A DNA stretch of 64,000 bases from Isoetes taiwanensis (lineage: Eukaryota; Streptophyta; Lycopodiopsida; Isoetales; Isoetaceae): assembly GCA_021234155.1 (NCBI GenBank), contig JAJEKV010000001.1, positions 15,244,245 through 15,308,244 on the forward strand, written 5' to 3'. Every line of letters begins with the position of its first letter. Within the stretch, counting starts at the first letter, position 1. Below, in pieces: positions 1 to 64,000 of the stretch. The translations under genes and the position numbers were made by a program. The notes under the pieces were generated by a model, which searched no databases, was not told the DNA's origin, and saw nothing but the letters and a program-made list of their open reading frames with translations.

Positions 1-560
1 TTGTAATCCATTCGATCTTGATCATTAGTTGAGGGCCAAATAAAAAAATGCACAAAGGCTGCATGCAAATACTTGGTGCTCTAGATGTATGAATAGTACA
101 CCTTATGCAATAACGCCCACCAAATCATATAGAAAACCTTAGAAAGAAACTGTGTAAAATAAAAAAAACCCTGTTATTATGCTACATAAAATTGGGATGG
201 CCAACACTAAGCGTATATCATGGATGATCTTAGGGCTAATATCAACTTCATTATTTGCTAAAAATCAAGTTAAAGTTATTTCGAAAATTGAATGAATTGA
301 ATTGATCTATTATTTGGTTGAGGCCAAACTAAGATAATAAAACTCAAGTTTCCAATGGTGTAGTAAAAGAAATTTGTTCATGAAACACCTCTTATGATGT
401 ACAAGAAATTTGCTCCGGGGCCAAGGCCGCCCGCGAACATTTTGCTCAACTTCGTTACCAAATGCCAACTTGTGTAAAAGTTATCGGATGGAAAATAAGC
501 ATAAATTTCTAGCATGATGGGGAATAGTCAAATAATCGATCAAAACAACACCTTCTAGAT
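1..560. other. AT-rich intergenic DNA, repeat end
   Basis: No gene is seen. Bases about 81-185 (a GTACAC-like stretch, CACCAAATCATAT, an A-rich run, then CCCTGTTAT and ATGCTA) are related in the same order to about 10130-10232, so this is probably one copy of a dispersed repeat. Bases about 400-470 (AAGAAATTTGCTC, GGCCAAGGCCGCC) resemble about 40453-40495, another dispersed match. Both statements come from reading by eye, without an alignment score. Confidence 0.45.
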
Positions 561-659
561 CGACAATTGAAGATTTTTATGTATGGGGACCATGTGCCTT
601 TCCCCACAATATAGAAACAAAGAAAAAAATTTCTCCCCATTTCCCTATTTGCGAACCTT

Positions 660-1030
660 TGGATTCACGGAGGCCTTGAGATGGTTTTGCGAGGCTTTCT
701 TGATGCTTCATCTCGAATGAAGGCTCTGGCGAGTTTTTTTTCTTGATCTTTGAATTAAAGCGTTCTGATTCTGGCGAGTTTTTTCTTGCTTCCTTTAACT
801 CGAGTTCTTCTTGGCGAGTTTTTCTTGATGCCGAATGAAGGCATTGGCAGTTTCGGCCAGTTTTTCTTGTTTCCTTTAACTCGAGTGTTTCTTGATGCTT
901 CAAACTTTATATTTCTTGATTCAGAAGCGAGTTTTGCTACAAACTTCTTGCATGCAAGCAGTTTCTTGTATTTTTTGTAAGTTTCTTTCGCATGTAAGTT
1001 TTTGTAGGTAAGATCTTTCATGCATGTAAG
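660..1030. repeat. degenerate short repeat cluster
   Basis: Variants of a T-rich motif (GGCGAGTTTTTTCTTG, then CTTTAACTCGAG, then TTCTTGATGC) recur several times with uneven spacing. Reading frames on both strands through this block are Lys/Arg-rich or Phe-rich in a way that simply mirrors the repeat, so no protein is claimed. Confidence 0.5.
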
Positions 1031-1385
1031 CTTATGTCTTGTTATTTTTTTTGCAGGTGGTTGTGCTTGTGGATGCTCCATTTATTTTAGTAGCGAAAGG
1101 GCGAATCAGAAGATTTTGGGTATTTTCGTAGGTGTATCCTTTATCATCTTGTCCTGTGCCTTCTCTTTGCTAATCTCTTTACTGATAAAAGTGTTGCTGC
1201 AGCTAAAACTGCCCCTAAAACTTTGTTTTTGAGCTCTGTAACAAAATGAAGCTTGTAATGCTTCAAAATGCTCTCTGTTGAATGTAAAATTGGCACTAGC
1301 ATTTGAGATTTGAATGAAAACTATAAGCTTTGATAGTGGATTTTAAGATTCTGAGTTCTGAATATAATGATATAAAAAAAAAATA

Positions 1386-1495
1386 CAGGTATTCAACCGG
1401 TTGAAAACAAGAAGAAGAAAGAACCGGTTGAAAACACGAAGAGGAAGAAGAAATACTGCTAAGAAAGAAACGGTTGAAAACACGAAGAAGATGAC
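1386..1495. repeat. short tandem repeat with CGGTTGAAAAC
   Basis: Three imperfect copies of a purine-rich unit starting (AC)CGGTTGAAAACA and followed by GAAGAAG runs. No coding signal is seen. The flanking 1500-1580 stretch, read on the minus strand (CACGTGGCAAGCCCTACAAC), resembles about 14978-15020 and may be another copy of that dispersed sequence. Confidence 0.4.
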
Positions 1496-1699
1496 TGCTT
1501 GAACTTGTCACCCAGAATCCGGGTACCCAACTTCCATTCGAGGTTGTAGGGCTTGCCACGTGTCTGCACACAAATGCGCCATAGACAAAAAAAATCGGCC
1601 CTGTTTTCATATTGTTGGGTTGGAACATTTGAAGGTTGAACCATGATAAACTTGTTCTTTTTATCATAGGCATAATATCATGTGGTTATACTATACCAA

Positions 1700-4600
1700 A
1701 CATCATGCCTAGATTCCCTTATCATACAAAATGTTCATAAATGACATTTGAAATTGAATTATGACTTAGTTAAATGCAAAAAGATAATCCCATCGATTAG
1801 AAGATTAATTGACTTGACTACTGCAACAACCCTACAATGCTTGATTTCAACAATAGACGGAATGGGACTCCTCGTTTCTTTGTGTCCCCTCCGAAGCTAA
1901 ACTAGATTTTGCAATTACTTTGTTTCCAAATCCACCATAGCGAGAACAATAAATAGCAGCAATGCTTGCCAAGACATGCCATTTTGTAAAAGAGCTTCTA
2001 CACGTCCTTGAAGAGTGAAAAGTATTGCTACTCACGATTGATGGAGAACTAAAACACCTGCAATAAATGGATTGCATAAGATAAGAACCTGTTCTATTGA
2101 GCTTAACAGACCTACGCTGAAGATAACCTGCTGCATTGAGCTTAAGACCTTGAGGCACGAGGCTTATGTCCCTCCACGTAATAGAACAGGGGGTCCTCTT
2201 TTGTGGGTTCTTTTATTTTTTTCGCCCAATCTTCACAGAATGACCTTCATCAATAAGCAGAGGATGCCCATTGTCGAGTTCTCTCTCTCAGCCCTTCATT
2301 TCTTCGTTTATAAGCTTAAACTAAAATGTCAACAAACAGAAAATCCCTATTGGTGGGTTCTCCATTGTCACCTAATTTAGGTGTTTCTTGGCAACGACAT
2401 TACTGCATTTTGTAACCTTCACCATCTTAAGATTACAACCTAAATTATTTTAAGGTCATTTTTAGGTGTTTGTCCCTTTAAGATTTCAGGCGGGGCCACA
2501 GTCAATCAACCATTCTAAAACGTAATTCTCACTTGCATGTAATAAGTGTATAAATAGAATAGAATATGATTTTATCGTCCACGGAACCCGCCCTATTGTG
2601 CAGATCAAGATACAAAATATAATTTCCCAAACATATGTGCTTGTTCTAAGGTTTTGAACTAATGCACTGCACAAGACAAAAAGATGTATTTTGGACTATT
2701 CTGATATTGTTTAGTCAACTATGTCTATCTGCAAAATTGAACCACTTCAACACTTATTGGAGGTCTTTCTCCTCTGTAGCATTTCAACAATTTCAACCAT
2801 ATGTTTTGGTGTTAAATCTTCCTATTAAGATAATATGCTTAGATCGGAAAATATCTTTGGAGAAAACTATGAAGAAGCGTGGTACAAAGTGTCGGAGAGA
2901 CCCCCATATAATAGTTGTATGAGAAGCCTGACACCCTATTTGTATTGTCAACAACAACGTCGTGAGCATTTACACAAATAATCCTGTAAGAAAGCACCTC
3001 TTGGTTGATTCCAAGAGGTTAAGCCAGTTTTCTCCAAATCTGATGTAAACATTACCATGCATTGGTTCCCCACCACGAGAAAATTGTTCATCCTTTTTAC
3101 CCAGGAAAGAAGTTGCATATCGGATAACTATTTGTCCACTATGAATCAATCAAAAGCTATCAATTATTACCATTTCATTTGCACACCCAAGCGTTTAGAC
3201 AAAAGATGTCTCAATTTCGTGCCCCGCGTAACATTACTACCAAAAAATCAAGAGATCATTCAATACTAAGCGTGTATTCTTTGACGAGGAAAGCATGTAG
3301 AGGACATCGCTATAGCCTGAGCTTAGAGGCGTTCTTGGAACATGGAGATCTTCATTGCACATATCGGCTACTAAAAGCTGATTTGGGTCATGTAAAGCTG
3401 CTTGAATTCATATCTTGCATTGATGGCTTTGGCCCAGAATAAATTTTCGAGCTTAAAGAGGCTTTAATTGAGCTCTTTTCTTCGCATAGCTTGTAGAAGA
3501 TGAGTAAAGGATTTTACCACCAAACAAGCGAGAATATTGCCTGATTTAAGAAAATGGCATTCTGGTAGCATTACCATAATTCTAGAACATAGAAAAGTGC
3601 TTTCTAGAACTCAGCCGGGGCTCCCAAGCTTTAGCTTGCATCTCAAAAGGTCAAAGTCAATATGTATAAAGTCCAATAGTTAAAGTAAAGCTTATTCCCT
3701 CCATTACTAGACCTAAAGCAGCAGTTCATTGCCAAATGCCAAGGTAACAACAGCATCTGTCATGCTTAGAGAGCCCCAAAGCTTGCTTAAGATATCTAAG
3801 TTTACCAACATCTCATCATACCGCTTCAAGGCTCACGACGATTCGATCTTGTGGCGACCTCGCCTTGAGAATCGTGGGTTTTTCATCGTTGAATTTTTTT
3901 TGCGAGCAAGTAAGGGCTTCAAACCAAAAAATTGCCATGTGTCGATCCTACCAATTTTTTGGCCTCAAACAAAATAGAATAAAACAGAAAAGGAACATGA
4001 CTTATATATGACTGATAAGAACTTTATGAATATTAGCAACTAAAAGGATTACATTTGATATGCAATTTCTTTTTTCTTTTTGAGGACTAACTAGCTCATT
4101 ACATATTAACCATATTGGCACAAGGAAGTTAGATCGATGCAGTAATAAGATTTTTAATGCAAAAAATATCATTGAGGAACTATAAGTACAAAAATCTTCT
4201 CTCCTAAGATACTAAGTAGATTCGGGCACCTCAACATCAATGATGGTCCAAAGGCGAATATAATTTTTGGGTTGCAGAAGAACAAACTTAATGGAGAAGG
4301 TTGGTTGATTGAGTATTATTGAGATATGCTAATTGAGCGGATGAGATTAGGGTTTTCTCCACATCCAAGCTGTTGAGGTCAAAAGAATTTCTGCGTTGCA
4401 TGAGTTAGTAGGTGATTTGGTTGCTACTAGTTGTCCTGATACGGTATTAGGGCGCCATCCGACCATCCATTGTGTCGCTCTAGCTCCTGTAATACACCAG
4501 ACTAACGTTAGCATCATCTTATCCCTTAATCTCCTCCAATCATAGACAACCAATAATAGAGTAGCTAATTGTATGTTTGATGGTGCACTATGATTGGCGT

Positions 4601-5800
4601 GACAAATAGATTAGATACTTTTAATGCCATTTGCTTCAATCTTAATTCTCAAGGAAAAGCATCCTCAAAGGAATCATGAATGCTAAATAACAATGTTCAT
4701 TCTTACTCTGTAGCTAAGATGATTAAGTCCCTTTTTAAGGTGTGCACAAATCATTTCTTATACATTCAAATAGAGTCATGGACTTTCACTATATAATTCA
4801 ACACTATGAAACAACATTGGGGTATGTTTAGGGAAGATTAAAAAAAAAAAATTAAATCTTTATTTTGGTGTGTTATGGGAGATCTTGTTTTTTTTATTAG
4901 AAAAAAAATAAAAATTCAATAAATATTATGAACGACATATAAACCATTAAATAACGTCTCATAATACACCAAAACAAATATTTTAAATTTTCTTTTTCCT
5001 TCTAATGAGGCTAAAATAGATAATAAATGAGGAGCTAGAGTGCCACTGTGCTCCGATAAACTACTTTCTGGTGTCCAAAAAAGACACATATTTTTATTAA
5101 AACCTTTTTTTTCAAACCAAAATTTTGCAAAAACCATTTGCCAACGTATTATAAAAACTCATATTCTATTCAAATATGACTGACTTTTATAACCTATTTA
5201 GATATAGAAGTTTAGCTTTCAATTATTAGCTACATATTAAGACAAATACATTTGGGTTATGGTTAGAGGAGGGATCCTTTGTAAGAACCCATACTTTATT
5301 AAAATAGGTCTAACTTATAATCCCCTATTTTGACACGGGATTTTGCTTCATAACAAACATTAGACATTATGAACTTCATTATGAAGGTTTTAAACCAAGT
5401 TATTTAGACTCAAATAGTGCACAAGCTAATTAAATGCACACTATAGTAACTTATCAAATTCAATGTTGTACTAAAATCTCAGTGATCTATGGAAAATTAA
5501 TTTTTTGACCTAGCCTCTTTTTTTGATCCATTATGCATTGCTCTATTATAGCTTTCGAGAAAGGGCATCCCTGACGAACCCCGATACTACTATCAAATGG
5601 TTGGCTTGTAGAACACCAAGCCGACCGAACATCTTTCATATAGCACGTGCTTTGCATTACGCAAATCTACGAGGGAACCCCGGTATCGCAATCTTGCCCA
5701 TAGCTTTCACGACGAGCCGGTGTCAAAGCGCCCATAAAATCCACGAAGCAACAATATAGATCCTGACGGCGGTTCCTGCTGTCTTCAACCAGAGTTCGCA
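1700..5800. other. intergenic, no recognisable gene
   Basis: Only short frames of scrambled composition occur, with no recognised domain and no plausible exon chain on either strand. Several A/T runs are present (for example 4840-4915). I see no tRNA, rRNA or transposon coding remnant here. Confidence 0.5.
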
Positions 5801-5959
5801 ACATGAAGATGTGGTCAATGGTTGAGTCTTGGGGGAGTCACGAATCACACTTTGGTGTTGGGGATTTTGGCACCGGTCAACATAAGAAAAGGAGGGGGCG
5901 TGAAGGAGTATTTGTAACCTAAGGGCCTAGATTTATAAGGGCCTTTGGGATGTTTACTA

Positions 5960-6110
5960 CAATTATTTTAAATGGCTAAGATAAAGAGGTGAAAATAGAA
6001 GGCTAAGATGAAGGGGCATAAATCAAAGGTTAAGATGAAGAGGCAAAATGGAAGGTTATGATGAAGAGGTTGGAATGGAGGGTGAAGATTATGAGGTGCA
6101 AGGTATTTAA
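5960..6110. repeat. purine-rich degenerate tandem repeat
   Basis: A unit of roughly 30 bases built on GGTTAAGATGAAGAGGCAAA is repeated about four to five times with substitutions. It lies immediately downstream (in minus-strand sense) of the LINE relic at 6.3 kb and could belong to that element's 3' region; this is inference from adjacency only. Confidence 0.45.
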
Positions 6111-6310
6111 GATTTTTGAGGGACACGAGTTCCTCCTCTCTCCCTGATCCAAGATTCTTGAGAGGGTTCAGAGACCTCTCTTGATCATGGATTTAGAGGC
6201 CCTCCATGTTTCAGAGGCATGGAGGGCAATTTGCATTGTATTCCTTCTCTTATTCTTATCATTAAAAGATTATAATTATTTTGGGCCCAAGATTTTTCTT
6301 TGAATCTCTC

Positions 6311-7525
6311 TCATTCTTTATCTTGCAGCATCAAATTTGATCTTGATTCTTGCCTCTTGAGGCCACTTGTTGGGGATTGTGGGGAAAATTCGTCAACACC
6401 TGGATGAGGGCCCGCACCTCTGCTGCCTCGGCCCATCCCGTCAACTGCTGCTCGAGAATCCCAGCAAGTAGTTTTGCAAACACCGAACTGACCATGATTG
6501 TTGGTGGTGCCATTACAGGCGGTGCGGGTCACCTGCCTTATAGATGGGAACAACTCTGCTATTGGTCCACTGCAGCGAGAAACCTTCCTGTAATGCCTTG
6601 CTGAACAAGGCCGTCAGCATTGGTACTATGGACTAAAGCATCTGGGCATAAGCCCCTACATGTTCATAATCTAATTGCAGCTGAGGCATGTGAGGAGTTG
6701 TTGCATAGGGGGTTCGCACAACCTGCCAAGCCAAATTCAAGTAAAGTGGTAAGTGGTGTGAGTCGATCTCTTCATCCCCATTAGATGTTCCCACCTAGAA
6801 GTGCTTGATGACATGCATATCCTGCTCAGGCACCAGCACATAGTCCACACCACACTAGATCCTCCCTCCTGGTTTTCCTGTCTACAAGTGCTCTTGGGGG
6901 TGGATGGCCACTGTGCCAGTCCATTGCAGATCACCAGGTCAAAGATACCACAGAGCAAAAGCAACTGTCTACCATAGCGCGTGACCTGATTGTCATCGAT
7001 AAAGGTGGCCAAGCTCCATACGAGGGGATCGGTGCAATACATCATCGATCAAGGGATCAAATCTCATGGGTTATTTCTAGCCGGTCGTGCATTGAAGTCT
7101 CAAGGAGTATGACCCTTAGCATGGCTTATCTTTGTTGTATGTCATCATATAGATTGACATAGGGGTCCGACCTATCCACATCCAGAGTAGGTGTGGTAGA
7201 AGTTGCTACGCATGTGGAAAGTAGCGGTGTCACAAAGAGAAGTGCACTCTTGCGGTTTTTACTGCAGCACCCACAGTGCTTGGTTGTGCTTATGCTGTCT
7301 TGAACAAAGGAGATTGACTATGCCAAGGCGTTCGGTATTAGCGAGGCAACCCCCATGCCTAAGCTTTCCTATGCAATCATTGGAGATTGAGTAGCGCGGT
7401 ATCCTGGCAAGTCGGGTATCTGTCTCCTGCTTGAGGGCTCCCATGTTCCATGGCGAAGATGAGATCCATATGCGGCAAGCCCGAGTTGAGACTATCTCCT
7501 TTACGCCGTGGGAAGCCGGAGACAA
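6311..7525 (-). pseudogene. LINE (non-LTR retrotransposon) relic: endonuclease and RT start
   Basis: Read on the minus strand, three frames line up in the order expected for a LINE ORF2. At 7525-7259 there is an endonuclease-like start (ALKQETDTRLARIPRYS, then GKLRHGG). At 7045-6737 there is an endonuclease middle and end (RYGRQLLLLCGIFDLVIC, NGLAQWPSTPKSTC, and SSVV followed by a frameshifted DYVLV-like end). At about 6625-6311 there is the start of a reverse transcriptase (TALFSKALQEGFSLQWTNS, RVVPIYKAGD, then, after a frameshift and stop, SSVFAKLLAGILEQQL and GWAEAAEVRA). The catalytic YxDD region and everything after it are absent. Several frameshifts and stops make it non-functional. The RT part closely resembles the plus-strand relic at 36.3 kb, so both are probably one family. 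Confidence 0.75.
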
Positions 7526-7776
7526 TTCGAGGAGACCATGCGGGGCCTAATTCCTATTTGTTGGCGAAATTTGCGGTGGGTATCGATGTGGCGTGAAAGG
7601 GGATGGCGAAGTGGAAGCGATCGAGATGTGCGAGAGCATCCCGAAGGTAGAGAGGCCGAGGGGGGCATCGCGGCTGTAGTAGGCGAAGCAGTGGCATGGT
7701 CAGGGGCTGCTGGAGGGTTAGCAGGATTCGCAGCAGCATTTGGCGGCCTGAAAATTTGCATCTTGCCCCGAATCAA
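7501..7776 (-). other. Pro/Ala-rich open frame next to LINE relic
   Basis: A minus-strand frame of about 91 codons, rich in Pro, Ala, Ser and Arg (for example NAAANPANPPAAPDHA), overlaps the upstream end of the LINE endonuclease relic. It could be the tail of the element's first ORF or a GC-rich chance frame; the plus strand and another minus-strand frame are open over the same bases. No domain is recognised. Confidence 0.25.
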
Positions 7777-7795
7777 TCATGCAACTCCTTTGGCC

Positions 7796-8096
7796 AACTC
7801 GTGCATGCGGTCTTCTTGTTAGGCAGGGGTCAGGTCTCGGTCAACATACATGGCGGTTCCCTTCAGCTGCCTACCTTGGCGCAGGATGGATGCTTTCACT
7901 TGCGCATCGTCGCGTGAGCGTGCCTACTTCGTGGGCGATGCAGGTATTTGGATGCCATGGCGTCTCACCCTACATACTATGACCAACTCGTGCATGCGGT
8001 CTTCTTGTTAGGCAGGGGTCAGGTCTCGGTCAACATACATGGCATCTCCCTTCAGCTACCTTGGCGCAGGATGGATGCTTTCACTTGCGCATCTCG
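7796..8096. repeat. tandem duplication, about 186-bp offset
   Basis: A block starting AACTCGTGCATGCGGTCTTC at about 7796 recurs at about 7983 with near identity through the sequence ending ATGGATGCTTTCACTTGCGC. The two copies differ mainly by a small indel near 7868. It looks like a recent local duplication; no gene is seen in it. Confidence 0.8.
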
Positions 8097-8139
8097 TACT
8101 GTGAACGTGACTACTCGTGGGCGGCCTGAGCGCTAGATG

Positions 8140-10130
8140 GGCATATTTGCCCTTTATTCCAAGATCTGGACCATACATAGCGATCCTCGTTTGTGGGATA
8201 TGCATGTACAAGTTTTTGTATACTGTATATTAAGGTTTGTAAAATACTATAAGATTTGAAAGAATATACTTAATGGTTTGTACATGTATTGTAAAAATAT
8301 TTTTGGGGCTCTCACTGCCCTATGTAACCCCCCATGTGAATATGCATCCAAACCAAAGGGGGTTTAAGGGGAATTTTAATTTAAATGTGTTGAATGCAAT
8401 GGTTTGTTTTAATAATGTTAATGGTAGTTGTGTGTTGATTGTTATATTAAAAAAAAATTTGGGCCCTTCGGGCCCTAACTAAAGCAAAAATAGGTAAACT
8501 TTATGGGTCAGTTAGCCTGTTTATGTAAGTATGTAAGTCCCAAGAAATATACAAATAGGAGTTTTAATTCCATACCGACATGCGTTTGACAAAGATCAGC
8601 AAATAGGACGATCTTTATGTACGAAATGCATGGATATAAATATCTTATTTCATCACCACAATCTCATAGAGGCATTGGCACCATTAAATATTGAGAACTG
8701 TAAATAATATAAATTCTATATGGGCCATAGATAGTTGGGTATGCTGATTTCAGCGATCAAATTCTCCTGCATAGTATCCAATGGGATATTTTAATATCAA
8801 GTATGTTGCAACAAGCTTGGCTTCATCTTTCACACTTTATTCGTTTATGAAATAGACACTTAGATACATCTCAAACATCTTAGTACTATACAGTCTGCTC
8901 GATGATGCAACAACCTGTAAAAGCAGCAAATCCATGTCAACAAAACCAAAGACTTCAGATATTCTTCAACAGATAAGAATTCTTAACCATGAAACATACA
9001 CAAATACTAAGAATGCAATAAAAACCTTCTGTAGCTTTAACCTAATTGCAACTTGGTATGTGGCTGCCAAGCAAATGGCCACAATAAAACCTTCTATAGC
9101 TTTAACCTATTTGCAGCTTGGAGAGATCAATGGAGCTGACAGTCAAGCAAACGACCACTGAAAATAATTGCAGCTACAATCTCAAATGATTAGCGCTGAC
9201 CCCCGAAGAAAATTTCTGCAAAAAACTACTCCGTTTGCAATTTGGGCTGAACAAAATGGAGCGGTTTCATAGCAAACTATGCAGGTACAATCTTGAAAGC
9301 AAATCAATGCTGACCCATGAAGAAAAAACTCTGCAGAAAATATACCTGAATGGAAAATAAATGGGAGGACTGACGGGCTTGAGGCAAGAAACAACCCAAC
9401 TGCTGGCCGACCCCTTTGGACCGAAAAACACCCGCTAAGAACTCTGCAGAATTGATGCTTGAGGAAAAAACCGACTCTCAGAGACAATATCCGACTCTCA
9501 GAAAGACCCAATAGAATCTCCAGAAATCAAATCAGTTCTGGCCCCTCTTTGAATGCCCAAAAATCTCCTATGCAGCATCGATTTCTATCTTTTGAAGAAG
9601 CCCAATGCAAATCCGGCCCCCTAAGCCCCAAATTGGCTCTTTCTATGAAGTTTCCAGCTCTTAATCTGGACATGTGATCCGTTGTTTTCCGTGTTTTCCA
9701 TATTCAACCTATCCATATGTTGTAGCAATTTCAAGAACCTGCAAGGCTGATTTATGTCTGTCGTGGCTCTTATCAATCTCCAGCTCCAAAACCGGTATAT
9801 CTTAGCTTCGATCTAGCCGCAGCTCTGAAGGAAGAAGTCATGGCAATTTATCTTCGATTCTTCATGATCTCCTCAGAGGATCGTGGGCAGCCCGAGACAA
9901 TATCCGCTTAGGTCGAACAGATCTCGGTTGCCTCCATTCATGGAGATAGAGAGGAGCACGCCAAAAAAGGGCTTAGGGAAAAAATGCCTCGATTATGGCC
10001 CTAATCCACACAACCCTAAAAAAAAACCTAAAAATAATGGGAGGATATTCACACCCACCACAAAAGAAGCCTCCACCACAGGATTTGTCCTTTTTTCTAA
10101 GATTAACGGCTAACAAAAGGGTGCACTCTA
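8140..10130. other. intergenic; weak local repeats
   Basis: No convincing gene. Between about 9000 and 9340 phrases recur loosely (AACCTTCTGTAGCTTTAACC twice; GCTGACCC then GAAGAAAA then CTGCA twice), suggesting degenerate repeats. The end, about 10130-10232, matches the dispersed repeat at the start of the window. Confidence 0.4.
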
Positions 10131-10423
10131 GAAATACTATTTAGTACACACGGATGAATACGACCACCAAATCATATGAAAATCTTAGAGAAAACAGTAC
10201 AAAAACAGAAAAAAAAAACCCTGTTATAATGCTAGATATTAATGTGTACTGGCGTGGGGAATGTCATTCGAGAAAGAATCAACATCTGGAGCTGGTTAAT
10301 GAGGTCCTCCTCTGCCTCTTCTGTCAGGCCACGTGCCACCACATTGTGGCTTCTTCGTCTCAGCTCCTGGAACTCTCTGATTGTTGGGTCAATCCTACCC
10401 GGCACAACAGGAGTTGTTTGCTG

Positions 10424-11240
10424 TCAGTGGAGCATAGGATGTGGCCTATGTTGGGGCAGTGGTGGCATGGAGCGGCTTGGGGGTGCAGTAATAGACGGCC
10501 CTGGCTGATGCCGTGCAGACTCTTGGGCAGGTGGGACTACCGTGGCAGGTATAGTGGTCTCTCCTTCCTTAAGCCGGAAGCTTAGCTCCCTCTTTGGAAT
10601 TATTCTTTGCCTTGTCAATTCACGCATACCTGCTGCAATTGCTCATGAGCCTCACGCATGGAGGCCCTTGCCTTTGTTCAGCGATGGCTGCCCTCGTTCC
10701 TGCACCTTCCAATCTCGGCTGCGGGCTATGCTCCGATTTACGCAGCGAGAGTCCGGTAGAGTTCATTGGTGGATGAGGCCACTTCTTGTGTCTTGACCCT
10801 AGTTTGAAGGGCTCTCAATTGTGACTGGCTCTCTTCAAAAGCGACCTGGACTTTTTGCATCACAGTAGTAGCCTCCTCAGCCTCTGATCGAAGGTGGGAG
10901 ATGGTTGCCATTGTCTCCTGCTCAACACGTTGCTTGTCCTGTGTCATGGTTTCAATGGCGGTGGACAAGGAATCCATGCGGGCCTGCATGTCAGTGAGAC
11001 TCTTCTTGTCCTTCTGCCTTTCAGAGTGCACTAGGCGAAGGCCATCCTCCAGCTGCTGTATGCGGGTCTCCATACTGGAAACACGTTGTTTTTCAGTAGC
11101 CAGCTGCCTCTTGAGCAATTTGGGTGTGGAGGCCTGTATCTCCTCTGCCAAGCAAGCAATTCGAGCTCCGTTGCCCTCTGCCATTGCTTGAACCTGTTTT
11201 CAGTGCTCCTCAACTGTCTGGTTTGGTGGTGGTGAAGCAT
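10424..11240 (-). pseudogene. coiled-coil protein remnant, possibly retroelement ORF1
   Basis: The main minus-strand frame (11184-10738, about 148 codons) is strongly coiled-coil: long runs of Glu, Gln, Lys, Arg and Leu in heptad-like spacing (LLKRQLATEKQRVSSMET, QQLEDGLRLVHSERQKDKK, TISHLRSEAEEATTVMQ). Two further minus-strand frames flank it (11240-11031 and 10627-10424), the latter Pro-rich. A coiled coil plus Pro-rich tail fits ORF1/gag of a LINE or LTR element, and a LINE relic lies about 3 kb away on the same strand. A host coiled-coil gene fragment is the alternative. No intact start-to-stop gene of expected size is seen. Confidence 0.4.
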
Positions 11241-11594
11241 TGATACGACTTACTGCTAGGCTAGAGTATCTATCATATGCCTGTCGAGCTATGCTTGTTG
11301 CCGCGAGACTTTTGCCAGCTTCTCTTTTTCGGTGTGCACTGTCAATTTTGCTAGTGTCATCGGTCACGATTGGGGATGGCATCTATGTACTCTCCGATAG
11401 AAGTTTTCTTTGCCATGTCTGCTTATTTGGGTAGAGGGCTGCATATCGGCACCATCCACATGCATATCGATGGGGTTGAATGAAGGGGCAGGAGGGCTCG
11501 TCCAGCTCTTCTATCCTTTGGAGTGGCCATGAATAGGGTGTCACCTATGAGGGCGGCTTAATGCGAAAGCCTCCAAGCACTTTGATCCCACACA

Positions 11595-12005
11595 ACCTCT
11601 GTCCCCCGTCTGAAAGCTTCCACGTATCAGAAGCAGGCGCATGCTTTGTCACCTTACACACCTGTCCGAAGTGTCGAAATGCAGAATTCAAGTGCAACCT
11701 CTATCACCTTATAGGCGCTTGTCTCAGATGAATAGTGGCAATGATCACTTCCTTATAGACCCCTATCTGAAAGCCTCCTGCATGCAAATGTTTGAATCCA
11801 GGGCGATGCCTCCAAGGGCAAGAAGCAAGTGCAGGCTCTTTCACCTTACAGACACCCGTCTGAAAGTGTTCAAGTGCATGAATCAAGCGCAGCCTCTAGT
11901 GCAACCTCTGCCACCTTACAGATGTTTGTCTGAAATGAAAATAAGCAATGGTTTTCTCCCTTACAGATGCCCGTCTGCAAGGCTTCAGCATGTAAATGCT
12001 TGAAT
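11595..12005. repeat. tandem repeat with CAGAC...GTCTG inverted core
   Basis: About seven degenerate copies of a unit containing CCTTACAGACACCCGTCTGA, with cores near 11600, 11650, 11710, 11755, 11845, 11913 and 11962, separated by roughly 45-90 bases. CAGAC and GTCTG form a short inverted repeat around a 4-base centre in the best copies. Several copies are followed by a CATGCAAATG-like phrase. Confidence 0.65.
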
Positions 12006-12059
12006 CCAAGGTGATTGGATGGTATCACACCATCTGAATCCCGTCTTAAAATCGAGTTG

Positions 12060-12970
12060 CAAAAGCTTGTTGTTTTCTCCTCTCAGATCCTATGCAAATG
12101 TGTGCAAACCATATGTCTTTAGAATCATCACAGAACAAGCATTCCAATGATATGCATTGCTCCCAAAACAGAGCTGTAGATCAATAAATATGAAGAGAAG
12201 TATATGGTGCTAGAAAATGGAACAATGGAAACCCTAAAACCAGCACTAAAAATCTGTTGTTTTTTCTCTGAAGTCCTGTCCAAACATCAGCAACATAAAA
12301 TATTTTTGAAATAACTCTGAGAGAGCTTTCCAAAGATATAAATTTCATGAGAAACCGAGTCACAGAGAAATAGATATGAACAAAAATGTAATATGAACCA
12401 CAAAATAGTGGTGCGGCTGTAAATCTGTGTTTTTGCTATGGAAAAACCATTCAAACACATGCAAATCACATATTTTCATAAAGATCTCTGAGGGAGCTTT
12501 CCAATGCAATAAATTTCAGCTAAAACGGAGTTAAAATTCGCCAAGTACGATAAAAAATATGTGGAGAATACCACGAGCACTTCAGGGTTTTTTTTTGTGC
12601 CCTCAATTTGCAGCCCAAAAATTTGAGTTTTTGCTGAGGAAAGATTATTAAAACACATATAAATTACATATAATAGGAAGAACTCTGAGATGACTTTCCA
12701 ACACAATATATTTCAGCTAAAACGGAGTTCTTGATCTCCAGGTATGATCAAAAGTGTTTGGCGGACACCACCCGATTAGCCGGGGGTTTTGGGGCCCCAA
12801 TTTCTGACCCGAAAATCTGTGTTTTTGATGTAAACGAATTAGTATATGCAAATCACATACCACAGAAAGAACTTTAAGATGGCTTTCCAACGCAACAAAT
12901 TTTGGCTGAAACAGACTTCCAGATCTCCAGTTATGATTGAAAACGTGTGACCGGCTTTTAGAGCGCCTAG
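12060..12970. repeat. degenerate satellite-like tandem repeat, about 185 bp
   Basis: A recurring phrase built on GAGCTTTCCAATGCAATAAA, then TTTCAGCTAAAACGGAGT, appears near 12140, 12325, 12496, 12693 and 12882, giving spacings of about 185, 171, 197 and 189 bases. Each copy also carries an ATCTGTGTTTTTGCT-like segment. This is a diverged tandem array of about five units. Confidence 0.7.
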
Positions 12971-13093
12971 GGTTTTAGAGAAAAACGGAGGACAACTCTA
13001 TTGTGCATCAACCCCAATACATTGCAGGTGATGAATTACCATGTATTCTGCTTACTAGTGCATTGGCCATCATAGTATTCTATGATAAGCTTT

Positions 13094-13095
<2 letters not shown>

Positions 13096-13127
<32 letters not shown>
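13096..13127. repeat. poly(T) run, 32 bases
   Basis: An uninterrupted T run, preceded by TTTCC and followed by GGGGG. On the minus strand it would be a poly(A) tail, but no recognisable retroposed gene body lies next to it. Confidence 0.9.
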
Positions 13128-13128
<1 letters not shown>

Positions 13129-13129
13129 G

Positions 13130-14290
13130 GGGCATGTGAGTATTTCTATAAAAACCTTATGATCAACCTAGACATGTAAATATTTAGATGACACGTTCTA
13201 ATACTTGTACGACCTTCTCATATATAAGAATCACATAGCTATAGTGACAGTTGATAGTATATTTATTGGTTTTGGTACTACTTGAATGAATAATGTATGG
13301 CTATGCTGATATATATGGTCTCATGGATCTTGCTCTTGAATGTTTCATGAAAGTTATACCTTTACATCTGAAATATATATACATGACGCTATTATCACAT
13401 GAGACTGGCATGTGCTTGTATGATTCTTGTATGATGATGTTGTGAGCTAGCATTGTTAAGATTTAATAAACACATCACATAATTTCATGGTTATGCACAT
13501 GGATATGCTGGTTCTGGCTATGTCACGGATATGCTATGCTATCATGAAAAATGATGATGATTCTTACATATAGGACATGTGTTGACGGTGCATATTCTCT
13601 AGGGCCAACGTCCATTTGTGGTGGCTTGAACTCATAGTTATTTCCTGTTCTTGACGTGGGGCGTCGTCACACCCTGATGATTCATCGTGCTACATGGCTT
13701 GGAAGTGTTCCCCCTATCAATCGACATAGAATAGGAGGGTGTGTACACGTGAGGCTCACCCCACCCATATCTGCTGCAAGGCCTAATCAGCCCAGGTGGC
13801 CTTCATAGAACCGAAGTTTGCACTGCATGCTTATGGTTATCTCATGGCTTTCACAAGTTATTTCATGGTTGTCTCATTATTATCTCATGGTTATCTCATC
13901 GTCTGGTTATGACATCATGTAGAGGTTATTTTGATGCATTGATAAAGCTTTGTATTGTGTTCTCATAATGCAATCGTCGTCTCTTGCTAGCACAATTTTG
14001 GTATGGAGTATTTACAAATTATAGGTTTTGCACAATGAGACTCTTGTCATAAGTTGTTGTATATGAGAATGGACCTCACGATTGTATTGCTATAGGCATG
14101 ATGGTTGTGTATCATATCTTGAGCATTTATTAGCACCCTTAAACCCCCACTTAGTCTTTGTGACTAACCCTATGTGTTCATGGTGTAAGCAGATATACAT
14201 GAGACTTGGATGATAGTGTTTGAGTGCCACAATTGAGTAAGAAGACTAAGGGATATTTGTAAGCCTAGCAAGGCCTTTGGAATGTGGAGT
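13130..14290. other. intergenic, no recognisable gene
   Basis: AT-rich sequence with many short TCATGGTTATCTCATGG-like phrases (about 13830-13920). No open frame of note on either strand. Confidence 0.5.
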
Positions 14291-14294
14291 CGTG

Positions 14295-17200
14295 CTTTAA
14301 GTAGTATATACATTTTATGTGATATATACCTTTAGTGGACTATCATTTGTGTAAAGGTTTAAGTCATTAAAAGAAAATTCCTACTTTTGCAATGCTTTAT
14401 AAAACGTTTTTTTTTTTTTGCATTAAATTAATATTATAATATAACTTTAAAACGATGTTTCAAATTAATAATGTATTGCGTTGCAATTGATGGGTCAAGT
14501 GAAATATGAATTTTTTACTAATTTCTCAAGTGTTTCAAAAACGGTACTACTCTTAGAAATACTTAAAAGGCCTTAAAATTAAAAGAATGTCAAAAGAACA
14601 AAACATAAAACTTTGAAATGCATTACATTTTTTATATGCATTTCAATTAACTGAATATGAAATTTTTACTAATTTGTCAAGTGTTTCAAAAATACTCTTA
14701 GAAATACTTAAAAAGTCTTAGAATTAAAAGAAAATCAAAAGAACAAAACATAAAACATGTTGCGCAAAACATATCGCATGATGCAAATTTTCATAAGACT
14801 GTTATATATAAATGAAACAGAAGTATAAAATGTTACAAAGCTATCAGCAGGGAAGTTTGTTCAGAAGACAGTTATAAAGCTATCAGCGGGCATAGCTGCT
14901 GCAGCACCACTTCCATCATAATCATCATAAAAATAGAAATCGCGTCGCTGGTTTGTCCTGGCGTGCAATCTTATTGTGCCACGTGGCAGGTCCCTACAAC
15001 TCGGAATAGAAGTAGGGTTCGTCCATTCCGCATGACGATTAAGCGCGGGTTTTTGTTTAGGGTTTTGTTAGGGATACGACCACGACCCACAACGCCACAT
15101 TTCCTCCGGCTTCTCGCCGAGTTCTTGGCTTCTCGGCTAGGAGTTCTGACCACGGCCGCGTTTTCGTCCGACTTCTCATCGAGTTCGTGGCTTCTAAGCT
15201 AGGGATTCTGATCCACGACCGCCCGCGTTTCTTTCAGCTTCTCATCGAGTTCTTGGCTTCTCACCTCGATTTTTGGCTTCAAAGATCTTTGTCGGACTTA
15301 AGGAGCTTCAAAGATCTTCACCAAATTCTTGTCTGCAAGTCACATTACGAACTTTCGGTTTCGGTTCTTAGCTTTTCAAAGCGCCTTGTATTCTTCCCAG
15401 GCAAAGCTCCAAAGATCTCTTTATTTTTGCAGGTAGAGCTCCAAAGATTTCACAGTCAGAGCTTCCCTATTTCACAGATCTTCTATTTCTATTTAGACCT
15501 TCCCTATTTGCTTCTTGATTTTGGGTAGATCTTCTAAAGCTCCCCCATTTCTATTTTTTAGGGAATGGAGGTTGGTCCTCCATTCAGTTTTTGCGAGTGA
15601 CGGCTCAGCGGCTTGCGGTCAGCGGGACCCCACAAAGAAAAAGAATAGAGTCCCAAACTCCATTCCCTATATATAATTTTGATTTCCAAGAATGCCATCA
15701 TTTTCAATATTGTGTATTAGATCTTGATATCACCTTCTACTCCATATCATCCAAGAATAGGAGTTGCTCAATTGCCTACAAAATATATATATATGAAATT
15801 TAATGATACAAACTTCAAGATAATTTTGAAAAAGCTAAGAAACTTGTACATTTTGATCATTCTCCTCTATTGGCCATATTCCATGTTTGGCTAAATGCTT
15901 TTGCACCTCGACAAAGTTGAGGGAACCCAAAAGTTTTTCGTCTTTTGCAAATGGAGCTCGATCGTACATTGAAAATTGTAAGAAATTAAGTAACTGTAAG
16001 CACATAAAGTGAGTGACGACAATTAATATTTAGGACATACAAATCTAGTTCGAAACGTGATCATTCCTCCGCTTCCACCTTTAGAGCCCTTTCCATCCCC
16101 TTGTCTGTAAAGGGGAAAAAACTTTATAAAGTACTGGACTAAAAATTTAAAATCAAAGCATGCTCACTATGTGCATAACATTGTTATAAAAATTCTGTAT
16201 ATACATTTTATGTGCTATATACCGGACTATCATTTGTGTTAAGGTTTAAGTCACTAAAAGAAAATCCCTACCTTTGCGACGCTTTATAAATTTTTTTTTG
16301 CATTAAATTAATATTATAATATAACTTTAAAATGATGTTTCAAATTAATAATGTATTGCGTTGCAATTGATGGGTCAAGTGAAACGCATTACAAATTTGA
16401 AAAATGCGTTTCAAATGTGTAATGCGTCGCAACTTTGAAAAATGTTACATTTTTTATATGCATTTCAATCAACTGAATATGAAATTTTTACTAATTTGTC
16501 AAGTGTTTCAAAAATGGTACTACTCTTAAAAATACTTAAAAGGTCTTAGAATTAAAAGAATGTCAAAAGAACAAAACGTAAAACTTTGAAATGCATTACA
16601 TTTTTTATATGCATTTCAATTAACTGAATATGAAATTTTTACTAATTTGTCAAGTGTTTCAAAAATGGTACTACTCTTAGGAATACTGAAAAGGTCTTAC
16701 AATTAAAAGAATGTCAAAAGAACAAAACATAAAACACGTTGCGCAAAACATGGTTGCATAGTATATAAATTTTTATGAAGGCTTTTATATATAAATGAAA
16801 CATAAGTATAAAATGTTACAAAGCTATCGAGGAGGGAAGTTTGTTGGAAAGGAAGGTTATAAAGCTATCGCACGAGGCATAGGCATCTTGACGCCACAAA
16901 TCATTTGGTTTGTCTGGCGTGCAATCTTATTGCGCATGCGTGGCGGAATCCCTACAACCCAAAATGGAAGTAGGGTTCGTCCATTCTTATGACTAGCGAC
17001 CCGGTTTTTGTTTAGGGTTTTCGTTAGGGAAAGAAAGGACCCGACCCACGGCCCGTCGCATTTCGTCGGCTTCTCGCCGAGTTCTTGGCTTTTGCTAAGT
17101 TCTGACCACGACCACCGCATTTTCGTTGAGTTCTTGGCTTCGGCTATGGATTTCTGACCACAAGGAAGGGTCCGACTTCTCAGAGTTCTTGACTTCTCGG

Positions 17201-17958
17201 AAGGGGTTGACCACAATAGAATTTCTTCGACTTCTCATCGGAGTTCTTGGCTTTTAAGCTCAATTTTTGCTTCAAAGATCTTAGGGGCGGACTTAAGGAG
17301 CTTCAAAGATCTTCACCCGATTTCTTTATGGCAAATGCATTACGAACTTCAATTTCGGTTCTTAAAAGAGCCTTGTATTCGGGCAAAGCTTCAAATATCT
17401 CTTTATTTTTGCAAAAAAGAGCTCAAAGATTTTCGGTCGAGGCTTCCCTATTTCCACGGATCTTCTATTTCTATTTGAGATAGACCTTCCTCATTTGCTT
17501 CCCTATCAGAGCAAAGATCTTCCAAGCTCCCCATTTTCTAATTTGTAGGGGAATGAAGGTTGGTCTTCCATTTTGAAGAACTCCAAGAAAACCGTTTGCG
17601 GTGATCCGCATGGCTAGCGCCCGGTCCACGGGACCCACACGCAAATGGAGTCCCAACCTCCATTCCCCTATATATAATATTGATTTCCAAGAATGCCATC
17701 ATTTCCAATATTGTGTATTGGATCTTCAGTATCACCTTCTACTTCCATATCATCCAAGAATAGGAGTTGCTCAACTGCCTACAAAATATATATACATGAA
17801 ATTTAATGATATAAACTTCAAGATACTCTTGAAAAGCTAAGAAACTTGTACATTTTGATCATTCTCCTCTGTTGGCCATATTCCATGTCTGGCTAAATGC
17901 GAAAAATTTAAAATCAAAGCATGCTCACCATGTGCATAACATTGTTCTGAAAATTATT
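14295..17958. repeat. old tandem duplication, unit about 1.9 kb
   Basis: Copy A is about 14295-16190 and copy B about 16195-17958, in the same orientation. Matching landmarks in the same order are TATATACATTTTATGTG (14303 and 16199), AATTGATGGGTCAAGTGAAA (14485 and 16367), GGCGTGCAATCTTATTG (14960 and 16916), GATTTCCAAGAATGCCATCA (15680 and 17682), GGCCATATTCCATG (15875 and 17873) and AAATCAAAGCATGCTCAC (16152 and 17912). Copy B lacks most of A's 15899-16141. Inside each copy are smaller repeats: an element around TGCATTTCAATTAACTGAAT, and a block of about 75-80 bases built on TTCTCATCGAGTTCTTGGCT. Divergence and indels show the duplication is not recent. No protein-coding gene is recognised in either copy. 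Confidence 0.8.
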
Positions 17959-17999
17959 TGTCCTTCCCCCCCTCTTCTTACGCCTGCATGCGATAGATA

Positions 18000-20560
18000 C
18001 GCTAAGGATAATCTTCTAATTGGGGAGGACATTTGTCATGCTTTTATTAACAATCCACTAGTGGATTGTAAAGATTAAAGTATTTGTCAAGATTGTTCGA
18101 CTCATGTATATAAACTTGCCATTATCTCATCAAAGTTTTGATGAGACCTTGGGGTTACGTAAAGGGGCTAAGGTGGCAGGGCCATCATAACAACATTGAA
18201 CTTTATTCGATATTTTACGAAACTTCACGACTTACAAAAACGTGAAGGTGGCATACTAAAATTGGTATGCAATGATTTTTGTGCAAACAACAATTGGTAC
18301 GCAGATAATTAATTGAATCAAACAAGAGAAAATAATTCACTTCTATGCTTTCGTTGACGCCATACCCGATGCTTGAAATTTGCAAGGATGGAGGCATCAA
18401 CTAGTATATAATGTCATTGGGCAACCTGCAGCAATTCCTAAAGCTCATCGACTTCTTGTTTGGGCAGTCTTCATGATGCGCTTGTTTGGCAAGGCTCCTC
18501 CTCTTCCTCGATTAAAGTTAGAACCATTGCAGCCAATATGAGAAAAATATCAATTTTCTTTCATAGCAAGTCTTTGAGATTTGCTAATTTAATCAATCGT
18601 AAATTAGGGCAAAATGAGATCTCCAATGGACCTAAAAAGTCCGGCAGATAAGAAGCCTTAAACGAGAGACTCACGATCACATAAAAACATAGAAAAGTTT
18701 TTTACCACCGGATAAGAACCGGGCAAAAATTATAGTCGTTCAATCATTAGATATAGCCATCCAATCATTAGATATACCTAGAATATACTACAAGATGCCA
18801 AAATCTACCCTCTCCCTAGCGAATTGCCTTTAAGTTTTGACCCTCATGTACATGGATGGATGGATGGATGGATGGATGGATGGATGGATGGACGGATGGA
18901 TGGACGGACATACTATCATGAGCCTACTTGAAGTCATGAAAATGAAGGAATGAGGCATGAGATCCTTTTGTAAATATCTAGAAAATAAGGAAGATATACC
19001 CATGTCGCAATACTATCTCAAAAGTGTATAAAGAACCCCACACAAAAATCCATATCCTATGAATCTTCCCCGACAGACTTTCCAACCGCAAGACATCTAT
19101 TTGGCTTCTATTTCAACCGAGAAAACATGGGTACAATATTATAGATAGATAGTACTTTTTCACTATATTATAGAAATGCATGCATATAATATACTCAAAT
19201 TTTGGCTGAGGCATTAAGTGGAGGTAAATCTGATTTAGGTTTTTTGTGACCGCATGAGCATTAGCCAAAGTAAGACTCTGCAAGTGGCATTTGCTTAAAG
19301 CAGGTCTACTTCAAATGTGCTATGGTGCTAATAATAGTAAATAGAACCTATGATCTATTAGCTATAGTTCAACTGACCTACCAGCTATCCTATTTGTATA
19401 AGAATTAAGGAAAGTTTGGCATCGATCATGTATATGTCTTTAGTTTTTTCTATCGTCTAGTATCTAGTGGGAAAATCTAGATGTCAAATGCATCTCCAAT
19501 ATTTGACATAAGAAAAAAATTGAAAAAATAGGATTTTTCATCAATAAACTGCTCCTAATCCACATCCAAAATTCAGAATTTTCAACTTTTTCTATACTTA
19601 TCAGAGCAAAGCGCAAAGTCACATGCGTCGCCCTTCTCCTTCAAATACATTGCAAATTCCAATCTCTAAGAAAAACAAGGCATGCATCATAAGTTACGCT
19701 CCTATGCCCATCCTCACAATTTGGCTTTTCACATTCATTGTTCCTTGGCACAAAAATGCAAGGGCATAATACATGTGCTTCTGCATAAAATCCAGCATGT
19801 TACCTTAGATTTGTTTTTTTTCACGACGCATCTTCAGCTAAAATGATAGCAAACCATCTAACTGTTGCTTAGCAATACTTAATTTCTGCTTATACATTCT
19901 TCTCGATCAAGCTCCATCTGCAGACATTTCGAGAAAACCTATGCCTCTGCACTATTTACTATTCGCACATTCAGATGCTCATGAATTAAGAAAACGTCAG
20001 AGTGGAGTGCAACAGATATTGTATGCTGCCATAACAACATATGTTGGCATAACATAAAAGCTCACCATGCCTTCATTTGCAACCAGTCGTTATGCCAAAA
20101 TGATGGCATTTAATCGTTCCACACTTCCCTGAAATGGGCTTATGTCAAACATTAAACTTTGCATAACTTACACACAAGCTTGTCTCAACTCAAACTATTG
20201 TTTCCACACTTACACCTGGCAAGAAGGAGATGGAGATCAAAGATGGGCTAAGACCTACACACTATTTGTAAGAGCATGCCTTTTTGCTATAAATTCCCAG
20301 ATCGAAGCCTTTGGAAGCAAAGCTTACATAAGGCATTTCTAGGTATGAAAGCATCTTGTTTTTGAGACAATCTCCAGAGTTTGACTGTGATAACTCTGTT
20401 CCTTTAAAAGATCATACCTAACTGCCCTTCTCCACTTGCAAATTCCTGCGGGAAACAAGTTAAAGCAGGTAACAAAGAATATTCGGGCTTATACTAGTAT
20501 GTATCCTTAAAGGATTCCCACCACGGGCCGGGGCAACCCGAAAACACGGTGCGTTTTTTT
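18000..20560. other. intergenic with one microsatellite
   Basis: No gene recognised. The region between the 1.9-kb duplication and the sirtuin gene is AT-rich and contains the GGAT microsatellite. The final few hundred bases are the presumptive promoter of the sirtuin gene; no specific element could be assigned. Confidence 0.5.
18852..18908. repeat. (ATGG)n microsatellite
   Basis: About fourteen ATGG/GGAT tetranucleotide units in a row, interrupted near the 3' end by ACGG variants. Confidence 0.95.
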
Positions 20561-20567
20561 CCCAAGG

Positions 20568-21919
20568 TTGAATTTGGCAGCGTATTTCACACGTCATCAA
20601 AACGTAGGGCATACGTGGCAGTGGAGCAACATGGACGGATCTGCTCTAACAGAGGCCGCTCGGCTCATCGCCAATGCATCCTCCGTCGTGGCTTTCACTG
20701 GTGCAGGCATATCTGTTGAATCGGGTTTTTTCCTTTACCCCAAATCCGTGATATAGAATCAAACAACTAAGTGCTCAAAACCTCCAATTCTATCTGTATT
20801 TCTTACTAACATCTATAAATCTTTTGAATTTTCAAGGGATTCCTGACTTCCGTAGTCCTGGTGGATTATGGTCCCGGTTCGACCCTTCGATCTATTGTTC
20901 CTATAATGTGTTTTTAGAGAGGTAATATTTTTACAATTTAGTTTTTTATTGTGGTTATGTTGATTCGAGACATGTTTTAGTCCAGGCCAGAGTTGTTCTG
21001 GGAAATGGCATTAGAGATGCATGAAAGCATGGGTAATGCAAAGCCAAATGCCGCCCATTACGCACTTGCTGAGCTAGAACGACTAGGAAGGCTGTCCTGT
21101 GTCATTACTCAAAATGTTGACAACCTCCACCAGGTTTGTACCATCATAATTTACATATTTTTTATGATCTAGATTTGTTGAGATTTATGATGTTTCATTT
21201 GAACATGAGGCAGATGGCTGGTTCAAAAGTCATTTATGAACTTCATGGTAATTCAGCAACCACAACATGCATGAGCTGCAAAGCAAGGTCAGAGGCCATG
21301 GATGTCGTGCAGAAGTTGAAATCTGAACCAGTATGTCATTCTTGCGAAGCAGCTTGTGGTTATATGTATACCTTATTATTGAATATGTCAGTTACTGAAG
21401 TCTCTTCAGGAACATAGAAATTGTATTTGAATTTTCTTGTAGTTAAAGGAGCACAGGGCAGCTTATACATTATAGATTTTCTTGTTCTTAGCATTAGGCT
21501 TCATGGTTCTGTAGATGGATAAAGTTCCAAGGTGTTCCATTTGCAAAGGCGTCCTGAAGATGGATGCAGTGCTTTTTGGAGAAGCTTTACCAAAAGGTGT
21601 AATGGATGGCGCCATCCAGGCTGTCATGGGAGCTGATGTTCTTCTTGTAGTTGGCACATCACTCATGGTTATATCCCTACCTTTCTCATTTCTTCCATTT
21701 TTAATATTTCATTGAGCTTCATGGATTGAAATGCTGTGTCAGGTGTCCCCTGCTAATTATCTGGTCGATGTCTGTCGTATCCACAAGGGTAAAGTTATTA
21801 TATGTGATCCTAATTTGAGTATTTCTGGCGCTGCTGATTTGATGCTTCATGGGAAGGCAGGTGATATTCTGCCCCAGCTAGTTCAGATCTATAAGCATTC
21901 CTGGTTAAATAGAGCTTGA
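20568..21919 (+). CDS. Sirtuin (SIR2-family NAD-dependent deacylase), six exons
   Basis: Spliced model from the ATG at 20631: exons 20631-20724, 20837-20921, 20986-21133, 21214-21330, 21515-21667 and 21743-21919, all with GT-AG introns and matching phases, giving 257 residues. A second in-frame ATG at 20568 would add 21 residues. The NAD-binding GAGIS motif is at about residues 24-28, then GIPDFRSPGG from 32, TQNVDNLH at 101-108, the catalytic His in ELHGN at 120, zinc-ribbon Cys pairs CMSC (128-131) and CSIC (155-158), GTSLMVSPAN at 195-204 and ICDPN at 219-223. Family knowledge: it removes acetyl or other acyl groups from lysine using NAD. The compact length and sequence style (SVESGIPDFRSPGGLW, ADLMLHGKAGDILPQL) resemble bacterial-type sirtuins more than plant SRT1 or SRT2. 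No stop or frameshift is seen; it looks functional. Subcellular site and acyl preference cannot be read from the sequence. Confidence 0.92.
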
Positions 21920-22540
21920 TCATATTGACGTGTTGCTAATTTGTGTAAGTGTTATAAGGATAATGCTTATGCCTCCCAAGCAGCATCATTAGTGTGGCCC
22001 CTTATAAATGAAATTTTTAAATGACAATAAGGTGAATATTGACATATCAGATGTACCTCAATGTTGTGTTGACAATATTGAGTAATATTAAGTATATTCT
22101 AATGTGAAGCATGGTGCAAAGAAACACGTAGAATGGCAATATGGACCTAGCAGATTCACACTTACATAAGCTAATTGGGAGGGCATTGTGGCAGGACCAT
22201 CGAGCAATGTGTGTGCCTTAGATTTGCTTGTGTTATTTCTTCTATGCTTAAAGCATTTGGAAGTTGAGCTTTTGCAGTTTTACATACCACTTGAACTTGA
22301 GCAAGGTGAAGTATATCAAGCCTGAATGGTAAGGTTCAAGCATGCCTTGGTACGTTTTTGTTTAGGGTCATGTGTTTGGTATGTTAACATTTCTTAAAGA
22401 CGATGTGGCATTGTGCAACGTGTATACTAATATATGAGGTGCAGGTAGTTTGTGTTAGCACCTATGGTGGCTTTGAACTTTGAAAATGTAGTCATGAACT
22501 ATATATTTGCAAGGCCATGAAGATCCATTACGCTTAAAGA
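21920..22540. other. sirtuin 3' flank and intergenic
   Basis: AT-rich sequence following the sirtuin stop codon. AATATTGAGTAATATTAAG-like stretches are present, but no definite polyadenylation site can be fixed. No second gene seen. Confidence 0.45.
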
Positions 22541-22569
22541 TGATGATTTGATGCAAAAATACACATATA

Positions 22570-22865
22570 TACAAATCAACATTAGAGAGCACCATATGAA
22601 GACTTGGAAAACTATCGAAATATCTTGGGAAAATCATTAAAAAGCCTCTTACTTTTGGCATCAAATACATACGCACATAGAAATCAACATTAGAGTGCAC
22701 CATATGAAGACTTGGAAAACTAATGAAGTATCTTGGGAAGATCATTAAAATGCCTCTACTTTTGGCTACCCTTCAAAGGAAGTGAAGACTTGGAAAACTA
22801 ATGAAATATCTTGGGAAGGTCATTAAAATGCCTCTACTTTTGGCTACCCTTCAAAGGAAGGGCGT
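22570..22865. repeat. triplicated local repeat
   Basis: Three copies of a unit containing GAAGACTTGGAAAACTAATG, then TATCTTGGGAA, then TCATTAAAATGCCTCT, starting near 22597, 22705 and 22783. The last two also share CTTTTGGCTACCCTTCAAAG. It is a recent local duplication with no coding content. Confidence 0.85.
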
Positions 22866-22869
22866 TTTG

Positions 22870-24500
22870 GTAAGCAAAGGGGGGAACATGGCGGCGGCGT
22901 AGTTTTTGTGGTTCATCTAATTCATAAGTCGTCTTTCACAAATAAGCTGCTCAAACCCTGCAAAACATACGGTTTCACATACTATATATGACCGAAATCA
23001 TAGTCCACACCATGCGATAGGACCTCCCACAATACCAAACTCAAACATTGGAAGTTTATAGATTAACATAATATCTTTTCAATAAAATAATGTTCACTTA
23101 AACCAAAGTTAAAGTTGAAAAGTTAGGCTATACTCTTTTGAGTTTTTTTTAGAAACCACTTAAAACACTATTAACTTAAAGATTACAACTCCGTTTCATA
23201 TGTTTTTACTATCATTCAAAAGATCTCACTCTACCTAAATGTCACTTTCTTTGATTGGCCTCATAAATGTCACTTTCTTTGATTGGCCCAAAAAATGTTA
23301 CTTTCCTTGATTGGCCCAAAAAATATTACTGCTTACTGCTCATTTAGCCAAACACCATGTTTTTAGAAGCATTTTGTTAATTTTTGCAAAATGTGGGGTC
23401 ATTTTGATAATTTTCTCAAATATCTTTACCTTCAGCCAAATGTATTCCTTTTTTATTCTTGGAGGAGGTGATAGTTTTATGGTACCATAGCAAGCATTGA
23501 AAACATTTTCTATTCAAATGTTTTTTTATAACTGCATTACAAATTTAGAAGCGGCAATGGCAAAGGAAAAAAAAAACATTTCTATAAGAAACTTCATTAA
23601 AATGGAAGGATTTCATGCTTTGATATATTGTGAGTTAAAAAGCTGAGTGATACAAAGCATCACAAGAGAAATAAGCATAGTACATGCCCGTTAGAATTGC
23701 TCATGCCCATTATAACTTAATTTCTTTGTATCATATCATTATGATTGGGTTTTTTGTATAATTCTTTAAAAGTCACAAGAAATTTATCGCAGATTTCTAT
23801 AAGTATCTCTACTTTAATAGAATTTTGATTTGCACATACCCAATAGTTCAAAGCATAAACAATATACATTCATTAACTAGAGTAAATAAAAGACCAAACA
23901 ACCCAAACTTCGACAATAATATATTTCCAAAATATATAACTTGAATGTGAGGAATGAAGCAAGGACAAAGTGCATTACCGCGCATGAGTGGCTTCATATC
24001 AGAGTTAATGGTTTCTTTGGGAATGGTTGGTAATCGAAACTACTCCTTTACTTCAAAAATAATTATTACCGTAATAGAAGCAATTGGAATAATCTATATC
24101 TGTTCCCTTTATGTGGATCATATCATCACATTACCTACATAAAAATTATTACCAACAAATAGCATTTCAGTTAATCTAATAGTAAAATCTATTCCTAATT
24201 AGAAATCGAAGATTGAACAGTTTTTAAAACTTTACACAAGATTTATGCATATAATTATGCTATATATTACTGTTTCAAGCTTTCCATATGTAGCACAATA
24301 ACATGGGGTTCCAAGGGGATTTGATATGGATGTAAAAGTGATAATTTCGAAAATTATAGACCAAATCCCTAAATCAAAGGAATGTGTTATCACTGGCTAT
24401 ATTGGTCAAAGTAGTCTTATCAGGATATTGAGTTGTTTTGGTAGAAGTTCGAGCCCTCGTATTTCATATTTTAAAATCTTAGGCGAAGCCGTATAGAGGC
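22870..24500. other. intergenic with a dispersed repeat copy
   Basis: No gene. Within it, about 23790-23980 is one of two related copies of a dispersed sequence whose partner lies at about 40640-40825; both contain CAATAGTT, ACTAGA, AATAAATAAAAG, CAAACAACCCA and end in GAATGTGAGGAATGAA. Confidence 0.5.
23790..23980 (+). repeat. dispersed repeat, copy 1
   Basis: Collinear with about 40640-40825 on the same strand. Shared landmarks are TATCTCTACTT, CATA(T/C)CCAATAGTT, AATATACATT, ACTAGA(G/A)TAAATAAAAG and TGAATGTGAGGAATGAA. The copies differ by small indels, including about 13 extra bases in copy 2. Type of element unknown; no inverted or direct terminal repeats were found. Confidence 0.7.
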
Positions 24501-24513
24501 TGCTATGACTTCA

Positions 24514-24765
24514 TGTCTCTGTATTATGCCTGCTTTACCTTTTACATGTCAAAAACTTGAGCATTGCCTCTTTTCTTGTTCAGAAGTTCAACCATCATGG
24601 TTCTAGCTGCAAGGTTTATTTCACAGCACACTGGATAGCCAATCTATTCTCTTGACATCCTACTTAGGTGCACGGGCCATAACTAAGCAAAAGGCATTTC
24701 ATCTAGGGTTTGGTTGGCTGCCATGCTCAATTTCGGAGCATCGTAGGTTGCACATTTATTAAAAC
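24514..24765 (+). pseudogene. possible LINE C-terminal zinc-knuckle relic
   Basis: One plus-strand frame reads TCQKLEHCLFSCSEVQPSW, then a TAG stop, then HSTLDSQSILLTSYLGARA and a Trp-containing GFGWL phrase. The C..C..EH..F.C..(A)..W pattern is that of the reverse-transcriptase-associated zinc-binding tail found after the RT domain of many plant LINEs. Only this tail is visible. The call rests on motif similarity judged by eye. Confidence 0.4.
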
Positions 24766-24769
24766 ATCT

Positions 24770-26620
24770 ATTCATCTGTTCATAGTGTATTGTTGTAGCC
24801 TAGTCTAAGATACTGATGGCTTCTAAGTCTTCCTCCTTCATGCAAGAAGTGAAGGACCATATTTGGATTCAATATCCTCAAATTAATTCTTACTATTAGT
24901 CTCCTATGCTGGAGTAAGTACATAATGTTTCAAGCTCATATTTCGGAAGAGATGAGATATGTACCTCTTGTAATGTTTATTTTTTAATGATATAACGTTT
25001 TTCCTCCTTCAAAAAATAAAAACCAAGCGGCATTTTGATAATATACCAAAAACCTAGGGACATTCAAGTAAATTGCTCTAAAATAAATAGCATAAAAAAT
25101 TGAAAGCAAAATTATTATGGCATAAATGAACAGAAGAATAAGTCATTATGAGTTTCTATTGATAACTAAATAATGACAGACTAACGAAGCAAGCTTGCTC
25201 AAATTTCAAGGAGCGTTCGTCTAACCTCGTTTGATGGGTAGTCAGATACAAGAGAATATTAAGGAATGAATCTTCATGGAGTATTGAGTATTGAGAAAAT
25301 CTATAGAATCTTCAAAAAATCTTAGATAATCTGAGGTGAATCTCAAGGAATCTTGCATAATCTTTCAATTTTCTTGAAATGTAAGGGAATCTTGAGATAA
25401 TCTCAATAAAGACTGCCAGATTTTAAGGGAATCTTTAGAGAATTTCAAAGCTGATTCCTAAGCCATGAATGGACTAGATGGAGCAAGTCTTCTAGCCAAA
25501 CTTTGAGTTTTCTTTAACACCTGGTTGCCTTTCACATTGGGCCTCTTTTGCACCATTCTGCAAAGACATATTCAAGGTGGCCTTGGTTGCCTTTCACATT
25601 GGGCCTATTCTGCAAAGACATATTCAAGGTGGCCTTGACAACCGTGATATATTTCTTGTATGTTTACAATAATTCTATACAATCATGTTTGTTCCTTGCA
25701 ATATTATATAATCATGTTTGATCCTTGCAATCTTTAAGTAGAGAAATGGTGTGCTATCGAATTTCCTCAAATGCCAACTACACTATCTCAGCAAGCGTTC
25801 TCTTCTATATGTAGCCAACATAAGTGGGTACTACTAACAGCCAACTACATAGTTCTCTCTTCTATTATGTAGCTTCGGATATGGTACTACTAACAGCAAA
25901 TACATACTTCTGTTTCTGCCAGCAAAATGCTTGGAAGTGGATAGCTCTTTTTTCTGCTTATTATATATGTATGACTGACTTATGGGAAGGTGGAGCACTG
26001 GAAAAGGTACATCAGAAATGGTTTTGAGGAAAACACTCATGTTGCATAAGACTTTGAAAGCTTCAAAAATGAGCTGCATCAATAAAAATGCTGTTGCCAC
26101 ACTCCAAAATCACACCATACCCCTCAAATTCATAATAGGCACCACTATGGAGTACATCCTAACTATTGCCCCCTTCACTTTTCTGGCAAACGCATCTTGA
26201 ATAACTGCCTTTGGCCTCAAATTTCGAGACATCTCCATAAACTTCTTTAAACAATGTTACAATGATCAATGTCGTTAATCATGTTACTTCGCAACCTTGA
26301 TGAAAACAATTCCTGCCATTCTGTAGGCCCCAAAACGAATAATGACAGAGATGAAGCTATATGAACTGCTTGTGAATCTCAGCATCAAGCTGCAGCCAGC
26401 ATTTTCATTGAACAACTAACACCATGCATGCAAAAGAATCGCATGTAGGAAAAGTATAAAAGCCGTCAATTTACATATAATGAACTGTCATAATCAAATA
26501 CTTTTGTAAGCACCTCCACTTTCCAAAACCTGGGTTTTTGCCCTGACACTATATAATCCTTTCTAAGTCAATACACCTTTCCTTGAAATTTACAGGCCCA
26601 TTAGGGCAAGGCAATGTACA
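24770..26620. other. intergenic with short local repeats
   Basis: No gene recognised. At about 25290-25445 the phrase GGAATCTTGAGATAATCTCA and variants recur loosely. At about 25510-25640 a unit of about 70 bases (GGTTGCCTTTCACATTGGGC ending TATTCAAGGTGGCC) is present twice. The last few hundred bases are the 3' side of the kinase gene. Confidence 0.5.
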
Positions 26621-26626
26621 GGACAT

Positions 26627-29600
26627 CTAAAATACAGCTTCCGTAGCATGGTTTTCATCTGCCAGCATCCCCTTTAGGCTTTTTGTTAGCCAAATAGCAG
26701 TTTCTCTTGGAGATACTTTGCTGTGTCCGAAAGGCCTTAGGACAACCGATAGCTCCTCAAGCCGTTGCTGAGATAGCAACTGGGCACATAGTTCTAGCAA
26801 GCCCTCCAGAGCTTCAGCTCTCTGTCGATATGACTTCACATCAAGTCCTCTAGCTTCAGTATCCCTGTTTGAAAGGTGATGTTTGGCAGTGGTAGAAGGC
26901 ACATCCACCTCAGGTTTAGAAAGGTCCAGGATAGAGTTAATATCAATGTCTGCAGGTAGATCACAATCAGTTGTAACTGCATCAGGCTGATCTGTGAGGC
27001 GAATAGTACTGTGCCTAATAACATGAATCACATCATTGATGACTGGTCTACTATGGACAGGTTGGGCCCTTTCCTGTATTTGAATGGTGCTTTTTACTTG
27101 AGATTTGTTGCCCGCATCGCTTTCACAATCCATACTGCCAGGAAACCCCCTATTGACTGTGTTCTGGGTTCCTTCATGTCGCTCTGTTCGCACATAAATT
27201 TCTTGGCTGTTTCTTACACAAGATAGGTAACTCTCAAGTTGACTAATTGAAGCAACATCATCAACACTACGTCTGTTACTCCTTTTCACAAGATGGTCTG
27301 CATCGCAAAGTGACTCTGTTGGAGTTATTGAAAATTTTGGAATCAAGTCGAACCTTGGAGCATTTACTGATACATCAGGAGACCTATTATTCCTTGAGCT
27401 TGACTTAACAGCATCATGGATCCTTGCAACAGCCTGGCTCACTTTGTTAGACAGAGAATAGGGCAAACTGTCAACATTTCCACTATTGCTGTCAGGCTTC
27501 CCGGATAATCTGCGTGCCACTGCAGGACTGGAAGTGTTTCTAGAGTGCAATGCCTTTACAGATGATTCAAGGACTTGAGGAACTATCCAGTTTCCATCAG
27601 GAGAATCTCCAGCAGCTGGTTTAGTTGCATTATTGGGAGGACTATTGGCATTTCGTGCAGTAGATGGTGGCGTTTTCTGGACTCCTGCAGGCTTAGGAGG
27701 GGGCATGGAAGCCCTTCTTCCAGTGGATGTGGGGGTAGTTGGTTTTGATTTTGGCACAGATGCCTTTTCAGTACTTGCACGCCTTGCTGGTGCACTAGAA
27801 GGAAGGTTATCAGATTTAGATTTGTTCCTTGGAGAGACATCAGTAATATGGGCCTGCAGCACCAATTATAATTTTTTTAGAAAGAAACTGTTCAAACAAC
27901 TTAGAAGTGCTACAAAAACTTTAGACAGCCAAATAAATATTCTTACAGGTTGTTTCAATGATGGAAGCTGCATTGTCTTCCGGGTCGGTTCATTCCTTAT
28001 TTTTGCCTTGCTTGAAGGTGTATGAGGAGTTGGAGTGGAAGCTGCAACGCGGCTTGGTGTGGATGATACATTACGCGTAACTCGTGTAAATCTAGCTGGT
28101 GAACTTTTAATTGGATATTTTTGGCAGCAATCCTCATCCCCATCATTGACTGATTCTGCTCCTATGCTGTGCATGCTGGTGCCATGGATGCTTTTCCGAA
28201 GTGCATCATCCTTCCAAGCAAACTCATCCTTGTCTTTGTTGAAAGTACCAGATCTCTCCTTCACAATGTTCTCATAGTGCAGTACTTGGGCAAAAACCTT
28301 GCCTGCTACTACATTGGCATTTGTTGTTGTTTCTGAGTGCTCATCATCATCGAAACCTGGCCTAGGGCTGCTTTTGTCATCTGAGCTAATACTATCTCTA
28401 CAACCACTTGACTGGCTGCTGTCATCACTTATATCGACACTGCATTGCCTGAAAAGGACATTTGAAAATCTTCGCTCTGAACTCAAGCCAGCTTGCATGC
28501 GGCACCGAGCTACATAAGGTTGCAAGAGGTGATGCCTTAATAGTTCTGCTGCCTATTGATCAAAGGGAATCAGACAGCTCAATCAACAAAGTGAATGCCA
28601 TCAAAGGGAAATTACTCACCGTGGGCCGATGCTCAGGATTTTTTCGCAGCATGCTTCGTATTATGCTCTTCCTATAGTTATAAAGGGCAACACGTTAAAA
28701 GACATATATAACTAAGACAAATATCAAGCCTATGCTGATAGTAACACTTACAAAGATGCAGAGTAGCTAGGTGGGATTGGACCAATTGTTGATTTGTTAA
28801 TTTTGGAGATCAGTCCCTGCATATCCTGAGGAAAGTAGAATCTGTTTCAACTACAAGCACGAGATACTTATCTATTGTTTAAAAGCTTAAAAGCTTGATG
28901 GAAACTGACTAAACACAAGTAGTTAGAATACACTAAAAGTATGGAGATGGCTGTAAGAAGCAGGGCATCAAAACAACTGGACGGAGAATTAAATATGATT
29001 CTTTTCCTCGCAGTCATCGCATGCCCATGCATCAGATTTTATCTCAGTCACGCAGGTGAATGTTGTTCCTTTTTCACCACCTAGCTTTTACAATTTCTGA
29101 CAAGAATCTTTGTTGAAGTTTGCCAATTAAAATTCCGGAGGAAGAAAATCGAACATGCCACATCGAACATGCCACATCAAGAGTATAGTGCTTCAAGAGT
29201 TAGAATACACTAAGAGTATGGAGATGGCTGTAAGAAGCAGGGCATCAAAACAACTGGATGGAGAATTAAATATGATTCTTTTCCTCGCAGTCATCGCACG
29301 CCCATGCATCAGATTTTATCTCAGTCGCGCAGGTGAATGTTGTTCCTTTTTTACCACCTAGCTTTTACAATTTCTGACAAGAAACTTTGTTGAAGCTTGC
29401 CAATTAAAATTCCAGAGGAAAAAAATCGAACATGCCACATCAAGAGTATAGTGCTACAAGAACCAATTTTACAAGCATTACTTCTAATGGATATGTCTTT
29501 CTACAAATATCGGAGGACCACGAGATAAGAAGACCACTTACAAAAGCTTTGAAGGCAGGCCTATGAGCACACATTTCATACATGCAACATCCTGCAAAAA

Positions 29601-30900
29601 ATTGGGAACAAATAGGCCATTATTATACTAGGCCATTGATAAACCAACTGGATGGAGATCTGCACCTAGTGACCAGATGTCAGACTTGGAGCCATATGGT
29701 ATGTCTGCCAGAAGTTCTGGACACATGTAATTGGGGGTGCCCACCACCTGAATAAATAAAAATGGCTTAGTTTGCAGCTACTTTGCTTTAATGTTCTTCT
29801 GCAATATTTCTTCCAAGGCTGCAGATGCGACTACATGATCATCCAAACTTACCGAGGATGCTAAATCCTCCGAAGTAAGCATTTTTGCCAGTCCAAAATC
29901 ACCTGTTATATAAGAACATGCATCCTTTAAATAATTATTTGATAGATAATAGGCTAAATAAAAAGCATAAGGACAAGCTTACCAAGTCTAACATCTTGAT
30001 CCTTTGTTAAGAATATATTGGAGCACTGGATCAAGAGACGATTGCAATTCAAACAGATTACTATTATGATGGCAAGATTTAACATTTACTCCAGGCATGG
30101 GGCCAAAAAAAAAAGACACACCTTTAGATCCCGATGAAGGATGCGATTTGAATGGAGATAATCAACAGCCAGCAACAACTGGGCAAACCACTTGCACAAT
30201 TTCTGCAAGAAATGCATTTTCGGGTATCAATAATTGATATATGCCTTTTGTTATTGAGGACTATAAGCTTTTATGATAATCAGAGGCTGACCTCTTCAGG
30301 GAATGGCACTCCATTCGCTTTCCGGATGAGGTCTGCGCTGTAATAGTTGACAGGAATTTGTAAGTTCATAAGATGCTAATATCCTATCCTAATCTCAGAG
30401 GCCAGGTTTTTGAACATACATGTCACCTCCTTCACAGTAGCCAGTAACAATGCAGACATAACATCCCTGCAAGGCCATACTGTCAAAAGAATTCTGCATG
30501 AAAAATTTAAAGCTGCAATTCCTGATAACACACCTTCTCAACCCATGACTCCTTGTGTTCAACAATGTAGGGATGCCGGACTGCTGAAACAAGGGCCATC
30601 TGAGAAAGAAATCGGTCTATATCAGAAAGCACGTCAAAGGGCAATTAAGGGACGTTCATACAAATCGAACTACCTCCTGATGGGCAGAACGTCTACATCT
30701 GTCAGTCTGCCGGGCAAGCCTAATTTTCTTCATCACGTATCTGCAAGAAAAAGGAGCTTTGTTTGGTTTTTGTATGGAGTTGGTGCAACTGGGAAAGCAC
30801 TCTAACAGACTGACCTCTTTTTCTCAATTTTGTGGTTCACGAGTATGGCGGATCCAAATGCGCCTCTCCCAACCTGCTCCATAATCTCGTATTGATCCAT
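26627..30900 (-). CDS. NIMA-related protein kinase (plant NEK family), 14 exons
   Basis: Minus-strand exons: 30900-30815, 30740-30674, 30599-30534, 30466-30420, 30337-30292, 30202-30122, 30025-29983, 29902-29853, 29747-29666, 29591-29542, 28825-28752, 28671-28620, 28552-27947 and 27853-26627. All introns are GT-AG and phases agree, giving 858 residues. The kinase domain spans about residues 4-260: glycine loop GRGAFG (11-16), MKK lysine (33-34), HRDLK (127-131), DFG (147-149) and a CPE activation-segment end (171-173). The long C-terminal half is Ser/Pro-rich and low in structure, usual for plant NEKs, which act on microtubules and directional growth; that role is family knowledge. The start at 30900 fits the MDQYE opening of plant NEKs. 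An in-frame ATG three codons upstream (30909) is possible; a TAG at 30943-30945 closes the frame, but its AG could be a 5' UTR splice acceptor. The gene appears intact. Antisense open frames over the last exons are shadows. Confidence 0.95.
28922..29455. repeat. 277-bp tandem duplication inside a NEK intron
   Basis: The block starting GTTAGAATACACTAA at 28922 recurs at 29199, offset 277 bases, and stays nearly identical to about 29455 (landmarks CATCAAAACAACTGGA, CAGTCATCGCA, GAATGTTGTTCC, CCAATTAAAATTCC). It lies wholly within the intron between kinase exons 10 and 11 (28826-29541) and does not touch coding sequence. It accounts for this intron being much longer than its neighbours. Confidence 0.9.
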
Positions 30901-30945
30901 GTTTGACATAAACGGGCTCCCTGGAACCCGTTCTCCCACTTCCTA

Positions 30946-32000
30946 GTTCAAAATTTTATGATTAATCGCGCCAGTGTTCATCACCAAAAGCCTGCATCAA
31001 CGCCAAATTTGACCCAAAAATGAGTTCAGATGAAAATCCCGCAGATCATGCGGTAAAATATACAGAAAACGAACCTAGATTCACCCCTTGATTGCGCAAA
31101 TAGACAATGCAACGCTGATAGCCTGATCTTAGTGCACTATCCGCTTCAATGCAAACTTGATCCGAGGAAAGTAGAAAATTCTAAGTGATGGTCCAACCAT
31201 AAGCGGATTACTCCTTTCCCGACAGTAAATGCAAGAGCTGCAATTATACAACGTTAAGACTGTTCAAGGAGGCCCCTGTTCTAATCTCAAAAAGAAACTT
31301 ATTAATGCATGTGAAAGGCAAACTTTATTCCTTCTCTTTCTACACCAATGTACATCGATAATAAGCGCAGCGAATAGTGAACCATGCCATTCCGGCCTCT
31401 AAAGAGACAGAATACGAGGATGAAATGCCTCGTTATATCACACATTCTGCCAAAAAGTGAAGGATTCAACACACAGAAAGCCACTTTCCATGCCCAAAAA
31501 CAAGTTGTGGTCCCGGTCCCTACTACACAGTAATTTCATCGCACCGCCAAGCACCAAAAGCAAGGAAATACTACGGCATCTTGTGTTCACGGGATAAACT
31601 TGAATTTTACTGTGGAAAGGCAAATAACAGCTCATTCTTACTTGAAACTACGTGAAATCAAGCAAGGACAAGTTTAGCGCCTCTCATGCCGGAGTTGCAG
31701 TGCAGCTACGGCGTCTCTAAGTGCTTGTTTTACTGATCAGAAAGCCCCTGTTCCGGTCTGCATTTTTCCTCTTCTTTGTCTTGTATTAGCAGTAAACTCT
31801 TCCAAGATACTGTTACATTTTGCGTACAGTGTCCTTAGGTAGAGGGTTGTTCTCCACCGGCACCGTAAGTAAGAACAGGTTGAAAAAACATTAAGCCATA
31901 TTAATAATATGTTAAATAGTAATGTGGACTTTGTGTTTACATCTCCATGGTTATGGTGGCAAATTGCAATTCATGCATGACCCATGACCAGCATGAACCA
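30946..32000. other. NEK 5' region and intergenic
   Basis: On the minus strand this is upstream of the NEK start codon and may hold a 5' UTR exon and intron (a CTAG acceptor-like end at 30943 and several GT donors further up). No independent gene is recognised. Confidence 0.4.
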
Positions 32001-32039
32001 TGACTCATGTCCCCACATTCAAAGGTCCCACATTCATCC

Positions 32040-34550
32040 CATGATCCTCGATCGATCGACAGCAGTTGAATTTTCATCTGCGATCTAGCCAGATATCATA
32101 TCCTTTTCATCAATTACTCCTCACTTCAATACCTGATCGATGTCGGTAAAATTTTCACCTGCTGATCTAGCCAGATATAAGACCTCTTCCATCAGCCATT
32201 CCTTCTTACTTCATAGTTCGGGTTTTATCACTGACTTGTCATGTCAACCATTCGATTCTATATGTCAATTGTTCCTCATCTACCATCAATTGACACTATT
32301 ACCTCGACTCTCTATGACGTGTGCCGAGTATCTCACCTCGTGCATTGTGCAACTCCACTCATAAGTGCTTGCCTATAGGGGACCCAGTATCAGTATCAGT
32401 GTCAACCAAGCTTTCAACGGTAAAAATCGTTTCACTTGGTTGGGACCCAACAGCTTTTAGATCTAAAATAAGGTTTTTGATCTGCAAAGGTCTTTCCATA
32501 GTAACTTTTAGATCAGCAATTAGGTTGTTGATCTACCAAGGTACTTGCATAAGAAACTAAGGAAGCTGCCAATTGAGTTGTTTTTTTTTAAGTACTGAAG
32601 TTAAATTGTTGGTAAATATAGAAACATAATATCCTTATGGATAGTGGTCCCAACTAATTCTTCATTTTGTTCGCTTCTAAGGAAGACATAGAAGTTGCCA
32701 ATTTGAGTTCGTTAATTTGGAACATGGTTGATAGTACATCGTCATCAATATAGATTGGGTAGATCATTGAATGGGCGTCTGGTGCATTATTATGAGAGAT
32801 ATAGAACAAAATATGTTGCAAGTTGAGACCCTATTTTGTCATAGACAATAGCCAAGAGCGGTTGGAGACATACAAGTTGCATAGTCTAACTTAGAATATG
32901 GTGCATTGCACCATAAGATACAAGCAACTAATTACCCATCTACTTGAAGAATTCATGCATCTCGATGAATTATATGGTGGAAATTACGTTCCAACCTGAA
33001 TGAATGCTTGCGAGCCTAACCATTTTTTGCATATTGTATTCAACATATCATGCAACCCTATCTTTACAATTGAGCGATGAAGCCTTCCTCTTATATGCTC
33101 GCAATAAAGATAAGAGAGTTGCCAATTTGAGTTGGTTAATTTGAAATACATCATTGTCCAAGGTAGTTTGGATAGCGCAAGTGAAGATCATTCAATGGCC
33201 ACCTGACATATTAGGAGCAAATTTTGTCGCAAGTTGGGACGTCAATTGTCAGAAGAAGAAGAAAAAGAAGAGGAGTCGTTTGATCCTCATACTCTACCTT
33301 AGAATTGCCGTATGTATTCGATTGTATGCATGGAACCATATAATTGCTTGATGATTATTGACATCATTCTATCACAGACAAAAGCATTGTTCATCATAGC
33401 ATGTGCATAGAGCTTTTGTGGGGAATCCATGGTTTCTACTTGGTATGAAATCATGCATGGATAGATAGCTAACTTGCAAGCCTGTATATTTCGAGTAATG
33501 GTTGGTTATAACATGCCAAGTTTTGAATTTTCATGATGGCATAGCATAAAAGAAATCGTTAATCCACAAACAACTCCAAACTGTATAGGGCTTCACATCC
33601 CTTTTTTTTTTTTTTAGGCTACCTTCCATGTTTGTTTAATATTTATCTTTTGCATAAAGGCACTAAAATTATGAATTACTAGAAGGCGTTTCTGATGGGA
33701 TGTAAAGAAGCTTACCTTTGTTGTCAGGCTAGGGCAGAGTGATGATGAAGACTTGTGTTTTCTTTGAAAAAGTTAGATTTCCCTCCAAATGCCTTTTGAA
33801 GTTAGAGGGTACAGACCATTAATGGCGCCACCCACATGTCCTTTTACTTTATTTTTGTCCTCGTCATTTTCGGGTGCCACAAAATACCTTTGCTCTGTTT
33901 TTTTTAAAAAAAAAGAAACGGGGAGCATTTGAAAACTGTTGATCACGGACCCTGCTTTTTTAGACCCAAGATCACACCAACCGATTTTCTTGTCTCGAAA
34001 TAGTAATACATGCTCGAGATGAATAATGGGTAATGATTACCCAACCCATTTTCAAAACCGTTTAGCATAAGTCTTGACTTCTTGACACCACCTTAAAACC
34101 CAATGCACAAAATATACTTATATATAAAAAAAAATGAGTTGATACTTGACACTCTACCTTCCATTGTTCAAATTAAACCACTGTGGTACCCAGAAATTGA
34201 ACTGGCAACCTAACTGGCAATTGAGATGCCATGGTACCAAGAAAGAGGTACTTACTATCTAACTGGCAGTTGATTTGGTAGATCCTCTATCTTTTAGGAA
34301 CTGGCAACAAGATGCTACTGTACCAAGAAAGAGGTATTTACTATCGAACTGCAGTTGGTTTACTGGATCCTTTATCTTCTAAGAATGTGATCGTTATTAT
34401 CACTATGCCTTGAGTTATTATAGAGAGAGAGAGATAGTTATGTGTTTACTTTTGTTTTTTTGCCTTTTTGGGTCATAAGACATTACATAGTTTGTGATAA
34501 AACCTAACATCAACATCATATTTTACAACCATTATTTTACATCTATATAA
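32040..34550. other. intergenic with small duplications
   Basis: No gene. Small local repeats are visible: GATCTAGCCAGATAT at 32083 and 32163; TTTTAGATC...AGGTTTTTGATCT and its variant at 32455 and 32507; and a block at about 32695-32830 (GAAGTTGCCAATTTGAGTT, GATCATTGAATGG) resembling about 33115-33230 (GAGTTGCCAATTTGAGTT, GATCATTCAATGG). Confidence 0.45.
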
Positions 34551-34564
34551 TAGGGTGTAACGTT

Positions 34565-34870
34565 GTTATTCGCGGATATAGGGCGGGATATTATGTATTT
34601 CCAATATCTTCGTTACTGCTCTTTCTATTTCCCTCCCATTTGATTTAATTCTATTGCAATGTGTACATTCTTTTCTCAATTCATGATCTTTTAGTGTTGC
34701 ATATACCCAAAGATCCTCCAAACATGTTCCTTGCCCTTTATCTCTTCTTGTTGGCATAGTCTGCACATTCCATTTTCACTCTTCATTGTCGATCTTTGTC
34801 ATCCACCCCTCCCAATCTAGTTGATCCTTTCTTGTACATAATTTGCATTGTCTAGTTCTTGTGTAAACTA
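34565..34870 (-). other. weak retroelement-like Cys-rich fragment
   Basis: Two overlapping minus-strand frames carry short Cys/His patterns (KECTHCNRIKSNGREIERA in one; MCRLCQQEEIKGKEHVW in the other). The second resembles the zinc-binding tail of some LINE proteins. Evidence is thin and no neighbouring RT sequence is seen. Confidence 0.2.
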
Positions 34871-35059
34871 TCCCTTTGTTATCATCATATAGTTGTTGTT
34901 CAAACAACTCCATGTGAATTTTTCTATGTGCAAACATCTCTCACATCGATTTTGTTGCCCATTGCTTTATTTATATTTCCTCTCTCTAGGGTTTTAGGGT
35001 TTTTAGACCCGAGGCCAAGTCACCACGATCTTGCATACTTTGATGCCCGGCAACTATAG

Positions 35060-36000
35060 CGGCAACACTTTTGCAAAACGGACCATCCAAGACTTTCTTT
35101 GAGGTGCTTCGTAACTACATTTGTGGCCCCTTCTACGAGGGCATCCTGTTATATTTACCTCAGTTCAGCTCACTGTAATTTACTTTGACTCCTATAAGTA
35201 ATATTCGGGTGGTATTGCTTCCTTATTTGAATCAGGTCATCATTCTGAGCTTGTTATAGTGTATTTGGATCCAATTCAAAGTGTGCTAGCTAGAAGCAAT
35301 ATTAGAATGCTATTGCTTCCTTATTTGAATCAGATCTTTAGTTGATATTAAAGATGGAGAGACAGGCCTAAAAGCAGCAACAGCCCAGAAGGAAAAGAAT
35401 GCAGGATGTATTACGAAGTCATACAATAATACAAATGGCAGATAATGTGGTTCCAACATGAGACCCCAACAAATGAACAATTGTCACAAGGTAATGCGAC
35501 GCTATAGAAGGACAAGACCAGGAATCAGAGGTAGTGCCATCCTCACCACATGAGAACATCCACACTCTTGTAGAGTTTGAGGTAAAAAGTGGAGGGGGGG
35601 GAGTCCGGGGGGACTTCAATTTTTTCAAGATCATGGCGACACATTGGCTGCCATGGCAAAGGCTGTGCTATCAATGACGTCAACCTCTGACCAGGTAAAG
35701 CTACTTAATATATTGGATCGTGTAGTTCTATGCGCAACAGTAGGCTGGGTATGAGACAATGGCTTCAATTGCTAACTATGTTATATTCTACTATTGCTAG
35801 CAATTCTAGACTTAGCCTGATGACTTCTAGATTTAACTCGGTGACTGCAAGAGCCCATATTCCACACGAAGACTCTCCTATGCCTACGTCAATAGATGAT
35901 GCACATAGTGAGATGGATATGGTAGATATATCCGACAAACCTCCCAGAAGCACTTCTTGCTTGCGATGACAAACAAAGTAGTGCAGATGTTAGAGTCAGA
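35060..36000. other. intergenic leading into LINE relic
   Basis: No firm coding feature. A short plus-strand frame (35730-35969, Met/Ser-rich) immediately precedes the LINE relic and might be its decayed upstream part, but nothing diagnostic is present. At 35200-35345 two phrases recur (ATTGCTTCCTTATTTGAATC). Confidence 0.35.
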
Positions 36001-36008
36001 TAGATGCT

Positions 36009-36776
36009 TTGCGTTTACATGCGATTAGACAATACTGCCTTTTCATTAAGGCTAAGAAAGTGAGATACATTGTGGCACATCAACTGAAAATGTTCTTCCT
36101 CCTGGATCGTCACCCCAAGGCCTTCTGGCGAAGGATGCTCAAAAAGCCAGTACAACTTATAGGGAACATCACTCTCGCGAACCGTGGGCATAGTACCTAT
36201 AGTAGCTCTACGACCCTTATGGGGCACAAGCAGCGTTATGCTGGAAATCACAGAAGCAGACGTAGACCATGGCTTAGGCGTCTAGCCAACGGAAAAGTGC
36301 CAGACCTAGATGGTATGCAGGCGGAGCTGCTCAAGTGGGCAAGGCCATCCATAGTACCGGTGCTAATCGCCATGTTCAACATGGCGCTACAAGATGGTTT
36401 TTCCATGCAGTGGACCATTAGCAGAGGTGTCCCCATATACAAGGTAGGGTAAGTGCATGTTAGGGTGTACCACTTTTGGCACCTCCCAAAGTACATACAT
36501 TCTGACAGACATACAACACCATCTTGATGTCCTCTGGACACATTCTGCCAGGCGACTAACATGCGTGTCAACCTGGCCAAGAATAAAGTGATCCCCATAT
36601 CATCCTTGCATCATCCAAGGGCCCTCTCCTTCAGTTATCGGGGACAAAAATGTGGAAGTGGCACCCACCTGCAAGTATTTGGGAGTGGAGTTCCCCTCTA
36701 CTATGCACTGGGATGCTTCCATCCATCTACGAATGACAGCAGGCTAGAAGGTGCTAATATATGCAATGCAGAATAA
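36009..36776 (+). pseudogene. LINE reverse-transcriptase relic, internally deleted
   Basis: The frame at 36009-36452 contains DRHPKAFWRRMLKK, LANGKVPDLDGMQAELLKWA, VLIAMFNMALQDGFSMQWT and SRGVPIYKVG, the early RT region of L1-type plant LINEs. The frame then breaks. At about 36555-36776 later RT sequence follows (ATNMRVNLAKNKVIPIS, then FSYRGQKCGSGTH, with the next part readable only in a shifted frame). The YxDD catalytic segment between them is missing, so this copy is dead. It closely resembles the minus-strand relic at 6.3-7.5 kb (ALQEGFSLQWTNSRVVPIY). Confidence 0.8.
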
Positions 36777-36960
36777 TAGTCATAGAGCGAAACATCGATC
36801 CGGTTGAGAATCTTGGGTCTTGTTGAATGAACAATAATTTTCGTAAAGCCAAATGAATAGTGTAATACTATGATTTCATTGTATGGTTAAATGATCTATT
36901 GAATAATGACTTGAACATTCCTTATGTACTATACTTATTAGCTATCGATATCTAGCTCCC

Positions 36961-37104
36961 AGCGAAAGATTCATAAGTGATCATTACATTGTACTAGAGA
37001 AAAATATTGTCTTCTAATTTCTTACATCTGACAGCGAAAGATTCATAAGTGATCATTACATTGTACTAGAGAAAAATATTGTCTTCTAATTTCTTACAAC
37101 TGAC
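36961..37104. repeat. 72-bp exact tandem duplication
   Basis: AGCGAAAGATTCATAAGTGA at 36961 begins a 72-base unit repeated at 37033; the copies differ at only about one base (ACATCTGAC versus ACAACTGAC). The sequence between the RT relic and the LINE tail (36780-37670) is otherwise non-coding and probably inserted or decayed. Confidence 0.9.
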
Positions 37105-37672
37105 ATGTGTGTTAACTTGGCCAAGACTAAGGTGGTCCTCACTAAGGTGGTCCTGTAATTTGTGCAGGCATCTGAGAAGCAAGTAAGCAACCAGGTTAGA
37201 TAAGATACAAATACAAGCACCATTCATGCAAGAAATCTGTAAGCCCGCTCATTTGCGAATACATTATCATATCATACTGGCATTGTAAGCCCTCTTCATT
37301 TGCAAATACGTTTTCATTGAAGCCCTTTCCCTTTGCAAATAAGTATCCATTTCATACTTGTGAGAAAAACTACGGTTGAAGCCAAGATAGACATTCTCGA
37401 AGGTTAGACATAAACCTTTGTCAATGGCACTTGTATGGTAAGAGGCAAATTGCTCAAATCTGATATAACAAGTTTATAAATCTAGGCAAATGAGATGATT
37501 CTTGCCATAGTCTTCTTGGCGAGTCCAACTTGGGCAAGAACATCCACCATCAAAATTTTGGCGAACCATTAAAAAAATAATTAACACAGGGCCTACTCAA
37601 CATTCGTATCCGCTTTTCAAAAAACCACGGTATAGCATCTTTGCGAAGATTTGCCCCTTAACGAAAACACTG

Positions 37673-37940
37673 TTGGAGCAAGTGCAGACTGACTTCTTGG
37701 TTTGGGCACTAGAGGTGAAGTCCACAGTCCCATATCAAATGCTATTGCAAGATATAGGTTTCTTATCTATTCAAAGGGCGACCTTTGATGGGCACATAAT
37801 CTATTTTCAGAAGGTGGTCACTATGGACGATGCTCGTATCCCTAATCTAGCTTATACTATGGCAATGGGGCCACAATGCCTTAAGGCCTGTTGGAAGGAA
37901 AATCAAGCTCAGTGGCTCTCCAGATGGAATGTGCAGAAGC
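37673..37940 (+). pseudogene. LINE C-terminal region, part 1
   Basis: The frame LEQVQTDFLVWALEVKSTVP, YQMLLQDIGFLSIQRATF and later NQAQWLSRWN fits the region after the RT domain of plant LINEs, where a Q.DFLR.(I/L)LGV...(T)P motif is common. It follows the RT relic in the same orientation and is cut by the pyrimidine tract that begins at about 37942. Confidence 0.6.
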
Positions 37941-37941
37941 A

Positions 37942-39197
37942 CATCCCTTTTATCCTGCCATTTTCATATTTCCTTTCCATTTCATTTTTCTTTCCTCTTT
38001 CCCTTTCCCTTTTCCCGTGTCCTTTTTCTGTTCTTTTTTTTCCACCTCCCCACCCTCTTCTCCTTTTCCCCCTACCCATTCCTCCTCTCTTTTTTGTTTC
38101 TTTTCCCTTTTTCCATGCTCGTTTTCCCTTCTGTTTTTCCTCTCTTCCCCTTTTCCCATGCCATTTTCTTCTTCTCTTTTCTCATTTCCCTCTCCCTTTT
38201 TCTTCCCTCCTCCTTTCCCATTCTCTGCTTTTCTCACTCTCTTTCCTTTTCTATGCGCCTATCTCCCTCCTTTTTCCTTTTTTTCTTTTCCAATGCTCTT
38301 TTTCACTTTCCTCACTCTTTTCCTCTTCCCATTTTTCCCGTTCCCTTTTCCTCTTCTTTTCCTATTTCCCTCTCCCCTTTTTCCTTCCCTTTTACCCCTT
38401 CTGCCTCTTTTTCTCCAATTTCTGCTTTTCTCACTCTCTTTCCTTTTCTATGCGTCTATCTCCCTCCCTTTTCCTTTTTTTCGTTTCCCATGCTCTTTTT
38501 TCCTTTCCTCACTCTTTTCCTCTTCCCATTTTTCCCGTTCCCTTTTCCTCTTCTTTTCCTATTTCCCTCTCCCCTTTTTCCCCTTCTGCCTCTTTTTCTT
38601 TTCATTTTTCCTTTGTAACAAATTTTTTGCACTTTTCCCTACTTTTTTTTGCCATTTTTTCCCCCCCCCCCTCCTCATTCTTTCCTTTGTGCATTTTCTT
38701 TTTTTTTCTTTAACTTTTTTCCCTTCGTTACTTTTTGCTTTTATCCTTTTTACTTTTTTTCTTCTTTTATCCCCCTTTTTCTTTTTTCCTCTTTCCCTTT
38801 CCCTTTTTTCCTTTTTCTTTATTTCCTTTTTTTCTTTCTTTCCTTTTTTCTCTTTATCTTTTTTTCTCTCTTGATTTTTCCCTTCCCGACTTCCTTTTTC
38901 CTTTTATCATTTCCCTTTTTGCCTATCGGATTGAGTGAATTTTGGCCGTCGGCCCTTTTACCTTTCCTTTTTCTTTTTTCTCCTTCCCTTTTCCTTTTCC
39001 CCTTTCTTGCTTTTTTTTTTGTTCATTTTCTTCCTTCCCCTTTTCTTTTTCTATTTTTTCATTTTCCACTTTTTATCTTTTTCATTTTCCTATTTGCCCT
39101 TTTCCCTTTCTTTCTTGCCCTTTCTCTCTCCCTTTTCCTTGTTCTTTGATTTCCCTTCTCCTTTTCCCTTCCCCTTTTCCCTTTCCCCTTTCACATT
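37942..39197 (+). repeat. 1.25-kb pyrimidine-rich tract
   Basis: The plus strand is almost entirely C and T, built from CTTTTCCC, TTCCCTTT and CTCTTTCC-like phrases, with only scattered purines. A stretch containing TTTCTCACTCTCTTTCCTTT and the following 150 or so bases is present twice (about 38228 and 38421), so part of the tract arose by tandem duplication. CGGATTGAGTGAA occurs near the middle (38928) and at the end (39207). Long frames here encode only Phe/Ser/Leu/Pro and are composition artefacts. The tract splits the LINE relic's C-terminal region. Confidence 0.95.
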
Positions 39198-39214
39198 TTA
39201 GCCACCGGATTGAG

Positions 39215-39480
39215 TGAACCATATTGAAGCAATAGTCAAGATGAAATTATGGTTGAAGTCATGCAAACATGGGACCCACGATGATACTTGGATACCCATC
39301 TGTCTATGAAAGGGTGCAGACCCATTGCCTCGATTCGCACAGATGCACAGAGTCTTCAAATTGAGGCAGATAGATGGATTAGGGAGCCACTGCAGAACAT
39401 GCTTTGTTGATGCTGCCAAATGGGAGCTATTGAGGATGAATGCGATACCCTCCAGAGCTGTCTAGTATATAGAGTTGGTT
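39215..39480 (+). pseudogene. LINE C-terminal region, part 2
   Basis: The sequence resumes LINE-like content: a Trp-rich phrase, then PLPRFAQMHRVFKLRQIDGL, then in a shifted frame MGAIEDECDTLQSC, which resembles the Cys-rich tail (C..C...(E)DE.H.L..C) of plant LINE ORF2. Frames are interrupted. Confidence comes mainly from position and orientation after the RT relic. Confidence 0.5.
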
Positions 39481-39499
39481 AGGCCTGGCTAATCGTTAC

Positions 39500-41200
39500 A
39501 TGTCACGACATCTGTATGGATGTTGGGATAATACTTTTAAGAGGTCATAGATGTGCAGGATCAATCGGAACACTCGCCTAACTTGTGTATGTGTTACAAG
39601 AGATGTTTATTTGTACAGTTTAACAGCATTTTTATTAGTTCCACAGTTTTTCCCTCGAAATCCTTTCGGGGTGGGAGTTTTAGTAATAAGTCTGCTGGGC
39701 TCTCTTATTGGATCCCATAGGTCGATTGGTCTTCATGGACAAATAAAAAACATTTTATTCCATTTTATTCTACCTAGAATAGAACAGATCATATTGCATA
39801 GATGTTGCGCATAAGCTCCGTGAACTTCCCATGGACATTAAAATTGTATCCATCCATCCATCTTAATGTTATGTTCCTATTTAAAAGCATCATTTGTATT
39901 TCCCATCCCACTTGAAATATGATGCACGACGTCCTTTACATCTAAGCACTCCATTCCATCCTCAGTATCTGCGGCCCTCTATTCCACCTACAAACTCCAT
40001 TACATCTACCCTCCACATGCTCAAGACTAATGTCAAACATCATTGGTCGCACTGTCTGGCCTAAGATAATAGTAGTAAATAATTGAACATATGCATGTCA
40101 AACATGTTTGATAAACGAGTTTAGGGTTTAAGGATTTGAACATTCAGGGTTTGCGAATATATCACGTCATGAGTGCTAATGAATATAAAGCACCTCATAG
40201 ATGGATCATGCAATGCTACTATCAACCACATCATCATACGACAAATTTAGTGCGTGGTGCTTATGTTTAGTTTGGTTTACGATGTGTCTTTTAGGATATC
40301 ATGACTATGTATTAAATAAATTTACAACTTTTAAAGATGGAATGCAACATGGCCACTTACCAAGTTCTATATTGCTTAGGGACCCTAATACTCTATTAAA
40401 TCTACATATACGATTACATCTGCAACCCCTCACACTTGGCACTCTATTACATCTACAAGAAATTTATCGCGGCGACCAAGGCCACCGCAAACATTTCTCT
40501 TTCCTGGCCCCTATTCTCTTTCAACTCACTTACTAACTCGAATTAAGTGTCGCAATGAATGTGTACTATTGCTTCATGTTTCATGATGCATGAGATTTAG
40601 ATAGACAGACATTATTGCCTCATATTCCCCGATTGATATTTATAGGTATCTCTACTTAAATTTTCACATATCCAATAGTTTAAAGCTCGAACGATATACA
40701 TTTATCAACTAGAATAAATAAAAGGAAAATGTTCATTTACTACCAAACAACCCACACTTCAACAAAACATATTTGCAGAATATATACCATGAATGTGAGG
40801 AATGAAACAAGGACGAAGTGCTCATAATAATAATCCAATTGTTTTAATGTGATGAAATGCTAGGAACATCCTCTATTTATAGGATGGAAGTCTCTAAGTC
40901 GCATTTAATTAAAGTGAGTCTCATTCCACTCCCATTTTCTTTTGAAACCCTGTTATTTTACACGAAAAGGATGAGGGAAACTTTTGAAACCGCATTATTG
41001 CTTGAAGATGCCTGTTTTCCTGCGTGAAAAAAAAAATGTTAAGGGAAATTACGTGGTCCATTTTTCTCAGTTAGCAAGTCGAGAAGAGAAAGAGCACAAC
41101 TAAAACCAATCAAAATGCTATCTCTCTGTAAACAAAGTGTTGATCTGTCCTGAATTTTTATCCATAAATAATTTCATTACATTGTATTTTAGAGTGATTG
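39500..41200. other. intergenic with dispersed repeat copies
   Basis: No gene. About 40440-40495 resembles about 400-470. About 40640-40825 is the partner of the repeat at 23790-23980. AGTCGCATTTAATTAAAGTG at about 40897-40916 recurs with slight change at 46263 and in inverted orientation at 49291-49310. Confidence 0.5.
40640..40825 (+). repeat. dispersed repeat, copy 2
   Basis: Collinear with 23790-23980 (shared TATCTCTACTT, CCAATAGTTTA, AATAAATAAAAG, CAAACAACCCA, GAATGTGAGGAATGAA). Both copies lie in non-coding DNA, about 16.85 kb apart. Confidence 0.7.
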
Positions 41201-41942
41201 AAGATACCATGATGGTCAACAAAGTTTAAATTAAAACGCACTTATTTGCTCGAAACGCACTTTAAAAGGAATCTTTAAAAGATTCCCTAAAATTCCCTCA
41301 AAAAAGTCCATTTTCGCGGTCTGTGCGTGACAAGTGTGACAATTTTGACATTTTAGGTGACCTTTTTGAGGGGGTAATTGAACTTAGATGCCATGAAAAA
41401 ATGTTCGTTACCATGTTTTAGCCCCCTAATTTGGTTTAAAAAATTAGTAGAAATTTTAAGGACTCCAAAAACTAGACATTGAAGAAAACAGCAAGTGCAC
41501 TGGACCAACAAAAAGGTATCTCATTCAAAGTGTTCGGATTCTTTACAAAATTATGAACAAGATAGTCAAAATTGTGACACGTATTGACTTTGCCCGAGCC
41601 CTGAAGCTTTACCTAATTACATATATGCCTTATTAGATAAACTTATATTTTGCAGCAATTCGTGATGCATCTCATCCCCTAACTCGTTCAGACCATGATC
41701 ACTAGAGCTATTTGTGTCCTCTGCCCCACCATCAAAAGGGATATTCCTCAGCACTGTCTACTAATGAAACTTCATCATCATCTGTAACAAAATTTTTGGC
41801 AGTTTCACCCAACACAGATGTTGTCATTTGAGCCCTAAAATGTGTTTTCGACCCGTCAAATGATGGCTAGGTAATCAAACAATATGGCTTCACATTTTTT
41901 AGCTTTAGTTTGTAGGCTTTGATTTTTCCCACATTATTGGAC

Positions 41943-42454
41943 GGTATAAATTTATACCATGCGGGAGCTTTGGAGGCATTGTATCAAACGATAGGAGGTC
42001 AAGTGGTATAAATTTATACAGGATGAGCTTAAGCGGTATAAATTTATACCACGTGAGTTCAAGCGAGTGGTATAAATTTATACTGCCTGTGAACTCGAGT
42101 GGTACAAATTTATAAATTGAACTCGAGTGGTATAAATTTATACCGCTTGCGAGCTTAAGCGGTATAAGTTTATACCATCGCCCCTCATGAAAAGGGCGGG
42201 AGCAGTATAAATTTAGACCGGAAGTATTTTACAAAGGAAGCCACGGTATAAATTTATACTACAAGTTCTCTTTAAATACGTTTTGCTCTAAATCCAATAC
42301 AATATAAAACAAGGAAATTTTATGAGACGGATATTTATTGTTGTTGCTTATAACGTGATTATTGTTGGTTAGAACGTGACAGGGCGCAGATATAACATGA
42401 TAATCATCTGGCTAAAACATGGCAGATGGTTTTGACGGTATAAATTTTTATACC
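41943..42454. repeat. array of ten AT-rich palindromes
   Basis: The 16-base palindrome GGTATAAATTTATACC, perfect or with one to a few changes, starts at 41943, 42005, 42035, 42069, 42101, 42129, 42161, 42204, 42245 and 42437 (the last with two extra Ts). The middle seven are spaced 28-43 bases, mostly 30-34. Spacers contain GCTTAAGC or ACTCGAGT, themselves short palindromes. The repeats are too regular for drift and encode no protein. Hairpin or cruciform formation, or binding of a dimeric protein, are possible roles but not shown. Confidence 0.95.
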
Positions 42455-42597
42455 GAGGCTAGGAAAAATCTGTGAAAGAAAAATTTTAGGGTTTTGAGAT
42501 CTCACGATGCCGGGGTTTCTAGATGATGCACAGAGTTTCTTGATGATGCATGGGGCTTCTAGGCTTCGGAGAAGGAAGAAAAAAAAAATAGGGTTCT

Positions 42598-42760
42598 TCA
42601 TGGCCGTAGTTCTTCCAGAATTTCGTTTTTAGGGCCGAGTTTTCAATAGTTCATGGCCGAGTTCATGGCCGAGTTTCCAATAGCAAAGAGCTGCTTAGTT
42701 CTTCATGGCCGTAGTTCTTCTAGAATTTTGTTTTTAGGGCCGAGTTTCCAATAGCAATCA
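42598..42760. repeat. 105-bp offset direct repeat
   Basis: TCATGGCCGTAGTTCTTC followed by AGAATTT, GTTTTTAGGGCCGAGTTT and CAATAG occurs at about 42598 and again at about 42703. A shorter partial copy (TCATGGCCGAGTT) lies between. The second copy runs into the 3' end of the F-box-like fragment. Confidence 0.85.
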
Positions 42761-43004
42761 CAGCATAGTTGAAGCCGTTCTTAGGTCCTTCAAGCATAGG
42801 AGGAAGACTAACCCATCTGCCTTCTGAAGGAATATATGCGCGCCATCCGGTATTTTGAACATCTTCGAATAACATCTGGTGGTGAAGGATGCACGTAAAG
42901 CTTAGAAATTTCTCAAGGGGAACACTGGCAAGGCACAGCATGGAAACATCATCTGGAAGACCTGGAATGATTGGTTCCTCTAGATAATAAGTCATGCCTC
43001 CCAT
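42720..43004 (-). pseudogene. F-box/kelch protein fragment
   Basis: The minus-strand frame contains EEPIIPGLPDDVSMLCLASV, the opening of the F-box of plant F-box/kelch proteins, and then, after only about 30 residues, WRAYIPSEGRWVSLPPM, a kelch-like phrase. In intact family members about 60 or more residues separate these parts and several kelch repeats follow; here the frame stops soon after. Family members are substrate receptors of SCF ubiquitin ligases. The fragment is truncated and internally deleted and is probably a pseudogene or transposon-captured piece, since it lies within the candidate inverted-repeat element. Confidence 0.6.
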
Positions 43005-43181
43005 TCTGTAAGTGAATATTCAACTCAAACTCTAAGCAATTTGATGGGCCTATTCAGGCAAAAGGGTTATTACTTTGATGTTCATGGAAAAAGTAGAACA
43101 AACAGATCGGTTCTATGCTGCAAAAGGATAGACCTTCAAAATAGGATCCTGAAGATCTGTTCACTGTAATTGCTAGGAGAA

Positions 43182-43415
43182 TCAAAAACGATTGTCGGCG
43201 TGAATTATTAAAAGCAACCAGGAAGGTTCGTGGGCAGGGCCTCTAGAGAGGAGTGCTTGATAGCCAGTTGCTCCAAAGTTGATAGCCAGTTTGCTCCAAA
43301 GTTGCTCCAAAGTTGCAGAAAGTTGCTTCAAAGACATCCAGTCTACCTGGCAGACATCCGTGCAATGGACCATTTCGTAATTCATTTCGTCAGGTAATCC
43401 AAGTATTGATGTCAC
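43182..43415 (-). other. short frame with internal repeats
   Basis: A 77-codon minus-strand frame upstream of the F-box fragment. Part of it is made of TTGCTCCAAAGTTG repeated at least four times (43261-43330). A Trp-containing phrase (AHEPSWLLLIIHADN) looks protein-like, but no family is recognised. It may be the rearranged upstream part of the F-box fragment. Confidence 0.2.
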
Positions 43416-43419
43416 TCTT

Positions 43420-45510
43420 TTCCATGTTTCACAATGTTAAAGCATAGATACACTTCTATTTTAGCTCGTTTTAGTAGAAACTGCCGAATGTTTTATAAAA
43501 TACAATATGCTTTGCCATGCTTCAGGTGGCAAAGTTCAACTGCAGTGCAATGTTATGTTGCAGTGCTTCAGCAACTAAAATTGCAAAGTTGTGGATTGGG
43601 ATTTTGTTCATGGTAAGCTGATCTTGCTGATACAGTATACTGAGTGCAAACAGGATGCAACAAGATAATAGTCCTATAATCATTTGCAATGCTACAGTCT
43701 ACTCTGCAATTTGCAAAAGCCTAAGAGCCAAGAGCCTATAATCATTTGCAATGCTACAGTCTACTCTGCAATGGTACAGTCCACTCTTTCAATGGATTTA
43801 TCTTTGTGATTTTGCAGTCTCTAAAGCAATAGGACATTATCTATGGATCATGGAATTTTGGTGAAACCTTCATCGTTGTAATCAGACTATTTTGAGACAT
43901 TTTCAAGCATCAATATGAGGTTAGTTGGCAAGAATATGTAATTATTAATCATGCAATTACTCAAGCATATGAAAGTGGAGAATAATAGATGAAAGTGGTG
44001 AATGGGGCCTTCAAAAACTGTTTGGCACTATCATTTTTTAAGACTATGCATGCATGCCTAGGCATGCATGCCTTTATTGTTAAGACTACGCGTACATGCC
44101 TGTCTTATGGTGGTTTTGTAGCAAATGTCAATATAATCATAATATTCAAAGCACATTGCAATACCAAGAAGCAAGCATTGTTATTACTACATACCTCACC
44201 TGTAATATGCCTTCAAAGAATAGAGAAGAATGAAATGGATTGCCCGGGGGATGCACTTATACATAAAGGGGGTATGGCATCTGCGTTCGGAGGGTAGCAA
44301 AAAACCCCCCTTGTATACACATTCTTAAAAGGCACTCTGACCCCTATGTGTATAGATATTGCTCTAGATCAGTGCCTAAAAACACCCCAAACCCCCAAGT
44401 ATACGTACGCAAATGGTCCAAAAAACACCCCTCCGTTGAACTCTCATGGGTTATACGCCAATGAAAGGTGAATCCCCCGGGATGGATTGTTGAACATAGG
44501 GTCACGTGTACTTAGTCTATTTATCCTGCAATAGTTTATTTATATCACCTGCAATATGCCTTTAGAGCATGTAGCAAAATTAAATAGATGATCGAACATA
44601 GAACTCCTAAACATACAAATGCCATTTTAAAATGCATGTGCATAAGATGCTTTGTCTACAACAATCATAAACATATATATATGTTTGTCAGGCATAAGAT
44701 TCTTTGTGTACAGCAATCCTGAACATATACATGTTTGTCAGGCTGTTTATAGGTTATCATGGACCAAAATCTTGGTAGGCTGTTTATAGGTTATCATGAA
44801 CCAAAATCTTGGTGGGTTATCATGAACCAAAATCTTGGTGGGCTTTTTCTATGTCATCATGAACCAAAATCTTGGTAGGGATTTAAAATCCCATTGGCTA
44901 CACAAATTACAACTTACATAAATTATAAGTGGACCAAAACTTTAACAATGGTTCAAATCCTACACATATTTCAACCTACAGATGTTATGAGAGTGTAGCT
45001 AATATATATTGTAACATTACACGGGCTTATTATTTCTAGGTTCCCAACATTATCCCAGCAATGCTGGGCACTATTACTAGTATCTATACTAATGGCATGC
45101 ATCAAGCAAATGGAAGTACAACCATATTCAATAACCATAACATATATGATGAAATACCTGCATATGTTGTCCGTGTAATTGTTCCTTCACAGATTATGTT
45201 ATGATATCCATGTGATCTTTCTTTTGTTGCGTAACAATATATCTTTCTTCCTTTGCAACTGCTATCACAAAGAATTTTACACAACAATATACAAAGAGAA
45301 CCTATTGTATTTACATTTATTTTTGTCGTAGAAATCTTTGTGCTCTCGTAAATGCTCGTTTGACCCCCAAAATGACATATTTTTTTAAGGGTCTTCGTAT
45401 TTATATTATGTCACTCTAAAAAAAGCTGTTTTTAAGGACAGCTTTGAACAACTTGCGTCCAAAAACCTTGATTGCCCCCTATTTTGCCTCATTTTGTAGT
45501 TTTCCAAAAT
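43420..45510. repeat. non-coding DNA with small tandem repeats
   Basis: No gene. About 43677-43788: AATCATTTGCAATGCTACAG followed by TCTACTCTGCAAT, twice, offset about 60. About 44645-44742: a unit of about 52 bases (CATAAGAT..CTTTGT...TATGTTTGTCAGG) twice. About 44740-44880: CATGAACCAAAATCTTGGT four times, most preceded by TAGGTTATCA or a variant. Confidence 0.75.
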
Positions 45511-45889
45511 TTTTAGAGGAATCTTTCAAACGCACTTCTTAAATAAGTGCGTTTCATTTTAAACATTGTTGGTCGGGCTGGCACAAATATTACATCATCT
45601 TCGCACACAGACCACCTTCTAGGAACAACATGCAGAGCCGGGTCCGAGGTGTTCCAAGCCACGAGTGCAACTTGAAGAGAATAGAAATCTGAACACGCTG
45701 GCCTGAAGAATGCATGTCACTAACCTCTTCTCGTCCTCCAATGAACGGGTCTTTCCATGGCTCCCGATCATGTCCTTTATGTTCGTGATCTGTACTGGGA
45801 AAGGCAAAATCAAGTTAATGCAAGTGATGGTACAGATAATACAAATAAGAAAACAACTAGTTCTAAGGGCAAGAAAGTAGGTCTGAGGC

Positions 45890-46405
45890 CCTTTCTCGAC
45901 TCGCGAGTCGAGAAAGGCTCTAAGGCCCCTCTGAGGGCCTTTCTCGACTCGCGAGTCGAGAAATGTAGATAAGAGTGAAAAAAATAAAAATAAAAAGAAG
46001 AACTCCCCCCCCCCTTTTTTTAAGTAGGAAAAAAAAAAGGTTTTTGAGGGCCTTTCTCGACTCTGAGGGCCTTTCTCGACTCGCGAGTCGAGAAACGCAG
46101 CTTAGAGCCCAAAAAAAAAAAACAAAAGAAAAAACTTTTTTTCCCTTTTTTTTTAAGTAGAAATTTTTTTTTTTGAGGGCCTTTCTCGGCTCGCGTGTCG
46201 AGCCCAAGTCGAGAAAGACCGCTCAGACTGATAAACGCAGTTTTCAGGGCCAGAGGTTATCAAGTCGCATTTAATTGAAGTGGGCCCTTCAAAGTGAAAA
46301 ACGCAGGTTTGAGGCCCTTTCTCGACTCGCGAGTTGAGAAACACAGTTCAAAGTGAAAAATGTCGTGCTGGGCCCTTCAAAGTGAAAAAATGCAGGTCGA
46401 GAAAG
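45890..46405. repeat. cluster of 24-28-bp GC-rich palindromes
   Basis: The half-site CTTTCTCGACTCG followed directly by its reverse complement makes a perfect palindrome of 28 bases at 45890-45917 and of 24 bases at 45940-45963 and 46072-46095. One-mismatch and half copies occur at about 46318-46341, 46051, 46181 and 46396. Copies are usually preceded by GAGGCCC or GAGGGCC and separated by A/T runs. A related but different palindrome (TTCTCGCC and GGCGAGAA arms) is at about 48655-48677. Confidence 0.95.
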
Positions 46406-46439
46406 GCAATTCAGAAAAAAAAAAACAAGCCATAGGTTA

Positions 46440-47090
46440 TTTTTGTCAAAGCACCATTTTAAAATGGTTCACAAAATCTATTAAACTTATGCACTAAACC
46501 TATGAAAGCTATGAATTAAAACATGCGTTAAACCTATGAAATGATTAAACTTTTGGAAACATATACATTATTATCTTATTAAATAAATATTCCATGGCCT
46601 AACAAATATTCACCTATAAGGTCAAAATAATGTTCACCTAACAAATATTCAATAAATATTCACCTAGCAAATATTTTTTTAAGTATTATTTTTATTTATC
46701 ACTGTACCCCGCCTTTTTTTTCCCGCCCGTGCTTAGAAATTTGAAATTTGGTACATATCTTTTGGGCCTTTTCGATTTGGGCATGGCTCTATGCTTCTGC
46801 TGGAACACCTCCATCTCTGTAATTCTCCACATCCATCACTGTAATCGGGATTCAAATCTTCCCTATATTAGTGCAAATCCGAAGCTCTGAAGCTCTCTGC
46901 ATCGATTTGTTCGTGGGTACCATAGCCATTCTTCTTCTTGTTCCAGTAGAAGCTTCAGAAAAGGTTGGGCTCGGATAAGCACCTTTCTTCGCTTTCTTGG
47001 ATTCTTTCGACGGGCAGCTGCGAGGGAAAAATAAATACGGCGAAGCTACTTTCCGCCATGGCCATAGATAATCATACACATCATTAATAT
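46440..47090. other. intergenic, no recognisable gene
   Basis: AT-rich in the first half (several CACCTAACAAATATTC repeats at about 46610-46675), then mixed composition upstream of the aspartic-protease-like fragment. No convincing coding region. Confidence 0.45.
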
Positions 47091-47099
47091 GCCAGAAGA

Positions 47100-47354
47100 A
47101 TGCAAGGCTTCGGCTCGGATATGGCGACTCTGCTTGTTCTCCTCTTTGCATTGCAATGGGCAAAAGGGCAGGATCTTTCCGACGGATTAAGGCTGGAACT
47201 CATACACAGGGATTCAATCCTTAGAGTCTCAGCCTTCTTTGTCAGATCGGTTGATCCAGGCAAGGGAAAGAAGCCATGCCCGTGCAAAACTTATCCGGCC
47301 AGCTATGGCGTCCAAGCTAAACAGTTTCTTCCAAAAACTCGAGCTTTCCCTTAG
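47100..47354 (+). pseudogene. aspartic protease N-terminal fragment
   Basis: The frame from an ATG at about 47121 reads as a signal peptide (MATLLVLLFALQWAKG) followed by LSDGLRLELIHRDS. The (V/L)ELIHRDS motif directly after the signal peptide marks plant nepenthesin/CDR1-type A1 aspartic proteases. The protein then turns into unrelated sequence and stops at 47354; no catalytic DTGS motif is found downstream. It is probably the first part of a broken or captured gene. The downstream phrase GGCAAGGGAAAGAAGCCATG recurs at about 48586. Confidence 0.5.
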
Positions 47355-47481
47355 AACTCCGCCCCAAAAATTTCTCAGACGGATGCAGTCTGTACCTTGG
47401 CCGCCGTCTTTGCTTCCAATACTCTGGCATGCGCCTAAAGAGTACCACAAAGCAACATATACGGCAAGATGAGTTGTGGCT

Positions 47482-47832
47482 ATGGCGGTGCCGGAGCAGC
47501 TGATGGATTCTTCTACAAGCAAATGCGCCATTTTGGTCCTTCATGGCTTCGGCTCATCTCGCCTTGCTGTTATGCCAGGTACATCATATATTTGCTCATC
47601 ATATGCCAGGATTGGGGCTAAAAGCAGAGGGGAAACAGATTTATTCTTCTTTAGGCAGCTGTGCGAAGAAGAGTCCTGCGCCAGAAGAAGAAATCGACCC
47701 AAATCAACTTTTAGAAATCTTGAAATTACAGGGGTATCCCATGATCTTCTCATAGAATTTGGGGTCCGGCTTGTATCTATAGATCAGTCTGGCTATGGCA
47801 GAAGTGACTGCATAAGAAACAGGACATTATAA
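47482..47832 (+). pseudogene. alpha/beta-hydrolase fragment, two exons
   Basis: Exon 47482-47578 encodes MAVPEQLMDSSTSK and then CAILVLHGFGSSRLAVMP. A GT-AG intron (47579-47731) joins in phase to 47732, which gives GVSHDLLIEFGVRLVSIDQ followed by SGYGRSD. HGFGSS (oxyanion-hole region) and the D..GYG.SD strand are the N-terminal core of plant alpha/beta-hydrolase proteins. The frame stops at 47832, long before the nucleophile elbow and catalytic Asp and His. I therefore call it a truncated gene or pseudogene. Substrate unknown. Confidence 0.65.
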
Positions 47833-47906
47833 TAGAAGGGCTTTTTGTGCTTCGATAATACATAACTACAAATAAAGCGTCTATGCAAGGATTTTGCTGA
47901 TTCGTT

Positions 47907-48307
47907 ATGAATCTTGTTTCCCAGGATACAGAAGCAAGCAAGAAAGAACTAGAGGATGTATTTAAGAGCTCAAATGGAACTCAAATAGAAGCACATATTC
48001 CCACTGAAGTGCAAACCAGATTTGTAAGCCAAAACAGAAGGAAGCTTGGCTTATTTAGAGAATGCGCTCCTTGCCATGCCAGACAAATTCTGGAGTCTGT
48101 TGCAAAGGAAGTAGGTTTCCCAACTTTCGTGACTTATTTTTAAGAGCTTGGTCGGGAAGGAGCAGTTCAGTAGTTCTTGCCCTCCTGCTCTCGTTTTTCT
48201 TGTTGTGTTGCCTTAAAAAATTGCTGCAACCATCTGAGGCGGAATTGGATTCAGAAATGCAAGCAAACCCTTTGTGGGCAGAGTTGCAACGATTGGATTT
48301 ATTCTGA
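47907..48307 (+). other. unassigned frames, one with a membrane-like segment
   Basis: One frame (47907-48143) encodes a charged stretch (EASKKELEDVFKSSNGTQIE) and then LFRECAPCHARQILESVAKE. An overlapping frame (48062-48307) contains a hydrophobic run (VVLALLLSFFLLCCL) suited to a membrane helix. They could be exons of one decayed gene or chance frames. No family recognised. Confidence 0.25.
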
Positions 48308-48679
48308 GATAAATAGAAACTAATTGATCTTTGTTTCGGCTTGTTGCTTCCTCTGGGGCTTGTTGCTTCCTCTGGGGCTTGATCTTATGTAGGGTTCTCT
48401 GTTCTGTTCAGTGGGCCTCTTTTCTTGGAGGTGTCATCTCTGGCAAGGGGTTTCTTGCTCAGTTATTTGGAAACTGGCATTCTGCTGTGTGAGACAGTGT
48501 TGTTGCTATGTTTCATCCCTTGCAGCCATAGGAGCTTTGGAGACTGAAGCAAATTCGTTTAGGATGCGCTTGCTACCAGTTGATCAGGCAAGGGAAAGAA
48601 GCCATGTCGGCGCAAGGGAAACAAGGGAAAGAAGCACACGAGGAATTGTGCCCATTCTCGCCTGGCGAGGCGAGAAAAA

Positions 48680-48850
48680 ACCTTTCTAATTATGCATTGT
48701 TTGAATTGTTTAATTATTTATTGTCTAATTAATTAATTATATTATTTAAGCTAATTGTCTAATTATTATTATTGTCTAATCTAATTAATTATATTATTTA
48801 ATTATATTATTAATTAATTATTTAGTGTTTAATTAATTAATTATATTCTT
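48680..48850. repeat. AT-rich TTAATTAAT simple-sequence tract
   Basis: Nearly pure A/T sequence composed of TAATTAATTA and TTATTTAATTA repeats, directly followed by a C/T-rich tract. Confidence 0.9.
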
Positions 48851-48854
48851 TTGT

Positions 48855-49160
48855 CATGTTTTCCTTTTGCTCCTCTCCATATCCCACCCCTTTTACCCCT
48901 TTGCCCCTACCCATACCCCTTTCCTTAACCCGCCCTCTTTGCCCCTACCCATATACCCCAGCCATTTTGTCCCATATCCCCCTTTGCCCCTTTGCTCTCC
49001 CCCTTTGCCTTCCTCTTCCCCATGCCCCTCCCTTTTGCCCTTCCCCCTCCTCCTCTTCCTCTCCCCTCTCCATTTGCTCGACCCCTCCCCTTTGCCCTTT
49101 CCCCTTCCTCCTGTCTCCCCTTCCTTCCTACTCTTCTTTCTTTACCACCCCCCTTCATTT
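48855..49160 (+). repeat. C/T-rich tract, second copy type
   Basis: About 300 bases of CCCTTTGCCCCTACCC-like pyrimidine sequence on the plus strand. It is more C-rich than the tract at 38-39 kb. Long Pro/Ser frames over it reflect composition only. Confidence 0.9.
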
Positions 49161-49164
49161 TCTC

Positions 49165-49622
49165 GGATTGTCGTGTGTAAATATTATTCTTATTTTATCA
49201 AGAAAAATTTAATAATGATTCAATGGCAACTTATTTTTTTTTTGCATGAGTCCCATTTTCAGTCTGAGTCCCAAACTTCGAGATTTTGCCCACTTTAATT
49301 AAATGCGACTTCTCTTTAGTTAGTAGACACATGTCACTAATCAAAGGCTATTTTTTTGTCACGTGTTTGGATTCTAAGCCACATATATATAAAATATCAT
49401 TCATAGGCATACATTGAAAATCGATAGCACAAACCAAATCTACCCTAATCTACATCAAATATTCAAAATAGATCTCCCACAAATCCACCCTAATTTACAC
49501 CTTACATTTTTGTAGATTATATTAGTGGAAGTCCATTTAGGTAATCAACATGTTTTAATGCTTTTTTTCCTACCACGTATTTATAGTTTCAGCCACAAGT
49601 AATCTTTATAATATCATTCATC
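49165..49622. other. intergenic flank of the DNA transposon
   Basis: No gene. It contains the inverted-orientation copy of the AGTCGCATTTAATTAAAGTG phrase (49291-49310). It ends in ATT, the likely target-site duplication of the transposon. Confidence 0.5.
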
Positions 49623-49936
49623 ATTGGATGTAAATATGATAATGCTACCCAAAAAGCATCGTCCGGACAAGTGCTTTAGGTGCTTGAGGTGCTTTTTACT
49701 CGATGAATTTTCGTTCAACGACCTCGGGGGTTGTTACTCGAGAAATAGTATGCATGTTCCGGTTGGGGAGGGATCGATGACATGGATGTCCCAGCTTGTG
49801 GTGTCGAGCAATCCTCATGTTTGGCGGGATCTCAAGTTGGCGGGATTCTTGAGGAAAGTTTTTCTTTCTTGGATTGTCATTCTTCCCAAGCTCCGTTATC
49901 ATGGCTGAAAATTCTTTGGCAATTCTCAATTCTAAT

Positions 49937-49985
49937 TCCAATCCCAATCCCAATCCCAATCCAATCCCAAACCCAATCCCAATTC
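49937..49985 (+). repeat. (CCCAAT)n hexanucleotide run
   Basis: About seven imperfect CCAATC/CCCAAT units inside the left part of the transposon, before its transposase-like gene. Confidence 0.85.
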
Positions 49986-50073
49986 AGTTCTCCATTGCAC
50001 CTCCATTTTATGGCCAATTAAAGAAAGCCTTGATGATCAGGAAGAGGAGAATTTATCACGGAATTTGAAGCCA

Positions 50074-53054
50074 TGAGGAAAAGAGAATCGAGAAAGAGAA
50101 TGAAAGAAAGGGAAAAGGAAAACATTCCACCAAAGCGAGAGGAAGAGAAAACAATGGCTTAGTGAAAGAAGATTGCGGGGAACTCTCAAAAGAGTTAGAT
50201 GGTTCTTTTAATCACATTGTCGGGGAACGTTTCGAGGATTTGGATAAAGGGAAAGTTCTTCAAAGACTTTTCAAGAGAAACAAACATTTGCCATTGCAAG
50301 CGGATGTACGGATCAGGGGATATTGCTATAATGAAAACCATGATTGTGAATGTTAGAGAGACAATGCAGGCACAAAAATGCAAAAAGAACAATGATGTCC
50401 TCCAAAGCAAGAAGAGCACCCTTCAAATGGCAGCATCTTCGATAGGAGGGATTAATCAATCTGCAATTTCAAGGGTTCTATCTGTTCCAAGAAAAACTAT
50501 TGCCATGGCATTTAAAAGACGTATATTTGCAGAGTGTGAAGCTGGTCCTTGGTCAATATTTGGAAGGAAGAGAAGAAGTGACGCATTTTCAGCTGAAGAA
50601 ATATCCACGGTGAGGAAGTTTTGGGATGAAAATACTAGAGTCTCACCTTATAAGAAGCATGTGAGGAAGCATTTGGCTGAAAATGGTGATAAAATTGATC
50701 ATCCTATTCATTTGCTAGAGATTACACAGGTAATAGTTTCGACCAGAAATTTGGAATGTTGTGCACTAATTCTTTCATTCACTTTATAAAATAACTAAAT
50801 TTATTATTGTAATTGTGTTCAAGTACAATTTTACCTTGCTTTAAAGAAGGAACATCCTAATATAAAGATGTCCCAGCTGGCTTTTGAAAAACTGAAGCCA
50901 AGCTATGTAAAAAAACTTCAAGAAAGGGAGACTTGTTGTTGCCAATATCATTTGCACTTAGAATTTGCAAGGCAGGCCATCAACAATATGAGGATAGATC
51001 CTTATGGTGTTCATAAGGATTGTAAGTGTCAGTGCAAGGTTTGTGGACCAGGTCTAATCTGCATGGCTAAGGAGAACACCATCAGATCAAGTAGTGATTA
51101 TTGGAGAATAGTGGTCTGCCAAAAGGATGAGAGTGATGAGTGGCATAAGCATGCGTGTCTGATGTAGACTTGTACAAAATGTGGTTTAAAGAAGTGAGTA
51201 CATGGTTTCCTTTGTTTCAAACCTATAATTTTGCTTTCTATTTACCATGTTTGCTATAATGTATTGCGGTACGCCAACATGTCCTAAGGAGAGGAATAAG
51301 AGCAAGACTTACAATGTGAATTGGAAAGTATTTGAGAAGGTAATGACTTTCAAATTAGATTGGAAAGTGCATTTAGTGACTTCATTAAATATGATTCAAT
51401 CATATGACTTCCATATCAGGCTGATAAATTGGCCTTAACATGGCGGGTAGAAGTCCAAAGGAAGAAGACATTGAAGTCATCTAAGAAACCTCCAAAGGTT
51501 ACAAAATTGGCCTACAAATTGGGTAGTCCTTTTGAATTTAATGAGCATGCAAGAAAGACTTTGAAACCTTTTGTACCTCATAATTATAGAGCTCATTGGC
51601 AAGCCAAGGAATTCAGGAAATGCTTGGCAACACTTCAAGATGATACCATTGTTTTCTGTCATAGATTTTTGCTGAAAATTATGGATTTAAGATCAACAAG
51701 AAGCTCAATCTGTCATTGGCATCTTGACCGGTGTCAATTCTAGTGCATATAACCTACAGGAGGATGAAAAAGGAAGAAGAAGAAGAAAGAAAAAAGAAAG
51801 AGGAAGAGAACTCATGCAAGAAGAACAAGAACTTGGCCAAAGAGAAAAGGAAACAAAGTCTCCAAGGTATTGTGAAGAAAACTCATTTCTATATTAGTGA
51901 TGACAAATCACATGACACAGAATATGTCCAACATTGTCTACAAATGCATGCTGATTGGTTGCAAAGTATTGGAGTTGAATATAAAAAACATGCGTTTTGG
52001 AGTGATGGATGTTCTTCACAATTCAAGTCTTCGAGACCATTCCACTTTCTTGGTAGATTTTATGGGAGAATGGGCAAGGATCTTCTATGGAATTTTTTTG
52101 CTAGCTCACATGGGAAAGGTGAGCATGATGGTGCTGGAGCAGTTATAAAGAGGATACTAACTCAAGAGCAAATGAAGTATAATGGATGGAAACTACAGTG
52201 TGCAAAGGAGGTAGTTGCTTTTCTTAAATGGCACTTTGAAAATCATCCATCTGATCATGACATCAAAAGGTATAATTTTGTAGTGTTTTATAATTTTATT
52301 GCAGACATTTCAACACTTCAAGCACTGTCCAGCACTTAAAGCACTTGCTTTTTCATATTGTTACAGGTATTTCTGGGAGGTAGAGTCTTCAAAGATAGAT
52401 AGATCAGAAAGATTGGAATGCCATACTTTAAAGGGAACTCAATTGCTCCACTCCATAAGACCATGTGACAAGGAGAACACTTTGAAGGTAGCTTACAGAC
52501 CTTTGTCGTGCTTTTGCAACTACTGCATTCAATTTAAGTGGGACAAATGCATCAATATGAGTCGAATTGGTGTTTGGGCAACCATTGAGTTGAGGTTGAA
52601 GGATCCTAAGAATACAGGTGATAGCAATGATTTGCAAGAAGATGATGAGTATGATGTTGAGGAAGAAGAAGAGGATGAAGATGATGTAATTAGTTCTATG
52701 ATAGAAGCGGGTGACAATTTTGCTGTAAATGCTGAAGAAGGAAATGAAGAAGGGGTAGATTTTTATGTACTTAGATGCACTGAAGCAAAGAATACTTTGC
52801 TAGAAGATTATAAGGATGGATGGGGAAATGTATTTGGGATTGAAGAAGTTATTGTGTCAGGACATTATTATAAACAAATTGATGGTGGTCTAAGGTTTCA
52901 ACTATTGCAGAATAAGCTAGTGGCCAGTGTATACAGCCATCTCGTTAGACTTTCTAAATTTGACATGATTGCAGATGAAGATGACTCAGACTTGTATTTC
53001 ATGGCAGAAGAAACTTGCCAGCAGATCATGAGTAGTCTACCACCTGCATCATAG
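50074..53054 (+). pseudogene. transposase-like gene, spliced, with stops and frameshifts
   Basis: Probable exon blocks are about 50199-50729, 50847-51180, 51246-51340, 51421-51725, 51727-52269 and 52367-53054; the last intron (52270-52366) is GT-AG with matching phase and joins HDIK to RYFWEVESSK. The N-terminal part has a helix-turn-helix-like segment (AISRVLSVPRKTIAMAFKRR). A Cys-rich stretch follows (ETCCCQYH, KDCKCQCKVCG). Next come an apparently frameshifted FAENYG site near 51664-51685, HFYISDDKSHDTEY, WSDGCSSQFK (Asp at about 52004-52006) and NFFASSHGKGEHDGAGA. The tail has FCNYC, then a Glu/Asp-rich run and ends at 53054. I recall a similar motif order (DFAENY, SDG..QYK, SHGKG..DG) from unclassified transposon-like proteins of animals. 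Three acidic sites suggest an RNase H-like DDE fold; this is inference. A TAG at 51165-51167 and frame changes near 51660 and 51725 show this copy is damaged. Confidence 0.75.
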
Positions 53055-53059
53055 AAGGT

Positions 53060-53550
53060 AATTTGTACAAAATCATTTCTACAGTTTAAATGTGGAAATC
53101 ATTTCTGTGTCAATCTGCCAAATTGAGGCATATCTACAGTTTAAATGTGAAAATACATTGAAATAGCTAGACAACAATACTTTACTACTGAAAATGTAAC
53201 TGAATGAAAAAAGAGCAAGACACTGAATGTTAAAAGAGCAAGACACACAAAATTGAGCTGAACTGTGAATCTGTTAGCTTGAGGCCTGCAATGTCTTTAA
53301 AGTATTGGACAAACTTGAAGCAAGAATAACAAAATAACAAGATAACAAAACATAACAGAATTGAGGCAAAGTTTTACTCGTATAGTATTACAAAGTGTTT
53401 CACAAAATTGAGGTCTCAGCCTCTATGTCAAAGTTTTCACAAAATTGAGGCATATCTGCACTCATATACTATTACAAACAGTTTCACAAAATTGAGGTCT
53501 TAGCCTCTATGTCAAGGTTTTCACAAATTCACATGTATTTACAAGAAGTA
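53060..53550. other. convergent intergenic region of the transposon
   Basis: The space between the two convergent gene ends. A unit of about 80 bases containing CACAAAATTGAGGTCT(C/T)AG, CCTCTATGTCAA and GTTTTCACAAA is present twice (about 53402 and 53484), with a further partial copy of GGCATATCTGCA or CATATCTACAG upstream. No coding sequence. Confidence 0.6.
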
Positions 53551-53555
53551 TTCTT

Positions 53556-54325
53556 CTAGGCAATAGTCAAATATTTCTTCATCTGCTCCAACTGATCAGC
53601 ACTGAAATGTTTATCAAAACCATCCACTAACCACTTAATCTGATCCTTGCAGTAAGCTCTAACTAATAATCTCTGATTCTGACCAATTTGTTGCTGAAAT
53701 AGTGCATCCAGAACACCTAGGGATGTTCTTGTAAAAGCCTCTGCCCTAGAATTTATCTTCAAAATTGCAGAAAGGTCTTCAACCTGTGCAACTTGTCTAA
53801 TCATTGGAAGCAAATAAGAGTTAAGAATATCATCATGAGGATCACTCATAAAAGTAGGCACCATGATGGATGTGAATGGTGGGGACATGTATGTCTTGTA
53901 TACTTCATCATCTGCAAGAACCACATTATTTCCATATTGTGGAAAAGCTTCATACACCTTATGAAGTGGCTTCATGAATACTGGATTTGCAGATTCGAGT
54001 GGCCATTTGAAAGGCATCTCATCACAATATTTCTAGTCCCACACAAATACAAGTTTACCTTTGGTAAAAGGACAGACAACATCAAGAACTTCTGCAACAT
54101 TGAATGCATTCATGGACCAAATTGCAAGGTCGAATAGTCTGGAGGCTTCCTGCAAGAATGTGTGAACACCTGGCCTCAACACAACCAATTTGTTAGTGGT
54201 TGATGTTCTCAAAAGCTAAGTGCTAAGCCGTCTCAGGTCTTCTCTTATTTGATTAGTTCTTCTATAACTCTTTACCAGCACGCCATTGAGATCTAGTATC
54301 AACAACTTCTTTTTTATAGGTACAA
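53556..54325 (-). pseudogene. HAD/FCP1-like phosphatase domain carried by the transposon
   Basis: One minus-strand frame runs from a likely splice acceptor at 54325 to the stop at 53556. HAD motif I is KKLLILDLNGVLV (Asp-Leu-Asn-Gly at 54293-54282). VLRPGVHTFLQEASRLFDLA and IWSMN form the motif II region. GKLVFVWD then KYCD, VFMKPLHKVYE (lysine motif) and NNVVLADDEVYKTYMSPPFT (motif IV, paired Asp) complete the FCP1/NIF-type domain. This order and wording match the plant HAD proteins with an FCP1-homology domain (DLNGLLV, WDQ, LLLDDSPYK). Such enzymes dephosphorylate Ser/Thr in proteins. About 90 further residues follow (SRAEAFTRTSLGVLDALFQQ) with no family assigned. Two in-frame TAG codons break it (54216-54218, 54033-54035); the second stands where relatives have Gln. 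The domain is the C-terminal exon of the transposon's second gene. Confidence 0.75.
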
Positions 54326-54339
54326 CTTGCACATCAGAA

Positions 54340-54700
54340 CGCCTAATAAGTTAAATAACATGCAATTCAGTGAACTATTCAAGAAAAGAGTACAATTAAA
54401 ATTTAAGAGTAATAACCTCGAAGTTACATTGCTGAGTTGCAAATCAGTTACAATTGTACTTTGCAACTCGGTACACCTGATGTTCAGATAATTAATTAAG
54501 TGAATACAGGATCAATAGATCCACAAAAACTTCAATTTAAATTAAAAAGTCATAAACCTGGAAGTTAAATTGGAAACAATTAAATCCTCATCAAATTGTA
54601 CTACTTTGTGAATCCCTGAACATTAAAATATCATTTATGAATTAGTGCTCTCAAAGAAATATTTGAATTTCCTCTAAGAGCATCCATAATTGCTGCAAAG
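54340..54700 (-). other. likely introns of the transposon's second gene
   Basis: AT-rich stretch between the HAD exon and the Lys-rich exon on the minus strand. Phrases such as CGAAGTTACATTGC...CAGTTACAATTGTAC recur loosely. No coding signal. Confidence 0.35.
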
Positions 54701-54703
54701 TTA

Positions 54704-55577
54704 CTATTTGCCTTCATTGTGTAGAGATTTTGCTGCAACATTATCATCTTGTTCAAAATCTGTATGTGCACCAGTAGGATCTACATTTGCAACATCTTCA
54801 AGGGTGGACCTTATATTCTCCATAATTGTCTTCTCAACACCCTCTTCTTCCCCGTCTTCATTCACATCGATGTGCATTCTCCGTCTCAATGGATACTTTC
54901 TACCCTCCCCAATTTTTTTCTTGTTCTGCCTGGCCTCAGTCCCTTTTTTCTTGCCAGTCCCAACTTCAACCCCTTTGGTCTTGCTTATTGTCCTTCCCTT
55001 TCTTCTTCTCAACTATAGCATCCTTGTTTGGTGCTGAGTGCTTTTGTTTCTTTCTGTTTGGAGTATCCAACACACATTCAACTTCACTCTCATTAAGACC
55101 TGCCTCCGAATCATCTGCCTTCTCATCCCCAATTTTACCACTACTTCTCAATTGCCTTAGACTCAACATCTGAACTTGATCATCTAACTCTGCAAGATCT
55201 GGCTCAAAATCAGCATCCCTTGCATGTCTCAGCCTCCTCTTTTTTACGCTGAGGAAGGGGGCAGCTTTCGAGGCGAGAACATCTATTAGACCTTCAATAT
55301 CAGGCCGAGCTGTATTTGATCCCAAATCAGCCCGAGCTGTCTTTGATCCCACATTTAATTTAGGATCAAAAGAAGCAACTTGCTCTATTCCTGTTGGAGT
55401 ACTCATACCAAGTTCAACATAAAGGTCTTCAAGAATATTACATTCACATTTCAAACATCTCCCTTCCTTCAACAATGCAGCAAACATCACATGATATTCA
55501 TGTTCACAATCAAGAAGTATGGACATCTTGTATTTATCATGAAAACTTAAACCACAAGCAATACAATAACTTTGCAA
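54704..55577 (-). pseudogene. second transposon gene: partial RING-like and Lys-rich exons
   Basis: The minus-strand frame at 55577-54966 opens MQSYCIACGLSFHD and carries Cys5, Cys8, Cys24, His26, His29, Cys41 and Cys44: seven of the eight ligands expected for a RING-H2-like domain (the residue after the second His pair is not Cys). Acidic and basic low-complexity sequence follows (FLSVKKRRLRHARDADF, RKKQKHS, a nuclear-signal-like run). The overlapping frame 55012-54704 continues in similar style (TISKTKGVEVGTGKKKGTEA, RRRMHIDVNEDGEEEG) and is probably joined by splicing or was shifted by an indel. Together with the HAD exon downstream it could make one protein with a Cys/His cluster, basic linker and phosphatase. 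The exact exon joins are not resolved. Confidence 0.5.
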
Positions 55578-55811
55578 AAAACGTGGTAGCTTTCTTTTGA
55601 TGGTGTTGATGCAGAAAGGAGAGTTGGTGATCGCCTCGGACTTTCAAGGTGGCTAGCATGTTCTTTTCTTTGCATTTAGCTCAACATCATTTTTCAGTTA
55701 TCGAGCTTCCAATGACTCCTTCTTCACAAGCGAAGTGGATCTCGGGTTTGCAAAGCGGACTCCAAAGATTCACAGGCATACTCTTCAAACATCAATTTCT
55801 TTTCCAATTAT

Positions 55812-56523
55812 GTGATTTCTAACTCCAATTCCTTTGTACTAATCAAAGCTCTCTTCTCGGCAATACTAGACTTAAGCTTTTCCATATTACTTCTTTTTTC
55901 AGACAACCTTTTGAAAATTTTATCATTTGATTTCTCATCAGTGACCGGGGCTAACAACAATATTTTGCATTTCTTTTCCCATCTCAGCCTTTTTTATCTC
56001 AAGTTTCTTTAAGTTTTCTGTCACTAACTGCAGGTTATACTTCAAATAGGTCTGATCTAGAATAGGCTTAGGATTTTCTTTTTTGCAGAAATATCGGGTT
56101 TGGTATCAATTTCAGCTTTTGCTTTTTGTTCCTTTTTTCTCGGCTTTTGCATTTCTTGTACATCATAACACATTGCACCATATGAAGCCCAATTTATCGA
56201 TGACCCCGGGATCAAGCAATCCTTGAGGGGGCAATTTTTCCAAACAAAGGCATAAGCAACTTTGTTTTCTTACTTCATTGTTACAAAGCGCCATGCGGGT
56301 AAAATACTCTCAATAAGCTTTCCAATTTTCCTCTCAAATGTGGTCGAACAAAATGAACCTTGATTGCACGGACTTTGAGTTGAAAGGTTCTGCCAAGCGA
56401 TTCCCATTGATCCTTTGTAACTTGACTTGCTAGCCAATTGTACTTCAAATGGGGCTGCGGACCCTCGTTCGACAAACTATGCAAAGCAACAAAATCCTCA
56501 TTTATTCTTGCCTCTTCTACCAT
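55812..56523 (-). pseudogene. second transposon gene: N-terminal and coiled-coil part
   Basis: Frame 56523-56281 reads MVEEARINEDFVALHSLSN and then LASQVTKDQWESLGRTFQLK, ending at a stop. Further along the minus strand, about 56215-55812, other frames encode a Lys/Glu-rich coiled coil (EMQKPRKKEQKAKAEI; ENLKKLEIKKAEMGKEMQ; FKRLSEKRSNMEKLKSS; IAEKRALISTKELELEIT). Frame changes occur between them. They lie between the right terminal repeat and the RING-like exon and in the same orientation, so they are probably the start of the same gene or a third small gene. Confidence 0.4.
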
Positions 56524-56762
56524 TTACCGCTTGATTGGCGAAGATCAGTTCGGATAAGCGATCTATGTTGTGGGCGGGGCAAAGAAATTGGGACATCGAA
56601 TGATTGAGGAAAAGCTTTAGAAGGCGGGGCAGGAGGTGAGGTACTAGAAGGTATTTATACCGTGCGGTCACGAATTCTGTCGACCACAAGTGCTTTAGGT
56701 GCTTTTAGGTGCTGAGTGCTTTCGCGCTTTTTTGGGTAGCATTATTATATTTACACCCCATT

Positions 56763-57050
56763 GTGGACATAATCATTCAAAATTGATGTTGTACATGAAA
56801 TAAAGCACATATCAATAGCTCTAATCAAATAATTTGCCGGTAAATGTCATGCTCCACCGAATTTCGAAATTTGCCAAATTTTAAAGGAAACCCCACAATT
56901 TTTTTGCCCGACAAATAAAAACTCGAACCGCAAAAAGGATTGTGATCGAAAATTTAGGAGACTAACCCCTTGTTTTTTGATGCATGGGATCAGGGTGACG
57001 GAGAGGATCAAGATGATTGGGAGGATGGGGGTGATCAAAGTGGTAAAAAG
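56763..57050. other. right flank of the DNA transposon
   Basis: AT-rich flank beginning with the presumed ATT target copy. No gene. The end runs into an acidic coding-like stretch preceding the histone pseudogene. Confidence 0.4.
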
Positions 57051-57059
57051 AGAAGATGA

Positions 57060-57590
57060 TCATGGGAAATCCAGTGCCAATGGAACAACTTCAGAGAGAC
57101 CTCGTCTCCTCTGTAAGCATAAATCCACCCCCAAGAGATCAGTCCAGAATAAGACTGCCAGGCTTATTCTTACTTGAAGACAAGGTGAGGTAGATGAAGC
57201 CAAGGAAACAGACACACATAGAATTAAGCGAAAGCTAAAGGAAGGGGAGCCTAATGTTAGATATGGAGGTCCTAAGAAGTTAAAGGGTGCTCCTCCTGGC
57301 GTACGAGCTTTATGGAAGATCAGGTATGGCAGATGTGCACCTAGCTGATTCCTAAGCTCTCCTTTGCTAGAATGGTGAAGTACGAGATGTCGAATATTTA
57401 CAAGAAGAGAAAGGAAGGAAGAAGAGGAGGGAGAGAGTATCAGATTATGTTCCGTTGGTGGAGGATGAGGTGATAAGATCCAAGTAGAGGCCTTAGATGT
57501 ACTGCAAGAGACAACAAAGGCTCATACAGTTAGCCTCCTTAAGGATAGTGTCTGTTGTCGTGTGCATAGAGAATGTGTTACTATGTGCAG
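57060..57590 (+). pseudogene. histone H3 / CENH3-like pseudogene
   Basis: Shifting frames give a histone H3-like chain in order. The N-tail-like part is CKHKSTPKRSVQNKTAR (about 57115). A Lys-rich stretch ends GAPPGVRALWKIRYGRCAPS (57291-57345), matching the PGTVALREIRRYQKST region of H3. After a one-base frame change comes LIPKLSFARMVKYEM, matching LIPKLPFARLVREI of centromeric H3 variants. After an inserted Arg-rich loop and another shift comes EALDVLQETTKAHTVSLLKD, then SVCCRVHRECVTMC (57497-57588), matching the (A)LQEA..AYLV.LFED..LCAIHA.RVTIM helix. The Glu-Ala-Leu in place of Ser-Ala-Val and the LIPK form favour CENH3 over canonical H3. Stops and frameshifts make it non-functional. No introns are evident across the core, so a processed or captured copy is possible. 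The gene is cut off where the minisatellite begins. Confidence 0.7.
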
Positions 57591-57604
57591 GACTATTGGG
57601 GTGA

Positions 57605-57800
57605 TTATTGTGGACCATGGCCACGGTGCAAAAATGACTGTTATACAATTTATGGAGGTGCCTACTTTGCACCGTGGCCACGGCGCAAAAACTACTGTGT
57701 CCACAATTTGTGGAGGAGCCAATTTTGCACCGTGGCTACGGTGCCAAATTTGCTCTTACAATTTTACTAGGAGTGCATATTTTGCACCTTGGCACATTGC
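57605..57800. repeat. 56-bp minisatellite with palindromic core, cluster 1
   Basis: Units centred near 57615, 57675, 57732 and 57786 contain the 18-base palindrome GCACCGTGGCCACGGTGC, or forms with one to three changes, flanked by TTT and AAA. It is followed by an ACAATTTATGGAGGTGCC-like spacer. Spacing is about 56 bases. Cluster 2 at 59.46 kb shares the same unit. Confidence 0.85.
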
Positions 57801-59455
57801 AACTTGGTTAGAATTATGTTTTCAAATGCTTTTTATAAAACTTTTGTTGGAAAAAAAAAGGTCTTAATCAAAGATAAGATTTTTATGTGGGGTCTCTCCC
57901 CTCCCCCCCCCCTCTTTTTTTTGGGTTTAACCAAACCATTGTATGTAATATTTAAGTCACTAGAAATAGATAAAGAAGTGCTAAAGAATGTCAATTGTTC
58001 TTGCGTTCCGAACTTGAGCTACAAAGGTCAGGTTCAGATGACCTTGGGCTCGTTGGAAAGCTTATATAGAGAGATTCCAGTGGCATATGATTTGGCCCAG
58101 ACCTATCAAGATAGGTACCTACTTTTTGATTCGGATACCTTTTTGCAAAGTGCATGTTATATGCAGATTTGATGATAATATGGTTTTTATCATAACTTTT
58201 GAATTCAGACTCCATTTTGAGTGTTTTTATTGCGTTGGAATGCTCTCTCTAGGATTTGTTGCTCATGTTTCATTAGGTTTTATGGGTCGAAACAGCAATT
58301 TTTCGAGCGGATTTGGTAGGATCTCACATCCCACTAGTTGATTAAAACATGATTTGTACATCAGCAAATCCTACTTTCTGCCCAACTGATCATTCTGGTC
58401 ATGTTCTTTGTCCTGCATCATTGTAGTGCAATAAGATCTTACGAAGATATTGAAGAGATGATGTTATTGTGGCCACGTTTTGTATTGAAAAATAAAATCG
58501 AAAGCCTTTTGTTTTGATGTGTTATGGATTTGTGCTATATTTTATAGTTTATATGTTATTCATGAACTTGCCAATATTTTTTGAATTTTTATCTCGTTTC
58601 CAAACCAAGAAAATAATATCTCCCATAACACAACACAAAATCATGAATGTTTTTCTTGATTCAAACTTGCAAGTATGTCAAGAGGCCAAAAATTGTGCAA
58701 ATTAAAAATATATTTTAGATAGGTAGAAGGATATAGCACCTTCCAATCATTCATTCTTAAACATGGCATCTTGTAGACTACTATATCTTATATATCGCTT
58801 GTAATATGATTACTTCTATATAAGAAGTTGATGTCAGAACTATACTAGTAATATGATGTATAACAAATATAAGAGTTATAGCATACATGAATCGAGCAGT
58901 CCAGCACCATCCGGGCTCATCATGAGCAGGTGGGCTAGCGATCTTATTAACCTCATAGGCGCTGCGCTCTGGAAACCAAATAAGATGTATAAAAATATAG
59001 AAGAACTCGACGAAATATTCACGACTCATACCTATTCCATCCGACCAGGGATCAAGTCGAATACCTCTTTGATTGCATCTTACTATATCATTAAACCTCA
59101 TAGAGCAAGTAGTGAAGTTGATATTCTCAGGATGAGGAGAAAAGATAGACCTCTTGGAAGCAGAAGATGAATATCGAGATATAGCAAATGGATGCCTTAT
59201 GCCATTGAATGAAGCTGTAATTATACCCATTAAAATTATTGTTGTGCACTGTAGCAGCATTATTGGTTATATATACGAGTATAATTTACAAATATACGTA
59301 GTTTATATATAATGACATGCACGAAATACATAGCCCTCGCCTGCAACATGTACATATAACCCTTTGTAATACGCATGCATGATGTAAGTATAGAGGTATA
59401 CATAGCCTTCCATGACGATACATTAAAATCATTCCAATTGCTCTTCTGAAATAGA
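57800..59455. other. intergenic between the two minisatellite clusters
   Basis: No recognised gene. Over about 58850-59200 both strands are open for more than 100 codons; the minus-strand frame (59260-58781) has phrases such as IRLDPWSDGIGMSREYF and FPERSAYEVNKIAS, and the plus-strand frame has SRWASDLINLIGAALWKPNK. This is unusual for AT-rich intergenic DNA and might be organelle-derived or a decayed gene; no family recognised. Confidence 0.4.
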
Positions 59456-59459
59456 TAGG

Positions 59460-59645
59460 TTGCATAGCGTGGTTGCGAAATTGGCTCTTCCAATATTGAT
59501 GGGGCGTCTATTTCGGGCTACAGTGCGAAATTGGCGATTCCAATATTGTTGGGAGGGCCTATTTGGCACCGTCGCTACGGTGCGATTTTGGCTCTTCCAC
59601 AATTTATGGGAGTGCCTATTTCACACTGTGGCCACTATAAAACCA
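59460..59645. repeat. 57-bp minisatellite with palindromic core, cluster 2
   Basis: Three to four units with GTGCGAAATTGGC, TCTTCCAATATTGATGGG and GCCTATTT, and a core GGCACCGTCGCTACGGTGCG at about 59563. Core and spacer align with cluster 1 at 57.6 kb, in the same orientation, with more substitutions. The last core (CACACTGTGGCCAC) is half-decayed. Confidence 0.8.
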
Positions 59646-59888
59646 TTATTAACATCTGACGTCATGTAAACAACAAATATACAGATTGCATACGAATCAT
59701 TAATTTATCATGTGGTACATTGTATGTACATATCTTTTTTCTTGTCTGATCTTGGCTGATCTTCAATGTCTCAAGTTCTCATTTGCCCTTGAGTTGCATC
59801 ATGTCTGCTTCTTTTTGTCCTGGGGAAGCCTTCTTCCTAAGCACCTTAGCCAAAGTCATGGCATATTCTCTTGTCCTTCTTTTCTAGC

Positions 59889-60504
59889 TTACACTAAAAA
59901 AAAAGCATCCTTAGCTTGTTTATGTGACTTTTCCATTCCATGTATATTCCATATTCCCAAACACCTATGCTCCTTTATAAACCATAGACTATGGGCTTGA
60001 AGTATATGGATGTAATGAGTAACATTACATTCTCTCCATGATTCGATAAATGACTTAGTGAAATCAACAACTGCTGATTTGAACAAATCCAACTTATCTC
60101 CCACCATTTTCTTCTCAGCCACTAAATTCATAAGAATGTCAAGATTCTTCCATGCCTTTTTCTTCGTAATCCGTGCCCTCCCACATGAAGTCCGATCATC
60201 TTCAGCTGCCAGCAAATCTTTGTAGTCCTCCCACCTTCCAGACGGCAAGGTTACGTTCTTATATAATCTAGTGCAAAGGTAGAAATCTTTTTGCTTTCAC
60301 TCCACCCATCGGTGGCTTGCATGATATCTTACCTCCCCTCTTAGGATCTTGAAATATTATATGCTCACTTCCATGAAGACGAATATCAGAAAGTACTTTC
60401 TCCACATCTTTCATGCAACTTTCTCTGGTTGGTTGAGGGGATTTATTCCAGGCAAAAAGAATACCCATGTAAACAAACTTGTCAATTATTCTTAAAAAAA
60501 ACAT
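59889..60504 (-). pseudogene. transposon-like protein, C-terminal fragments
   Basis: Two minus-strand frames in sequence. 60504-60268 begins FFLRIIDKFVYMGILFAWN and 60248-59889 contains GRWEDYKDLLAAEDDRTSCG, FTKSFIESWRECNVTHYIH, ILQAHSLWFIKEHRCLGI and HGMEKSHKQAKDAFF. A pattern of 'H.....R..D' followed later by 'YIH.L..H' and 'G.E.SHK..K' is one I associate with poorly classified eukaryotic transposon proteins; this is recall, not a search. The frames are interrupted, so this copy is broken. No host gene family fits. Confidence 0.45.
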
Positions 60505-61165
60505 GCAGAGTGCATATAAGCACTCTCTTTAAAGGAATACCAAGGACAAAGATAGATCCTTCTCTCGAATCGATTTGGTCGATCAGTCTCTGTATGCATG
60601 GTGTTAGTATCCTGAACGCCGGGACAATATCTTATTCTATAGTTCGAATTAGCTAGTTGGGGCTTGCTTCTTCGAGTCCTGTCATAATCACACATTCGAT
60701 GAAAGAGCTTTACAAGATGCATTGCCTTTCTTCACCTACGTGATATTCCTGGATCAGGTTTCTGCCCATTGTCTATGTTTCTAAGAGTCAGTGGGACGTC
60801 ACATCGGATGGTTATCTATCATCCTGCATCTCCCCCTAGCTAGCGGTGGTTCACACGCAAGAGTAGCAAACTGATCACTGAATAGACACAAATAGGTCCG
60901 AATTCCATAAACTATTCTTTTCTTCAACTGGTTCAGTTCTTCACTTTCCTTCCCCTGATAAGGTGTATTTGATCGATAGAAGTGAGTCGACTCACTCACT
61001 TCTCTTCTGACGAGTTGTACGACTCGAGAATGTCACGTATAGTCCCGAATCAGCAGATGGAGAAATAACTATCCACCTTCCGCTGAATGTTATGTTGAAA
61101 GGATTTTAAGTCTTTTGGAAGGTCAGGTCCTACGGATCTGAATTTCATGGTGCGTGTTCAGTTCA
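60505..61165. other. insertion-like segment between transposon fragments
   Basis: About 660 bases lie where the transposon protein would need far less. Composition is more GC-balanced and less repetitive than its surroundings, with many restriction-like palindromes (GAGTCGACTC at about 60987) and medium open frames on the minus strand (MSESTHFYRSNTPYQGKE; YDRTRRSKPQLANSNYRIR). It may be an organelle-derived insertion, but no organellar gene could be named. Confidence 0.25.
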
Positions 61166-61169
61166 TTCA

Positions 61170-62109
61170 TCACTCTACATCCTTATCTTGTGTTGGTTCA
61201 ATAGCAGGGGAGCACTCCAAAGTACTCTCTCTTTTTCCATTCCCATCTATGCTAGCATACAAACAATATGGGCATATGTGAGTAGTCTTACCAAATCCAC
61301 ACTTTATATTGTACATGCATTTGATTGTCTTCAAATCAGCACCCAAATGCCATTCCACCTTGTAATCTCCATACTAGGAAGATTTAGCTCCTTTTCAACT
61401 CTATGAGCAGCAATCAAAGTAGGAATATGTGTCTGCTGAAAGACCCATCGAAGAACACCATGATTTTCTTCGGGGACCTGAAAGATCTCTTTCACCAAAT
61501 GTGATCCTCTAAAAACATAGAAAATTTGCCTTCATCACGATCAAAACTTGACAATGCTCTGTTTATTAGTGTCAAGGACACCCTTTCATATTTCTCAACT
61601 TTGATGAGTTCCATCTTTTTTAATGTTATATATATTTGCAGTTTCCCTACATATTATTCTAATTTTATGTCATCGAAACGAACTAATAGCTGAAGCATCT
61701 TAGTGAGGTGCATTCAACAATTATGTTTTTGATCAAGAATGAACAAATCATTCCTGGATCCACCCTTCTTCTTACGTTTCCCAGAATAAAGCATGTTTAG
61801 GTATACATCTCCCTAATGCTCTTTCACCTGAGAATTTCAGCTTGATCTGCTCATCTTGACATGAATGATCGTTGGGAGGATGGTTTTAATAATACCTTGG
61901 TGCTTTGTCCCGTCCTATAAACACTGGAAAAGAGTAAGATAAGCATGCCTAATGATACCAACGTTCTCACACAACTCTTGCATACTTTCAGGACTTTGGT
62001 TCTTTTCTAATTCACTTAGCGCCTGATCAATTATAACCTTCTTTAAGTGATTGGCCCCTGGAAGATTTAACATTTCTATAACATGATCCTTCGCAGCTAA
62101 TTTTTTCAA
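61170..62109 (-). pseudogene. transposon-like protein, N-terminal and middle fragments
   Basis: Frame 62109-61915 reads AAKDHVIEMLNLPGANHLKK and VGIIRHAYLTLFQCL. Further downstream on the minus strand, 61358-61170 reads MEWHLGADLKTIKCMYNIKC and then THICPYCLYASIDGN. 'G(A/G)D.K......G......CP.C' is a motif I connect with the same unclassified transposon proteins as the fragments at 59.9-60.5 kb. Orientation and order agree, so these are probably parts of one decayed transposase-like gene. Between 61.36 and 61.91 kb only broken frames are seen. Confidence 0.45.
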
Positions 62110-63400
62110 TAGAGAAGCAATATTACTAGGTCGTCGTCCTCCTCCTCCTCCTCCTCAAACATACTTGGATCCATGAGTTTTTTTATGGCAATGATAATCC
62201 TTCTTTTAGAGCCTCCTCCTCTCGGGGCAAGGACATTTCCAGCCTTCAAATTTAGTTTTTGTCTCTAACACACAATGTTGTCATCTTCAATCTCTTTTAA
62301 AGATTATTGTTATCTTTTGAAACTCTCTTCAGTCCATGCTTTAGTTAATCCACCTCCATAAGCAATTTCTGGTTTGAAGCCTCTAATTCTTCTGCACATT
62401 TACTTTTTGTGGACAAGTAACTATTACAATGATGAAGATAATTACAATCATTTGACACTTTGCAATGAACTCCATACAATTGATTGTACAATGCTGATTA
62501 GAATTATTAGAGCTAAGATTGTTACAATATCCAAGTAAGCCTTGCTTGTCTTTAAATCAAAATGAATAAGCCCTGATGTTGAGTGAAAATCAAGGCGCCT
62601 TGGTAATAGGATCAACAAGATACAGTTCTCCACGTGCCCAAATATCAATATTCATTGCTTCTGATCTATGGAGAGTATCCTCATTGACATCCTCCTCCTG
62701 ATTGAACCTATTCTTGTAAGACAAGCAATCCTTAGGCACCTTCACTCGAAATTGTTCAACCTTGCTCTGAAAAATAAAAAAAAACAGCAAGAAAAAATGC
62801 GAAATCTTCCTCATTTGCAGCTTCTTACCTTAGCCATGGTTCTTCAATATTCTCACTATCGGCAGTTTAAACGACCAAATTGATGGGATTTTCTACCTAA
62901 ATCAGAGGGAAAATAAAGTTTTTCCTCGGATTTTGACAATGAATTGCATCAAATTAAATTTAAACATTGCCTTCCAAAATTTGGTGCTCAATTTGGAGGT
63001 TCTTTGGTTGATGCCACTCAATGAAGTGCGCGAACTTGAAGCTATAGGGAATTAGAAGATCCTCTTCATGATTATATGCCTGACCTGCTCAACAAATTTG
63101 AAAATGGCTTGGAGGGACCTTAGGTGATTGCACCAAATCCCTAATGAAGTTTGAGCATCAAATTCTAGAGCAGATGGTTCGACTAGATTCCTTTAATCAG
63201 TGTCGAATTTGAACCCCTCTGAAACCCAGATTTAAACACCTCTGCAACCCAGTTAAAGAGCTGCCTCAATTTTCTAATCCTTTGAACTGCATACTTCGGT
63301 ATAGTTACTATTCTACGACAAATTTGTACCAAAATCTTATGGTATATACATGCATATATTCAGGGTAGTATGTTACCTATGTAGATTTTAAAGCAGATTT
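62110..63400. other. intergenic, weak coding remnants
   Basis: A short minus-strand frame (62814-62590, with a hydrophobic start and RVKVPKDCLSYKNRFNQEE) may be an upstream exon of the transposon-like gene. A (CCT)n run is at about 62136-62155. Otherwise nothing recognisable. Confidence 0.35.
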
Positions 63401-63584
63401 GAGCTGGAATGATTTTGGTTTGCGCCTATTTTGGGTGGTGTATGCCCTAGATACAGGCCGAATAATAAGAACTTTTGCAGATGCCCACGTGTGTCTTTTG
63501 GATTTCTATTCTGGGGTAAGAGTTGACTATATCATAGTGAAATCATTAGGTAAGATCAGGGTTGCTTGTTCTTCAATCTTCTTG

Positions 63585-63775
63585 CTTTGGAGCTGGCCGG
63601 AAGTTGCTTTGGCTTCATCCTACTTCTTTAAGACGGACCAAATTATGCTTTGGCTTCATCTTGCTGCAACTAGTTGAAATTTCCTTTGGCTTCATCATGG
63701 TTCTTTGAAGCTGGCCAAAACTTGCTTTGGGTTGATCCCTAAGCTTTGGAGCTAGCCGAAATCATTTCATTGTTC
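63585..63775. repeat. degenerate tandem repeat with TTGCTTTGGCTTCATC
   Basis: Four units of about 40-55 bases, each with (A)TTGCTTTGG(C/G)TTCATC or GTTGATCC, usually followed by an AGCTGGCC-like phrase (starts near 63604, 63647, 63681 and 63723). The plus-strand frame over it (63399-63677) shows no domain. Confidence 0.65.
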
Positions 63776-64000
63776 ATTCTAGGGTTTGGTAGCTGGCTAA
63801 TTGCTCTTGGTGTTGGATTTTAGAAGCTATGTCAAGGCCTTTGCTTAGTACTGTCAGAGAGCATTATTACTCCTAGCTCTCCTGATCAAGAAGTGTAGAA
63901 GGTCTCAAACATATCTAAGCCTCCGCCCTCTTCTCATACATCTCTTGTTTATGCTTCTCTATTGGAGGGAATACATTCGTTGGACCTGATCCTGAAATTG

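Follow-up and report, generated by a model that had tools for sequence, protein, structure and literature searches.

A decayed two-gene DNA transposon of Isoetes taiwanensis, most likely related to Sola, with a phosphatase gene convergent to its transposase

What kind of mobile element lies between two inverted repeats in a 64,000-nucleotide stretch of the Isoetes taiwanensis genome (hereafter the window), and is the phosphatase gene that it carries a working part of it or mere luggage? An earlier note, made from the letters of the window, had described a whole DNA transposon in which two genes, one for a transposase and one for a phosphatase of the HAD/FCP1 kind, converge, and the ends, the duplications and the many genomic copies of the element bear this out. 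We hold with good confidence that the window contains one decayed full-length copy from a large and old cut-and-paste lineage of a seed-free plant, in which a DDE/D transposase goes with an accessory phosphatase, and that Sola, or something closely related to it, is the likeliest identity of this lineage.

The element spans positions 49626-56758 (Table 1). Its terminal inverted repeats, foreseen as about 30 bases long, match at 28 of 30 bases in the alignment of the arms, and an inverted-repeat search of the window also scored the pair as 33 nt at 91%. The 30-mer end pattern has two matches in the window, both of them ends of the element, and none in 100 shuffles. Most other copies start their left end with GGGTG, as against GGATGTAAATATGATAATGCTACCCAAAAA in the window copy. 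The duplication had been read as ATT; it is instead the 4-bp CATT, of which ATT forms the last three bases, and because it takes up positions 56759-56762 the right boundary has to be corrected from 56759 to 56758. Among the two-ended copies that we read, flanks agree over four bases in 17/17 and over five in 0/17, against a control in which 4-mers are equal in 0.8% of randomly shifted positions. Near the right end, the subterminal repeat CAAGTGCTTTAGGTGCT lies on the same strand as the left copy and is inverted relative to an internal one (52331-52347). Elsewhere in the window, the other open reading frames at 26627-28552 have no Pfam match.

Table 1. Features of the element, in window positions.
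Feature	Positions	Strand	Basis or remark
Left target-site duplication CATT, 4 bp	49622..49625	.	flank comparison
Left terminal inverted repeat	49626..49655	+	sequence GGATGTAAATATGATAATGCTACCCAAAAA
Subterminal repeat CAAGTGCTTTAGGTGCTTGA	49668..49687	+	window repeat search
Transposase gene remnant, multi-exon	50010..53054	+	putative limits; start set by eye from less damaged copy L012
Helix-turn-helix-like segment GINQSAISRVLSVPRKTIAMAFKRR	50448..50522	+	seen by eye, unmatched by any tool
Cys/His-cluster exon (CCCQYH...CKCQCKVCG...C), which may bind zinc	50799..51167	+	by eye
RNase H-like catalytic region (DFAENY, SDG, HGKGEHDG), frame broken	51387..52330	+	family comparison, E 5e-117 and 1e-36
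C-terminal transposase region, Cys cluster and VGDNFAVNAEEGNEEGVDFYV-type segment	52284..53054	+	reading of frames, family comparison
ORF2, convergent to transposase	53556..56523	-	putative limits
HAD/NIF-type phosphatase domain	53565..54362	-	family comparison, E 1e-125; Pfam NIF
RING-H2-like finger	55404..55616	-	family comparison, E 5e-38
ORF2 N-terminal domain, no known family	56146..56502	-	family comparison, E 3e-25
Subterminal repeat CAAGTGCTTTAGGTGCT	56687..56703	+	window repeat search
Right terminal inverted repeat	56729..56758	-	inverted-repeat and copy-end comparison
Right target-site duplication CATT, 4 bp	56759..56762	.	flank comparison

The earlier note had proposed a search for further copies with the same ends, and the genome holds many: the left-end motif has 275 matches, against none in the control, and the 17 two-ended copies are among those read. 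A set of twelve long copies (L001-L012) was picked for having both ends listed at a fitting distance, and it leaves aside other possible pairs of ends, e.g. on C933 and C1094. Empty sites had been expected to show ATT once. When the flanks of two insertions were joined, an uninterrupted site was found at 40/40 scored places for each, but the unit that is duplicated has 4 bp and is not ATT. The window copy itself is decayed, with 12 stops within the catalytic match and two within the HAD match.

The frame at 51728-52339 contains both the WSDGCSSQFK and the SHGKGEHDG motifs, as had been noticed. FAENYG is likewise present in the DNA of the window, but out of frame with the upstream part of the same exon; in other copies the open frame runs through it. 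Three acidic positions, D91, D205 and E244/D246 (in the exon numbering of copy L009), are conserved in the alignment, the third being E or D. In a low-confidence model of the transposase the strands of the secondary structure follow the RNase H order, and the proteins listed by fold searches are mainly of RNase H type (Argonaute, SPARTA, HIV RNase H, integrase), all at Z <=7.1 and mixed with others such as sugar kinases and designed proteins. The core is thus likely to be a DDE/D domain of RNase H-like fold, a fold which these models support rather than establish, since their quality is low: pLDDT averages 53 and 50, the best E values from Foldseek are 0.015 and 0.007, and Z stays at 7.1 or below. 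The C-terminal region of the transposase is also present in families F8, F9 and F10.

Which superfamily does this transposase belong to? The earlier note had left it unplaced, and as far as sequence matching goes this stands: we found no convincing match among Pfam and PDB sequences, the weak listings of EMC3_TMCO1, Pro-kuma_activ and La-related protein 7 being taken as chance. Relatives were confirmed neither among 95 pattern-matched stretches of viral contigs nor among 64 such stretches of prokaryote genomes, and six motif strings had no match in the papers searched. There are anonymous animal proteins with motifs resembling those of the transposase, so that this type is probably not confined to I. 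taiwanensis. The transposase of Ginger elements is related to Gypsy integrases and has an rve domain; no integrase-core family turned up when 19 members were matched to Pfam up to E 10, although a missing match does not exclude one. Kolobok and piggyBac also make 4-bp duplications, which according to the excerpts available of PMC9587614 are TTAA only; here, the 17 copies show 16 different 4-mers and TTAA in 0/17. The same excerpts give the hAT, P, MuDR, Kolobok and Dada group a C/DxxH motif between the second D and the last E (PMC9587614). In almost every row of our alignment the His that precedes the third acid stands in A(S/T)(S/A)H, and no row has C or D three positions ahead of it; the motif of this group is absent.

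What remains is a resemblance by description. The 4-bp duplications, the likely DDE/D RNase H-like core and the seed-free plant host together point to Sola, and we therefore consider Sola or a close relative the most likely placement, the likeness being one of features and published descriptions and not of Sola sequence. In the parts of the source at hand, Sola elements have 4-bp duplications and DDD transposases and occur in seed-free plants (PMC10741241); they are also reported, in part of a source, from ferns. Terminal inverted repeats, an apparent three-acid core and a size within 2-9 kb agree too (PMC10741241), whereas the compared passages on Sola mention no second gene with a NIF phosphatase and a RING finger. 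It is quite possible, if somewhat short of an even bet, that the element is an ordinary Sola whose second gene is a standard accessory gene, already catalogued. The occurrence of Sola in moss, ferns and a brown alga, with the same duplications and DDD transposases, speaks for this, and so does the Ectocarpus element Sola1-1_Ec32, of 21.5 kb, whose accessory gene lies on the strand opposite to its transposase (as excerpted from PMC12477816). Yet the accessory protein described there has ParB-like and DNA methyltransferase domains in place of HAD and RING, and no phosphatase. In the openly searchable literature, to which subscription papers and Repbase do not belong, we found no DNA transposon linked to such a phosphatase. 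We regard it as rather unlikely that the lineage is a distinct, unnamed superfamily with only the 4-bp duplication in common with Sola. The lack of a convincing Pfam or PDB-sequence match and of confirmed viral or prokaryotic relatives would fit such a superfamily, as would the many divergent families in one genome, but a Sola of a seed-free plant would be expected to show just these traits, duplications of 4 bp and what looks like a three-acid core, and the probable occurrence of this type of transposase outside I. taiwanensis also speaks against it.

The second gene, ORF2, encodes an N-terminal domain, a coiled-coil-like stretch, a RING-H2-like finger (Pfam zf-RING_2 in L054 at E 2.9e-4, under the curated cut-off), a charged region and a NIF-type phosphatase. 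The last had been recognised as HAD/FCP1-like, rightly so: Pfam NIF matches the window in two pieces (E 1.1e-6 and 1.3e-4) and the less damaged copy L012 at E 1.2e-19, with 71.0 bits against a curated cut-off of 21.8. As in the NIF/FCP1/SCP-type phosphatases (Pfam PF03031; UBLCP1, CTDNEP1 and SCP1 in PDB), Asp20 of motif I, Ser79, Lys128, Asp148 and Asp149 are conserved, here in 13/13 HAD rows, and we take these residues to have catalytic roles. In contrast with those enzymes, the domain is transposon-encoded, follows a RING-like finger and has DxNG instead of DxD as motif I in 12/13 rows, the second Asp being replaced by Asn in these and by Tyr in one; judging from the residues, the Asn may weaken catalysis. 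Both the transposase and the phosphatase are under purifying selection between families (dN/dS of 0.09-0.16 and 0.18-0.41, respectively, where computable, values near saturation).

Does every copy carry the phosphatase, as the earlier note had wondered? A convergent phosphatase lies downstream of 64/135 transposase loci, against 0.07 expected, and the paired loci are convergent in 64/64 cases and upstream in none; this count took in 135/138 transposase rows and 145/149 HAD rows, after dropping short second fragments. Three of the 71 unpaired loci were read (L026, L027, L028) and all three have the phosphatase. It is also present in family F9 (L054), and in seven of the nine families examined. 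In F8 and F10, however, ORF2 keeps its N-terminal domain and RING finger and HAD is not detectable. The 74 NIF loci compared (from 151 NIF matches) have no F8-like transposase within 15 kb, among the 150 such transposase loci listed. Hence, the phosphatase is not indispensable. Conversely, of four HAD loci with no listed transposase, read over about 4 kb, two have one (L044, L046) and two do not (L045, L047), and the HAD gene L055 has none within 7 kb.

The phosphatase accompanies, in the same convergent placement, transposases only about 55% identical to that of the window, and in a comparison of trees its divergence follows roughly the same order as theirs. This pairing across divergent families leads us to reject a recent pick-up of a host gene by this family alone; the gene may have been captured earlier. 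That the phosphatase has been retained through deep divergence suggests that it is of use to the element and is no passenger of recent capture. It might also have been taken once from the host and carried neutrally ever since, which we find improbable: F8 and F10, where the phosphatase is undetected, did become numerous and NIF genes are plentiful elsewhere in the host, but purifying selection between families, the conserved position, orientation and HAD residues, and a pairing that predates the split of such distant families all argue against neutrality. That two host genes were trapped by chance between inverted repeats is practically excluded by duplications in 17/17 copies and by many copies with the same ends and gene order, and we found nothing in its favour.

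In our reading, the plus-strand protein would use its helix-turn-helix-like and Cys-rich parts to bind the ends, and its DDE/D RNase H-like core to cut and join on a 4-bp stagger. The minus-strand protein would be an accessory nuclear factor raising the success of the element, and would most likely act by removing phosphate from a nearby target in chromatin or transcription, or from the transposase. One might speculate further, and only tentatively, that these families form a deep and abundant plant transposon clade, either a superfamily of its own or a fourth Sola group, defined by a partner with RING-H2 and a phosphatase of the Pol II CTD type that controls transcription, silencing or the transposase at the element, and that a sister clade lost the phosphatase and kept the RING half.

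Accessory proteins of DNA transposons are known to include proteases, DNA-binding proteins and dioxygenases. Methyltransferases are a further case, in the excerpts available of PMC12477816. A phosphatase of the type acting on RNA polymerase II or nuclear-envelope proteins, retained next to a transposase through deep divergence, would, if the above is true, show a new means by which an element manages its host. A major DNA-transposon lineage of seed-free plants may also be missing from repeat libraries that rest on flowering plants. The natural comparison is already present in this genome, where families of the same lineage occur with and without the phosphatase domain.

The element is bounded by inverted repeats of 30 bases that agree at 28 positions, and this end pattern occurs in the window at these two sites only, with no match in 100 shuffles, which bears out the ends of about 30 bases claimed in the earlier note. 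The 3-bp ATT flank claimed there, by contrast, is part of a 4-bp CATT duplication. We compared 17 insertions with both ends present. They comprise the window copy, 12 further copies of its family from elsewhere in the host genome (L001-L012, picked since their two ends were listed at a suitable spacing), the short non-autonomous copies L021 and L022, and L023 and L025, each from a different divergent family. Flank identity extends over exactly 4 bases in 17/17 and over 5 bases in none, and 4-mers at shifted positions agree in 0.8% of cases. The duplications comprise 16 different 4-mers, TATT being the one seen twice, and TTAA was found in 0/17.

The earlier note had also called for further copies and for empty sites. 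In the host assembly (1,658,258,908 bases, 1110 contigs) the 33-base left-end motif, with at most two mismatches, gave 137 forward and 138 reverse matches, against none for the reversed pattern; many of the matches with one mismatch represent a related subfamily. The whole layout is common to full-length copies, with identity of about 90-97% in the larger aligned pieces, and some copies have internal deletions. At 1.7 kb, L021 and L022 are non-autonomous derivatives that keep these ends and the 4-bp duplications. For the published Isoetes taiwanensis assembly, transposable elements are put at 37.08% (PMC8566536). When flanks were joined, the junction was uninterrupted at 40/40 scored places both for L009 (90-99% identity, with the full 240 bases matched at 37 places) and for L023 (97-99%). 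These empty sites lie in further members of repeats and are not alleles, the insertion target being a gene for a related transposase in the case of L009 (family F8 of our own grouping, F1-F10) and, for L023, a DUF7869 (PF25273) gene, perhaps a transposase with a GHTHEDVD motif. Given the number and identity of its uninterrupted sites, the DUF7869 gene is itself a high-copy repeat. Insertion is thus shown by the duplications and the empty sites together.

In open-frame copies of the transposase, a helix-turn-helix-like segment (recognised by eye) comes first and a Cys/His cluster second; next is the catalytic exon, which holds the DFAENY, SDGC and HGKGEHDG motifs, and a C-terminal region comes last. 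The DFAENY and SDG motifs may also be present in anonymous animal proteins. Among 19 aligned catalytic exons from seven families (L009 numbering), D205, G206, C207, H245, D246 and G247 are the same in every row, and E244 in nearly all; D91 is present wherever a row covers it, and nearly invariant in a smaller alignment. The L009 exon gave a weak structure model (mean pLDDT 53), and an exon naturally lacking a charged insert gave one no better (50). Still, in the former the succession of strands and helices is that of RNase H: D91 lies on core strand 1, D205 at core strand 4, and E244/D246 immediately ahead of the helix after strand 5. Proteins of RNase H type predominate among the Foldseek and VIA-align results (RNase HII, Argonaute, HIV RNase H and integrase, Mos1, Metnase), in a mixture with other folds, E being 0.007 or worse and Z at most 7.1. 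A DDE/D core is likely.

The second gene, ORF2, is convergent to the transposase and ends in an HAD domain matching Pfam NIF (E 1.2e-19, 71.0 bits for a cut-off of 21.8), so that both the two convergent genes and the HAD/FCP1-like phosphatase of the earlier note are upheld. Before it come an N-terminal domain belonging to no known family, a coiled-coil-like stretch (recognised by eye), a RING-H2-spaced finger (zf-RING_2, E 2.9e-4 in L054, under the curated cut-off, and only 0.41 in L009) and a charged stretch. The closest solved structures to the HAD domain by sequence are UBLCP1, CTDNEP1 and SCP1. An alignment of 13 HAD domains shows no variation in the first Asp of motif I, Ser79, Lys128, Asp148 and Asp149, whose roles are presumably those of HAD phosphatases in general. 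The second Asp of motif I is replaced by Asn in 12 and by Tyr in one, and this Asn may weaken the putative phosphatase activity. Separately, a NIF/HAD gene in L055 shares the DxNG form of motif I; the 7 kb read contain no transposase of this kind, and the ORFs upstream of the gene have no Pfam match. NIF loci scoring like it are numerous in the host, and it may be part of another type of element.

The pairing of transposase and HAD is an old association. Searches, in which the best candidates were scored, gave at least 138 transposase and at least 149 HAD matches. Among the matches listed, 64 of 135 compared transposase loci are followed by an HAD locus at most 6 kb downstream (observed distances 0.7-3.3 kb). 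The orientation is convergent in every one of the 64, none lies upstream, and the chance expectation is 0.07. The other 71 have no partner among the matches listed, and three of them read over 10 kb (L026, L027, L028), at 55-58% identity to the transposase search query, all contain an HAD. In the opposite direction, four HAD loci with no listed transposase were read over about 4 kb: L044 and L046 contain one, L045 and L047 do not. The same arrangement of transposase, C-terminal region, RING and HAD recurs in F9 (L054), a family more different still. Where dN/dS could be computed between families, the transposase gives 0.09-0.16, with many pairs saturated and giving no value, and the HAD 0.18-0.41. 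Older pairs within families give 0.17-0.34; values for near-identical copies are about 0.4-0.8, which is the expectation for copies in decay. Transposase and HAD trees place F1, F7, F2 and F3 in roughly similar order, with weak deeper support.

The earlier note asked whether all copies carry the HAD gene, and it was not detected in every family. It is present in seven of nine families (F1, F2, F3, F4, F5, F7, F9), F6 having been read over the transposase only and left outside this count. F8 (L051) and F10 (L056) have the N-terminal domain of ORF2 and its RING finger, and no HAD was found in them. Two other F8 loci (L048 with L052, and L053) are uninformative, most of both genes being missing from the stretch read. 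None of the 74 NIF loci compared lies within 15 kb of any of 150 F8-like transposase loci. The lack of a detectable HAD in F8 and F10 speaks against a universal role of the phosphatase. The tree puts F8/F10 beside F4/F6 (59% support), a weak argument that the HAD was lost rather than gained late.

Most likely, the transposase would bind the inverted ends of the element as well as its subterminal CAAGTGCTTTAGGTGCT repeats, excise the element and reinsert it with a 4-bp stagger. The ORF2 protein would most likely act in the nucleus beside the element, where its phosphatase may act on a transcription-, chromatin- or transposase-related target. Among known transposons, Sola elements are described in part of PMC10741241 as having DDD transposases, 4-bp duplications and variable ends, and as known from moss and seemingly uncommon in flowering plants; there are records from ferns (PMC6890710, PMC6786969). 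Compared by described features, our element shares the 4-bp duplication, and the conserved residues that may make up its catalytic core, as placed on weak models, are D91, D205 and E244 or D246. In an Ectocarpus Sola1, an accessory gene on the opposite strand encodes ParB-like and methyltransferase domains (PMC12477816). Among the open-licence papers listed by searches, none paired a DNA transposon with an HAD, NIF or CTD phosphatase in its title or the opening of its abstract.

Arrays of the TTTTGCACCGTGGCCACGGTGCAAAA type were located both in the window and on another contig, and further features are listed with them.

Coordinates of the element and of other features in the window and at host loci
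Feature	Sequence	Position	Strand	Remark
Transposon	window	49626-56758		
Tandem array, TTTTGCACCGTGGCCACGGTGCAAAA-type palindrome	window	57607-57748		
Tandem array, TTTTGCACCGTGGCCACGGTGCAAAA-type palindrome	L050	3781-4093		
Tandem array, TTTTGCACCGTGGCCACGGTGCAAAA-type palindrome	L051	5438-5762		known only from repeated translated frames
Tandem repeats containing palindrome GGTATAAATTTATACC	window	41995-42175		
Two adjoining long ORFs	window	26627-28552	minus	412 and 228 aa; no Pfam match
DUF7869 gene, parts	L023	606-1580 and 8900-9877		
NIF/HAD gene	L055	4182-5108
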